Of a stretch of DNA of 64,000 nucleotides, positions 1 through 64,000 are shown one piece after another. Under the pieces are notes generated by a model, which was not told the origin of the DNA, searched no databases, and worked only from the letters and a program-made list of their open reading frames with translations. The stretch is from Lactarius indigo. Lineage: Eukaryota > Basidiomycota > Agaricomycetes > Russulales > Russulaceae. Each line of letters starts with the position of its first letter. Position 1 is the first letter of the stretch. The stretch covers positions 868,001 through 932,000 of the forward strand of contig JAFKAC010000007.1 of the NCBI GenBank assembly GCA_025766275.1, in the 5' to 3' direction. Made by a program: the position numbers and the translations under genes.

Positions 1-2528
1 CTGCAGTGTCGGCCTTAGCTTTCGCCTCACGCCTGGCCTTTTCCTCCGCTTTCTTCGCCTCTGCATCAGCTTTTATCTTCGCGCGAGCGGCGTCCTCTTG
101 CTCCTTGCGTGCATTTTCTTCGGCCTCAGCCTCAGCCTTGGCTTTGGCAGCAGCTTCAACCTTGGCTTTAGTTTCCTCACGCTTGGCCTTGGCCGCCGCC
201 TTCCTGGCGTCCACAGCAGCTTTCCTCGCCTCGGCAGCATCAGCCTTTTCCTTTGCGCGAGCGGCCTCCTCTTGTTCCTTGCGTGCCCTTTCTTCGGCTT
301 CGGCTTCAGCCTTGGCTTTGGCAGCAGCTTCGACCTTGGCCTTGGCCTCCGCCTTCCTGGCCTCTGCAGCAGCTTTCTTCGCCTCGGTGTCAGCCTTTTC
401 TTTCGCGCGAGTGGCCTCCTCTTGTTCCTTGCGTGCCTTTTCTTCGGCTTCGGCTTCAGCCTTGGCTTTGGCAGCAGCTTCAGCCTTGGCCTCCGCCTTC
501 CTAGCCTCCGCAGCAGCTTTCTTCGCCTCGGCATCAGCCTTTTCCTTCGCGCGAGCAGCCTCTTCTTGCTCCTTCCGCGTCTTTTCTTCAGCCTCCTTGC
601 GTTCCCTGTCCTCGGCCTCCTTGCGTTCCTTCTCCTCGGCTTTGGCCCGTGCTTCAGCTTCTAGACGGAGTTTAGTCTCTTCCTGCGCCTGCGCTCGTGC
701 CTTGGCCTCAGCCTCGGCCTTTTCGCGCTCCTGGCGGGTCTTGGTGTCGCGCGGGCGCCACGCGCCAGCCATGGGTGTATCGTCCTCCGACTCGCGCGAT
801 GACGACTCGTAGCCGGGGTCGCCGGAACTTCCGATGATGCTAGACACGAAGCCAAACAGACCGCTGGCTGGGGTGGACGCGCTCTGTTTCTTGTGTTGGA
901 AGGCACGCTGGGTCTGGGTGGAGCTAGATGCGGTAGCGGAGGCAGGAACAGGAGTCGGTCGGGGGGTCGTCGAACGTTTGGGCGGCTCGGAACTGGAGAC
1001 GGTCGTGTCGATCTTTAGCTGCTCCTTCTTGGTCGGCTCGGCAGTGTGTGAACGCGGGCGATCAGAGGGTACGTCAAGGGTGGATGCGGTGGCAGTGGTT
1101 GACTGTTCGCTCTGGGTGCGAGCGCGCTCCTGGCGCGCCTTGCCAGAGCCCTGCTCGGCAGTCTCAGGCTTCCTCACAGGCCCCTGGCCTTTGTTCTCTA
1201 CGACGCCCTTTGGGTTCGACGCGGCCTGAGTAGCGTCCTTCGCCTTAATGGTGTCCGTTGCTGCTGACGTTGCTGCAGGCTCCGACTGATGTGTTTTGAG
1301 ATCAACCTTTTTTATAAAATCTCGTTTACTGGGGTCCAAATGCACAACAGGATCCGATCTACTCGCCTCCTTCCCTCTTGGTTCTGGCTTATTCTGCAAC
1401 TCCGATACCCTTTCGGCTCCATCACGTTTCATCAACCCTTGAGTAGGCGGTGGGGTCGGCGCGACTCTACCTGCGGCGGCCGTAGCCGTTGGACGTTCCG
1501 TTTGCGTGGCCATTGGTGAACCCGTTGGCGGCACCACCCGAACCTGCACTGGCAAATCAGCATGAGATGAAACGGGAAGATAGGCATTCATCACCGATCC
1601 ACCTCGATGTGAGTTCGAAACGGAGTGACCCATCCCGTTTGTTTGGATGCCAAGTTGAGGGGTGTTACGGCCACCTGTTGGCGTTCCGCGGCCAGTAGGT
1701 GTTTGCGGTGTAGAGGGGCGCTCAAGAACTTCTATGGGTGCTGACAACTGGAATAGATCTTGTATGAGGGCACCTAGCTCGGCATCCGCAAGGTTGACAG
1801 GAGAGGAGCGTGAAGCTCCAGACTTTTTGCCGCCGAATACGGGCGCTCTGGCGATCTCGCGAGCACGTGCCAGCTGGAGAGCGGTCTCCAGGCCGAGCTC
1901 TCGACCTTCTTCAATTGAAATGGGTTCGTCGCGAAGGGTAAGAGTAGTGTACGCCTCCTGGAGAAGATTCCGGTCGATTTCATGAGTCTGGTAGATGATG
2001 ATCTTTTGAAGAGCTGGTATCTCGAGTTGCTCGAGCTCGCGTAGGGCAAGTGCTTTGGCCTCGACAAAGTCCCACTGGTGGGCAAGCTTTAGTATTGATG
2101 ACCATTCTTCGACAGACGCCTCATAGATGGAGTATTTTCTGGAATGCTACGTTAGAGAGGGCAAGAGATGACATAATGATAACTGGGAACGCACGGATTG
2201 TAGAAGATCCAGAGGAAGCGCTCAAAATCAATTCTGAGGGTATCTTCGAGGATGAACGGGTTGTTGTCCGAGGAACCCTTGGTAAACTCCCCAGGAGGCG
2301 GTGGGTGGGGAAGTTTGTCCCGAAAGAAAGCCGAGTCGCGGGTAAAGAAGAAGCGATGTACACGAAAGAGATAGTTTTCCACCTGTTGACGCGTCATTAT
2401 CTATAACCGAAACAATAGCCGATCATGAAGCCACGTACGCGAAAGATGACGTCCCCTCCGTGAATGTAATATTCACCATGGCGAACAATACGCTCGCCAT
2501 TGGGGTGTGGGCTAACCGCAGAGTTCAT
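1..2528 (-). CDS. BTB/POZ-domain protein BTB1 (type A), 3' end beyond window in long form
   Basis: Seen: exon 1 2528-2439 (30 codons), exon 2 2382-2195 (188 nt), exon 3 from 2138. The translation has the fungal BTB pattern: YYIHGGDVIFR, then VENYLFRVHRFFFTRDSAFF, GSSDNNPF and FERFLWIFYNP. Such domains mediate protein-protein dimerisation; partners are unknown. Two 3' ends are possible. By analogy with BTB3 and BTB4, exon 3 stops at 1603 and joins 1543-1467, giving a short Gly/Asn tail with stop at 1467-1469. If that 59-nt intron is kept, the frame stays open to the window edge and adds a Pro/Ser/Thr-rich linker followed by a long Ala/Glu/Lys coiled coil. Start chosen as the ATG that gives the same 30-codon exon 1 as BTB2. 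The distal coiled coil could instead belong to a separate downstream gene. Confidence 0.75.
20..650 (-). repeat. Coding tandem repeats of an Ala/Glu/Lys coiled coil
   Basis: In the open minus-strand frame, imperfect repeats of about 48-58 codons follow each other. The recurring block reads approximately KAEAEAEEKARKEQEEA followed by RAKEKADAEAKKAA. The same DNA word (gcgcgag on the plus strand) recurs at 81, 255, 405 and 549, giving spacings of 174, 150 and 144 nt, all multiples of three. This composition predicts a long charged alpha-helical coiled coil. Copy number beyond position 1 cannot be seen. Confidence 0.8.
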
Positions 2529-3398
2529 GGTCACAGAAATGGCGACGGTGTCGTTACAAAAGTCGTAGAGTGTGAAGGGGAAAACAGGGGAGTAGGTGTG
2601 AAGAAAACAGGGAGGAAACAAGTATGTGAGGGTTGGGAAGGGAAGAAAGAAAAGTGGGCAACACGTGTAGCACGCATGAGGCCTTCGCTTATATATGCGC
2701 AGAGACCATTGTTCAACTTCTTGACACAACAGACGCCGGACCCTGGTTTCGGGGGGCGTTAATGAGAGCTGTGTACGAGTTAGGTTCAGATTGGCACTCC
2801 TCCTGCCATGAGGTTCATCACAGAGCAAAAGCGCAGCGATCTCGTCGGGACATTCACACCTCGTGTTCACCATGCCCCACCGCCTGGTCAAAGTTTCTAG
2901 ACCCTCTACCCGAGCTCCGTGGTCCCCCTATCTGGCAAGGTAGCATCAGTTCCAGCTTCAGACCCGTCTCCGTCGACCCCTAACATAGAGGGAAGGATAT
3001 GACGGAGGGATACGCGGGATGGGTAGGACTCAAACCCGGATGTGAGGGGTCCCGGTCGAACCCTTCTGGGAAGTTTACGTGTCTCGTCCAGCAGGCGAGA
3101 ACGGAGACGGCGTGGGGCATAAATGGGAAAGAGGGATCCGCTGATGGCTGCGCTCGTGAACCAGTGAAGCAATCGATCAGACTCGTGACCGCGACAACTC
3201 GACTTCGTTCCATATCACATTAACACGCAGGTCCGATGAACGGCCACGAAGACACTTATCACAACTGGCTAGTCCACGAGATGATCGTGCGAGACGGACA
3301 AGTACATTTCATCAATGATAACATATACAAACGACTACAACTACATGCGAGCTGAGACGTCTCACGACCCGTTTTGCCTGCCTGTGGGAGGACGACCC
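2529..3398. other. Intergenic, BTB1 promoter side
   Basis: No gene recognised. On the minus strand a TATATAAG element (2688-2695) lies about 160 bp upstream of the BTB1 start. The remainder holds only short unsupported open frames. Confidence 0.5.
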
Positions 3399-4517
3399 TT
3401 AGGACTGGGCCCACGAGAGAGGCCATCGCGACGTACTGCTCTGTTGCCTTCTTCGCGCATTCGGCTTGGTGTCTTCGGTCTTCAGTGGGGTCAACTTTGC
3501 GTTAGCGTTGTCGGTTGTTGGAGGGTGAGTTTCTGATGTTGAGGCACTTTGAGACAACGCTTCGGGTTTAGACGGCGTCGTTGGGGCCGTCTTGGAAAGA
3601 ATAGTGGACGTTAGCACTAGTGACGACGAGAGAATAGTTGTTACTTACTGCCGGAAGGTTAGATGCCCTGTCAAGCCTGTCAGATGACGCATCAGGGCAA
3701 GTCTGTGGCCCAAGGTGGGATACGCCATTTGTGAGAATCTTAGGGAGCCCGAAGATCTCTGATAGTAACCCGTGCAATTTCGGGGCGTCCAGTTGGACAG
3801 GGGAGGGAGTGAGCGGCCCCACACCCGTGTCGGGCCCACGAGACATTTCTCGGGCCCGCGCAATTTGCAGGCTCGTGCGGAGTCCAAGCTTGACGCCCTC
3901 TTCAAGTCCGATGGGCTCCTCGCGGGTAGTGAGGGTTGCGTAGGAGTCAATGAGGAGGGTGGTGTCCAACCCGAATCGTTGATAGATGTGGATTCTGTCG
4001 ACCGGCGACAGGTCCAACTTCTCCAGTTCTCGTATACACAACAGTTCGACGTCCCGGAAGCCCCATTTTTGGGCTAAACCGAGGATGGACGACCACTGAT
4101 GGGGAGTAGCGTCATAGATGGAGTATTTTCTTCGGGCATTAGTGAACTTTGAACCGGGAAATGGTGTTGGACGGCGACTTACGGGTTGTAGAAGACCCAT
4201 AGAAAACAAGCGAAGGCATCGCTCGATATGCCTTCCAAAATGATCGGGTTTTCCTCTGAAGAGCCTGGTGGGTCCTGAACAAGGAACTGGGACGGTTCGA
4301 AAAGTCTTCGGAAATGCGAAGATTCCCGCGTAAAGAAATATTTATGCACGCGGAAGACGTAGTCTTCCACCTAGACAAAAGGTGGTCAGCGAGAGTAAGA
4401 GGACCATTGCTGGGAGATATCGCGCACCCTGAATGTGACGTCGGCTTCATGGATAAAATAACTCCTGTGCCTCGTGACAGGCACGGTTGTTGGGGACGGG
4501 CTTGTTGGGATAGGCAT
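3399..4517 (-). CDS. BTB/POZ-domain protein BTB2 (type B)
   Basis: Exons 4517-4428 (30 codons), 4370-4183 (188 nt), 4129-3649 and 3590-3399; phases 0, 2, 0 all agree. Exon 1 encodes RHRSYFIHEADVTFR, the first BTB strand pair. Exon 2 encodes VEDYVFRVHKYFFTRESSHF, then the type-B signature DPPGSSEENPIIL and FLWVFYNP. Exon 3 continues with KYSIYDATPHQWSSILGLAQ and a helical region ending IARAREMSRG. The last exon is a short Ser/Thr/Pro-rich, basic tail (RRRQQSSTSRW) without the hydrophobic end seen in BTB5 and BTB6. About 316 residues. A minus-strand TATAAAA lies 62 bp upstream of the ATG. Function unknown beyond the BTB fold; likely a protein-interaction adaptor. Confidence 0.8.
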
Positions 4518-6405
4518 GAGAGATTGGAAAGCGGAAGTTGGGATAACGTATGGTCTCAGAGGTCGGCTGCCAGCTCACTTTTATACTGATTGGGCAAATG
4601 ACCTCAGGTGCACACGAGACCGATAAGACAAGCGGGAAGGGTTCGAATATAGGAGTTTCGTTCCTACAGAGTTGGGGCGGGTCAGAGGGCTGGAAAGGAA
4701 GTCTATGGGAGATGGAAGTGGGGTATAGAGCGACCGTATTTCCGCCCTTGGAAGTAGGTTTGCGCTCGCATTGACTAGAGTCTAGCCCAGCCTCATCATT
4801 ATGAAACTCACGCGTCTGTTACTGATCCTCGAGGCTGACGCGTGGCTTTAATGGCATTGACATTGCGCGTGTTACTGTAGTATGGAAGGCACTGCGATGG
4901 CCGCGATCACGATGGGTCTGAATGTTTCGAGCTAAACAACACGCGGCCAGCCGCAGCTGCAGGATGGCGGTGCCCTAGAACAGATTCGACGGAAATGAGG
5001 GGAGGATCAGTCAGAGTGGGTTATCAGACGCCAATCGGCTTACCCCAACCTGCCCCCAATCTTGACAACAGTTTCTCAATTCGGAAGGATAACGCAAAAC
5101 GTTACCACACACGATCTCCGTCACTCCTCACGGGCTCTCGGAACAAATTCAACCCCCGGTCCGAGGCCCTACATGCCGGAAACGGGAACTAGGGTATGGG
5201 TCCCGGCGCAGAACCAGCGGTAGAAACCAGGTGCCGCGCAATCGGACAAGTGGGCGATGCAACTCATACGGAACGGAACTCCAAGTCGGCGTTGACAATA
5301 CCCTAGTGCCAGCTAGGGCATAGCAGCAGCACGTTAGGGCGATTAGGGTTAAAGAAGCTGCGCGTACCTGCTGTCGCCAAGAAATAGAGTACTCGGTATG
5401 CGCCGATCGCAAATGATATCGCTGTAAGATCAACTTTATCATCGATTATTTCCCCTTTGTACGCAGAACGTTCGATGGTACCCCACGTATGAATTGAATG
5501 TATGTACACAGTCGACCAGATCACCCAAGCGACTCCTATCCCTGTGCAGCCTCGTGGAGGTGGAGTCGGCCTGGACAATTGTCTGCTTCTAGAAAAACTT
5601 CAGCGCTTTAAGACAGGAGCCTCTTCTGTGCAGAGATCTCCGTAAGAGTGTGCGAAACGAAAGATCCAAGTTCCTATAGAGGTAAGGCGTACGCGGCAGG
5701 TTCGAGATTGCGCCACCACCGTGCAAGCTGCAGGAAGTGAGGGTAGAATATGGCTAACGCTGAATAAAGGGGGATGTAACCAAATCACTGGGAAAAAACT
5801 TGTAAGACGATACAAGGTAGGAGGACGGTAACCACGCACCAATACACTGTCGGCGTGAGCCCCAACATGTCAAAGGGCGACCTCCCCATGCGACTCTTAT
5901 AACCTGCGCATCGTCCTCCCAATCGTTTCCCAGCTAGCTCAATCTTGTACAGCGGAGTTCGTAAGTTCGCGTTATCGTTATCATGGCCGATGGGCGCTAT
6001 GACTAGGAGAAAACTACTACGTGGGTGTGAGAGCTACCAAGGAGCCTTTTACATACGCTTTCATTTCCCGAACGACACGTAGCCAGCGCGTAACTTACAG
6101 TGTCCGAAGTCGAGACCCCTGTGGCGCCCTCGCCTTCCAGAAAAACTTGTTGCCACGGTTCGTCGCGGCTGGGGAGCTGAGTGCGCTGTCACGCGCTGGG
6201 GTTGATCGAACGTTGATCTTGTGAACAAGGGGCGTACGTATCGGGCCCGAGTTAGCCCCGTTATCGGGTGGGTAGCGGCGGCCGGGGAAACGGTTCACGT
6301 GCAACAAACGTTCGACTGCCATTCGACTACAGGTGACAGGTACTTTTTACATCGTACAGTATTTCTAATCCTATGTTCAGTCCGGATCGCGAGATCATCA
6401 GGGAC
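4518..6405. other. Intergenic between BTB2 and BTB3
   Basis: Almost 1.9 kb with no recognisable gene. A minus-strand frame at 5303-5578 contains somewhat hydrophobic stretches (VAWVIWSTVYIHS) that could be a relic of a fungal membrane protein, but no start, splice structure or family match can be supported. Confidence 0.4.
4579..4585 (-). promoter_or_regulatory. TATA box of BTB2
   Basis: Minus-strand TATAAAA 62 bp upstream of the BTB2 ATG. The same element sits 47-61 bp upstream of BTB5, BTB6 and BTB7. Confidence 0.6.
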
Positions 6406-7469
6406 TCATGATTTTCGCCCATTGGCTTGGCCCCTTGTGGTGTTATTGGCTGTGCCATTTGTGTGACCATTGAGTGGCCCGTTGCCAGTGGTGGAACCGT
6501 TGGCATTGGTCCCCGTTCCTACGTCAGCGGTTCAGGATATGTTCAACGGAAGAAACGCACACTATCAACCTACCTTGGGAAGCAGATGATCCAGAGTTTG
6601 TCTGGGCAGTACTCCCGGTCCGGGAAGTATCCCGCGCATTGGCAGAAGTTCCATTGCCGGTAGACGTCTGGGTGGTGTGCTCGCTTGCCGTACCAGACGG
6701 GGAGAGTTCGAAAATTTCATCGATGATGGCATGTAATTCGACACCTGCAAGATTGACGGGAGAGCGCGGGTTCCCAACCCCCCTGCCGCCGAAAACAGGT
6801 GCTCTGGCGACCTCGCGAGCACGCGCGAGCTGCAGAGAGGTCTCCAAGCCGAGCTCCCGACCTTCTGCGATCGTGATGGGCTCGTCACGAACAGTGAGCG
6901 CCGTGTATGCAGTTTGAAGGTGATTCCGGTCGACATCATAGGTCTGATAAAGAACTACTTTTTGAAGAGCCGTCGGGAACTGTAGGCTCTCCAAGCCACG
7001 AATTGCTAGTTCTTTCACCTCGATAAACTGCCATGTATGTGCAAGCTTTAGAATGGACGTCCATTCCTCAATGTTCGCATCATATAGAGAGTATTTGCTG
7101 GAAAAGTACGTCAAATGACGAGAGTCAATAATAAGGCAAACTTACGGGTTGTAAAACACCCATAGAAACCGTTCAAATTCAATTTTGCTGATATCCTCCA
7201 AGACGAGGGGGAGGTTGTCTGAGGACCCTTTTGTCGTCTCACCTGGAGGCGCTGGATATGGGAGCCTATCGCGGAACCATGAGGAGTCCCGAGTAAGGAA
7301 GTATCTATGCACTCGAAATAGAGTATTTTCGACCTGTTCCCCGCTTTGAATAATTAACAGGGTGTTTAATTATGGGCATACGTACGTTAAACACGGCATC
7401 GCCTCCATGAATATAATAATCTTTGTGCCAAGGTATACGTTGACCTGCGTTAGAAGATGCCGCCGGCAT
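6406..7469 (-). CDS. BTB/POZ-domain protein BTB3 (type A)
   Basis: Exons 7469-7386 (28 codons), 7333-7146 (188 nt), 7097-6574 and 6518-6406, with phases 0, 2 and 1 consistent. An in-frame upstream ATG at 7487 would add six residues. BTB signatures are DYYIHGGDAVFN, VENTLFRVHRYFLTRDSSWF, KGSSDNLPLVLED and FERFLWVFYNP. Exon 3 carries the C-terminal helical part (KYSLYDANIEEWTSILKLAH, ELGLETSLQLARAREVARAP) and a Ser/Thr/Asn-rich linker. The last exon is a 37-codon Gly/Asn/Thr tail ending GQANGRKS, homologous to the BTB4 tail. About 302 residues. Role likely as a protein-interaction module; no partner can be inferred. Confidence 0.82.
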
Positions 7470-9449
7470 GTTACGAGGTTTGAGCAAAGGGGGTAGGGAG
7501 GGTAAGAGGTAGAGCGACGAATGAGAGAGTACGCTGAAGCGCAGCTCTGTCGCTTAGACAGTCGTATATATCTGCGCGGAGCATATCACCCCATCAGATA
7601 TAGAATGCCGCACGCCCAGGTCTCGGGGTTTGCGCAAATTCCGGTGGTCGGGCTGGTCAGGTCATGCCCCTACCCACGCGAACGCATCAAGATCGTAGAA
7701 TCGGCAATGGTATTACGATCTCGTCTGGGGTAATCCGCTCTCGTGTTTGACGTTCGAGCGTGTACACCGAGAGCTATTCGCGGGTCCAATCAATGAGTTT
7801 GTGAAGATTGAGCGCGTGGTTTCGAAGCGCTCGGGTTTTACGACCCAAGATGGAAGGAGTGGTCCCGTTCGCTCCGCATCCGCAAATTCGGGCGTCGGGC
7901 GTGAAGGAGCTACCAAAGATGAGCCGCAGCGGGAGCTGCGGCACACTTACGACACGGAGACGATGGTAGGCACGCTGCCCCAAAGCGTATACTGTCATGC
8001 CCGGAATCCATGGCCGCCCGCTGGCGCACTCTTCTTTGTGGCGTGCGCCGTCGGTATCAACTGCTTTATTCGTCGTGGAGACGCGGGTCGAGCAAGTTGT
8101 CCGTTCATCGGTATCCCCGCACGCTTAACAGCGTTGCATCTGCGATCTCGGACCTCGAGGCCATTTTAGAGCGGCACGTCACCAGAAAAGTCAAAGTAGC
8201 TTCCCGGCCCAGGGCCGTAGGTAGGGCGGACGTATTGATCGAGTATCCTCACCGACACAGAGCTCGGGGAAGGATGGCTACGCAATCTAGAATGTGTGTG
8301 TCAGGTGTCTTCCGCAGTCTAGCCCATGAGGCTAGCTTCCCGAGTCGCGCTCCTTTTTCTGCGTGTGCGCTTGGGGCGCTGTCTGCATGAATTCATGGAA
8401 ACCCCCAAAAGTAGTAAATCCGAGTTCTAGACGGCATCTGATCGTTGTTCTCGGGGAAATGAGGCGTCGTACGCCAGCCCGCAAAGAAAACGGCGGTTGA
8501 CTGAACCCTATCGTTGCTCCCATCCCTATATGCGGCAAGAACCTTGTTGAACACTTCGCAGAGAACACAAGGTATAAGCTGTCAATCCGCAGCAACCACG
8601 TAGCGAAAGGGTCGGGTGACTTGTATCCGATCCCCAATTGCATACCGTACATTACGCAGTCACATTCTAGATAACCCACATTCTAGATAATCATACCAGC
8701 TTAAGAGAAGGTTTACGCACTCACTTTACGACCTATGAATAGAAGTTAGGTACAACTACGGCAGGTACACTGGAACCATCAATCTGGCTTAGACAGGGAG
8801 TGAGCCTGGAACATATCTTTGTGGAACTAGGAACGAATTGCACGCTGTACGTACAACAAATCGTGTACGGAAGGTTGAGGTTGCGTCATAGTAGTAACCC
8901 GTGATCATCTAGGCTTTCTGATCCACGAGTTACCAGACCTCGTGCGACCCAGCCCTCAAAGACCATTCCAGTTTCTTTAGGTCTATTGATGGGTGGCGTC
9001 AAATATGGATCAAGCAAGTGTGGAGACAGTGCACTAGACCTGGGGTAGATCGAACAAGGTCGATGCGGTCGGTGTAAAGTAGAGGGGTGAGAGCGGAGAC
9101 ACGCCGCAACGGTACAGTAACCCCCCCCCCTTCCCAATTTCACATTTGTCCTGGTTCGATCTCCGCTTCGAGTCAAGATCTCCGGTCACTCTTCTCAGTC
9201 ACACTCCTTCGCAAATAGCGTCATGTCTGGACACTCTTCACCCCCACAACGTCCATTAACCTGCAGTTCTGAGGACAGCCCGGTCGTTCGCTTGCCAAAC
9301 AAGCCTAATCTAGCGTTCGACATGATCTAATCAAGCTTCCTCCTTTTATGCGGGACATCCCCGCAGCTATGCTCCCTTCAGAACCCCCTCTCCTAGCCAA
9401 AGATCGCGTCTTTCGAACATGAAATTCCGCCGGCTGGGTTGGTGCGAGT
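7470..9449. other. Intergenic between BTB3 and BTB4
   Basis: About 2 kb with no supported gene. A minus-strand TATATA at about 7565 may serve BTB3. A run of ten C residues occurs at 9121-9130. Confidence 0.4.
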
Positions 9450-10504
9450 TCATTTGTGGCGGCGGCCGTTGACTTGGCCATTGGGCGTTCCATTTACATG
9501 ACCGTTGGCTGAGCCATTTTGCGCGTGGCCATTGGCGATCCCATTGGGAGCGTCGCCCGAACCTACGTCAGCGGATTAGCAAGATGAACTGGAGCATCAT
9601 GCACGCGCGCCTACCTTGGAGTGGGTTCGAGTTTGTCTGAGTGCCAGGCTGAGGTTCGTCGTTGTCACCTGTAGAGGTAGTGCTTCCGGTCGGTTCCGGG
9701 AGCGCTGCACCGCCACCAGAACTCTCTTCAGGTGTTGGCAATTGGAACAGATCTCTGACAAGCATTTCGAGCTCGGCGTCCGCAAGATTTACCGGAGACT
9801 GTAGCTTCTTTCCAAAGGCAGAAGACCGCGCGATTTCACGGGCACGTGCGAGCTGGAGGGCGGTCTCCAGACCAAGCACTCGACCTTCTTCGATTGTGAT
9901 AGGTTCGGCGCGGACCGTCAGCGCGGTGTACGCCACCTGGAGAAGGTTGCGATCGACTGCATAGCTGTGGTACATGACAATTTTTTGGAGAGGAGGTATT
10001 TCGAGCCGTTCCAGCTCGCGCAGCGCGAGCGTTTTGACCTCGGTGAAATCCCATTGGTGTGAGAGTTTTAAAATGGACGTCCATTCGTCGACATTTGCAT
10101 CGTAGAGAGAATATTTTCTTGAGTAATGCATTAGTAGAGGACGAGATCGTACAAGCGAGAAGACATACGGATTATAGAAGACCCATAGGAAGCGCTCGAA
10201 ATCGACGATGGTCACGTCTTCGAGGATAAGTGGGTTGTTATCCGAAGACCCTTTGGTGAATTCACCGGGGGGTGGCGGGTGGGGAAGCTTGTCGCGGAAG
10301 AATGCCGAGTCGCGTGTAAAGAAGTAGCGATGCACTCGGAAAAGGTTGTTGTCAACCTGTCGACAGACTGTCGTTGACAACCAACACAGTATACAGCATG
10401 GAGGGACTCACGCGAAATATGACGTCTCCTCCGTGAATGTAGTATTCGGCATGGCGCACGATGCGTTGGCCGTTTTGGTTGGGAATAGTAGTTGTAGAAT
10501 TCAT
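9450..10504 (-). CDS. BTB/POZ-domain protein BTB4 (type A)
   Basis: Exons 10504-10412 (31 codons), 10356-10169 (188 nt), 10117-9615 and 9562-9450. The last exon is 113 nt, exactly as in BTB3. The ORF also reads through the second intron in frame, but the conserved GTATGT donor and the paralogues support splicing. Signatures: EYYIHGGDVIFR, VDNNLFRVHRYFFTRDSAFF, KLPHPPPPGEFTKGSSDNNP and FERFLWVFYNP. It is the closest relative of BTB1 in exon 2. The tail is a repetitive Asn-Gly stretch (HVNGTPNGQVNGRRHK) of low complexity, probably disordered. About 298 residues. Confidence 0.83.
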
Positions 10505-11074
10505 AATCGTTAGAGATGGAGAAAGAAGCGTTACTGGGGTCGTAAGAGTAAAGGGAAAGTGTCAAAGAGATGGGGAGTGGATGGGGAAGACGAGAAAGGT
10601 GGAGGTGGAGGTCAGAAGAAAAAAAAAAGTGTTCGTGTTCAACGCGTGAAGTTTGTCGCTTATGAGTTGTACGTATGGGTGCGCGCACTGCACACGGCGC
10701 GTAAATTGTCACACCGATGGGCGCCCGGGTGCGGTTTCGAAGGGCAACAACGAGACTTGGAGGTGAGTCCGTCCGCCAGTGAAGCTGGGATCCAGACAAC
10801 GGATGATTGACATCGCCGGTCCCTGGAATTTTACCGGAAGACACACGGGTGCTGGAGCCTTGCAAGTATATTGATGCTTTACTACCTAAAAGTGATGAAC
10901 GCCACCAGGGGACTCGACTTTTTCGATATGAGGAATTTCAACCAGTGGTACGATTGGAACCCGTATTCTTCACGCGCTCCCACGTCGACACGATACTTCA
11001 AAATTACTAATCAGGGACCACCGTCTCGACTTGCGCTCACACACATCATCAACAGTTCAATTCAGTTACATAGG
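10505..11074. other. Intergenic between BTB4 and BTB5
   Basis: No gene. From about 10721 it contains the start of the segmental-duplication unit shared with 14330-14830 and 17540-18070 (for example the gtgagtccgtccgccag word at 10762). Confidence 0.5.
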
Positions 11075-12107
11075 CTAATGAGAATAGGAAGTAAGAAATA
11101 CAAGAAGGCACAAGGCCTGGGACAAGATAATGCTCAATCCGAAACGGTGGCTACGATTTGTCTGAGAACGAACTTTGCCCTCAGTGATGACCGAAAAACG
11201 AGTCGTTCGTGACGCACTGCTATTCTTGTTACGCTTTCCCCTCTTTTCCGCATCATCATCCGTGGTGGTGTTTTGTTTCTGTTGAGGAGGCGTGGTCGAC
11301 TTGTGGAAAATGCCCAATCAAACGTCAGCAGGCAGCAATCGATGCTAGGCTCAGCTGTTTGTTACCGGAGAAGACCCTGATCCCACCCCGAACACGTCTT
11401 CGATAACGGACTGGACCTCCGTTGCGTTGAGAAAACCGTGGTTATGAGCACGTGCGAGCTCTCGTGCCTGTGCAATCTTCAAGCTTGTATCGAGGCCAAG
11501 TTTGTTGCCCTCTTTGACATCCAGAGGTTCCGGCCGGTTTGTCAGTGCAACATAAGAGCTATGCAAGAGGGAGGGATTGATTTTGAACTCTTGATAAAGT
11601 TCAATTTTCTCCACGGGCTGTATTGACAGGTTCTCAAGCTCTCTGATACAGAGCATCTCGACCTGCGCGAAGCTCCACTGTTGGGCTAGCTTCAAAATAC
11701 GTTTCCATTTTTCCAAGGGTGCCTTGTAGATAGAGTACTCTCTTCGAAATAGATGAGGTTGTTAATCGACAGAATAGGAGATTGAATGTGGCTCACGGAT
11801 TGTAAAACACCCAGAGAAGGCCCGCAAAACCTTCGGCCGTTGCATCTTTTAATATAATCGGGTTCGTCTCCGAGGACCCAGGAGGGTCCCGGCAAGGGAT
11901 AGCATTGGGAACGAGCATCGAGTAAAAGTGCCTTGACTCTCTTGTGAGAAAATACTTATGGACGCGAAACACGCTGTCTTCGACCTGAGGACTGGGTACA
12001 TTTAGCCCTAAAGTGAGAGCGCAGGAATGGCGTACCCTTAAGGTGATGTCCCCATCACGGAAAAAGTACTCTTGATGTCGCATCGGTTTATTCTCGTGAC
12101 TAGACAT
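11075..12107 (-). CDS. BTB/POZ-domain protein BTB5 (type B), possible C-terminal hydrophobic tail
   Basis: Exons 12107-12036 (24 codons), 11984-11797 (188 nt) and 11741 onward. BTB signatures: EYFFRDGDITLR, VEDSVFRVHKYFLTRESRHF, DPPGSSETNPIILKD and LLWVFYNP. Exon 3 can stop at 11351, or splice in phase 0 (donor after about 11366) to 11299-11075. In the spliced form the protein ends with a Thr/Asp/Lys-rich linker and a hydrophobic stretch, SIILSQALCLLVFLTS, just before the stop, resembling a tail anchor. The donor (GTAACA) is weak but is used at the same place in the BTB6 and BTB7 models. If tail-anchored, the BTB domain would face the cytosol from a membrane; this is inference. Confidence 0.7.
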
Positions 12108-14879
12108 GCAATTGGAAAAAATAGCATGGTATATTGTCGGGCGTGGCATGCGCTTTTATACAGCAATGGCGCGGAAACCATAAGAAACGCTAGGTTTGTC
12201 CCTGTGCCTATGGACTGCGGAGCGAAGAGGGGGACTCTCTTGGAGATTGATGTGGACCATGGGGTCATCACGTTACCCTTCTGGAAGCAGGTTTGCGCCT
12301 GCGCCAGCTACGCGCAATCGGGTTACTAAATCCCCAATTATTCTGTTAGTCTAGCGCTGCTCAAGAAGGTATGGCTGCACAAAATGAAGCGCGCGCGCAT
12401 CGAGAGGTTACAGATTCGCAGATCTCGTTTCATGAACGCGAGGCACCTACACGCTTGGAACCGAACACTATCTTGCAGCCGGTTATGGGGAAAGTGGTAG
12501 TCGGTTTTGCTTCGTGTGGGAAGAGATCCGCGGTGGACAGCTGTCAGATGAGCCTCGAATGGGACGAAACACATATTTTCACAGCTTCCGTAGCTATTGA
12601 CACCTTTAGAAGGACATGGCTTGGGTGTGTGACGTCCTATCAGTTCAAGAACCTACCGCATGGCGCTATCTAGTTCCCGAGCTAGTTCAATGCTTACGGG
12701 GGACTTACTTAAATCAGTGGGTTCCCTCTCCTCTCGGCGGCGGGCGTTTGTCAGTGGCGACCAACCCCAAGAGAGTACAGAACCTTGGGCCAGGGTTGTC
12801 GAAGACACGAGGAGGACCCATAGGAGAGCATGACACCCTGCGAAAAATCCTACGATATCTAGGCGCGGGGTTCCAGAAACGACACATCGATTGATTTTAT
12901 CCCAGCGTGTAGCCCGCGGAAGCCCGTGTTGCGCCGTCTGAAACTACTATTGTGGTAGTAGGGTATCACCCCAGTCTCGGAATCCAGGATCGGTGGAGGC
13001 AAAAATTTGGGACTTGGAGCTGACTTGCACTCGTAGCAACGTAGTATTAGACGACCCATCGCCTCTAACCCAAATGAGCTCTGTTGCATCCAAAGTTTCG
13101 AGTCTTGGACCAAGTGGTTAACGCGATTAACTCCGACATCGCTGGCGGGGTTGCTGGTTGTGTCCGCGTGTGCACACCTTGGTGTACACATCCGAGTCCC
13201 TTCTCTGGGGCTACCAACTTGTCCCACTGACCTGCTGTCCTTCAGTCGACGCCCCGCTTAACTGCGTTAAGACTACCTCCTAGGCATCAGGTTTGCACCA
13301 AATCCTGAATACCATGAACACGCAGACGTTGTTATACGACATATAAATGGATGCGCCACTGTCAGTAGAAATGACAATTTCTTCAATCATCGATATATGT
13401 GTTCACTAGGGACATGCCTCACGCGCTGGGGCGCAGATATACAAAGACCGTGGAATTCTGTGGCGCTTTCGGGGCCAGTTAGTAACGCTCGTATGTGTTT
13501 TCCCTTATACAGTCATTAAATCCTTCGTGATGCTACGTCTCACTGTCTTTGCTCTGCTGAACCTTCCGTCTCAATGCGTTTGCAGTGACTAATGCCGACC
13601 AATGCACAAGACAAGCCTGTTCAGATTCTTGGCCGGTTTCATATCTAGTAGGTGAACCGTAGTCGTCGTCTTCTGCGGATGGTGCTTGACTGAACTACCA
13701 CCAGGCGCCATCTCCGTCATTTTCATCTATCCCCTCGAGCTGCTGCGCATGTGCAGAGCATTTCGCACCACTTACAGCTTTGCGTCCAGCTGCCCTATGT
13801 GACCGTCCTTCTTGCCCATAGCGCGCCTCGTCTACTCATCTACTCCGAAGGCGCGACCCTCAACCCATCCGTGACACCGATCATCCGACCTTCCATACTC
13901 GTCCACTCAAATTTTACCACGCTTCACAGTCTGGCCTTCTGCCAATTTCAGGCCCAGCAACCAAGACCCGAACAAACACGATGACAGGTACCTGGCACGC
14001 CGACCAAAAAACAGAAGCCCTCACTCGCGCTCGCCGTACCCTCCGACGGGAATTCTATCCAGTAAGTCACAATTTGTCCATGCTTAGTATAATAACCATC
14101 GTTGCTACAGAATCATCATCGCGTGACGCTGGAATGAACAACAGGCCAGAGGACAAGGCCTCACCTCCGACTTCAAAGAATACTACGAAGGGGCTCATTG
14201 GTTCTAGAGGTGCGCTATCCAACTGCACACAGTAATGGGAATTTACCTAATCCATCGGGCCGTTTCCTCATAGCCCATTTAAGAAAGAAACGCGCGCCGA
14301 ACAGTCCGCAAACGTGAGTACCTGGAAATATTGATGACACTCCCGTTAATACAGAAAGCCTTCAGAAGAAAGCCCAAAGACGACAGCCAACCCGACGCCC
14401 ATAAATTCAGTAGGAAGAAAAACTCGAAAGGTCTAATAAAAACGACTGGACCAAGGACAAACGAACGCAATCAACAAGATGGCGGACTTTCCACAAGGCG
14501 ATCGATGAGCGGTATGAGCGCCCAGGTGCGAAGGGCAACAGTGAGAGGTGAGTCCGTCCGCCAACGAGGCTGGGTTGGTGGTGACCGACTCAGACACATT
14601 TTCTGAAGAGCCTTTACGCTTTACTATACCACCCTGGAAGTGACGAATGCTACCACAGGACTCGGCCTTTTCAATTTGGTGTCAAGCTGCGTAAGTGACC
14701 GAATGGCAGTACCACTGTACCATCGGAGCCCATGTTCACTTGTTCAAACCAAATATCATATATACTTAGAATCATGGACGTCGTCTTGGCTTACGGTTGG
14801 GATCAGAACAGAATACGAGACAAAACATTATCAACATCGACGACCGACTTCGCCCGACGCATACAGTACGTAGCCAATA
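12108..14879. other. Intergenic: duplicated block plus unique insert
   Basis: 12108-13000 is the upstream block repeated at 16624-17530 and 19652-20540. 13000-14330 is unique to this interval. It includes a short plus-strand frame from 13981 (MTGTWHADQKTEALTRARR) with a GTAAGT after it, which I could not extend into a credible gene. 14330-14830 is the downstream block repeated at 17540-18070. Confidence 0.55.
12154..12160 (-). promoter_or_regulatory. TATA box of BTB5
   Basis: Minus-strand TATAAAA 47 bp upstream of the BTB5 ATG, inside the duplicated upstream block shared with BTB6 and BTB7. Confidence 0.6.
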
Positions 14880-16623
14880 TCAATGAAAAGAACCAAGACA
14901 GAATACAAAAAGGAGCAACAACGTTGGCAACGTAGGCAAAAAAAGGATGAAAGGGTGAACACTTGTCTGAGGGTACACTGGCATTCTGCCTCCAGTGACG
15001 CTTGCAGTGGCGGTTGAGGAGATAGTTGCTCGTGGCGCACTCCGAGTTCGTGTTCGCGGGATGGCCTCGTCCACGCGACTATCCCTTGTCGGGTTTTGCC
15101 TGGCCGTTGCCGTTGCCGCTGGCTGTGCAGGTGGAGGCATCTGCAAGAGTACCGAATCAGAGGTCAGCAATACCAATTGACATAATTTGTTACCGGAGCG
15201 AATGCTAATCCTTGCAACCCGGAGATGGCACTCCTCCGAGTTTGCCTCCGAGTTTGTGGGACGACCTCACCCTCGTGGCCATCGCTTGAAGGGTTTTGTC
15301 TGTCAGTTATCGTTGGCTGCGAAGGTGAAGGGACCTTGCGAGAATACCGAATCAGCAGCAGTACTAATTGTTAGGCCCAGTGACTCATTACCGGAGTCGA
15401 CGTTGATCCTTGCAACCCGAAAATATCTGAGTCGGTTGCCTGCGACGCACCCCACTGAGTTTGCCTCCGAGTTTGCGGGATGACATCGTCCACGCGGTCA
15501 TCGCTTGTTGGGTCTTGTCTGTCTGTTGTCGTCGGCCGCGGAGGTGAGGACGTCTGGCGAGAGTACCAAATCAGTTGTCAGCGGTGTTAAGCCAAGTAAT
15601 TCCTTACTGGAGTAGATGCTGGTCCTTGCAACCCGAAGATATCTGAGACAGTTGTTCGGGGTGCACTCCTCTGAGTTTGCCTCCGAGTTTGAGGAGTGAC
15701 CTCATCCACATGATCATCGCTTGAGGGATTTTGCCTGTCTGTTGTCGTTGGCTGCACGGGTGAAGGCATCTTACGAGAGCACCGAATAAGATATATCAGG
15801 AGTAGCAATTAGTGTTAAGCCATTGATTCATTACCGGAGCAGATGCCGAACCGTGCAACCTGAAGATATCTCTGATGACCAACTGAATCTCTGACTCTTG
15901 AAGTTGTATTGTCGCTCGACCGGATGAACTTGTGGCCCCGTCAGGGCCTAGTGCACGTGCAAGCTCACGCGCACGGGTAATTTTCAAACTTGTTGACAGC
16001 CCCAGTTTCTTGCCTTCTTCGTGGTCGAGTGGCTCAGCCCGGATGGCGAGTGCCACGTAAGAGCCGCGCAGAAGATTACGATTGAGATTGAAATCCTGGT
16101 ATATTTGTATCTTCGTTACTGGCGGTATGGACAATCTTTCGAGCTCCCGGACACAGAGCCTCTCTACTTGGATGAAGCCCCATTGTTGAGCGAGAGCTAA
16201 AATCCTCTTCCACTTTTCAAGGTTAGCACTATAAATGGAGTATTCACTTTGGCACAACGAGCTCGTCAACTAATCAAACACGGAATCTAGTGAAAACGTA
16301 CGGGTTATAAAAAACCCAAAGCAGGTCGGCGAATGCTTCGCTTGTCGCATCCATCAACACCACGGGATTTGATTCAGAAGACCCCGGAGGATCCCGACAA
16401 CGTCGACTTGGGACAGTGGGAATAAGCATTGACCGAAAATGGTTTGATTCTCTGGTTAGAAAGAAACCATGTATGCAGAAGACAGTGTCTTCGACCTGAG
16501 GACTGGGTATACTATTGAGCTCTTAAATGAGAGTGAAGAGCTGCGTACCCTGATTATGATATCCCCATCGGGGAAAAAGTATTCCTCGTGTCTCACAGCG
16601 GGTCTGTAATTGGGGTTATACAT
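14880..16623 (-). CDS. BTB/POZ-domain protein BTB6 (type B) with tandemly duplicated exons
   Basis: Exons 16623-16549 (25 codons), 16495-16302 (194 nt, two codons longer than its paralogues), 16246-15835, 15769-15608 (162 nt), 15553-15392 (162 nt), 15334-15194 (141 nt) and 15140-14880. All joins from exon 3 on are phase 0. BTB signatures: EEYFFPDGDIIIR, VEDTVFCIHGFFLTRESNHF, DPPGSSESNPVVLMD and LLWVFYNP. Exons 4-6 are duplicates encoding a basic, Thr/Arg-rich segment (TTTDRQNPSSDDHVDE, TPQTRRQTQ) ending DIFGLQG. The last exon ends in a hydrophobic stretch (FLPTLPTLLLLFVFCLG) and two or three residues later the stop, suggesting a tail anchor. A shorter isoform stops in retained intron 3 at 15796. 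About 399 residues if all exons are used. Confidence 0.72.
15194..15769 (-). repeat. Three tandem phase 0-0 duplicated exons in BTB6
   Basis: Exons 15769-15608, 15553-15392 and 15334-15194 (54, 54 and 47 codons) are homologous to each other. Each is preceded by a similar acceptor and followed by CCG or CCA then GTAA. Because both boundaries are phase 0, adding or skipping any unit keeps the frame. The final segment of each (DIFGLQG..STP) also resembles the end of exon 3 (DIFRLHGSASAP). Confidence 0.75.
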
Positions 16624-18077
16624 AGCAGACGACTGTTCTCGGGGAAATAGGATGCTGTCTAACCGGGCGTGGCAATGCACTTTTATACAGCGATGGCGAA
16701 GCAGTAACTCTAAAGAAACATTGGGTTTGGATGCCTCGTGCCACCTCCTGCGGACTGTGGGGCGTATCAGAAATGCCAAAGTGGGAGTCGCCTTTGGAGA
16801 TTGATTATGGGCCCATCGGATCACCACCTCTGGCAGCAGCGCTACGCCGGTTGTTCCTTGTCCCTAGTTTAAGAAGGCATGAACCCTACAGACCCAAGCA
16901 CACGCGCACCGAGAATCTGAAGTACGGCCCGAGATCGCAGATTTCATTTCGCGAATGCAGGGCACATGGCCAAGAGCAATCGCTTTTCGCGGCCGGTTAT
17001 GGAAAAAGTGGTTGTTACGTTCCCTCATGTGAGAAGATATTTGCTGCGGACAGCTGTCAGATGTTGGACCCCGGATAGTAGGGATGAATGACATACGTAC
17101 ACACAGCCTTCGTGGCTACTGGCAGCCTTATGGCCTGGATGCACGACGTACAGTACCATCAGTCCATGAAGCTAGGGCACAGTGTCAACCGCATGATAGC
17201 TCATCTAGTTCGAGGACTTACCTAAATCAGTAGGTTCCCTCGTTCAACGGCGGGCACTTGTCAGTGGCGACCAACCCCAAGAGAATACAGAACCTTGGGC
17301 CAAGGGTTGTCGTTCTACCCTGATCAGAGCCCTAGGACGTGAGGAAGAGCCATAGCAGGGCATGTGGCGCCCAGCGAAGAAATTCTGGGCTCCAGAAAAG
17401 GCATATCGATGGATTTTACCACAACGTCCGTGGAAGTCCGTGCTGCGCCATCAGAAACTAGCAGTAGTAAGCGCCGAATTACAGCGATTATAGTACCTCC
17501 CCAATCTCGGGTCCGAGTCGGTAATCTGGGGCCATTGGAGGCAGAATTAGAGCATCAGAGTCGACTCGTACTGGCAAAACGTAATCACTATATGGAAGAA
17601 AAACTGGAAAGTTTGAATCAAACCGACTGGACCAAGGACAAACGAATGCAACCAACTGGAAACGACGGACTTCCCACTTGCACAGGGCAACCGACGAGCG
17701 CTATGAGCGCCCAGGTGCGGTTTCGAAGGGCAACAATAGGCCGAGAAGTAAGTTCGTCCGCCAACGAGGTCGGGGTTGGTGGCGACCGACTCGGACACAT
17801 TTTCTGAAGAATAATGCTTTGCTATACTACCTACCTAGAAGTGTCAACGATGAATATTACCACAGGACTTGGCCTGTTCAATTTGGCGTCGTGCTGAGGA
17901 AGTGACCAAATGATAGTGCTATTGGAACACAAGTGAAGTTCCCGCGTTCAACCCCGAATATCATACATCCTTCAGAACAATGAACGTCATCTTGGCTTAC
18001 GGTTACGATCAGGACGGAACACAGGACAAAAACATCAACGATCGACTTCGCCCTACCCATACAGTACGTAGCCAACA
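16624..18077. other. Intergenic between BTB6 and BTB7
   Basis: Consists entirely of duplicated blocks: the upstream block (16624-17530) and the downstream block (17540-18070). No gene. Confidence 0.55.
16681..16687 (-). promoter_or_regulatory. TATA box of BTB6
   Basis: Minus-strand TATAAAA 58 bp upstream of the BTB6 ATG, conserved with BTB5 and BTB7. Confidence 0.6.
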
Positions 18078-18266
18078 TCAATGAAAAAGAACAAAGGAAA
18101 AAAAGAACAAATACAAAAAACAAAAAACAAAAACAACAACAAAAACAAGTGACCTCGGCAACATAGCAACGAATCCAATGAAAGGGTGACTACTAGTTCC
18201 AGTGACGCTCGCAGTGACGACCGAGGGTAGTTGTTCGTGGCGCACTCCGAGTTTGCGGGAAGTCGT
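18078..18266 (-). other. Candidate alternative terminal exon of BTB7 with hydrophobic tail
   Basis: This open minus-strand segment is homologous to the last exon of BTB6 and starts after a matching acceptor (TCGTAAG). It is 63 codons long, phase 0, and ends in a very hydrophobic stretch (LVFVVVFVFCFLYLFFF) shortly before TGA. It joins in frame to BTB7 exon 3 (donor at 18872) but not to exon 4, which has its own stop. Either an alternative 3' exon or a relic. Confidence 0.45.
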
Positions 18267-18704
18267 CTTACGAGAGTGTCGAATCAGATGATGATCCTGG
18301 TGAGGTTAAGGGCGCGCCGGAGTGGGAAGACGGTCACGTGCCGGTGGTCGTTACAAGACGAGAGTACGAGACAATGGTACGAGAGTGAGCGAAGTTGAGC
18401 AGAAACGATTCGCGTTTAGGCAAACGTAGGGATTTTACGAGTCAAGAATAATTTTCGATACATTTCTGAAGCTTTTACCGGGCAAGACGAAAACGGATAC
18501 GTGCGGGAACGTTCGAGAGAATGGGGTACAACGGCAGCACATACATATCATAGCTGCCATCATAGACAGCTTTCCGAATCTGTAGAATACACACGAGGCG
18601 GGAAAACAAAAATATACACTTCCTCTGAGGGGGGCCCAAAAAATTGTGCGAGCATGCGCGAATCCGCCAGATCCTCGCCACCCGAGGACACCTGAAGCAG
18701 TCGC

Positions 18705-19651
18705 TCATGACCTGCCCCTCCGACTTTGCCTCCGATTTTGCGGGGCGACCTCATCCACGTGGTCATTTCTTGTTGTGGTTGTTGCCGTTTGTTGCGGAGG
18801 TGAAGACGTCTTGGGGGAGTACCAAATCAGATGTCAGGAGTAGCATTGACGTTAATCTAAGCAATTCGTTACCGTAGCAGGTACTGGTCCTTGCAGCCCG
18901 AAGACATCTTGGATGTCCGATTGGATCTCTGACTCTTGAGATTGTATTGCTGCTGGGCCGAACCAACTTGTGACCCCGTCAGGGCCCAGTGCGCGTGCGA
19001 ACCTGAGCTCACGGGCGCGGGCAATCTTCAAGCTCGTTGAAAGCTCAAGTTTCGTGCCTTCTTCCAAGTTAAGGGGCTCAAGCCGGGTGATTAGTTCCAC
19101 GTAAGAGTCGTACAGAAGATCAGGGTTGAGGTTGAAATCTTGGTAAACCTTTATCTTATCGACCGGGGGTATGGTCATTTTTTCGAGCTCCCGGACACAG
19201 AGCTTCTCTACTTTGACGAAACCCCATTGTTGAGCTAGACCTAAGATTCTCGTCCACTTTTCGAGGTCGGCCCTGTAAATGGAGTATTCACTTCGAACAC
19301 AAATGAGCTTATCGATTAATCAAACACGAAATTCCATGAGAGCGCACTCGTTGTAAAATACCCAAAGGAGGTCAGCAAATGCTGAGCTCGTAGCATCGTT
19401 CAGCATAACAGGGTTTGCTTCAGAGGATCCCGGAGGATCACGATAGGGGGCGCCGGTAATAAACATCGACCGGAAATGGTTCGATTCTCTGGTTAGAAAG
19501 AATCTATGTACGCAGAAGACAGTGTCTTCGACCTGAGGACTGGATATATTTAGCCCTTAAGTGAGAGCGAAGGATGGCATACCCTGATCATTATGTCCCC
19601 ATCACGGAAGAAGTATACCGTGTGTCTCATGACTGGATTGGTGTTAGACAT
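18705..19651 (-). CDS. BTB/POZ-domain protein BTB7 (type B)
   Basis: Exons 19651-19583 (23 codons), 19532-19348 (185 nt, one codon shorter than usual), 19290-18873 and 18809-18705. BTB signatures: VYFFRDGDIMIR, VEDTVFCVHRFFLTRESNHF, DPPGSSEANPVMLND and LLWVFYNE; the normally invariant Pro at the exon 2/3 joint is lost. Exon 3 has EYSIYRADLEKWTRILGLAQ and an insertion in the helix RARELRFARALG. Exon 4 is homologous to the duplicated BTB6 exons (TSSPPQQT, NDHVDEVAPQNRRQ) but hits a stop at 18705. The first in-frame codons of exon 3 are upstream of the ATG at 19178, which is internal. Closest to BTB6. A TATAAAA lies 61 bp upstream. Confidence 0.72.
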
Positions 19652-21269
19652 GATAGCCAATTTTTGCAATGGTATGATAAATGGGACGCTGTCTCACTAG
19701 TTATAATGGACTTTTATACAGCAGTGGAGATGCGGTAACTATAAAGAAACATTGGGTTTGGAAGCCTTGTTCCTGCCCTACGGACTGCGGGGTGTGTCAG
19801 AAGTGCCGAAATGGGGGCCTCCCTTGGAGATGGGGCCATCGGATCACCACCTCTTACAGCAGAGCTGCGGCAGTGCCGGCTACATGCACCAGCGTCCTTT
19901 GTCCCCAATTGGTTTGTTGGTCCAGCGAAGCCTAAGAAGGCATAGCCGCACAAACAAGCGCATGCGCATCGAGAGGAACAGCTCAAGATTCGCAGATCTC
20001 ATTTCGTGAACGCAAGGCACAGGACCAGGAGTGATCTCTATCTCGTAGCCAGTTATGGGGGTAGTTTGGTTGACGTCCGTCCGTAGACCCTTCGTGTGGG
20101 AAGAGATCTGCGGTGGACAGCTGTCAGATGAGCCTCGAACGGAGATGAAAGACATATACACACGGCATCCGCAGCTACTACTGGTGGTCCCATGGCTTGG
20201 ACGCGCGATTGTGGTATCAGTTCACGAACCAAGACCATAGTGCTAACCGCATGATACTATTTGGTTCGAGGACTTACCTAAATCGGTGGGGTCCCTCGTT
20301 CGGCGACGACCGACCATAAGACCTTGGGTCAGGGGTTGTCGTTTCTCATTGTGGGCGCGAGGAAGACCCATAGCAGGTTGTGGCACCCTGCGAAAAACCT
20401 AAGCAATTCCAGACGCGGGGCTCCGGAAACGGCATATCGATCGGTTTTATCCCAGCGTGCGGCCCGTGGAAGTCCGAGCTGCGGCATCAGAAACTACTGG
20501 TAGCTGACGCTGCGTTGGATTGGAGTCTAGGTACGTGGGGCTGGCGCTCGGCTGCGCAGGAACACGGCTCGGAAAGGGGAGCGTGTGACGCGCGGCGGCG
20601 CTGGGTCGGGCAGTGTCCTCCACGAGATAAGGACATCCATTTTGGAATCTTTGTTTTCCATGTCGCAATCTGCGCCTCCAGCAGGCGGTACAAACCAACA
20701 CGCGGTGATGATTGTAGCGGGCGGTGTAAGCCGACGAACTCCAGGCTGAACTTTATTGTGGCTTCTTTATCCTACTATAGCACCCCTTAGGGTCTGAACA
20801 CCCCACTTTCATTGTGAGCAATCTCCACGTGCGAATGGTGCGACCGCAACCGATCGTCGCCTTCATCGAGGGACTTCCATTTCAGACGTTCGTATCTGAT
20901 AGGTTCTACAACCCAAGATGTATCGGGCTGAAATATTGCGCCTGTGATAGTTGTGTTCCTAAAACACCGCAAAATGGCCTCAGGTTAAAATAAAATCTGC
21001 TGTGCTCAGTTATCGGAAGGAGTGTACAGGCAAGCATACAGGCTGTGGCAATAGCTATGGTACATGTGGGACGGTTGGCTGACGGAGATGATGGAGGACG
21101 AACAGAACACACAAATTTACCAAGTGTATAGCAAAAAACATGTGCAGAAATAAGGCGGGTATAATCATGACAGAGCCTGTGGGACTGGGAAGGCAGTGAG
21201 CTAGAAAGCATCGAATTAGAGCAAGTGCACACGACACCAACATGAGATAGGGCGCGTTGTATTGCCACA
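19652..21269. other. Intergenic downstream of the BTB array
   Basis: Up to about 20540 this is the duplicated BTB upstream block; beyond that it is unique. No gene recognised; the frame at 20906-21340 has no supporting features. Confidence 0.5.
19712..19718 (-). promoter_or_regulatory. TATA box of BTB7
   Basis: Minus-strand TATAAAA 61 bp upstream of the BTB7 ATG. Confidence 0.6.
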
Positions 21270-22610
21270 TCATTCCACAACACGCAAAACGCTCCGTGGC
21301 GTTGTTCCCGGACTCCAACCCATCGGACCCCGCGCCTCAATCCGGCTCTCGAAGACCGCCTTAAATCTTTCTACCGTTTGCCGATCGATAATCCCAAACA
21401 CGACACGATCAAAAGAGTGCGCGAATCGAGCGCCGTCCTCGGCTAGCAAATCAAACCAGATGTCCGCCACCATGCCAACATCGTTGCGGAATACGCCTGT
21501 CCCAAAGCTACCGAGAACGATGTTCCGAAGACCCCGCTGTTCAAAGAGGAAGAGGATGCGAGCCATGCGCTCACGCATCGTCCCTTCGATTCTTGCCACG
21601 GTGTCTGGGCCAAGACTGTCCCCGGCGCGCTGACGTACGACACCCGCGTTGACCGCCGCGCATGTGACGACCTCGATCTGGTATGGCGGGACCCAAGCAC
21701 CGTCATCATCGCGGAGGACGAGAACGGACGGAGAGAAGATCATGGAGTGGGTGTAGAAACCGCCACGGCGGTCCTGTTTGTGCAGCTGGTGGAACTGTGA
21801 CGCCGTTGGTGTGACCAGCGACACATAGAGTGTCGACGCGCGTGCGAGGGACTCTTCCTGGGCTTGTGCGCCGGAGAGAAATCCGCCACCGGGTTTAGTG
21901 GCGCTTGCGAAGCTGAGTACGCCTACCCGGCCCGGGCCATCTGCGGTGATTGCGGCGCTCGCATTGAGCTCATGCAGAAGGGCACGCGCACGCTGAAGTG
22001 TGGAGCCTTCGCAGAGTTCCAGTTGTCCCGGTACAGCAGGACGTGAGGCGGGAGTGGCAGTGGACCAGGTGGCGAGCGTTGATTCGGGTGGGAAGAACAT
22101 CGTGTTGTCTATTGAGTGTGAAACAACCTCGCGAATGTTGAAAGTCGAACCCTGGAGCTGTACTTCGCCGCGCTCGATCGCGGCAAGGGTCTCATCGGCG
22201 ATGCGGCGGCGCGAAGCCGAATTGTTTTGATTGTTGCTATTCGTGCGGCCTAGGTGGTCGGGTTCGCCACCCCTGGCCCTTTGTGATTTTTCTCTGTGCG
22301 GGCCACGAGGCTGTGGCAAGGTATCGCGCACCGGGATGGCAGTCACCTCTATCGTTTCTTCGTGCATGGGATGCTTTCGGTACTTTGTGTCATGGAAGAT
22401 GTCTTTGGAATCGCGTGAAAAGTCCTCGTCGATGAGCCTCCTTCGATGGCGGCTCTCAGGTATACGACGGGCAGGAGGTAACACGTGTGGTAGGTGTGGC
22501 ACGACGGGAGCGATGTCAGGAATGAGAGGAGGGTCCTTCTCGTCGTAATACCTAACGTATCTGGGGGCACGACAACCTGGAATCCAGCTCAGCAAACGAA
22601 AGAGAGGCAT
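21270..22610 (-). CDS. Bacterial-type PARG-domain protein (TIGR02452 / PARG_cat family)
   Basis: Single-exon ORF of 446 residues from the ATG at 22610. The frame extends further upstream, but MPLFRLLSW is the first plausible start. After a basic, disordered N-terminus (residues 1-150), the C-terminal part has the microbial-type poly(ADP-ribose) glycohydrolase arrangement. It includes VLSFASATKPGGGFLSGAQA followed by QEESLARAS, i.e. GGG-X7-QEE around residue 240, the signature loop that cleaves ADP-ribose chains through a catalytic Glu. NAGVVRQ and LGSFGTGVFRND downstream match the macrodomain-like fold. Expected to hydrolyse ADP-ribosyl groups; substrate in this fungus unknown. Divergent from clathrin light chain. 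Family assignment is confident; activity is inferred. Confidence 0.85.
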   Translation of the reverse strand: MPLFRLLSWIPGCRAPRYVRYYDEKDPPLIPDIAPVVPHLPHVLPPARRIPESRHRRRLIDEDFSRDSKDIFHDTKYRKHPMHEETIEVTAIPVRDTLPQPRGPHREKSQRARGGEPDHLGRTNSNNQNNSASRRRIADETLAAIERGEVQLQGSTFNIREVVSHSIDNTMFFPPESTLATWSTATPASRPAVPGQLELCEGSTLQRARALLHELNASAAITADGPGRVGVLSFASATKPGGGFLSGAQAQEESLARASTLYVSLVTPTASQFHQLHKQDRRGGFYTHSMIFSPSVLVLRDDDGAWVPPYQIEVVTCAAVNAGVVRQRAGDSLGPDTVARIEGTMRERMARILFLFEQRGLRNIVLGSFGTGVFRNDVGMVADIWFDLLAEDGARFAHSFDRVVFGIIDRQTVERFKAVFESRIEARGPMGWSPGTTPRSVLRVVE

Positions 22611-22842
22611 AAGCGAACTGCGATGATAGAGAGGGATGTGAAAGAGAGTGAAAGGCACATACAAGGGCTGATATCATTCAACACGAGGACGACCGCTAGA
22701 TCACTATTCGGTCATTTGAGGGCCTTTAAGGGCTTCCTCGTTTTGTCTTCGGCTGGCTTACCCGGTTCTCGGCCATCCCCGACACATTCCCACGCCTGCA
22801 TCCCATGAGCCGTTGTTCTTCAAGAGACCAGACGACCAACTA
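22611..22842. promoter_or_regulatory. Divergent promoter, PARG-domain gene / clathrin light chain
   Basis: Only 232 bp separate the two start codons, so both 5' leaders and promoters must share it. Confidence 0.55.
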
Positions 22843-22843
22843 A
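22805..22843 (+). other. uORF of clathrin light chain overlapping the main ATG
   Basis: ATG at 22805 opens 12 codons and ends in TAA (22841-22843). The final A is the first base of the main ATG (TAATG). It is in a different frame from the CDS. It matters only if the transcript starts upstream of 22805. Confidence 0.45.
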
Positions 22844-23774
22844 TGGCTGACCTTCTCAACGACACCGATATCGACTTCGACCGCGCCGCCTCTGCATTTC
22901 CAGATATATCCCTAGATGGGGACAATGATATTCCTACTTTCACATCCCCGCCCCCAGCCGTCCACCTCCCCGCTGCTGGCCCATTCGACTTGGATGCCTT
23001 TGGCAGCCCCGCGCCTCCCCCAAGGGAAGTAAAAGTTACAGGTCACGATGACGAGGAGATCGAAAAATTCGAGAGTGATTTCCCGGAGCTCGATATGCCG
23101 CAGGTACTTCCAGCGCGACCGAGTTTTCCACCAGCTGATGACGACACTGCAGGAGGCCGGTCCCCCCATCACCCAACCCACCTTCGGCGCTGTGCCGCCT
23201 TTCGCGCCGCGTCCACAGCCTCTCTCCGCAACCCCCATCTTGACCCAGCAGATCGACGCCGAGGAACCCGAGGTCATCAGGTGCCTCTTTGTTACTTTTG
23301 CCATATTATGCAAGTCAGACTCACCTGCGAGTTTTTTTTTTTTTGACAGGAAATGGCGCGAACGCCAGGCTGACGAGATCAAGGCGCGTGACGAGAGGTC
23401 TAAAGCGCGTCGTCAGGAAACCATTTCAAAGGCCGAGCGCTCGATTGACCAATTTTATGGGGAATACACTGGCAAGCGCGAAAGCCAGATTCGCGAAAAC
23501 AAGTGTGTTCATTTCGCCTCTACAATGTCTTTATTTTATTTACTAATGAACTCGAAACAGAGATTCGGAAGCTGAGCATGTCGCATCCCAGATCGATGCG
23601 CTGTCGCGCGGTACGACATGGGATCGTATCTGCGAGCTTGTCGAACTCCAAAATTCGCAAAGTAAAACGCTTGCGCGTGCTGGACCGGGAACGACAGAAC
23701 TTTCTCGGTTTCGTGAGGTGCTTTTGCGCCTGCGGCGCGAAGGTACGAGCGCACCCGGCGCGGCGGGGTACTGA
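22843..23774 (+). CDS. CLC1: Clathrin light chain
   Basis: Exons 22843-23103, 23153-23280, 23350-23502 and 23561-23774; phases 0, 2, 2; 251 residues. The first exon begins MADLLNDTDIDFDRAASAF and contains the acidic conserved core EEIEKFESDFPELD. Exon 2 is Pro-rich and ends TQQIDAEEPEVI. Exon 3 carries the heavy-chain-binding helix: KWRERQADEIKARDERSKA, followed by SIDQFYGEYTGKRE. Exon 4 has TTWDRICELVEL and TELSRFREVLLRLRREG, the usual C-terminal region. It binds clathrin heavy chain at coated pits and trans-Golgi/endosomal membranes, regulating coat assembly. Length fits fungal light chains. Converges with the lipase gene; 202 bp separate the stops. Confidence 0.95.
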
Positions 23775-23976
23775 GCCGCGAGAGCTACTATACTTTCCCT
23801 AGAACAATAGTTCATGGATTAACAGGTTATATTACACGATCGAGAATGAGTATGGCATGTTCGACCATCATAAAACTAGACGACGGTGATGATAGAAATG
23901 TAGCGGGAGACAAGGGCACATCCCAGCCACCTGCTCTTGACGACATGTCCCATATATAAGATATCGATCGTCATAA

Positions 23977-25252
23977 TTAGAGCTTGGCCTGTGTGGCGTC
24001 TCCAGCTGCAGTGGGGAAGTGCGCCTCGGCCCATGCTATGCATTCATCTACGAATTTCTCCTTAACGCCGTCTGGCTCGTTCTGAAGTTCGTGATATCCA
24101 CCCTGGAGGATGAACGCGGTTAGACCTCCGCAGTATCACAAACAAAAATCAGTGGGGGCAAACCTCATAGAGCGCTATCCTCTTGTCGTCAGCGGGAACC
24201 TTCTCAATGAATTGCTTTGCGGTCTCCACAGAGCAAACCTGTATGATCACGTGATAAATGCACAGTAGTCAAAGACGCAAAACCGACGTACCATGTCTTC
24301 GGTACCGTGCACAACCAAGACCTACGATACATTAGCATTGTAGAGATGAAAGCCAGCGAAATAATCGTACTGGGAGCGCAGTAGGCCACTTTTTGTAGTC
24401 CTTGGTAATCAAGTTCTCGCCCTGAGTAACATTTGCATCAACCACGCCGACTCAACCTGGTAAAAAAACAACCGCACCCTGTTGAGCATGTCATCAACTA
24501 CGCGCAGAGACGCGCTGCGGCGAATGAGCGGGTCATTCTCGTTATCCTTTACTACTTCTGGGTCGTGAGAAAGGTACTGAAAGGAGCGTGAGGAGTTTCC
24601 AGTGGGTCACCCCAGCAAAGGTGACACAATAACGACAATCGTACCTTGGCTTCGACAGCCGCAGGAATATTCTGGTTTGGGAGGATGGCACGAACTCGAC
24701 TGCCAAGCCAGCGTGCTACGCCCGCAGGAGGCTTGGTGAGGCGTATGCACGGGCTAGTCGCTATGATGCCAGAGAGTTGCGAGACGCTATCCTGGGTATT
24801 GGCACGCGTCGCAAACGACAGGACCAACCCGCCACCCTGGTTCGTGTCAGCCGCGTGCATGATGCAATGTCTCTATTTAGGGGAGAAGAGCGACGTACCA
24901 TAGAATGACCCATGAGGAATAGGGGTATGGTGGGATTCGCCTCTTGAGCGACGCGTAGGGCCCATGCGATATCTGGAATTTGGTCCGTGTCACCTGTCCG
25001 ACCGTATACCGCGCCGGGAGACTTCTTCGAATCGAGTGCAGTACGTCCAAAGCCGCGCTGGTCAAACGTGAAGATGACAAAACCCCTCTCGGCCCAGCGC
25101 TTGTGCACGTGTTCGTAGCGCGCAATGTGTTCGATGAAACCGTGGATGAATACGACGACGCCGCGTGGGGAGCCAGAGGCCGGAGTGTAGGTGCGTGTGT
25201 AGAAGGAGGAAGCCTTGGGACCGGGAATCCATGCCTCTGTGAAGTCGGACAT
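23977..25252 (-). CDS. Monoacylglycerol lipase (alpha/beta hydrolase)
   Basis: Seven exons: 25252-24899, 24836-24645, 24576-24478, 24421-24371, 24321-24292, 24238-24164 and 24102-23977; all joins phase 0; 308 residues. Residues 32-41 (RGVVVFIHGF) form the oxyanion region. GHSMGG holds the nucleophile Ser117, and an intron interrupts the motif just after the Met codon. VLVVHGTEDM supplies Asp241 and GGYHELQNE supplies His271. These match the monoglyceride-lipase family (yeast Yju3, mammalian MGL), which releases glycerol and a fatty acid from monoacylglycerol. No signal peptide, so probably cytosolic or lipid-droplet associated. The C-terminus (TQAKL) is not a clear targeting signal. Start is the first ATG in the frame. 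Confidence 0.93.
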
Positions 25253-26931
25253 GGTCAAGGTTGTGGTGTGAGTTGGGGAAGGTCCCTGCGTCGGAACACA
25301 GCTTCCAGGAACTCCTTTTATCTTCTCAGGTTACGCTCGTGTCGGCCTCCAAGTCACGTTGGGGTTACGTGGTGTCACTCGCCCGAGGGCTGAGGCTAAC
25401 TTGAAGCTCAGCTCAGCCTGAGACTCGGCTGAACGCAGCTTGACCCAAAAATGCCAGGCCAGTATGTACAATGACACTTACGTTGTCACAGATTCTGAAT
25501 TCCAAACATGAGTCTCAGTTGCTGTCCTATCGTCCTTCAATAAGCTCAAGCGCGCTCATGAGCGAGGCGACCGACATATTGTTACCTCGCAACTCCTACA
25601 GCAGTGTGGGAAACGGGACTGCGAACCAAAGCGCAAGGTCGGCGCTGGTCAGCGACGGACCGTACTCCACTCTTCTCATCTGCCCCAACCAACAATGCAC
25701 TCAAACAGGAGTGATTTGAACTTGCTAAGGTATCCAATCAACGCACTAGCGTACTGAGGGATGGCTATGTGCACTAGCACTGTACCGCTTTGTCCGGTCT
25801 TCGCAAGGGTCCTCGTCAGCAAAGTTCAGCAGCAGAGCGCAGATGGAGAAAGGCAGATGCCTTGGCATTTGGGTGAGTCCCAAACTCGATCCCCGCAGGC
25901 GCTGGCTCGACCCGACTTTAATAATTCCGCGGGCGATAGTAAACAATCGATTACGTTCTGAAGTACACTCTGGGGATCTGCGCGCCGCCGTTATTGCCAG
26001 CCGTACACCGGTACCCAGGTCAACTAGGGAGGATAACGAGTCGCAGCTTTCCGGCCCTTCCAACTACTGCCGTGGTCCCTCCCTGACGAACCAATGATAC
26101 TTTATATCCAAAGACAAGCACAGCAAATCCCGGTCCTGTTTCAGACCCAGAGAAGGTAGCGAGCGCTGAACCCGCTCCAGGAATCTTGTCCTGCTTCGTT
26201 CGCCGAACTGTGCTCGCTTTACGGCACGCTAGGTTTCATGCCCCCTGTGCTAAACCTGCTACTTATGGGAGTTTCGACGAAGAGAGCCTATTAGTTGGCG
26301 CCATTGGCCTTGCTGCCACCAGAGCCACTCAGGTATGTCTCGTCAATATCCCTATTACCCTAATGGAATCGAAAAAAAAATGTTTTTCAGGATATTGATA
26401 CGAGCTCGTCTGTTGTCAACTCTGTCATGGTTCGGTAATTTAATTCAATACTTTGTATTTTGTATTGCTGCCGTGTTTTTATCTCGATCCAAAGATCCAT
26501 CATCTGTAGTGCAACCCCTTCCTTCTTCGTGGGCATTGGGTGGACCCAATGATCGGATTCTGAGTGATATTCGCCTTCCGATTGCTGTGGTACACAAGAG
26601 TTTCTGTTTCGCTTTTACAGCAACGGCACTTAGTTTCCGAGTTCGAAGTGCTGAGCCCTGTCTGAATTGGCTTTTGAGGATTGCATGTCTGAAGGCTTGA
26701 TTTCTTCTCTTGAATCAGATCAGCAGTGCTGTTGGCCAGGTAGCATTTGTGAAGGCCGCGACCTGGCCCTTTCCTACCCAGAGATGGTGTCCTTAAGGAG
26801 TAATCAAATAGCCGATCGACCATCGGTTTTCCCGGGCCGCCTGCCTTGTCGACCGCTTGCGCTGACCAGTTCGGGCAACCCTTGGACAAGGGACAAGAGG
26901 GATAGGTTACACCTACCCTCCTTTCGTTGCC
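25253..26931. other. Intergenic between lipase and ERV2
   Basis: About 1.7 kb, locally AT-rich around 26370-26480, with no gene, repeat or RNA that I can support. Confidence 0.45.
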
Positions 26932-27881
26932 ATGATATCCCGCTTTACTAGACTTTTTATTTGTGTCGTTCTCGCTCTCGTATGTCAATCCACTAAACTC
27001 CTGCCTGCTTAACGCCCACCAACTGAAATGCCAAGCTCCTGTTTGCCTCGGTCACGCTACTCCACCATCCGGCCTCCAATCACGTCGACCTTCAAACAGG
27101 CGAGGTCTTTGGCGACGGTGGCGTTGAGAAGGATTTTCACGCGCTCCCTATCTCAATCCACGATTCGCCTCCTTCTGTGTCCCATGCAACGGGAGGTGTC
27201 ATCATGTCGAAGCTGGGGAACGCAACGACAAAGTGAGTCGTCCCTCCGCCACGTCTTGCGCTGCGGAAATGTGACGCATATTCGTAGAGCCGCCTTGGGT
27301 CGTGCGACGTGGAAATTACTGTAAGTCGATGCGCTCGAATTCAGCCTCGGTCTGGCCTCACCCGACTTGTGCCACAGTCACACGATGACGCTCAGATACC
27401 CTGAGGTACTTATTGTTGCGCCCAATCGTTGATCCGACAACCCCAGTTGACACCATACTAGCATCCGACAGAGGACGAACGCGAGGCGCTCAAGTCTTAT
27501 TTCTACCTAACTTCGCGTCTATATCCATGCGGCGAGTGCGCCGCAGAATTTCAGCAACTGTTAGCGAAGTTCCCCCCTCAGACATCGTCCCGTCTCACTG
27601 CTTCCTCCTGGTATGGTTTAGCTACTCGCGCGCCGTTGCAAGACTGAATTTTCCTCAGGCTATGTCACTTGCACAACCAAGTCAATGAACGCTTAAAAAA
27701 ACCTGCTTTTGACTGTGCACATCTCGATGAAGAGTATGATTGTGGCTGTGGTGACGATCCTAAGACCTCGTCTGCCTCATCGGTTGCTTCCAGCTCTACT
27801 GCGAGCCCCGAATCTGGACATGTCCCGAGCGGGACCAAGGACAAATTGACTGGCGCAGATCTCATCAAGGGTGGGCGCTGA
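26932..27881 (+). CDS. ERV2: Erv2-type FAD-linked sulfhydryl oxidase
   Basis: Exons 26932-26979, 27036-27232, 27288-27320, 27378-27405, 27462-27610 and 27659-27881; phases 0, 2, 2, 0, 2; 225 residues. The N-terminus (FTRLFICVVLAL, LLFASVTLL) is a signal anchor, so the enzyme would sit in the ER lumen. The catalytic domain follows: ALGRATWKLLHTMTLRYPE with the FAD-binding Trp and His, YPCGECAAEF with the redox pair Cys125/Cys128, and HNQVNERLKKPAFDCAHLDE plus YDCGC. Erv2 passes electrons from protein dithiols through FAD to oxygen, making disulfides. The C-terminus is a Ser-rich extension. Its 3' end (from mid exon 5) was copied to about 30 kb as a pseudogene. Converges with GH71-A; 118 bp between stops. 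Confidence 0.93.
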
Positions 27882-29846
27882 GATCTGAGATCCCACCACA
27901 TGTACCTCCTTGCTTCATCAGACCTTTCGTGTATTCGTATGTATGGGATCGACTGGATGTCATTGTTGTTGGACGTGTTGTTGTTTCGCAGGGTGTCTGC
28001 TATTCGGAAGCTGCCACATATGCATTGAAGTTGTACACTTCTGGTTCGGCTTGGAACCGATATTCCTGCGGGTGGCACTGCGCTACCACGACTCCATCGC
28101 GTACCAACTCTGCCCGCATACCGTGACCAGTCCTCAGTGGATAAGACAGCTTCGACACGCCAGCAAAACAGCGGAAATGGCGCGGTTGCTCATCACCTGC
28201 TGCAAGGAGGACAATGCAAGGGGCGCGAGCCAAGACAACCACCCAAAATTTATCTTCCGCCTACGATGGGCTGAGTCTCGATAGAGTCTGGTGATCATTC
28301 CGGACTCACCAGCTGCCAGTCTCGCGGGCGAGGGACTGTGTCAGGCGCGGTGGCTGCCTTTGGATGTGGCCGTGCCCAAACAAACAGCTTATCACGCTCG
28401 ACTGGTGGCATGCGGCCCTCTTTGAACGCGCGCGCAAAGTATGCGTTGAGAGCGAGCCACGCCGTGTGAGGGAAACCATCGACCCATGCTTGAGAGTTTG
28501 GCTGGGCGCCGCGCACAGGAGCTAAATAATGCGATTCCCCATAATCTTATACAATTGATGTTAATCAACATGCGCCTCCTATGGCCCAGGCAGGAAAAGC
28601 TCACCATTCCAAGAAATGACCTGTACGATATCAACGGCATTCCGGTGAGCGAGTAATTGCTCCCAACGTCGGACGAGTAGCCAGTCGTCACTGCGGTAGA
28701 TCCACTATGGACTATGTAGTCTTACGGGACGGAGAAGGGACAAGAACCCACATTCTTATTCCACGAGTCTGGTCCATAATGCTGGGGGCCGTTGAGACAC
28801 GCTCGCGGTGTATAAAGATCCTTACCGTGAAAAACCAAGGAGATACAGCTGCCATGTATGTACGCCCTCCCAGGTGGTGGAGGTGGTGGAGGTCTGTGTC
28901 CAACGCAGGACACTCAACTTCCTCTCTCGGTGAATCTGGGGTGAGGTGTATAGGCCAACAGCCATTCCACTGACGACAACACGGTGGTCAATATAGATAG
29001 TGTATGAAATGTGGATTTAACAGATACGTGGAAAATGCCATCCACAGGCGTGAGTGCAGGATAACGCGCAGGATCGATGAATAAGGCCGGGATAAGGTGG
29101 ATCTAGAGTTCGGATTTGTCACGGTAATTGTAAGACCATTGGCAACAGGGCTCGGTGTTGGCTTACCGGGCACACGCGTTCCATCGCTGACCGAGCGAAC
29201 TTCCAGGCCTCGGTGATTGAGGTTTGCCCAAACCTGCACTGGTCGCCAGCGAATGTAGAAACCAAGGCTCGCCGATAGTACAAGAACTGGTTGGGATGGT
29301 GCCCGACAAGCTCCATGTAGTGGTGCAGGAGCTCGGCATCTGCCTCGGTATCTCCAGGTATGGAACTGCGAACAAGGAATGCCAGTGGGCCGCGTCACTC
29401 GTGGCGTAAATCCTACGTCCCGTGGAGAGCTCACGTCATGTCAAAGCTGAGGAAAAGTTTGAAACCCGTCTGCAGTCGTTTTGCGGTCGCATAGCAGTCA
29501 GCTACACGTGCCTTCTGCCAATCTTCACGTCCGATATTTAGCGCAAAGGCATCGCTGTTGAGATCGGATGTCCTGTTTGTGAAATATCACTGGAATTTGG
29601 TGGAGACTCACAAACCATGGGCCTGTGCCAGCCGGATGTCGGCCTCCCAGTCACCAGGGCTGTAGGGCTGTATAGAGGGCCCAAGTTAACGAGGTAAAGT
29701 TATTCCGGAGAGGATGCCTAAGCACGTAGGTATTCCCGACCATGAAGCTCGTATTTGGTTCAGTCAAATGGGTTATCTCAAGTGCCTCTAAGGAACGCAA
29801 TTACTGGCATACGACAAACTTTCGCCGACTTGCTGAATCCATGTGT
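27526..29846. repeat. 2.3 kb direct duplication, copy A
   Basis: Begins inside ERV2 exon 5 at the catgcggcgagtgcg word and ends just past the GH71-A start codon. The second copy is 30011-32318. Confidence 0.85.
28000..29842 (-). CDS. GH71 alpha-1,3-glucanase, copy A
   Basis: Eleven exons: 29842-29820, 29747-29726, 29667-29612, 29572-29435, 29365-29167, 29102-29028, 28969-28826, 28781-28752, 28704-28605, 28545-28310 and 28260-28000; 427 residues, every phase consistent. Family hallmarks in order: FMVGNTYPYSPGDWEADI, DAFALNIGREDW, LFLSFDMTSIP, HHPNQFLYYRRALVSTFAGD, VDGIFHWNGCWP, MAAVSPWFFTHYG, WNKNWIYRSDDW, ISWNDYGESHYLAPVRGAQP and FVWARPHPKA. GH71 enzymes hydrolyse alpha-1,3-glucan of fungal walls. 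No signal peptide is visible in this model; the 7-codon first exon (MDSASRR) may not be the true start, or the product may be intracellular. Confidence 0.88.
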
Positions 29847-30010
29847 GTAGAGATTTGGTGCGGAGTCAGTCGGATATATGAACAACGCGTGAGCGTTGGA
29901 GGTCCGGAGGAGGTTGTATGTGCTCATCTCCACAATATTATTCAAAGATAATCGTTTAGCTACGATAAGATTGAAATTACCTAATATTTCGGTCTAGCTT
30001 GGTTTGTTGG

Positions 30011-30360
30011 CATGCGGCGAGTGCGCTGCAGAATTTCAGCAACTCTTGAAGTTCCCCCCCGCAGACATCGTCCCGTCTCACCGCTTCCTCCTGGTATGGC
30101 GTAGATAATCGCGCACCGTTGCAAGACTGAATTTTCTCAAGCTATGTTACTTGCACAACCAAGTCAATGAACGCTTAAAGAAACCTACTTTTGATTGTGC
30201 ACACCTTGATGAAGAGTATGATTGCGGGTGTGATGACGATCCTAAGACCTCGTCTGCCTCATTACATGCTTCTGGCTACTACGAGCCCTGGATTTGGACA
30301 TGTCCCGAGCGGGACCAAGGACGAATTGACTAGCACCGATCTCATCAAGGGTGGGCGTTG
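30011..30360 (+). pseudogene. Truncated ERV2 pseudogene
   Basis: Duplicate of the 3' half of ERV2, starting at the CGEC codons of exon 5 and lacking everything upstream. It has a 3-nt loss and a 1-nt gain in the C-run at 30053-30060, which shifts the frame. A later indel also shifts the Ser-rich tail, ending in an early stop after RDQGRID. It has no promoter or signal anchor of its own. Best read as a by-product of the GH71 duplication. Confidence 0.85.
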
Positions 30361-30479
30361 AGATCTGAGATCCCACCACATATACCTCCTTGCTTCATCA
30401 GACCTTTCGTGTATTCGTATGTATGGGATCGACTGGTTGTTATTGTTGTTGGGCGTGTTGTTGTTTCGCAGGGTGTCTG

Positions 30480-32314
30480 CTATTCGGAAGCTGCCACATA
30501 TGCATTGAAGTTGTACACTTTCGGTTCAGCTTGGAACCGATATTCCTGCGGGTGGCACTGCACTACCATAACTCCATCACGTACCAACTCTGCCCGCATA
30601 CCGTGACCAATTCTCAGTGAACAAGATAGCTTCGACACGCCAGCAAAACAGCGGAAATGGCGCGGTTGCTCATCACCTGCTGCAAGGAGGACAATGCAAG
30701 GGGCGCGAGCCAAGACAACCACCCAAAATTTATCTTCCGCCTATAATGTGTTGAGTCTCGATAGAGTCTGGTGATCATTCCGGACTCACCAGCTGCCAGT
30801 CTCGTGGGCGAGGCACTATGTCGGGCGCAGTGGAGGCCTTTGGATGTGGCCGTGCCCAAACAAACAGCTTATCACGCTCGACTGGTGGCATTTGGCCTTC
30901 CTTGAATGCGCGCGCGAAGTATGCGTTCAGTGCGAGCCACGCCGTGTGAGGGAAACCGTCGACCCATGCTTGAGAGTTTGGCTGGGCGCCGCGCACAGGA
31001 GCTAAATAATGCGATTCTCCATAATCTTATACAATGGGCCTCGATCAACATATGCTTCCCACGGCCCAAGCAGGAAGAGCTCACCATTCCAAGAGATGAC
31101 CCGTACGATATCAACGGCATCCCGGTGAGCAAGTAATTGTTCCCAACGTCGGACGAGTAGCCAGTCGTCACCGCGGTAGATCCACTACGGACTATGTAGC
31201 CTTACGGACGAAGAGGGGACAGGAACCCACATTCTTATTCCACGAGTCTGGTCCATAATGCTGAGGAAAATTGAGAAACGCCCTTGGTGTCATAAAATGA
31301 CCTTACCGCGAAATACCAAGGGGATACAGCTGCCATGTATGTACGCCCTCCCAGATGCCGGAGGTGGTGGAGGTCGGTGTCCAACGCAGGACACTCAACT
31401 TCCTCTCTCGGTGAATCTGGGGTGAGGTGTATAGGCCAACAGCCATTCCACTGACAACAACATGGCGGTCAATATGGATAGTGTATGAAAAGCAGGTTTG
31501 ACAGGTACGTGGAAGATGCCATCCACAGGCGTGAGTGCAGGATAACGCGCAGGATCGATGAATAAGGCCGGAATAAGGTGGATCTAGAGTTCAGATTTGT
31601 CATGGTAGTTGTAAGGCCAACAGGGCTCGGTGTTGGCTTACCGGGCACACGCGTTCCATTACTGACCGAGCGAACTTCCAGGCTTCGGTGATCAAGGTTT
31701 TCCCGAATCTGCACTGGTCGCCGGCGAATGCAGAAACCAAGGCTCGCTGATGGTACAAGAACTGGTTGGGGTGGCGCCCGACAAGCTCCATGTATTGGTG
31801 CAGGAGCTCGGCATCTACTTCCGTTTTTCCGGGTATCGAGCTGGGAACAGGGAATGCCAGTGGGTCGCGTCACTCGTGGTGCAAACCCTACGTCCCGTGG
31901 AGAGCTCACGTCATGTCAAAGCTGAGGAAAAGTTTGAAACCCGTCTGCAGTCGTTTTGCGGTCGCATAGCAGTCAGCTACACGTGCCTTCTGCCAGTTTT
32001 CACGTCCGACATTCAGCGCAAAGGCATCGCTGTTGAGATCGGACGTCCTGTTTGTGAAATATCACTGGAATTTGGTGGAGACTCACAAACCATGGGCCTG
32101 TGCCAGCCGGATGTCGGCCTCCCAGTCACCAGGGCTGTAGGGCTGTATAGAGGGCCCAAGTTAACGAGGTAAAGTTATCCGGAGAGGATGCCTAAGCACG
32201 TAGGTATTCCCGACCATGAAGCTCATATTCGGATCAGTGAAATGGGTAAGCAAGTGCCTCTAAGGAACGCAATTACTGGCACACGACAAACTTTCGCCTA
32301 CTTGCTGAATCCAT
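30480..32314 (-). CDS. GH71 alpha-1,3-glucanase, copy B
   Basis: Same eleven-exon structure as copy A and every coding exon I checked remains open: DAFALNVGRENW, FDMTSIPGKTEVDAELLH, RALVSAFAGDQCRF, VDGIFH, WNGCWP, AAVSPWYFAHYG, NKNWIYRGDDWLLVRRWE, WNDYGESHYL and FVWARPHPKA. Splice donors and acceptors are conserved; one acceptor changed from CGTAG to TATAG, which still works. Substitutions are mostly conservative, so both copies look functional. The upstream DNA differs completely from copy A after the ATG, so the two genes probably have different promoters. Predicted to cleave alpha-1,3-glucan; no signal peptide in this model. Confidence 0.86.
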
Positions 32315-32318
32315 GTGT

Positions 32319-32969
32319 TTTGGCTACAAGAACTGGGTTGAAAAAAGTAGCACAGCAGTTTGTTGCACCGTGCCCGTGCCCGGTGCCACACACTGTCAGC
32401 CTCGTGGCCCGTGGGAAACATGTCGCGGGAGTTGCCGCACTGTGGCTGGCTCCACAGAGAACAAAAGACTCGTGTCTGTCTTCAAGTTGGCTCGTGTCTT
32501 TTCTTCGAAGTCGTATCAGTCACCATGGAACTGCTCGACAGATTCTTTACGTTGGAACAATGTGCTTTGGCTTGCTGAAGAGACATGGGAACGGTGCTCA
32601 AGGAGACGACGAGAGAGAACAAATGCCAACTTGACGCACTGACCCTGGAGGCTATGAGCGCTATGGGCTTTGGGCCTCATGGAACCGGAAACACAGCAAG
32701 GTCAAACCACCCGAGAGCCAAAGCAATTTTGTTGGCCCTGTCGGGCACGAAAAGACTCACCCGGAGAAGAATTGAAGCAGCCAGCCCGAGTTCTGAGATC
32801 TGAGCTCTCAGCTGTAGATGGTCCATGCCATTTCAAAGGATCGAAATCCCAAACTTATAAAAGGCCTTATGAGTCTCAGGTCCGACCCGCGTCCTTTCTC
32901 AAGCTCAAATAGCTCATCATTTGGTACTACTAACTCGTCTGGTTACACAATACGACCTCCGGCGCACAA
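32319..32969. other. Intergenic upstream of GH71-B
   Basis: Unique DNA serving as a divergent upstream region for GH71-B and the 32970 gene. No supported gene; a TATA-like tataaaag occurs at about 32857 on the plus strand. Confidence 0.45.
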
Positions 32970-34040
32970 ATGCAGCTCTTATCCGGGGTACGTGGCTTTT
33001 CAAGGCTATATCTTATAGTGATGCTCATATGACGACTATCATAAAATAGGAAGGAGGCGTGCGGAAGACCTACACGCCTTCGCTCTCCCCGCTCGAAGTG
33101 TTGAAATCCCTCCCAGATCCGTTTGGGGTATTTGGGTGTCCTTATACCTGGCACCCCACAAGTTTTTTGGGCTCTGAGCACGACTCGGATTCGGATTCGG
33201 ACGATGGCACTGCTAGCTCCGCAACGCTCTACGAACCTCATCTCCCGGAAGATGTGGTACCTGTCGACTGGGGCGCCGCTGAGACCACGAGTTTGGTAGA
33301 TAATGCCCTTGCTTTCCAGACGAGTACTCTCGCTTTCGAAGCCAGGGCTGTCGCCAATATTACCCCGCAGGCTGGAAGCTTGCGGGCCCCCCTCAACCAC
33401 CAGGACGGCCGCGGCCGCGAACGTCCGAACCAGGTATATCACGCGCACCAAAGGGGCGCAACACCCCGATCCTACGTTCCGGCCAACGGGACGCTGGTCG
33501 TGGGTAGCCTACAAGATACCTGTCTGCTAGGCGTTGTTCACGACGCCTCCGGCCCCAAGGTGAGAGAACATGAGAGAGAAGTGTTGCCAGCCTAATCAGA
33601 GAACATAGAAGTCCCAGGGGAAGTGCACCTCTCGTCGAAAGGCCCATCCATACGGAAGGACTGTTAAACGAAGAAATTATGGACCAGAAGATTGGCTAAG
33701 CTCGGGCGATCCGAAGGAGAGGGCCGAAGACGACGACGCACTCAGTACGTGCGCTGTGTATGCCGAACGAGAGGACAACAGGCTCTTGCAAGCGCCCCTC
33801 ATGCACCCCATCGCATTGCCCGACGAGGAGAAGAGCAGTAGCGCATCCTCCGAGGAGTTCTTATACAGCGGACCGGACCTGGGGGGGTGGCTCACAGGTA
33901 CGTTCGACGGTGTCCCGAAGATGGTCACACTCGAGCACCTCGATTTCGCCTTGCCGGTGGCGTTCCCCGCGGAAGAATGGCTCTTGGCATTCCCGATAGT
34001 TGAATTGGGCAAGCAAGAGTACGGCTTGGCCTGCGAATAA
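32970..34040 (+). CDS. Hypothetical acidic protein
   Basis: Not recognised. Model: exons 32970-32987 (six codons, MQLLSG), 33050-33559 and 33609-34040, all phase 0, 319 residues. The middle exon has TYTPSLSPLEVLKSLPDPFG and an acidic Asp/Ser run (EHDSDSDSDDG); the last exon has a basic patch (SRRKAHPYGRTVKRRNYG) and then acidic segments ending ELGKQEYGLACE. No membrane segment or known motif. The alternative is a shorter ORF stopping at 33595 without the second intron. The tiny first exon is the weakest point. Converges with panB. Confidence 0.5.
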
Positions 34041-34828
34041 GCCCGAGCGTACAGAACAAGTGGGGAATACACGTACCGTGTCGTGTCGCTATTTCAGTCG
34101 TGTTGTGCTGTGTATGGACCTCAGAGGGATGTCGAATATGGACTTTACTCCCTCATTTTTATAGTGTCGAAGGGTGCACTATGATTACACTGTGGGAATG
34201 TGTTCTTGCCTTATTCATAAATGATATGTGAACTTGACCAGGACGAGAATAAGGTAACAAGGAATGAGACGAGACAAAATCGAGACAGAGCATAGTATCG
34301 TGATTGTGGTATCACGCAGCATAATCCACAACATGGTAAATACAACGGCTCTGACGTCTCGCACACACGCGAGTCGTCCGAGACTTGAAGTTCCTTGTCA
34401 TAACGCCGACATCGTTTGCACTCAGGTTGGTGTCAGTGGGTAACAACAGCCACGGTTACTGGAACAAACAAGGGCCCCTTATACTTATATCACACGCAAC
34501 ACCTTGTGCGATACAACGACAAAGGACACCTGGGAACCTGCCATGTTCCCATCTTGGATATTTGAATATTCACGTTCGCAACGGTTAACTGAGACCTAAC
34601 AATCAAAAATCTCCAGACCTTCAGGATAGGCGCTAAAAAGCGAAGTTGTGACACCTTCGGATTGAAGGCGACATCGTCAGTACGAACTTGAACTCGAACG
34701 AGCACATGGGTCAGATATACGGTTACGCATAAGAAAGTAGGCGCGTATTAACCCAAAACTACAAAAATTACAATAATCCTGTTCGTGAATCTTCAAGATC
34801 CAGATATTCTGCAGCAACACCTCTAACG
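34041..34828. other. Convergent 3' intergenic region
   Basis: AT-richer DNA between the 34040 stop and the panB stop; contains only 3' flanks as far as I can see. Confidence 0.5.
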
Positions 34829-35972
34829 TTATATCACCCGCACCAAGCGGGGGGGCGGCAAGCCCTCAGAGTTGGCGATATCGTCCCTCTGGTGTTCGTG
34901 TTCACCGTCGGCCATACCACGCCATTCCTTGTCCCCAACCTGCTCCAAAAACTTCTCCCACTCTCCGTTAGCCATTTCATAGCCCTCCGCCTGCGCATCC
35001 GGGAAACTGCCATCCTGGACTGCGCTGATGTAATTCTGGATGCCACGGCCCTCCTCGTGTCCGACGTCCGCGAAGCGCCGAACAAATTTTGCTTTTTTTC
35101 CGTGCCAGCGCGTCATCACGTCGTCCCAGACGAGCACCTGCCCGCTCGTACCGGGCCCGGCGCCGATGCCAATAGTCGGAATACTAAGGCGCGCGGTGAT
35201 GTACTCGGCTAGCCGATGCGGGATCGCCTCGAGCACAACGGCGAACGCACCGGCCTCTTCCAGCGCGAGTGCGCCGTCGAGTACGGAGCGCGCACGGGGG
35301 GCGTCACGCCCCTGCACCCGGTAGCCGGATAACGCGGTGTGGCGCTGTGGCATGAGTCCTACGTGCGCCATCACGGGCACGCCGACCTGTGAGATCCGTC
35401 GGACCGTCGCGGCGATTTCGGGCCCGCCTTCGAGTTTGACAGCCTCCACATGGCCATCTTGGATCATGCGCACGGCGGAGCGTACGGCGTCGTCGGGCGA
35501 GGCGTGGTAGGAGCCGAAGGGCATGTCAGCGACGATGAACGGGTGCATGGCGCCGCGCGCGACGGCACGGGTGTGATGCAGCATTTCGTCGAGGGTGAGG
35601 CGGGTGGTAGAGGGCAGCCCGAGACAGACTTGGGCGAGGGAATCGCCAACAAGAGCGATGTCGACTCCGTGAGTGTCGAGAGCACGTGCGGTGGGGAAGT
35701 CATATGCGGTGAGCATGGTGATTGGTGTACCAGCATGGCGCATCTGGTTTAATTGCTGGATCGTCATTTTCTTACGTGGAGGTCCTTTAGGTATAGTCAG
35801 GATTCGTGATGCCCTACGGAGGTGCATGCATGGACCCACGGGTGGGAGATGTGCCGCTCTCGAGGATCATCGGGCGCACGCTCATACATCTTCGGCCGAC
35901 AAGGAAATGCCTTGGCGTTGCCGGATTGAGCGTCGAGCGGCTCAAGACGGCTGCTCTCAGGAAGCCTTGCAT
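34829..35972 (-). CDS. panB: 3-methyl-2-oxobutanoate (ketopantoate) hydroxymethyltransferase
   Basis: Two exons, 35972-35840 and 35784-34829 (phase 1), 362 residues. The first exon encodes a basic, hydroxylated N-terminus (MQGFLRAAVLSRSTL, RRCMSVRP) typical of a mitochondrial presequence. The second starts PPRKKMTIQQLNQMRHAG and gives the family core: ITMLTAYDFPTARALD, ALVGDSLAQV, LDEMLHHTRAVARG, VKLEGG, VMAHVGLMPQ and GIGAGPGTSGQVLVWDD. PanB transfers a hydroxymethyl group from methylenetetrahydrofolate to alpha-ketoisovalerate, the first committed step to pantothenate and CoA (S. cerevisiae ECM31). The splice was chosen because it joins SGTSPTR to the family motif RKKMTI in frame. The C-terminal ~40 residues extend beyond bacterial PanB. 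Confidence 0.94.
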
Positions 35973-36400
35973 AGATACGTGATTATGAATAAAGATAAAA
36001 GGTCGACGAATAGATAGAGGAGCGAAACCCGAGTCCTGTGGAGGGCAAGGCACACGATGAGTGGCAGGAACAGACCAAGAGAAGGAAAACACACGAAAGG
36101 CAAGGTGAGTAGTGAAAACTTTCTTATATGATGGCGGAATGCATAGCAAATATGATCCGATAGCTGATGAGTTCGCAACTAGGGACTATAAAAAATCGTC
36201 CAACGGAATTCGGAGGGGGCACATGTCTTGTACAGTAAGACTCGGACAGCGCGGGTTGTGGCCGGCTACAGTCTCATTGCCGGCCAATCACAGTCATCCT
36301 GCACCACGTGATCAGGACGCGACTCAGATTTCCCACGAGTGTTCCGTTCCTGGCTGGACAATTGCACCCACAATCCTTAGTTTGACCTCAGCTTACAGCC
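35973..36400. promoter_or_regulatory. Divergent upstream region of panB and the sororin-like gene
   Basis: 428 bp between the start codons. It contains a plus-strand CCAAT (about 36282) and a TATAAAAAA (about 36187). Which transcription unit they serve is not certain. Confidence 0.45.
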
Positions 36401-38362
36401 ATGCCCAGAGTCACCCGCTCGCAGGAGCAGTCTAAGAAACGTTCTGACTTCTGTGTCCTCATAGACAAGACATCGCGAAATGCTGTCAACAAACCTGTTC
36501 GGACCACGGAGAAAGCCAGCGAAAAGCCAAAAAAGAAAGCTATCAAGGCACCTCACGTCACAACCAAGTCCAAGGCCAAAGTCAAAGTGAAACCCCCCTC
36601 TAAATCATTACCATTGCAGGTAGAAGGTGAGGACGCGGCACCACCTGCGGACGTTGGTGAACTCGATGACCCGTTTCAACTCGTCCTCTCCGCACGACCA
36701 GGTGGTTTCGCCACACCACCCCAGAGCCATCCTCCTCCCCATCCTCCTAAGCGCCCTGAGCCTCATTCACATGACCCAATGACTACACTACCACCCCGAT
36801 TTGATGATGGCACCCCCTCTCCCGAACCTGCAAGGCGTCGTTCCCGTCACGTGGGTGACCGCGCTTCTCTTCTGCCTCCGTCCTCGCCCATTCATTTGTC
36901 TTCGAGCCCCGTGCGACAAACCCACAACCATGACGGCGATGGTAGCTCCATTTTTCCTTCCGTCCTCCGCCCTTGGTCACCGTCCCAGTTTCGTACCCCA
37001 ACCCGCAAGAACAGGAAGCGCAAGCGCACACCCCTCTCCCAACCCCAGCTGCAATCCGAAGGGGAAATAAACAACGACGATCTATTCGCGTATGGCGTGG
37101 TCGATGACCTGGATGAGCGTGAGGAGAGTGTCGCTTGGGAGAATGCAGGGTCAGATAAAGAGAACCACGGCGGCCCACGGGAGATTCCCGGATCCGACGA
37201 CATTGCAGACGGCAAACACCCTCCGTCTATGCCTATTGCGAGCGAACGCGGTATCCTCCAGCCTCGTGATGCGTCGCTCTCTCCCGCTCGCAGCGGTGAT
37301 TCTGACCCATTTGGCTTTTTTGCTACCGAGCGACTTCTCAAAGCGCGGCGCGCCGAGAAAATGGTTGCTGACACCGAGGCTGGCCCAAGCAACACACGTC
37401 GTGGGCCCCGTCTCCCATTCGGCGAACTCGCTGCTGCTGAAGTGGTACCACCCGCAATAGTCTCAGAGTCCGTCCCACTCCCACGATCCCCGTCTCAATC
37501 GCCGCCCCGCCCAGCGTCTCCGTACCGACGCTACTCCGATAGCGAGATAGAAGACTTGTATGCGCCAGCGTCTCCACCACACACCCCGCGCTCACGCCTC
37601 CCCCACGCGCAAGCAACGTCCCCGCACGATGAAGCCACGCCCGTGGTTGTCCCCGACCCACTTACACCGCGCAATGGTGACAGCGCACGCGCGTTCACGA
37701 TGCGTCGGCGCCGGCACAAGGAGCTACACAGTGTGAGCGAGCACGGGTCCGAAATCGAAGGGAGCAGTGCGCCCAGCAGCCCTTCCCCTGTGAAACGCGT
37801 CCACCAACGCCCACCCGAGCCCGAATCACAAATCGATTATGAAGATAATCAAGCAAGTGAGGAGGAAGGAAGATCGCCACCAAAGAAGGCCAGACTCAGA
37901 GGCAAGGGTGGGGGCAAGGAAAACGCTGGAAGGAAGGGCCCGGCAGCAGAAGACCCGATGGAGGTCGCCAGACGCGTTCTTGACAATGCACCTCGGCGGA
38001 GACCGGCACGTCGAACTACTGCGACGAGGGAAAGCAAGGCGTCCTCCGGTCTTGTCGAGGGAGGCGACGGTAGGCGCGAGGCACGAAGACAGTCGACGCG
38101 CGGCCGCGGCGCGACGCGTAGCACGGCTGGCCGGGCGACTCGCAGTCGGGGAGGCTCTAGGACGAGCCGTTCGCGCAAGAAGAAAGTCGACGAGAGCACC
38201 CCTGAGGACGTGAGCGAGGTGCGTTTCGGCCTACCATCATAATGTGTCTTACGCTAATGGATCGAGATACAGAAACGCGAGCAGGAGCGGTTAAAGCGGG
38301 TCGAATATTTCAAGCAGCTCGACGGTTATAAACTCCGGAAGGAGAATGTGTACGTGATCTGA
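36401..38362 (+). CDS. Large disordered KEN-box protein, candidate sororin-like cohesion factor
   Basis: Two exons, 36401-38218 and 38273-38362 (phase 0), 635 residues. Mostly low-complexity Pro/Ser/Arg sequence. What stands out: KEN boxes near residues 252 (SDKENHGG) and 505 (GGKENAGR); an FGF motif near residue 303 (SDPFGFFATERLLKARR); an RxxL in ARRVLDNA; and basic patches KNRKRKR and RSRKKK. The short last exon encodes EQERLKRVEYFKQLDGY and KLRKENVYVI. Established: metazoan sororin is a disordered, APC/C-degraded protein with a KEN box, an FGF motif that contacts Pds5, and a short conserved C-terminus ending in aromatic and acidic residues. The same order is seen here. Assignment as sororin-like is inference; a securin or unrelated nuclear regulator is possible. 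Confidence 0.8.
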
Positions 38363-38902
38363 TGTACGGATATGGATATCTATGGCGCGGAGGTTATGAC
38401 GGCTGCATACTGGATTGGGGGTATCTTCTAACTGGTTGTACAACGACTGCAGTACGTGTTTTCGGGTGTTGGTGTCCCCTATTATCGTTGTGGTATATGC
38501 ATTTTACTGTTACTCAACTGTGTGGGGACAGAGACAGGCCAATTCTTGCCGACATTGTTCAACAACGCAATGACAGTCACACGGAGCAACTGTTTGCAAC
38601 TATAAAGAGAAAGAAATTGATCATCTTCTGCTCTTAATTAAGATTCGATCCCGGTGGACCGTGAGTCACCGTGGCAGTACTACGGTGTTGAAACTGAGTG
38701 ATGAGTTTTACACATTGATAGCGCTCGGATCTCACATGAGCCAAAAAAACGGGGTGAAGGAGTGGTGAAGGTGAAGCTCGGGGCTTGATGACAATCATGG
38801 CTACGTCATCATGAGCGTACGAAGCTTATAAAAGCTCGTAGACGCCATCTGATTTTGCTACAGATTTCCTGCACATCATCGACAGCGAATTAAACCAAAG
38901 CT
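38363..38902. other. 3' flank of sororin-like gene and AKR1 promoter
   Basis: No gene. Parts are duplicated after AKR1 (40463 onward) and before AKR3 (about 43690-43870). TATAAAAG at 38827-38834 lies 76 bp before the AKR1 ATG. Confidence 0.55.
38827..38834 (+). promoter_or_regulatory. TATA box of AKR1
   Basis: TATAAAAG 76 bp upstream of the ATG; equivalents at 40882 (76 bp) and 44029 (78 bp) upstream of AKR2 and AKR3. Confidence 0.65.
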
Positions 38903-40456
38903 ATGACCACTCCCACTGTAACGAAAAGGGTTCCCTACGGTATATCTTCACTCCTTGAATCCTCTGAAGTATGTTTTGCTGATGCTGAGAAATCGTAGTT
39001 CGCCTAGGAAAGTCAGGGCTGAAAGTGTCCAGGATCATTCTTGGCATGATGTCGTACGGCGACTCTCGTTGGCAACAGTGGGTACTCGGCGAGAAGGAAG
39101 CCATCGAGCATATAAAATTCGCGTGAGCACTCCTCTGCTCTCACGCGTAGTATGATTGTCCTTACGTGCGTCGATAAGATACGAGCACGGCGTGAACACC
39201 TTCGATACTGCGGACATATACTCAAATGGCCTTTCTGAGGTGCATCTCGGTACGGCCATCAAAGTGCTCAATCTACCACGCGAGGAGATCGTGGTCATGA
39301 CAAAGGTGCGCGTACATCAGGCTACCTCCGTATCGACGTACAGTCGGTGCTAATAACGTGTCGAAGCTGTTCGGAGCCGTCGGCAAACCAGGTGACGGTC
39401 CAACGTGGGCGACACCGCCCGCTGAGCTGGACAACGTGGGATTTGTAAATCAGCATGGCCTTAGTCGCAAGGTACACATTCTCACCTCATACTGTATGGG
39501 CTGATTTGTGACCTCGTCGCAGCACATCTTTGATTCGGTCAAGAAATCGCTCGAGCGTCTCCAACTCGACTATGTCGACGTCTTGCAGTGCCATCGTTTC
39601 GATCCCGATACTCCAATCGAGGAGACCATGCAAGCTCTACACGACGTTGTCAAGGCAGGATACGCCCGATACATTGGGATGAGTAGTTGCTACGCTTGGC
39701 AATGTATGTGCTCATCCATGTGAATTCTGCGACTAGTTCACTGATCATCGGCCCAGTCCATATCATGCAAAGTGGGGAGCCTATGTCCAACTTCCGAGCA
39801 TGCTGCTGACGAGGAAAACTCTAGATTATGCTATCGCAAACAATCTGACGCCTTTCATCTCGATGCAGAATCACCACTCACTCGTATACCGTGAGGAAGA
39901 GCGGGAGATGTTCCCGACCCTGAACCACTTCGGTGTGGGTATCATCCCGTGGTCGCCGCTTGCGCGCGGTCTCCTCACCCGTCCGTTCAAAACCGACGAA
40001 GTCTCAAAGCGAAGTGGCACCGATCTGTGCGTTTCTCTCGACGCTCTTTCTTCGCCTTAAGTATCTGACTCCTCTGGTGCTCGCAGCTTCCTTGCTGGGT
40101 ATCTTCAAGGAGCGGGTACACAGGAGATTGTCAATAGGTCCGTTCTTACCCACCAAGCTACATGATTCTCAGTCTCATGAGTGGTCCAATAGGGTCGAAG
40201 AGATTTCCAAAAAGCGTGGGATAAGCATGGCCAAGGTCGCCGTAGCGTGGTCATTGTCGCGTGTCACTGCACCCGTTGTCGGTTCCACGAGCCTCAAGAA
40301 TCTCGAAGAGCTTATAAGTACGTGGAATTCCTACATATCAGGATGTGAGACCAACGCCTAGGTTTCTTTACAGATGGCACCGAGGTTACATTGACCGAGG
40401 AAGAGATCAAGTATTTGGAGGAGCCGTACAAGGCACGCTCAGTGTTGGGACATTAA
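38903..40456 (+). CDS. Aldo-keto reductase AKR1
   Basis: Ten exons; the first is [12 protein letters not shown], then [20 protein letters not shown]. Catalytic tetrad: Asp in NTFDTAD, Tyr in DIYSNG, Lys in VVMTK, His in LQCHRFD. Further family blocks: [55 protein letters not shown] and the NADP-binding [12 protein letters not shown]. It resembles the voltage-gated K-channel-beta/YcsN-like oxidoreductases (NADPH-dependent carbonyl reduction); substrate unknown. Exon 6 is only 15 nt (TCCATATCATGCAAA), and its donor here (GTGGGG) is weaker than in AKR2 and AKR3. Stop TAA at 40454-40456 after RSVLGH. First of three tandem copies. Confidence 0.88.
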
Positions 40457-40957
40457 AAAGTGATCTGATGTATGGATGTGCCGCAAAGGTTATGACGGCT
40501 GTATATAGTATTGGGGTACTCTTAACCGGTTGTACACACGACTGTAGAACGTGTTTTCGAACATTGGTGTCCCGTGTTAACGTTGTGTTATATGCGTTTG
40601 ACTGTTACTCCGAGTCAACTGTGTGGGGACAGACTCGCCATTGTCAGTACACGGTACAACTTTCTGCACTGCATCGACAAGAGAAAGAAATTGGGATAAT
40701 CAATCATCTTCTGATCTTGACTAGACCCGATCTCGAACTGTGGCCATACTGGCCTGCTAGTCCATCGAAATTAGCCTGAGAAATGCGCCCGACAGGTGTG
40801 CGAAGCCCCCACTGGCATGCATCAACTTGATAACAAGTATGACTACGTCACGGTCATCACTGGTACAAGGATATAAAGCTATATAAAGGCTCGTCGTTTC
40901 TATCTGGTGTTGTTCTAGATTTCCTGCCCATTATCGAGAGCGAATAAAGTCAAAGCT
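40457..40957. other. Spacer AKR1-AKR2 with duplicated 3' flank of the sororin-like gene
   Basis: From gtgatctgatgta (40460) it copies the DNA around and after the stop of the 36401 gene (38354 onward). No ORF of note. The AKR2 TATA box is at 40882-40888. Confidence 0.6.
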
Positions 40958-42508
40958 ATGACCACCCCTACTGTAACGAAAAGGGTTCCCTACGGTATAG
41001 CTTCGCTCCTTGAATCTTCTTTTTGAATGAGTTTTCCTGATGTCAGGAATCATAGTTCGCCTAGGAAAGTCGGGACTCAAAGTGTCTAGGATCATTCTTG
41101 GCATGATGTCGTACGGTGATCCCCGTTGGCAACCGTGGGTACTCGGCGAGAAAGAGGCCATTGAGCATGTAAAGTTCGCGTGAGTACACCTTCGTTCTCA
41201 CACGTGAGATTGTCCTTGGATGCGCCGAAAAGATATAAGCACGGCGTAAACACCTTTGATACCGCGAACGTATACTCGCATGGCCTTTCTGAGGTGTATC
41301 TTGGTAATGCTATCAAAGTGCTCAATCTACCACGCGAGGAGATCGTGGTCATGACAAAGGTGTGTGTGGACAACTTGAACTGACTACCTTCGTACCAACG
41401 CTAATAAAATCTCAAAGCTGTCCAGAGCTGTTGGTAAAATAGGTGATGGGTCAACTCGGGAGATACCGTCAGCTGAGCTTGACCAGATGGGATTTGTGAA
41501 TCGGCATGGTCTTAGTCGCAAGGTACACATTCTCACCCCGTCATGTATGGGCTGATTTATGATATCTTGTCACAGCATATCTTTGATTCGGTCAAGAAAT
41601 CGCTCGAGCGTCTGCAACTCGACTATATCGACGTCTTGCAATGCCATCGTTTCGATCCCAGTACACCAATCGAGGAGACCATGCAAGCTCTACACGACGT
41701 CGTCAAGGCAGGGTACGTTCGATACGTTGGCATGAGTAGTTGCTATGCTTGGCAATGTGTGCACTCGTTTATTTGATTCCGTGAATAGTTCACTGATCAT
41801 CAGCTCAGTCCATGTCATGCAGAGTGAGAAACCGATGCCCAACTTCCGAACATGCTAATGATGACGCAAACTCTAGATTATGCTATCACGAACAATCTGA
41901 CGCCTTTCATCTCGATGCAGAATCACCACTCGCTTGTATACCGTGAGGAAGAGCGGGAGATGTTCCCGACCCTAAATCACTTTGGTGTGGGTATCATCCC
42001 GTGGTCGCCGCTTGCGCGCGGTCTCCTTACCCGTCCGTTCAAAACTGACGAAGTCTCAACGCGAAGTGGCACCGATCGGTGCGTTTCTCTCGACACACAC
42101 TCCACGCCTTAATTACCTGACTTCTCTGGTGGTTGCAGCTTCCTTACTGGGTATCTTGAAGGAGCAGGTACCCAGGATATTATCAACAGGTCCATTCTCA
42201 CTCACAAATCTCCATAACTTTCGGTCTCATGAGTGCACCTAGGGTCGAAGAGATCTCCAAGAAGCGCGAGATAAGCATGGCCAAGGTCGCGCTGGCGTGG
42301 TCGTTGTCGCACGTCACCGCACCTGTCATTGGCTCCACGAGCCTCAAGAATCTCGAAGAGCTTATAGGTGCGTGGAATTCCTACATATTAGGATATGAGG
42401 CCAACACCTAGCTTGTTTGCAGATGGCACCGAGATCATGTTGACACAAGAAGAGATTCAATATTTGGAGGAGCCGTACAAGGCACGCTCAGTGATGGGAC
42501 ATGCTTAG
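40958..42508 (+). CDS. Aldo-keto reductase AKR2
   Basis: Same ten-exon structure as AKR1 and fully open: [121 protein letters not shown] and RSVMGHA, then TAG. The tetrad Asp, Tyr, Lys, His is intact. Acceptor and donor signals are retained; exon 6 has a better donor (GTGAGA) than AKR1. Predicted NADPH-dependent carbonyl reductase of unknown substrate, probably cytosolic. Shares the 76-bp TATA spacing with its paralogues, so expression may be similar. Confidence 0.88.
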
Positions 42509-43340
42509 GAACGTGATTTGTGAAAAGGAAAGCAGACATTCTGTTTCTATAATAGCCTGACTTGGAGATCGAGACCACTGACCAAGAAATTGTGCTTTCG
42601 AACGCTCCCTCTGGAGTCAGTTGCAGACTCGGGTTTGCAGTTCAGCGCTCCTAGTGGAAAAACAATCGATAAAAATGATCATGTCTGAGACATGTCCATA
42701 CCGTGCTCTACTTCGACTAGATTCTATTCCAATATAATTTTGTTTTGTGTACCAACCCCAGCTTCATCTACGATCAGAAAAATTGGGCATAGCACCAACT
42801 GAGTCGATGTATGTGGATCAAAGGAGATATTTGCATGATTCATTCGTGATAGACATGTAGACCTGTAAATACATTGACTGGAATAATTATAGTGAATCCA
42901 CTTGAGCCCATGGACTAAAAGTGGGTGTTGATCACGAATGAGTCTAGGGACGTCACTGGGATGCAGCCTTGATAAACCTATCACTTTGACTCTGGCTTTA
43001 TGTATTTGCGAGGGAAAATACAAGTCCCATCGTCAGGGGTGTCTAGTCGTATTGGTTCGCAAGTCTCAGAAGTCGATGGGTCATGGTCAGCGTCCGAATT
43101 AGAGGGGTCGGCCACCGGATTCCGAGTTTCTGAATCTGTGCATATACAAGAGTTCGTGAAATTTGTTGTTCGCGGACATATGAACACATTGAAGTGTTCT
43201 CCAGACTGCGTAGGTCCAGTGTTATGAACATAAACCCCAGTCTATGCCACGACACGGGCTTGCGAATTGACAAGGAGGAGCTCGTGGATGGGGCATATAC
43301 ATTCAAATCAACTAAGAATGTCTGTGCTCAAGGAGACCCG
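42509..43340. other. Unique insert between AKR2 and AKR3
   Basis: About 0.8 kb, AT-rich in part (42700-42900), absent from the AKR1-AKR2 spacer. No gene recognised. Confidence 0.45.
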
Positions 43341-43344
43341 ATTC

Positions 43345-43670
43345 AAAATAAGAAAATGGAAGCTGCCAGACACGTTCTCATACCCAGGCAGAGGTTGGCA
43401 CGGCGGACTACAGCGACAAAGAAAAGCAAGGCGTTCTCCAGTCTCATCGAGGGAGTCAATGGTGGGCGCGTGCGAGTGGATGGGCGTCTCGCAGTATGGG
43501 TGGCTCTAGGAAGAGCTATTCGCGCAAGAAGAACGATGACGAGAGTACCCCTGAGGGTGTGAGCGAGGCGTATCTCGGCTCAACGGTACTCCACACTGAA
43601 TTGAGGTCTGAGAAGGAGGGGCTAAAGTGGGTCGAGTATTTCAGGTGGCCCGGCGGCTATGGACATTGGG
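43345..43670 (+). pseudogene. Pseudogene fragment of the sororin-like gene 3' end
   Basis: Copies the parent from about 37960 to past the last intron. EAARHVLIPRQRLARRTTAT matches the parent's EVARRVLDNAPRRRPARRTT, and RKKNDDESTPEGVSE matches RKKKVDESTPEDVSE but in another frame, so an indel has broken it. The intron donor GTGCGT has become GCGTAT, and the last exon is degraded (EYFRWPGGYG). No 5' two-thirds. Confidence 0.8.
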
Positions 43671-44106
43671 AGCAGAGTCTGTACCATCCGACGCATGGAT
43701 GTGGATACAGTATACAGGTGGAGACAGACCAGTCAATTCTTCTCGACATTGCTCACACGTTCAAGTGGCTCCAACTACAAAAAGAAAAGAAAGGAATCGA
43801 CGATGATGATGACTAATCAAGTTGATCGTGATCTCGGTGGACTGTGGGTCATGGTCTTGGTCATGGTAGCACACTTTAGGTGGGTCATCTTGTCTCGCCT
43901 GTCCATCCGGAAAGCAGAAATGCGCCCGAAAAAGTGCCAAAAGGGAAACTGGATAGCGCTATGGCCCACATCATGAGCCAAGAGCTCAGCTTGATCAAAA
44001 TTGTGACGTATCGTGTATATCATGGACGTATAAAGGTTCGTAGTCGTTGTCTGGTGTTGCTCCAGATTTCACTTCTCCATTATTCACAGCAAACCCAGTC
44101 ACGACC

Positions 44107-45657
44107 ATGACCACCCCTACTGTAACAAAAAGAGTTCCCTACAGTATGGCTTCGTTCCTCGAATCCTTATGGATGGGTTGTGCTGACACGAGGAATTGCA
44201 GTTCGCCTTGGAAAGTCGGGGCTCAAAGTGTCAAGGATCATTCTTGGAATGATGTCCTATGGCGACCCCCGCTGGCAACCGTGGGTACTCGGCGAGAAAG
44301 AGACCATCGAGCATATAAAATTCGCGTGAGTACACCACCGTTCTCACACGTACGACCGTCTCACGTGCGCCGATAATAAGATACGAGCACGGCGTGAACA
44401 CCTTCGATACCGCGAACGTCTACTCAAACGGCCTTTCTGAGGTGTATCTTGGCAATGCCATCAAGACGCTCAACCTACCACGTGAGGAGATCGTGGTCAT
44501 GACAAAGGTGTGTCGACAACTGTCTGCCTCCGTATCTAAGTACAGCCGATTCTCATAACGTGTTGTAGCTGTTCGCACCTGTCGGGAAACAAGGCGATGG
44601 GCTAATTTGGGCGAAACCGTCCGCTGAGCTTGACCAGATGGGATTTGTGAATCAACACGGTCTTAGTCGCAAGGTACACATTCTCTCATCCATATTGTAC
44701 GAACTGATTTGTGACCCCCTGTCGCAGCATATCTTTGATTCGGTCAAGAAATCGCTCGAGCGTCTCCAACTCGACTATATCGACGTCTTGCAATGCCATC
44801 GTTTCGATTCCGATACCCCAATCGAGGAGACCATGCAAGCTCTACACGACGTTGTCAAGGCGGGACACGTCCGATACATCGGCATGAGTAGTTGTTACGC
44901 CTGGCAATGTATGTGCTCGTCCATGTGAATTCCGCGACTAGTTCACTGACCATCAGCTCAGTCCATGTCATGCAGAGTGAGAAACTGATGCCCAACTTCC
45001 GAACATGCTCCTGACGACAAACTCTAGATTATGCTATCGCAAACAATCTGACGCCTTTCATCTCGATGCAGAATCACCACTCGCTTGTATACCGTGAGGA
45101 AGAGCGGGAGATGTTCCCGACACTGGACCACTTCGGTGTGGGTATCATCCCGTGGTCGCCGCTTGCACGTGGCCTCCTTACCCGTCCGTTCAAGACTGAC
45201 GAGGTCTCAAAACGGAGTGGCACCGATTCGTGCGTTTCTCTTGATACCCTTTGCCCCTTAGTTGCCTGACTCCGTTGGGGCCTACAGCTTACTTGCTAGC
45301 TACCTCGAAGGAGTAGGTACCCAGGAGATTGTCAATAGGTCCGTTCTTACGCGCGAGGCTGAATGGTCTTGGTCTCATGGGTCACGACAGGGTCGAAGAG
45401 ATTTCCAAGAAGCGCGGGATAAGCATGGCCAAGATCACCCTGGCGTGGTCGTTGACGCGTGTCACCGCGCCCATTATCGGCTCCACGAGCCTCAAGAACC
45501 TCGAAGAGCTCATAGGTGGGTACAACTGCTACATACCCGGAGATGAGGACCCATGCCTAACTTGTTTGCAGATGGTACCGAGATCACGTTGACGCAAGAA
45601 GAGATTAAATATTTGGAGGAGCCGTACAAGGCACGCTCAGTGATGGGGCATGCTTAA
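44107..45657 (+). CDS. Aldo-keto reductase AKR3
   Basis: Ten exons, open throughout, closest to AKR2 at the C-terminus. Blocks: [144 protein letters not shown] and RSVMGHA. The first exon ends TAC A rather than TAC G, changing Val13 to Ile. Tetrad intact. TATAAAG at 44029-44035 lies 78 bp upstream. Preceded by the sororin-like pseudogene fragment, which shows that the duplicated block extended into the neighbour's coding region. Confidence 0.88.
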
Positions 45658-46764
45658 GAATCTGATTTGTGAAAAGGAAAGAGACTGCGCCGATGTACCG
45701 TACATTGTTCAAGTGTTGTCGATTGTATCAATCAGACAAGACTGCTGACCAAGCAAGTGTGCCTTCAAGCGCCCCCTTTGTCGCTGTCAGTAGCAGTTCA
45801 CCTCTCGCTGGCCACTCCGCTGAGCGCTGAGCGCACATTCGCGGCAGCAATCCGCCTCGTGCGGTTTCCCTTTGTTCGTCCCAAAAGGCATCTCCAAATC
45901 TCCGAACACCTATTCTTGAAACCCCGTTGTTTCTCCTCTTGTTGAAACCATCAACACTGGTTCTTATAGCTGTGCCACTCTTGTATACCGCACAAACTCG
46001 CGCAACCTGTTACCCTTCAGCTTCAGCTCCTACATCGAAACTTTGAAGCTCGACGTCTTAATCATCACCCCCAGGATCACGACCCGAACTCCACCCCCGC
46101 AGGAAATAGCGATTTGTGAGTGCGCCTTCCCATCCTCTCTCGCCATGATGTTCTAGTAAAAGGGTCGAGTCTCCGCCCCCCTTCCTTACCCGCGCTCACC
46201 GCCATGCCTCGAGCCCTCCTTTCATGTTCGATACTCAATGTGTCATTTCACGAGTTTTCCGTGGCACATCGTAAGGCCGGACAGACATTAACTTGGCTCT
46301 ACACGCCGGGCTCGCGCATAGGCTCGCGCTCTTTAACGTCACCAGAGCGTGGGCAAAGGCCGAGCTCATAACTGGGGTTCGGACTGCGCATGCGCAGAAC
46401 GCCCCGAACGCTTCTAGCCGAGCCCGCGCGACGCATGTCATCTTTGACTACGCGAATGACTTCGCGCGGGTGGTCGCAGACGTGGTTACTCAATGGCGAA
46501 GCATTCATTACCGTTTTCACAGAGGAAGGCGGGCGCACGTACGCAAGCGTACCTTCTCGAGATACATGCGGGCGACGTGTGGTTACGTGCGTACAAGTAG
46601 AGGCATGAGGTTAATGTGCCAAGCGCAAGGGTTACGGGGGTTGGGCCGAGGTCAAGGAGATCACACGTGTCGGGTTCCTTTCCCGATCTGAGCCATGTCA
46701 CATTTTCTCTCGGAGTCGTATTCGTTATGCTGACGAATTTTTACCTTTCAAGATTAGGTAGACG
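45658..46764. other. Intergenic between AKR3 and the DnaJ gene
   Basis: 1.1 kb. Several short frames on both strands but none with splice structure or family resemblance. Promoter of the DnaJ gene presumably near 46700. Confidence 0.45.
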
Positions 46765-48281
46765 ATGCCTTCTTCCACTACCAAGGCAATATTTAGCCTT
46801 CTCGGTTGGTCCTATATTCCGGACTTTATTACTAGTACGCTGTTGCGCTGGGCGCGCCCCTACCTTCGCACACAAGTGACGCCTTTGCACTATCGCATTA
46901 CCTTCGCCCTTGTCGTGTTGTCGTACCTTACCTACAACTTCTTCGAAGCATCACTCTCGACGCCACCCAACTTCTACGAGCTACTCGAGATATCTCCTGC
47001 TGCTGACGAGGTTGAAATCAAAGCAGCATTTCGCGCGTTTGCGCGGGAATATCACCCAGACCGTGTTGGTTCCCAGGGTGCCGAATTATTTGTCATCGTG
47101 CGCGAGGGATATGAAGCGTTGATGGAACCCAACAAGCGCTGGGCATACGATCGGTGAGCCTGATTGGTCAGTTGTCGGTAGGTGATGAATGCTCAAGGCA
47201 TCTGCGCAGGTTCGGTGCAGATATCTTAACCTGCAAGGAATGTGTCACCCAGCGCGAGTTCCTCGCTCGTGGGCTCATTCAGTCTCTTGGTTTCCATATC
47301 GTGTCCGGCCTTGCTCTCCTGTTTTTCTCTATGATCGGGAAGAGCAGCGGTGTCGCTTTTGTAGGTCCTCTCAGACTGATAATTGCTGGCTATGTACCGA
47401 CGTCTCGTTTCAGTGGCGTTACACCCTATTCTTCGGACATTTCGCGTCTGAGCTCTCGTTGCTCTTCAGCCCCTCTCCCTCATCTCCAGAATACCAGGGT
47501 TACTCGCTCCTCTCCTTAATCTTCCCTACCCGCCTTGCTTTCCAGCACATCCGTCTCCTTCATCAAGTAGGTTACCGCATTATGCCCTACCTTTTAGTCC
47601 CGAGCGCTTACCCTTCATACCAGGTTTTCATGTTCTTCAGCATTGCGGTTTCGCGTGTAGCTCCGGTCCTTTTTCCCGATGCTGCAGACGATGCGTCTAG
47701 TCCGGTCCTCGCTCATGGCGCGGTGGCTATCCTTGAAAAGATCAAGAATGCTGACCGAGAACGTGAGTCCCTCCTCATGCTATTTTCATTTCTTCTCTAA
47801 TACACTCGCTTCAGTACATAATATGATTGAGTCGCAAGTGATACTGCCTGTGAAACCCCTCGGCTCGAAAGGCGCTGGAGACCCGGACGAGTATTCGCTT
47901 GCGCTACTCACACGCGAGATGGAGAACCTCGTCATCGAGAATCGCCTCGCCGCTTCCCCAGCCTCGTCTGACCTTGGGCAGGCGCGAGACATCGTCGTTA
48001 AACGTATGAAGGCAAAGGCATTGGCGCAAGCGCAGGAGCGACCAGGTCCACGCCGGCGTGCGTTTTCGCAACGCAGTATCAGCACGATCCAACTCCCATC
48101 GCCAGTCTCCCCTGTGCCGAGACCGTTCGGCAGCAGCACAGGTGTCGAAGTGATTGACGTGGATGCACTCCCCGATGCAGGGCTCCAGGCGAAGCAGGAG
48201 TTGAACCAACTGGGGAAATTGCATTCCGAGGCCGGACCGGCTTTGGCGACATATCTACGCGGCCGATCGAAGAGTTACTGA
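46765..48281 (+). CDS. DnaJ-domain multi-pass membrane protein
   Basis: Exons 46765-47153, 47210-47360, 47414-47566, 47624-47762 and 47815-48281; phases 2, 0, 0, 1; 432 residues. Residues 43-58 (YRITFALVVLSYLTYN) form a membrane segment. The J domain follows at about 68-130: NFYELLEISPAADEVEIKAA, HPD at 97-99 and ELFVIVREGYEALMEPNKRW. Later exons carry more hydrophobic stretches (GLALLFFSMIG, RYTLFFGHFA, FMFFSIAVSRVAPVLF) and a Ser/Pro-rich cytosolic tail ending GRSKSY. The HPD motif indicates an Hsp70 co-chaperone; the topology suggests an ER membrane J protein, which is inference. I cannot name the exact orthologue. Confidence 0.85.
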
Positions 48282-48482
48282 GCTATTGCGACTTATTCGT
48301 TGACATTAGAGTGTACGATATACAAAATACATAGACCGAGTGATTACGTCATTCACGTGACAACGAGCCTTCGTGGCCGAACTCTGCAGGGCCTGAGCAG
48401 CCTTCCCACCTTGATCCCTACCTCAGGCCGCCAACCTACCTGGCAGGTCCTCATATACTCATCTGTGGCAAGTTTAAACCGC

Positions 48483-50101
48483 ATGATACTTGGAAAATTT
48501 CTGCTATTGGTCTTGAGCTTATGCTCGGCCTCCGTGTTAGCTTCAGACGATGACGGGACACGTATAGCGAACCGGACGATTGACCGGGTGCGCTTTCTTT
48601 TCTCTTTTCAATATGGAACGTGTATTTGAACAGTTTATATTTATACTACTCGTAGACTGTTCAACTGCTGACGCACTCACTATTTGCTCCCTACATCGAC
48701 CAAGACCTTCAGAATCGGTGCATCTCGGGTCTTGGCTTCTATTATTGCTGATTCTGACGCACCTCTACTGTTCTCAGATGGTGGGATTTTGGTGCCGATG
48801 CGTATGTGGTACGTCACTTCTTTGCCGCCTCCTTGGAAAGTTCCAGACTGGTCTCTGCAGAATACCAACAAACATATTCGACTGACTCGCAATAAGTCGT
48901 CGTTAATGGTACACATCCCTCTCTGTTACCCTCGTCATTTTCTGAGCGCATTCTGCAGGGATGGCTGTGGAGCCGTTTGCCTCTCACTTCCCACAATTGG
49001 ATCATTGAGGTCGAATTCAAAGTGGGTGGTTTCCTTTGTATAGTACTTATTAGCTTCCATCCCGCCTTAGATATCGGGCGGTACATCACACCTTTACGGC
49101 GATGGTCTTGCTTTGTGGATTACAACCGAACGAGCTCAGCCAGGACCTGTGTTCGGCAGCAAGGGTGAGTACATAGCTATGTCCCATGAATTTGGTTGTT
49201 GATGCGATCTATAGATCATTTTACTGGAATCGGCATCTTTCTTGATACGTCTGTACTCCCCCCCTCTTTCCGGGCGCGAAGAAAAAGGACTCATCCCTTA
49301 TTTCTTTCCTAGTTACAAAAACGACCTGCACTCCGAATACCCCTTCCCTCGCGTCATCGCCATGAATGGAGACGGAAAGACAAGCTATGACCTTGCTAAG
49401 GATGGTGTTCCGAATATGATCGGCGAGTGTGCAGTACGTTGAATGCCTCTGCGACGTCGTTGGGATGTCGTTGAACTGCTTCAGGCAGACTACCGTCGCT
49501 CCAGCGTCGCGACAAAACTCAAGGTCATTTATGTCAAGGACACTGTATTAGACGTACGTCGAGCCGTGGGTCTCTCGACATAGCTCTGACCTTCAATCGT
49601 TTTCTGTATACAGGTGAAGATCCAGTGGAAGGGCTGTACGTGTCTTTTTGAACGTTCGTCTCGGGAAAGCCGTCCTAACATTTCAACAGGGGAAGAATGG
49701 AGCAACTGCTTCACGCTGAACGACATTTCCCTCCCGCAAAATCCATACATTGGTCTCACTGCCATGACTGGCGACGTGAGTGACGCACATGAGTACGTTC
49801 TTCTTTTCTCCGGGCGTTCTGGACCCCGAACCTCTGACGGCAACTCTCATACAGCATCATCTCTGTCTCGACGTCCTCTGCCATTCTCTCCTCCGCTGAA
49901 ACACCGCGCGATAAACTGCAGTCAGCGGAATCGAAGGCAGGCGGGTTTTCCTTCTCATTCATGCGTTTCTTGTTCTTCGGGGGTGCACTCGCTGGGATTT
50001 GGTTTGGTTGGAAAACATACGGCCAAAGGCTGCTCTCCCGCGGTGGAAAATTTGGGGGAGGTGCAGGCGGTCTCATGTGGTCTGACGGCAAGCGGTTCTA
50101 A
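48483..50101 (+). CDS. L-type lectin, VIP36/ERGIC-53/Emp47-like cargo receptor
   Basis: About twelve exons, the first five 48483-48587, 48656-48717, 48778-48808, 48861-48908 and from about 48960; ends at 50099-50101. Signal peptide KFLLLVLSLCSASVLA. Lectin domain in order: HSLFAPYIDQDLQNRWWDFG, NTNKHIRLTRN, GWLWSRLPLTSHNWIIEVEF, GDGLALWIT, GPVFGSKDHFTGIGIFLDTY with KND as calcium/sugar ligands, AMNGDGKTSYDLAKDG and NCFTLNDISLPQNPYIGLTA. A membrane segment (MRFLFFGGALAGIWFGW) precedes a short tail ending SDGKRF. These type I receptors bind high-mannose glycoproteins for ER-Golgi transport. No C-terminal KKxx. Confidence 0.92.
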
Positions 50102-50939
50102 GAGTGTGAACAGGTGTGCCCTCGTGTTTGTGAGATATTTCAAGTATACCCATTTATGGTCTCTACTTCAGGCACTACAGTGTGCGCTGGGCGCCTCATC
50201 AATGGATACGACTTGGACACATGCGTTTTCTGTTACTTTTTATAATGCGCCCACGGTCAACCATACCACAACTACGGTACATATATGGAGAATGTGTGAC
50301 CATTATTTGTCACTCGAGGTACACAAAAAGCACTAGACCTCAAGGAACCCAACAAACACTTTGCCAAGCCAACACTTCTGGCTGCAGGCCTTAATAAATC
50401 CAAAACAGTGTCGCACTGCCCAGAGCGCGCGCGTCTGTGAAATGGCTGCTACACAAGTTCTCGTGCTTGCCAATGTTCGTTTTCTGTAAGTATTTTGAGT
50501 TTGAATCTACATTTGGTGTGGTCTACGGCTATTGCCAATGTAAACAACCCCTGATCTACAAGTCCTTGGTTGGACATCCGGTAGCATCGCCTAACTCGGC
50601 AAAGGCGTGGTCCACACCAAGATCCGCCATTCACACTGATCTCGACAACCTGAAGTCGGCCATCGGCCATCATAACTCGGGCGCGCACGACTTTGAAGTA
50701 TTGAATGGCATAGCTGACAGACGCGCGAACCTGAAGCTCGTTTGGCACGGTAAGACCCCTTTCCCAACAAGATCGAATTTGTACAGAGCTCCTCTTCCTA
50801 CTCCGCCGAATGGCTACGGTTCGACGGAAACCCTGTTTGGGTAAGAATGGTTTCGGATCCGCCTGTAAAACGCGGTGGGCAATTGTGTCCTAACGTCCGA
50901 CCTGTGCCTGTGCTTCGACATCGCCCACAGTACGACAGA
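50102..50939. other. Intergenic upstream of the DUF6533-like pair
   Basis: No gene recognised. Confidence 0.45.
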
Positions 50940-52812
50940 ATGCAAGTTCGGGCAGCACCCATCACGTCGACCTCTGCGGAAGTTGCCAATAACACACGAA
51001 TTGCCGCGCTAGCTGTCTCGGCATACGAGTGCGCTCTAATTTGACTTCAGTTTTGTTAACACGCCCTGAAAATGCTCTTACCAGCTACATCTTGACGCTG
51101 CCTGCGGAATATCGCTTTTACAGGGCATTCTACCGCAACAACTATCGATTGAAGTGCCAATCGCGCTACTGAAGCACGCTGCTAATACTAATTTTTTTTT
51201 TTAGTACAAACCTGGTCCTATTCGTCCTCATCCGGTCAGCCTCACCAACTCTATGAGATGGTTCTGGTCTGAGGGAAGTTCCAGATATGTTAGCATTTTC
51301 GTAATAGTATTGGGCGCCATCGGGTACTGGTCGACCTTTTCTCCCGACTCTTGTCGCGGGTTCTACCTTCTTCCAGTTTCAGCAAGAGGTTCCCTTTTTT
51401 TATCATGGTGGCCATATTGCAACGGACTGATAGTGACTTAGTTATTCAGTCTATGGTATCACAAGCGATACTGGGTCTACGGTGAATTACAATTCGAATG
51501 GCACGCATATACCGGCTGGCCACCTCAGGCTCATATCTCGCGCTATCTAGAACGTATTGCATTTCCCGCAAGAACTCGACCGTGGGTATTGTGCTACTTT
51601 CTAGCTATATTATTGCGGCCGTTGTGAGTACTACATCGTACCTGTGTGGCTCATCCTTAATCCACGCCCCTAGTTTCAATGGGTTGCGAGTATATATCAT
51701 CGCGTTCGTACGTCGTGCTGGTCTCCAGCTCCCTGACGCAGCTTATTTTGTGGGAACATAGCCGTGACGGTTGATGTGAGCGTCCCTCTTAAGTTGCTAC
51801 TGACCGTACCACCAACATCAATTTTGACCATTAGGGAAGGTGAGCCCCTCCAGCTCTTTGCATCGTGCGTAATTTCATACTCACCCATCTAGCTGTGGAG
51901 CGGCGACCACTCGACCCACTCATTTTTTCTCTCCTTGGTTATTCTACCTTGCCGCAATGTTGTACGATTTTCTCACCTTATCCATCTCAATGGGGTATCT
52001 ATTCAAGCTGCATTCAAGTTCACCATTGTAGGCGACAGGCGTGCTCTGACACGATCATCACCTAATTGAACCCTCCCTAGTACGTCTCGTCTTGTGAAGA
52101 TGTAAGTCATCGTCAACTTGCATAAGTCTCCTCAAGAGTCGACGACTATACTATAGGATGATATATGATGGACTGGGGTACTTTGTTGCCCTGACGGGTA
52201 AGTCGTTCTACAACCCCACTGCTCGGTGACTTACAATATCCAGTGGTCAACACCGTAAATGCTATACTGTATAGATCTACCAATTTCCGCGTTCAGGTCA
52301 GATTAGCTGTATTCGCTTTCTGTCCGTATTCACTAGCTGATCGATCACGATGCTCAGACGGCAGCGTGCGCCAAACGATTGTCTAACTATTATCTTGCTC
52401 ATTATTTCCAGTGCACCGTTCGCTGGTTTATTCACGTGGGTTATGAGTCAAAGAATCCTCATTCACCTCCAAGGTTTGCTTCCCTCCGTCCAGAGCAGAA
52501 CAGAACACCTGACAACGAAAAGAAGATGCTGCCGAAAAGCGGCCTCGTCCCACACCCTCACCAATCGTCCGTCCTCCGAACCTCAACTTAAACGCCCAAG
52601 GTGTGGTTAGGCCCAGGTCGGACGGCCATAAAGACACAGATAACTCCTTCATGGGAAGCACTTGTTTCAGCAGCGAACCGATTCAAGCGCACGTCGAACG
52701 CTCCGTCGTTGTCACTGTAGGGTCACTTACGCCTCCACCTACGTCTTCATCGTGCGATGAATCGTCCCGCGCACCAACGGTCAAATGGAACGAAGGACTC
52801 GTCTCACGGTAA
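50940..52812 (+). CDS. Multi-pass membrane protein, DUF6533-like, copy 1, with microexons
   Basis: Sixteen exons joined with consistent phases: 50940-51028, 51085-51153, 51205-51234, 51285-51375, 51450-51481, 51551-51623, 51674-51707, 51762-51775 (14 nt), 51835-51839 (5 nt), 51893-52027, 52081-52101, 52157-52197, 52244-52296, 52358-52365 (8 nt), 52412-52600 and 52671-52812; 1026 nt, 341 residues. N-terminal motif SAYDYILTLPAEYRFYRAFY fits the DUF6533 type common in basidiomycetes. Hydrophobic helices follow: LVLFVLIRYVSIFVIVLGAI, VGIVLLSSYIIAAV, FFSPWLFYLAAMLYDFLTL, MIYDGLGYFVALTVVNTV and AGLFTWVMSQRILIHL. The tail is hydrophilic (VERSVVVTVG). Function unknown. Confidence 0.75.
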
Positions 52813-54188
52813 CACTTTACTCTAATCTACACATACGTTCTTTGGTCGTGTTTGCTCCCTAATCTTACCCCTCTACGTACTTATGCAACTCGACCAATTG
52901 TGATCTTGATCGGAGTTGTGATCGTCATGTATTCACGGAACCTTCTTTCGATTTCATATAGGGGCTTGACTGTGAATGTAAAACTCTGGACACATCCAAA
53001 TGTTCAGGTCCAGAGAAAGATTAACAAACGGGCCGCGAAAATGTGGGTCTGACAGTCTTTCTGATAGTGGCACATCGAACTTGGAGGTCGAGTTAACGCG
53101 GACGTGGATGAGACACTAGAAGATTCATGGCGAGAATGATCCCTCGATTAGAGACCGGTGAAAGTTGGGCCGGTGTACCTTAGAGTGACCTTTGGCAATT
53201 GGCGTGATCACATCAAAACCGAGGTAACTTGCAACTTACCATGGTACATGGACTATTACAAACATTCTGTTCAGGAATTTTTAAGATTAGATCACCATGT
53301 CGGGGTTGTGTAGACCCACCGAAGAAAGCAGATCAGTATATTGGGTAGTCTTCTGCATTAACAGACCGGTGTCCAGGACCTTGCCAGTGAAAGTTCAACA
53401 AGCCTCTCAAGCTTGGGTGTTAGAGGGAGGGCACCACCAAGCCTAGCCCGGCTATCCCGTCTTGATGCCGTCAGACCCTCAGAGAGGTGCTCAAAATTTC
53501 GTGACACCATTTTAAAATCAGCAGACGCTAGAGCTCAGGAGACAGTCGAATGTGCACGAAATTGTAATTCTTGGTCTCGAACCGTGACTGTCAAGTGTCA
53601 TGTGACATGCTAATCAAGATTTATGTTAGTCGCGTCGCCGTTGTCATTTCCCCTGACGATGATATACGTGGACGCATTCACCTTGGCGTTCACACCGTCC
53701 TGGAAAAATACATTTGCCTATGAGGTCGTACGTCATGTCAGGATGACGGTGTGTTGTTCAAGCCTTTGAGGGCACTTAATATATTTCTGTAATAAACTAT
53801 AAGCACTGCCAACTGGGCGCTTCCAACTCTACAACGTTAAGGACCTAGCGCCGGTCCACAACAGTGGCTGCAGACCCCAAGCGACGAATTGTATAACCTC
53901 AGAATAGATCCGCCTCTTACATGCGGTCGCCACCGGAGCAAGTCCGAAGCGGCCATGACTCAGGGACACTATCGAATGGGACAGATACAGTAACCCAGAT
54001 CGAAATCTGCGCAAGGCTCCCGAACCCCGCTTCTAATCAACGCCAGGGCTGGACGAAAACCCTCTTTTGGTAAAAATGGACTAGTGGTTTTCTGATCTGC
54101 CTCTAAAATACGAGGGTTTTGCGCATGCTATCTCTCCGCTCTCTTGCCCGCCCTCCCTGTTCTCTAACGTCGCTCACGGTACGACAGT
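52813..54188. other. Intergenic between the DUF6533-like copies
   Basis: 1.4 kb; nothing recognised except scattered similarity to flanks of the pair. The last ~150 bp resemble the DNA before copy 1 (for example the region before the ATG with cacggtacgacag). Confidence 0.45.
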
Positions 54189-56078
54189 ATGCCGACTTTC
54201 GCGACGGTCGTCTCATCGAACGCTGCGCTGGTTGCCAACAACATACGGATTTCTGCGATATCTGTCACGGCCTACGAGTGCGCTTTACATTTCTCCGATA
54301 CTCTCTTGCACCTGAAAATGTGCCAGGTATCTCTTGACTCTACCCGCAGAGTACCGCTTTTACAGGGCATTTTACCGCAACAACTATCGATTGAGGTGTC
54401 AACCGCTACCTTTAACATCCAGTGCACACAACTAATCATTGTATAGCACCAGCCTGGTCCTGTTTGTTCTCATCCGGTCAGTTTTTTCTTCGACTTAGGA
54501 GGCAATTCTGGTCTGAGGCAGGTCTTAGATATATTGGCCTCATCACAGGGGCTTTGGGTAATTGGGAGTTCTTCTCGCAGAACTTCACCCCCGAGTCTTG
54601 CCGCCGACTCTTCCTTCTTCCAACTATATTCCGAAGTTCGTTTTATATCATGGCGACACTACGACGGACTAAATGAAAACGCAGTGTTTCTAAGTATGGT
54701 GTCACAAGCGATAGTTGGTTTACGGTGCGTAATTTGAATGGTATCCGGATTGGTCTACCACGCCTGATATCTCGCGCACTCTGTAGAGCGTACACCATTT
54801 CCCGCAAGAATCAGAAAGTGGGTATTGTGCTGCTGTCTAGCTATATTTTTACGTCTGCAGTGAGTACCACAGTCATCTCGCGCGGCTCACGCATGCCTCA
54901 TGTGTGTTCCTAGGTGCAATGGTTCGCACAAATATATAATCGTGTTCGTACGTCGTCCCAGTCTCTAATCTCTAACGTAGCTTACTTTGTGCTTAAACCT
55001 AGCTGTATTCATCAACGTAAGCGATCCTCTGCCTCCTGAGTTGCTACGGACCATGCCACTAACGCCGATTTTGACCATTAGGGAACGTGAGTCAATCCAG
55101 CTCCAAGCATTGTGCATGGTCTCATACCCACCCGTCTAGCTGTGGAGCGGCAAGCACGCGACCCACTCTGTTTCTCTCTCCTTGGTTGTTCTACCTCGCC
55201 GGAATGTTTTACGATCTTCTCACGTTAATAATCTCAATGGGGTATCTATTCAAGTACCATTCGAGTTCACCATTGTATGTGACAATCGTATTTTATAATT
55301 GTCACTAATTGAATCCCCCTAGTACATCCCGTCTTGTGAAGATGTAAGTCACCATCAACTCACGACTTTCTCTTCAAAGCCGATGAGTATACTATAGGAT
55401 GATCTATGATGGACTGGGGTACTTTGTTGCCCTGACGGGTAGGCTGTTCTACTACAACCCTCCCTCCTTCGGTGACTCACGAAGTCCACATCTCCACAGT
55501 GGTCAACACGATAAATGCTATACTAACAAGAACTACCAATAGCATCCTTCAGGTCAGATCAGTTATTTGCACTCCAAGCTCGTACTCACTAGCTTGTTGT
55601 TTGCGGAGCTCAGGTGTCTGGGTGCGTCATACGATTTTCTTTCTGTTGTCCTACTTATTGTTTCCAGTGGGCCGCTTGGTGGTCTCTTGACGTTCATTAT
55701 GAGTCAAAGAATTCTTATCAATCTTCAAAGTTTGCTTCTCTTCCACCTTATAAGAACAGAATACCTGACGGACTACGAATATTAGATGTAAGCGAGGAGC
55801 GGTTGCATACCGAAACCCCACCGTATGTCCATCGCTCGACCCACAGCTTGAGCGCCAAAGGTACGTTATCCCGCGAGACGTGGTGGGCTTTAGGTCGATC
55901 CAGGATACAGACAGGCCCTCAAGTGGAGATCATCATCTCCACCACCAGGAGGGTACCGAACTGATTCAAGTGCGAGTCGATCGCTCTGTCGTTGTCGGTG
56001 TAGGGCCATGGAATGCCGAACCGAATGACGAGTCTTGCCGCAAGCCAGAGGTCAAATGGGATCAAGGAATAGTCTAGC
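54189..56078 (+). pseudogene. DUF6533-like membrane protein, copy 2, probably decaying
   Basis: Paralogue of the 50940 gene with matching exon sizes: 54189-54277 (89 nt), 54327-54395 (69 nt), 54447-54476 (30 nt), microexons 55003-55016 (14 nt), 55082-55086 (5 nt) and 55614-55621 (8 nt). Recognisable blocks: VTAYE, YLLTLPAEYRFYRAFYRNNY, SLVLFVLIRYIGLI, VQWFAQIYNRVRT, LFLSPWLFYLAGMFYDLLTL, GPLGGLLTFIMSQRILINLQ. Two problems: after LFLLPTIFR the next exon (TATGGTGTCACAAGCG) cannot be joined in frame with the visible signals, and the penultimate exon meets a stop after TEYLTDYEY. A conserved C-terminal exon still follows (VRVDRSVVVGVG). Either a recent pseudogene or a gene with different splicing. 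Confidence 0.65.
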
Positions 56079-57812
56079 GGAGCAGTAGCAATTATCTTTA
56101 CACCCACACCCACCTACCTTACGTCCGTTGGCCGTGCTCGCTCCCTAATGTAGTTTTTATGCTATGTTGCTGTTGGCTGTCATGTGTTGTGTCCTTCGCG
56201 TACTCGCAGAATATTTTCGATCTCGGTTTAGAAGCTCTCTCCATCTCCATCTAACGCTGTAACATAAAATGACGGTCAGGGTTTGTGGTGTCGAAGAATT
56301 ATCAATTGTGACATATCGATCCATAGTAGCAGTTGCCCCGCATTAATGCTGAAGAGCACCTCGGCAATTGGCGTAATCGGCGAACTGTCCTAAGTGAGTG
56401 CACGACGCCAGGCCAGTGATGGCTCCGAGTCGTCTGAGTCGTCCGCAGGGGTGTTTTGTCAGTTCTCATGGGCTTCGAAGCAGCCTTTCGCTGTGGTGTC
56501 GAACTCTCAGTTGCCTGTCTGCCCATCGTAATCTTGGGCCCTTGCCAGTGCGGCGTGCTTAGACCCGAACCCTCCTGTCCGTGCACAGCGTTCCACGTGG
56601 CTACTCTGGAAAAAAAATTCCGGGCCACTCCCCGTAATGACCATTAGCAATGCGGGGGTTTATCCGGGAGCTCGGGTTTCTTCTGCCGTACTGTAGGCCA
56701 GCGTCCATCCTTCGCCGCTATCTGTCAACCGCAGCTGCGGCCGCGACGCAGCCCACGCCACCGCAGTCTCGGCAGTGACCGGTGACCAGCCAGTCCTGCC
56801 GATCATCCCCAGTGTTCTGCAGAGTTCGGGTGCTTTATACACCCATTGGGCTAAGTGCCATCGTGTTAGAAACGGCGTGCCGCTACTCCTCGGAGTCTCG
56901 ACTTTGGGTCGCATTTTTCTATGGGGCGATCACAATTGAGCCTGCCACTTGGGCCATTCTTATGGAGGCTAGGAGGTCGGTGGCTTTTGACCCCACGTGT
57001 GTATATCCTTGCCCCCCCCAGATCACCATTGGCGTGCCGACAATGGGGCGGACAAGCACATGTGGGCCACGGCCCTCCCGCCACATTGCCTTGGGCATAG
57101 TTGCCGGATCAATGCGGTGTCATTGTACGGTTTCCAGGTCTAAACCTTGAAGCTTGAAGTCATGGTTTGATGGTTCTCACCGTGACACCTGTTCAAAAAA
57201 ACACTGGGGGTCACCAATCATCCAAGGTCGCCAAGATATACAAACTGTCAGAGTTGTGCTAACTGGGTACAGTACGTAAAATCGGGATGCATTAGGGCGA
57301 GCTTCTTTGGGGAAAGCACTCCTGGTGAGCGCTACCGTGGAATCACTCCGCCGATTTACAATCATCTCAAGTTTCGTGAAAGTGCTATGCTCACCCTGCG
57401 GACAAGTAGACATTAGTGTTTTTGGTTTGTTCTCCGCTAGGGTCCACTGTAACATACCGTTCTAACGGCCAAAGCACCGTTGTTATTGAATATTGAACCC
57501 TTGCATTGGAAAATCATAGCAAGTTGACAAATGATACGATACAGGCGCCCATAGCATCTTTGGTTACCGTACTGTTACAAAGACGAGATAGTTGGAATTT
57601 CGTATATATTCGCACTTAGACCTCTATGTCCACGCCCGATGCATTAGGCGCGCTCGTAGCATCCCCCAGACGTTTGCCAACTGATCCACAGGTACCGTAC
57701 GTGTCAAAAGTCGGAGTTCTGTGCATGTGGAGATACGTACTGTACAACTGCGATAGGAATACTGTACCCCCGTACCCACACACCGCGAACCAATGTATAA
57801 TCCCCCTGCGGG
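56079..57812. other. Intergenic between the DUF6533-like copy 2 and RIT1
   Basis: 1.7 kb with no supported gene. Confidence 0.45.
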
Positions 57813-59762
57813 TTATGACCGTATTGTAGCTCCAGCCCCAGCCTCCCCGCGACGTGAGCACGGGGAAAGCAGAAAGTCGTTGATCCGTTTCAAAATGACG
57901 CGCGAAGGGTTCGTTTGTGGTCGACATGCGATGACCCACTCCAGGCGAGTGCGCACCGAGTTTTTGCTGATCGCGGCGTCGCCCCTTGCGCCACGTGGCT
58001 TGCCAGCGTCGTCAAAGAACAGCTGCAGCAGTACGAGTGCTACGCCAACGCCCGCATCGCCACCCGCAACGCAGATCGCTCGCCCGAGAGCGAGGTGCGT
58101 ACTAGCGAACGAGGTTGCACAGGGTAAGACCTCGTGTAAAAAGGCGTGTTGCCCACGCTTTCCTGGGGGCAGACGTACGCGGAGCACTCGGGATGACGAG
58201 TCTCCTGGCGCTGCGTCGGGCAGGGCGTTAGAGGGTGTCGGTGCGGGATGGCTTACGTCGGTGTTGTCTGATGGAGCGTCTGACTCTGAATCGTCTACGA
58301 TGACGAACGCGGTTTCCTCCGTGGTGCCTGATGGGCTAGACACGATGGCTTGAAGATCTCGTGGTAGGTCCGCGAGAGAGCAGAGCAGGACCCGACCACC
58401 GACCTTCGTCACGGGTGTTGGGGCGGATCTCCATGCTCCTGAAGGTCCGCCGTTGCCAGCACCACCATGACTAGGCACCGCGTCTCGTGGCGTCATCGCT
58501 ACCAGTCGAGCGACGAGCGTCTCGAGTTGCGCACGAGGACACGCAAGCAGTTCTGCGCGATGTTGCCAGAATATCCCCGGCGTCAGGCCCTACACGCATC
58601 CCCAACCCCCATTTTGCGATTTGTGTCCACCGAAACAATTAGAAAAATATGCCTTGACAGAGATAATAGAGGGCGCGCACCTGACTCCACAATTCGTGGT
58701 CGTCGCCCGAACCTTGAACGTATGAGAACCCACCCGCACGACGTCCGAATCCCGCAAGTCCCACGTCTCCCAAGCCGCATTCACCGACAACATCGATAGC
58801 GCACGACGCGCTCACGCATATAATCGGTAAGAACGCCGCGTCCGGCGCGATGTGCGGGAAACGACCAGAAGCGGGCGTGACCCACAGAGGGCGCAATGGC
58901 CGATCCAGCGTCGGGAGCACGTACGATGAGTCCTAGAAATCGTTAGCCAACTCGGAGGTAGGGGACACCACACGTACCGCAAGGCCAGCGGCCCACCCAT
59001 CGAGGCGCGCGGCGATCTGCGCGTGCTCGTGCGCACCGACTATACCGGGCGGGGTGCGCAGATCCCCGTCCCAGAGCAACAGTATCTGCGCCTCCTCCGA
59101 GTCACTCGCGGCGCCCGCCCCGTCTGAAGATACGGCCGGACCAGCGGCATCGGGCCCACGCCGCAGGCGCAGGGCGCGGTTGACGACGGCGCACCATATT
59201 GGTACGGTTTTGGAGAGCGCGTCTGGGAGACGTTTGCCTGCGCGCGTCGAGTCGACGAGAATGATCCTGTATTATTGATGCTCAGATGTAGGGTTTGCGA
59301 CTCGCAAGAGGCAATTGGTGTGGGATGAAAGACGTACCCGCCGTAGGCCGCGGCAACGGACAGTAAGTGCAGGTTTGGGCGACGGAGGTTGAACGACCAG
59401 TTGCTGTGATGTCCGTCGGTACTCTTAAAGTATGCGCTGGTGCCAGGGTGGGCCTGTGTGTGTGCGAAACGCCGTCACTAGGCCGTCTGGAGCGCATGCG
59501 CGCAGTAAAGGATGCATAAAGATACAATGGAAGGATCGGTGTACCACGCTCCGCAACGGAGATTCGCTATTCACGAAATTTGTCAGAGTGGAAAGGGCTG
59601 ATGAAGTTGAACAACAATACGTATAAGCGGAAGCGCGGGGTAGGCCACGCGCACTTGGTTGATGAATGCGATGTCGGCCCCAATGGATTGGATGCGATTG
59701 TAAATATCGAGAGACTCGCGTCGGATGTAGGCAAAGGCAGACACCTCGGGTGTGTCGGGCAT
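57813..59762 (-). CDS. RIT1: Initiator tRNA 2'-O-ribosylphosphate transferase (Rit1)
   Basis: Exons 59762-59621, 59566-59526, 59453-59338, 59266-58978, 58932-58681 and 58589-57813; phases 1, 0, 2, 0, 0; 538 residues. N-terminal domain: YIRRESLDIYNRIQSIGADI, LPLIPNLRCGAWYTDPSI, SAYFKSTDGHHSNWSFNLRR, ILVDSTRAGKRLPDALSKTV, RPLRPLWVTPASGRFP, IICVSAS, GGFSYVQGSGDDHELW and GLTPGIFWQHRAELL. C-terminal phosphatase-like domain: LPPGKRGQHAFLHEVLPCA and SVRTRLEWVIACRPQTNPSR, then VILKRINDFLLSP. Rit1 adds a phosphoribosyl group to position 64 of initiator tRNA-Met, keeping it out of elongation. Length matches the yeast enzyme. A Ser/Asp-rich insert separates the domains. Confidence 0.95.
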
Positions 59763-60079
59763 AAAGGAGGGACAAGTGCGAATGGATCGCAAGTCCGAGT
59801 CGAATCCTGATTAATACGTTAATAACTTGAGAGTGGGCCAATCCGCCCGGCGTCGTCGCCTCGTCGACACGGACAAAAATAGTCTTTACAGTATGATCGT
59901 TATTCGTTACTAAAAGCTACAGAACTATGCAAGTTAAGTTCTACACTATTGTTTATATCTAGAGAACGAGCAATGTCCGATTATAGTCAGAACATTTGGT
60001 ACAAAGAGATTAAAACAGGATACCAATATAATGTCATGACGGGGCGTAAGAAATCTACACAGGTCCCAGAGAGAGGCAT
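59763..60079. other. RIT1 upstream / LRR gene downstream spacer
   Basis: AT-rich 317 bp; 5' flank of RIT1 and 3' flank of the LRR gene, both minus strand. Nothing else seen. Confidence 0.5.
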
Positions 60080-61557
60080 TCAGCCAACCAGGCATGCACC
60101 GCACGCCTGAACGCCCGACCCGCGAAGGTCACAGTTCTGTAACTGCCCACCACACAGTGCCGCGCTCTGCGCTGCACTCAGCGTTAGTGGTTCATTATTG
60201 ACAATGCTAAAAGTCATAGTGGTCAGCCACGCAACGACGATGATATTTCCCAGCGACGTACAGAGAACGGAGATGACCATCCAAAATGCTTGGGGGCAAC
60301 GACGAGCCGACCTGGGCATTGCGAACGAGGATCAGGGTGGTGATGTTCTGCATTGTATCTGGAAGCGGGCCAAGCGCCGTATTTTCGAGATGTAGAGTGA
60401 CGAGCTCGGTCAACGCGCCAAATGGTTCCGGGAAAGCGCCAGCTACGAGTTGAGTTAGTACATTGCCTACCCGCATCCCCGAGAAACGTACCGGGAGAAT
60501 TACCGTCACCGATGATTTCGAGGGTCTCGAGCGCGGTGAGATTGGTGAACTCGACAGGAAGGGACGCGGGGATAGCAGGGGAGGACAGCTGTCTTCGGAA
60601 GAGTCAGTCGCGCCTTGATTAAGGGCATACGGAAACTTACAAGGACGATACACGGCCAGCGCCGTCGCAACGCACGCCAGCCCAAGTACAGAACCTGACG
60701 TCCTTGACCCAGCCTCCCGCTTCGAGTCCCGTCCGCCCCTGTTGACCAGCATCCTCCCACAGGGACCGTAATCCGCAGAACTGCGTCGCATCCAGTGCGG
60801 CAGGGTACACCGCCGTGGCGCTGGGCGGCAACGCCGCGAGGAGGGGAAGACACGTGCCGCACGGGTACCCGGTGGGGTTGCTCGGCGCATTGAGCGTGTA
60901 CTGCGATATGCACTGCTGCGTGTTAGCCGGAAGCTGGTCCGTGGTCGTAGGCGCGCTGGCGGGTGGGGCCGCAACAGCGAGGGAGGCGGGTAGTTGGGAC
61001 GACGAAAACGAGCGGACGTCGAGAACGGTCACGTTGATGAAGAGGTAGAGCAAGAAGACAGCGAGTGCGGCGAGTAGGGCCCGATCGCGCAGCCTTTGCA
61101 TGCGCGTCGGTGGCGGCTGCTGGCTGTGGCAAACGCACTGGGGGGGTTGCTTGCGTACATTAAGTGGCCGCCACTCTGGCATGTGCCCGACACCAGGTGG
61201 CGGCGGTCCAAGATCTGCAGCAGAACGATTGCCGTCTCGCAGGCTCATTCGGAGATCGTGAAAGAGGCGCGTGAAGCGGTCTTTGATACTCGATGAGGTG
61301 CTTGGAATGCTCGAGTGGCCTGTGAGACCCTTCTCAGGATCAAGAGGTCGTGGGCGGGACGAGCTGTACATCGTCGACCCGCCGAGGGTGGAATCACGCT
61401 CTGGTGGCCACGTAAGTGAATCTGGAGAGAAGTGAGAGCGTTCGATGGCCGGGTCCGATGGAGGCACCGCGATGGACAGATGCTCCTTGAACCGGGACGA
61501 CGAAGCGACTGAGTGCTGAGATAAGGGTGTAAGTGAGCGCTGATGAGTTCTACTCAT
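60080..61557 (-). CDS. Membrane-anchored leucine-rich-repeat protein
   Basis: Exons 61557-60641, 60592-60492, 60442-60262 and 60206-60080; phases 2, 1, 2; 441 residues. The first 160 residues are hydrophilic and probably cytosolic. RALLAALAVFLLYLFINVTV is a single membrane span, suggesting type II orientation. The outer part has Cys motifs (YPCGTCLPLL, RFCTWAGVRCDGAG) like the N-terminal caps of plant-type LRRs. Then come the repeats: LPVEFTNLTALETLEIIGDG, FPEPFGALTELVTLHLENTA, LGPLPDTMQNITTLILVRNA and LPPSILDGHLRSLSIVNNE. It closes with a Cys-rich end (CGGQLQNCDLRGSGVQACGA). Likely a cell-surface or wall-facing recognition protein; ligand unknown. ATG 61557 is the first in frame. Confidence 0.85.
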
Positions 61558-61812
61558 CAAGACTTGGAACGTATATATGTACGAGAAGGAGAGAAAGTGA
61601 GTGCCGTCGAGGAGTGGAGTGGAGTGGGGAAAGAAAACGATGGGGATAATGCAATTAGATTTTCAGCGCAGAACCCAGAAGCTCAGAACAATGGCCTGAG
61701 CAACCATTGTCGTTCGAAACGTTCTTGTTGGGAGTTGGGACAATGAACGCAACAATAGACGTCGGTGCATGAAACACGGGCCGGCTACCGCGGTGCTCGC
61801 CTGATTCACATC

Positions 61813-62367
61813 ATGCCCGCCGACGACGACACTAAGAACCGCGGAATCAAACCGACTCTCTACTTTGGTTACGGGAGTAATCTATGGATAGACCAGATGA
61901 ACCGCCGCTGCCCCGATAACAAGTACATCGGGCTTGGTGTACTCCGCGAGTGGTGAGCATCACCAGACCGTTGTTCTATTCGTCTCAACGACGTCCACAG
62001 GTGTTGGATCATAAATCAGCGTGGTTATGCCAACGTTGTTCCTTCTTCTGGGGATTACGTGTATGGTTTCATCTACGAGATCAACTCCAAGGACGAGCAG
62101 TCGTTGGACAAGTACGAAGGTGTTCCCCACAGCTATGAAAAGAGGATCATTCCACTCGAGTTGATCACTCGTTCCGGCGACGGAGAAACGAAGGAGAAGA
62201 AGACCATCGATGCGCTGGTGTACATAGATTTTTCCCGTACCAGCCGCGATGTCCCAAAGACGGAGTATATCCACCGCATCAACATGGGGATCAAGGACGC
62301 CCTTCAGAAGGGCGTTTCCAAGTCTTATGTCGACAAATACGTTAGACCATTCATACCCCCAGAGTAG
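61813..62367 (+). CDS. Gamma-glutamylcyclotransferase-like protein
   Basis: Exons 61813-61952 and 62001-62367 (phase 2), 168 residues. TLYFGYGSNLW is the hallmark P-loop-like binding motif; GYANVVPSSGDYVYGFIYEI and LDKYEGVPHSYEKRIIPLEL give the catalytic Glu region (DKYEG). ALVYID and EYIHRINMGIKDALQKGVS complete the fold. Such enzymes release 5-oxoproline from gamma-glutamyl dipeptides or glutathione. The size fits the small GGCT class. Shares a 255-bp divergent upstream region with the LRR gene. Substrate cannot be decided from sequence. Confidence 0.92.
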
Positions 62368-62400
62368 AATATCAGTTTCAATGCACACCTCTTTTTCGCG

Positions 62401-64000
62401 TCATTCCGCCAGCTGTTCAATAGGCTGACCAGACTTTTTCTGTCTCCTTCGCTTCTTCACGGGTTCGTCTGTTGCTCCTCCATCCGTTGCTGCATCAGCT
62501 TCCGCTGGTGCATGCGTGACCTTTTCGCGCATCCGTTCCTTCTTTCCCTTCCTCTTCTTTGCTTTGTTCGAGCCCTCGTTGACATCTACGCTCACGCCAC
62601 CAGCGCGTTCCGAGAGTTTCTTCTTGAATTCGCCGAGCCGTTCGCCGCGTTTTGCGTCCCACGTGTCGCGCTGCTTGCGATACGGGGCGAGCTTTTTCAA
62701 GCCAACGTACTCGTTCAGGTCCTTGTCGTCTGCGAGTAAGATCTCTGTAGGAGTCAGCCCGTATGAGCTCTTCGCTGCTGTGTTGTAGCGGAAGCGCGTG
62801 GGCATGCCAGCGACCTGAGCGAAGTCATATGGATGAGCATGGGGTGCAAGCGATGAAAAGAGACGCACCATATCGTTGAACTCGAGCTCGTACAACTCCT
62901 CCATGTACTGGTCAAGCACCCGCTTGCGCATCTCTTCCGTGCCGTCCCATTCCACCTCATCCCACTTGCTCCCGCCATCTTTCAGTGCATCTGCGTCCAT
63001 CTCATCCACGTCGACCCCATCCACATCAACGTCTCTCGCTTTCTTCTTCTCTTTCTTCTTCGCCTTCTTACGCTCCTTCACGTCGAGGCTAGTTGACACA
63101 TGCTGAGCTTCGTCCTCGCTCTGCGGAACGATGTGATCGATGTCAATATCATCGTCCCACGTCGGTTTTTCGTCATCACCGTTGGCACCAGCACCGTCCG
63201 TCTCGACAAGCATAGCCGCTATTTGTTGATCGTGCGTCGCCGCGTCCCAGTCTCCGTCCAAGTCTAGCGCCTGTAGGGCTGCGCGGATTCAGCAAAACGG
63301 ACGATATACTCGCCCTAAGAAAAAGGACAAACCCTGGCTGCGCACCCATCCTCCTTCTTTGCCAATGCGTTCGAGCCTGCCTTCCAACTCTCGCGTCTTG
63401 AGCCCCTTTAGACGCTTCACTTCTTCGCGTCGCTGCGCCTTCTCCGCGTCCTTGCGCTCCTGCCGCCGCTCACGCGCCGCACGGCGGCGTTCTGCGTGCT
63501 CCGTTGTCCGTCGCACACTCTCGATAGCACGCGGGAAGGACTGAATGTGTGCCGCGTCGGGTTCTTCGAAGCGGAAATTGTACGAGCTTTCGAAACGCTC
63601 TGCGACTTCGTCGAACTCGTCGTCGTCTTCCTCAAAAAGATCGTTGTTGGCACCAGCACCGACCTCAACGCCGGTATGCGTCGCTGAGGGACCAGGATCT
63701 TTGGAAGATGAGGCCTGTGCAGTGATCTCCTTATATGTTGGGAGGCGTCGAGCAGAGCGGTCCACCCATCCGCGATTCAAAATGTAACTACAGAAAAAAA
63801 TTAATCATTTCATTCGCTGTTGTATGACGGAAAAGTGGCGCACGCACTTTATCAAAAATTCTTGGTCTGTTTCCTTCCTCTCTTCTGCATTCTTTCTTCC
63901 CTTTTTCTTCTTCTTCTTCCCGGGTTCTGCCTCGGCAGGGTGTACATCTTCTTCTTGACGTACCTCGTCCTCTGTCTTTCCCTCATCTCCGAGGTCTAAG
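62401..64000 (-). CDS. KRI1: Kri1-like ribosome biogenesis protein, 5' end beyond window
   Basis: Visible exons from the 3' end: 62814-62401, 63270-62869, 63787-63346 and from 63848 to beyond 64000; phases 0, 0, 2. The 54-nt intron at 62868-62815 is a multiple of three and could be read through. Features in order: acidic/Lys-rich stretches, EFLINYILNRGWVDR across a splice joint, YKEITAQ, EDDDEFDEVAERFESSYNFR, a charged coiled coil (ERRQERKDAEKAQRREE), DGDWDAATHDQQ, EELYELEFNDMVAGMPTRFR, LTPTEILLADDKDLNEYVGL with KKLAPYR, and a basic tail (KKRRRQKKSGQ). Kri1 is a nucleolar factor needed for 40S maturation. At least 469 residues lie in the window; the start is outside. Confidence 0.93.

What the first reader, a model, noticed from the sequence alone, without database searches (positions are those of the whole stretch)
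36401..38362. Candidate fungal sororin-like cohesion protector
A 635-residue disordered protein has two KEN boxes, an FGF motif in a short conserved island (DPFGFFATERLL), and a conserved final exon (RVEYFKQLDGYKLRKENVYV). Degron, then FGF, then short C-terminal box is the layout known for sororin, which counters Wapl on Pds5-bound cohesin. Fungal members are poorly characterised.
Basis: inference. Interest (0 to 1): 0.85.

Follow-up and report, generated by a model that had tools for sequence, protein, structure and literature searches.

The report
Mushroom sororin-like cohesin protector
An unannotated, mostly unstructured protein of a milk-cap mushroom carries the short tail signature of sororin, the protein that keeps duplicated chromosomes tied together, and so probably extends a known protein family to mushrooms rather than revealing a new kind of system.

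Summary
Window 36401-38362 (+) encodes a 635-aa, two-exon protein, the Lactarius indigo hypothetical protein P0001. It is predicted to be disordered except for short islands: DPFGF, a DPxxxAxxL helix, and a C-terminal box in its own last exon. Relatives run through Agaricomycotina.

The box carries F619-x-x-L622-D623-x-Y625. That is the register of the four S. pombe Sor1 residues shown by mutation to matter (F299, V302, D303, Y305) and the spacing of human F241/F247; the plant Haspin sororin domain (YFRDIDAFE) fits too (PMC11148194, PMC10656103, passages). A K/R-rich stretch and polar linker precede the box, and AlphaFold gives a 22-residue helix in a close relative. The genome also has PDS5 with an APDAP loop, WAPL, an Eco1-type acetyltransferase and STAG.

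Against: Pfam Sororin_C does not match, HMM-HMM comparison with a human tail fails, no YSR motif was seen, and the KEN boxes are conserved only in the Russulales-type set.

Verdict: probably (0.78) the basidiomycete sororin, a new member of a known kind; sororin is already characterised in S. pombe and Sordaria. What it adds: a near-universal FGF-type island through mushrooms, and Russulales KEN boxes that those two fungal sororins are reported to lack.

The parts
36401..38218 (+). Exon 1, residues 1-606
   Evidence: Open frame from ATG; joined protein matches P0001
37157..37165 (+). KEN box 1 (residues 253-255)
   Evidence: SDKEN in 65 of 65 of the Russulales-type set
37304..37351 (+). FGF island DPFGFFATERLLKARR (residues 302-317)
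   Evidence: DPFG[FLI] type in 156 of 157 proteins; helix after it in both AlphaFold models
37916..37924 (+). KEN box 2 (residues 506-508)
   Evidence: GKEN string in 61 of 65 of the Russulales-type set
37952..38002 (+). Third conserved island, DPMEVARRVLDNAPRRR (residues 518-534), function unknown
   Evidence: Alignments; short helix predicted at this place in two relatives
37988..38185 (+). K/R-rich stretch (residues 530-595)
   Evidence: K/R-rich window before the box in 93 of 105, 16.6 expected
38186..38218 (+). Polar/acidic linker VDESTPEDVSE (residues 596-606)
   Evidence: Sequence
38219..38272 (+). Last intron, GT-AG
   Evidence: Best-scoring join keeps the conserved tail; 42 of 52 box-less relatives read past the same donor
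38273..38362 (+). Exon 2: C-terminal sororin-type box (residues 607-635) and stop
   Evidence: Readable in 105 of 157 proteins
38309..38329 (+). Box core F619-KQ-L622-D623-G-Y625
   Evidence: Same register as S. pombe Sor1 F299/V302/D303/Y305; column counts

Best explanation
This is the basidiomycete sororin. The C-terminal box would form a helix with an extended tail and dock on the Smc3 neck and the Scc1 N-terminal helices, holding the cohesin exit gate shut. The FGF island would compete with Wapl for the Pds5 trough (WEST) or occupy the cleft in the Wapl C-terminal domain. The K/R-rich stretch may hold the protein near DNA. In Russulales the KEN boxes would let APC/C-Cdh1 remove it in G1. 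Shown here: the gene, the conserved islands, the residue register of the box, the predicted helix, and the presence of Pds5 with an APDAP loop, Wapl, an Eco1-type acetyltransferase and STAG in the same genome. Inferred from studied sororins: every binding step, the Wapl antagonism and the APC/C control.
For: Box register equals the functionally tested S. pombe residues and in 103 ungapped boxes is F/Y, L/V, D/E/Q, Y/F at 0, +3, +4, +6 with a hydrophobic residue at +8 and E at +11 in all 103, as in the animal consensus. Human F241/F247 are six apart, as are F619/Y625. Plant Haspin sororin domain YFRDIDAFE. K/R-rich stretch before the box in 93 of 105 against 16.6 expected. FGF-type island in 156 of 157 and before the box in 105 of 105. 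Otherwise disordered, with a 22-26 residue box helix; the published box helix is six turns. Partners: WAPL, PDS5 with FAPDAP, Eco1-type acetyltransferase, STAG. Chance of the four-position core near an end 0.0003-0.0016.
Against: Pfam Sororin_C does not match 23 members or three isolated tails, although a recalled human tail scores 43 bits. HMM-HMM with that tail is not significant: score 10.0 over 5 wrong columns, reached by 20 of 200 shuffled controls. No YSR motif in the L. indigo protein; no aromatic residue at -8, where vertebrates have W233 (E in 92 of 103). The FGF context differs from vertebrate [S/T]PhiFGFExL. AlphaFold shows one helix and no strand where two helices and a strand are described (of the text in PMC11148194 seen; models), and both models have low mean pLDDT. 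KEN boxes are not conserved outside the Russulales-type set. The register was compared after seeing the box. No ascomycete sororin sequence could be fetched for a direct comparison.
Confidence: 0.78

Rival explanations
1. A different disordered chromosomal protein that carries a sororin-type box as a cohesin-docking tail, without being the orthologue of sororin or a Wapl antagonist, as plant Haspin carries the box.
For: The box alone does not make a sororin: plant Haspin has it. Profile methods find no link to animal sororin.
Against: The rest of the described layout is also present: disorder, FGF-type island before the box, K/R-rich stretch and linker, extreme C-terminal position. No Pfam domain was found.
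Confidence: 0.14
2. A securin or other APC/C substrate: the KEN boxes are the point and the tail binds something other than cohesin.
For: Three KEN strings, two of them conserved in the Russulales-type set; securins are disordered proteins with degrons (recalled).
Against: KEN outside the tail is in only 17 of the 92 other proteins, while island and box persist. No separase-binding test was possible.
Confidence: 0.04
3. The box is half of an EF-hand-like helix or an unrelated helix and its likeness to sororin is chance.
For: Box profile A6 hits a flagellar calcium-binding protein in the PDB at E 0.011.
Against: That hit covers only the helix (profile 3-23); the box has no EF-hand calcium loop and the protein ends there. 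Positions +3, +4, +6, +8 and +11 fit sororin consensuses published independently of this gene.
Confidence: 0.04

Closest known systems
S. pombe Sor1 (SPAC9E9.05), PMC11148194, passages read
   Same: F-x-x-Phi-D-x-Y box core near the C-terminus, K/R-rich stretch before it, a putative FGF motif, little conservation elsewhere
   Different: 313 aa; no KEN box found by its authors; sequence not available here, so only the named residues were compared
Sordaria macrospora Sororin (SMAC4_08091), PMC12758814, passages read
   Same: Large, mostly unstructured fungal protein (701 aa) with C-terminal sororin boxes
   Different: Described as lacking FGF and KEN; sequence not compared here
Vertebrate sororin (CDCA5), PMC10656103, passages read
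   Same: KEN (in the Russulales-type set), then FGF, K/R-rich stretch, then box with two aromatics six apart
   Different: No YSR motif and no W at -8 here; different residues after FGF; no Pfam Sororin_C match
Plant Haspin sororin domain (YFRDIDAFE), PMC11148194, passage read
   Same: YF[RK]xPhiDx[FY] core
   Different: Haspin is a kinase, not a sororin

Membership tests
Sororin | C-terminal sororin domain with the functionally tested residues (S. pombe F299, V302, D303, Y305) | tested here: met
   F619, L622, D623, Y625 in register; counts; published residues
Sororin | Positively charged stretch, then a polar linker of 10-20 residues, then the motif | tested here: met
   Residues 530-595 and 11-residue linker 596-606; K/R-rich window in 93 of 105 relatives
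Sororin | Motif folds as helices and a strand (two helices and a strand in PMC11148194; one six-turn helix in PMC10656103) | tested here: inconclusive
   One helix of 22 or 26 residues and no strand in AlphaFold models of two relatives
Sororin | Largely unstructured protein | tested here: met
   426 of 616 and 254 of 446 residues with pLDDT under 50
Sororin | FGF motif (vertebrates, S. pombe; reported absent in Sordaria and the plant protein) | tested here: met
   FGF in 127, FGL 26, FGI 3 of 157
Sororin | KEN box (vertebrates, Dalmatian; reported absent in S. pombe, Sordaria and the plant protein) | tested here: inconclusive
   Conserved in the Russulales-type set only
Sororin | YSR motif (vertebrates) | tested here: not met
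   No YSR or Y[SG][RK] in the L. indigo protein; not a family-wide feature
Sororin | Match to Pfam Sororin_C / Sororin_middle | tested here: not met
   authors of PMC11148194 also got no significant animal-to-fungus hit
Sororin | Binds cohesin and Pds5 and antagonises Wapl | not testable with these tools
   No complex prediction or experiment available; the partners exist in the genome

The most novel reading that the evidence does not exclude
Agaricomycotina keep a nearly full animal-like sororin (FGF-type island, K/R-rich stretch, box, and in Russulales conserved KEN boxes), so FGF-based Wapl competition, and perhaps APC/C-timed removal, would predate the animal-fungus split and have been lost or altered in the ascomycetes studied so far. 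The third conserved helix would be a further, undescribed contact with cohesin or Pds5.
Probability: 0.3. Interest if true: 0.6.

Novelty: new member of a known kind. Interest (0 to 1): 0.48.

Why it matters
Sororin protects sister-chromatid cohesion from Wapl. If the mushroom gene is sororin, the family can be followed by ordinary sequence search through Agaricomycotina, where the box is well conserved, and tractable mushrooms (the family includes Coprinopsis cinerea CC1G_04654, P0138) could test how FGF and degron control evolved. It would also name a gene whose named relatives are all labelled hypothetical or uncharacterized protein.

Tried and rejected
PDB profile hit to DASH subunit Ask1 (E 0.0067): the alignment covers low-complexity SSP and K/R sequence, not the FGF island or the box; rejected. 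Flagellar calcium-binding protein hit (E 0.011): helix only; rejected. Foldseek against the PDB with the Athelia model: two matches, E above 5. HMM-HMM comparison with a human tail: negative. Pfam Sororin_middle and Sororin_C in the own genome: no match, but the first look passed no candidate on, so this says little. PADLOC: none, not a relevant library. PDB search with the recalled human tail: none. Literature: 'sororin'+'basidiomycete'+'cohesin' gave one paper (PMC10656103), whose passages name basidiomycetes for a Ustilago Pds5:Scc3:Wapl model and for Scc3 repeats; 'sororin'+'mushroom' gave one cohesinopathy review, listing seen only; a broad query with named basidiomycetes (2 of 6 terms) found 4,829 papers and the 10 listed had no 'sororin', so it is no evidence of absence; CC1G_04654 gave none. 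Supplementary Fig. 1 of PMC11148194, which may list basidiomycetes, was not seen, so I do not claim a first report.

Full report
WHAT IS THERE. The window lies in a 90.3-Mb assembly in 291 contigs. Its gene product matches a hypothetical protein of Lactarius indigo (P0001) at 100% identity and 100% coverage as rounded by the tool. The gene is on the + strand: exon 1 36401-38218, a 54-base GT-AG intron, exon 2 38273-38362, 635 residues. A second copy on contig C126 (99% over exon 1; probably the other haplotype) differs at 8 residues, none in the FGF island or the box. The NCBI model P0001 splices past KENV and lacks YVI.

FAMILY. Three searches gave 156 distinct proteins. No Pfam family matches the L. 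indigo protein at E up to 10. Among 23 aligned members scanned one by one, four families appear, each in one member, best E 0.33. Two stretches stand out in alignments of 16, 50 and 40 members: DPFG, and the C-terminal box. A weaker third is DPxxxAxxLexxxPRR.

THE BOX. With my spliced model the set is 157 proteins (L. indigo twice). By the strict core F..[ILVMA][DE].[FY], with F 8-22 residues before the end, 88 of 157 match. With Q allowed at +4, Y at 0, one inserted residue, and anywhere in the last 90 residues, 105 match. Of the 52 without, 42 read past the last intron donor and 10 have other ends, among them the mis-spliced P0002 and P0055, truncated models, and the divergent Calocera tail KLYKDLEKY, which my pattern missed. 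In the 103 boxes without an insertion: F 101 and Y 2 at position 0; L or V at +3 in all; D 61, E 32, Q 10 at +4; Y or F at +6 in all; hydrophobic at +8 in all; E at +11 in all; R at -4 in 102 (positions 0, +3, +4 and +6 were partly fixed by the pattern used to find the boxes, +8, +11 and -4 were not). S. pombe Sor1 with F299A, V302A, D303A or Y305A fails to rescue the eso1-G799D sor1-deletion strain (the mutant proteins are expressed, at reduced level), and D303A weakens co-precipitation with Psm3 (PMC11148194, passages). Their spacing (0, +3, +4, +6) and residue types are those of F619, L622, D623 and Y625. Human F241 and F247 (PMC10656103, passage) are six apart, as are F619 and Y625. The animal consensus FxE[A/Phi][E/D]x[F/Y]ELxPhiE agrees at 0, +3, +4, +6, +8 (hydrophobic, not always L) and +11, and differs at +2, +7 in part, and +10; the aromatic at -8 is absent (E in 92 of 103). 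The plant Haspin sororin domain YFRDIDAFE fits as well. Chance of the four-position core 8-22 residues before an end is 0.0003 (own composition) to 0.0016 (average composition) in 200,000 random tails each. In 54,186 residues of six-frame window ORFs of 60 aa or more the core occurs 3 times and the longer pattern never. The comparison was made after the box had been seen, so these are guides, not planned tests.

SURROUNDINGS OF THE BOX. A window of 12 residues with at least 6 K/R lies within 75 residues before the box in 93 of 105, against 16.6 expected from shuffles. AlphaFold models of two relatives are mostly low-confidence (mean pLDDT 53.2 and 48.6). In both, a helix follows DPFG, a short helix lies at the third island, and a helix of 26 residues (Athelia) or 22 (Lactarius psammicola) lies in the box, with mean pLDDT 91 in its best block, followed by an extended tail; the second model has one more short helix (382-388). 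PMC10656103 describes a six-turn helix whose last 4-5 residues straddle beta sheets, on the Smc3 neck and the Scc1 N-terminal helix (passages).

FGF AND KEN. The island is in 156 of 157 (FGF 127, FGL 26, FGI 3). The residues after it differ from the vertebrate [S/T]PhiFGFExL. SDKEN (the KEN253 site) is in 65 of 65 and a GKEN string in 61 of 65 of a Russulales-type set defined by ids P0001-P0063, P0115 and my model, many of them unnamed. Among the 92 others, 17 have a KEN outside the last 25 residues, 5.0 expected: more than chance, but not one conserved site. The KEN at 629 is inside the box and its E is the invariant +11 residue. S. pombe Sor1 and Sordaria Sororin are described as lacking KEN, and Sordaria as lacking FGF (passages).

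PARTNERS. In the same genome: WAPL (two places); PDS5 with FAPDAP on both contigs; a TYSRK string, which fits the published Pds5-interaction motif, in an open frame about 2.2 kb upstream of the WAPL match (not spliced or confirmed); an ESCO-type acetyltransferase domain; and STAG. WAPL and PDS5 matches lie about 38 kb apart on both contigs.

NEGATIVE TESTS. Pfam Sororin_C: no match for three isolated tails although the recalled human tail scores 43 bits. HMM-HMM against that tail: score 10.0 over five wrong columns, reached by 20 of 200 column-shuffled controls. PMC11148194 likewise reports no significant animal-to-fungus hit (passage). No YSR motif in the L. indigo protein.

VERDICT. The protein most likely is sororin: box on Smc3:Scc1, FGF island against Wapl on Pds5 or on Wapl itself, protecting cohesion. 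I put this at 0.78. Binding and function are inferred from studied relatives. It is a new member of a known kind; the near-universal FGF-type island and the conserved Russulales KEN boxes are the features worth a specialist's time.

Noticed in passing
window 43356-43707: Decayed partial copy of the 3' part of the same gene (74% and 70% DNA identity to 37958-38078 and 38133-38378), with a broken box (WVEYFRWPGGYG...) and no long intact frame; the C126 copy has a stop inside.
   Followed up: partly
window 38827-40453, 41001-42502, 44029-45651: Tandem copies of an aldo/keto reductase gene (83-84% DNA identity; Pfam Aldo_ket_red matches in two of the copies); the decayed sororin-like copy lies just before the last one.
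   Followed up: partly
window 34829-35866 (-): Upstream neighbour is ketopantoate hydroxymethyltransferase (Pfam Pantoate_transf, E 5e-106).
   Followed up: yes
P0001 (NCBI H4582DRAFT_1390694): The public gene model of this locus appears mis-spliced at the last codons; P0002 and P0056 also show non-conserved ends, and P0007 and P0009 keep extra residues where the last intron lies.
   Followed up: partly
G000 contigs C1 (two places), C14, C219, C274, C248: Six weak 37-38-residue matches to Pfam STAG (E 3.5e-4 to 5.4e-4), each in a 68-aa open frame at dispersed places, looking like a repeated element rather than cohesin genes.
   Followed up: no
G000:C83:32256-74394 and G000:C226:2199266-2241002: WAPL and PDS5 matches lie about 38 kb apart in both copies.
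   Followed up: no
Mycena pura P0087 and P0088: Two family members with close gene numbers and the same listed contig length in one species, perhaps a tandem pair.
   Followed up: no
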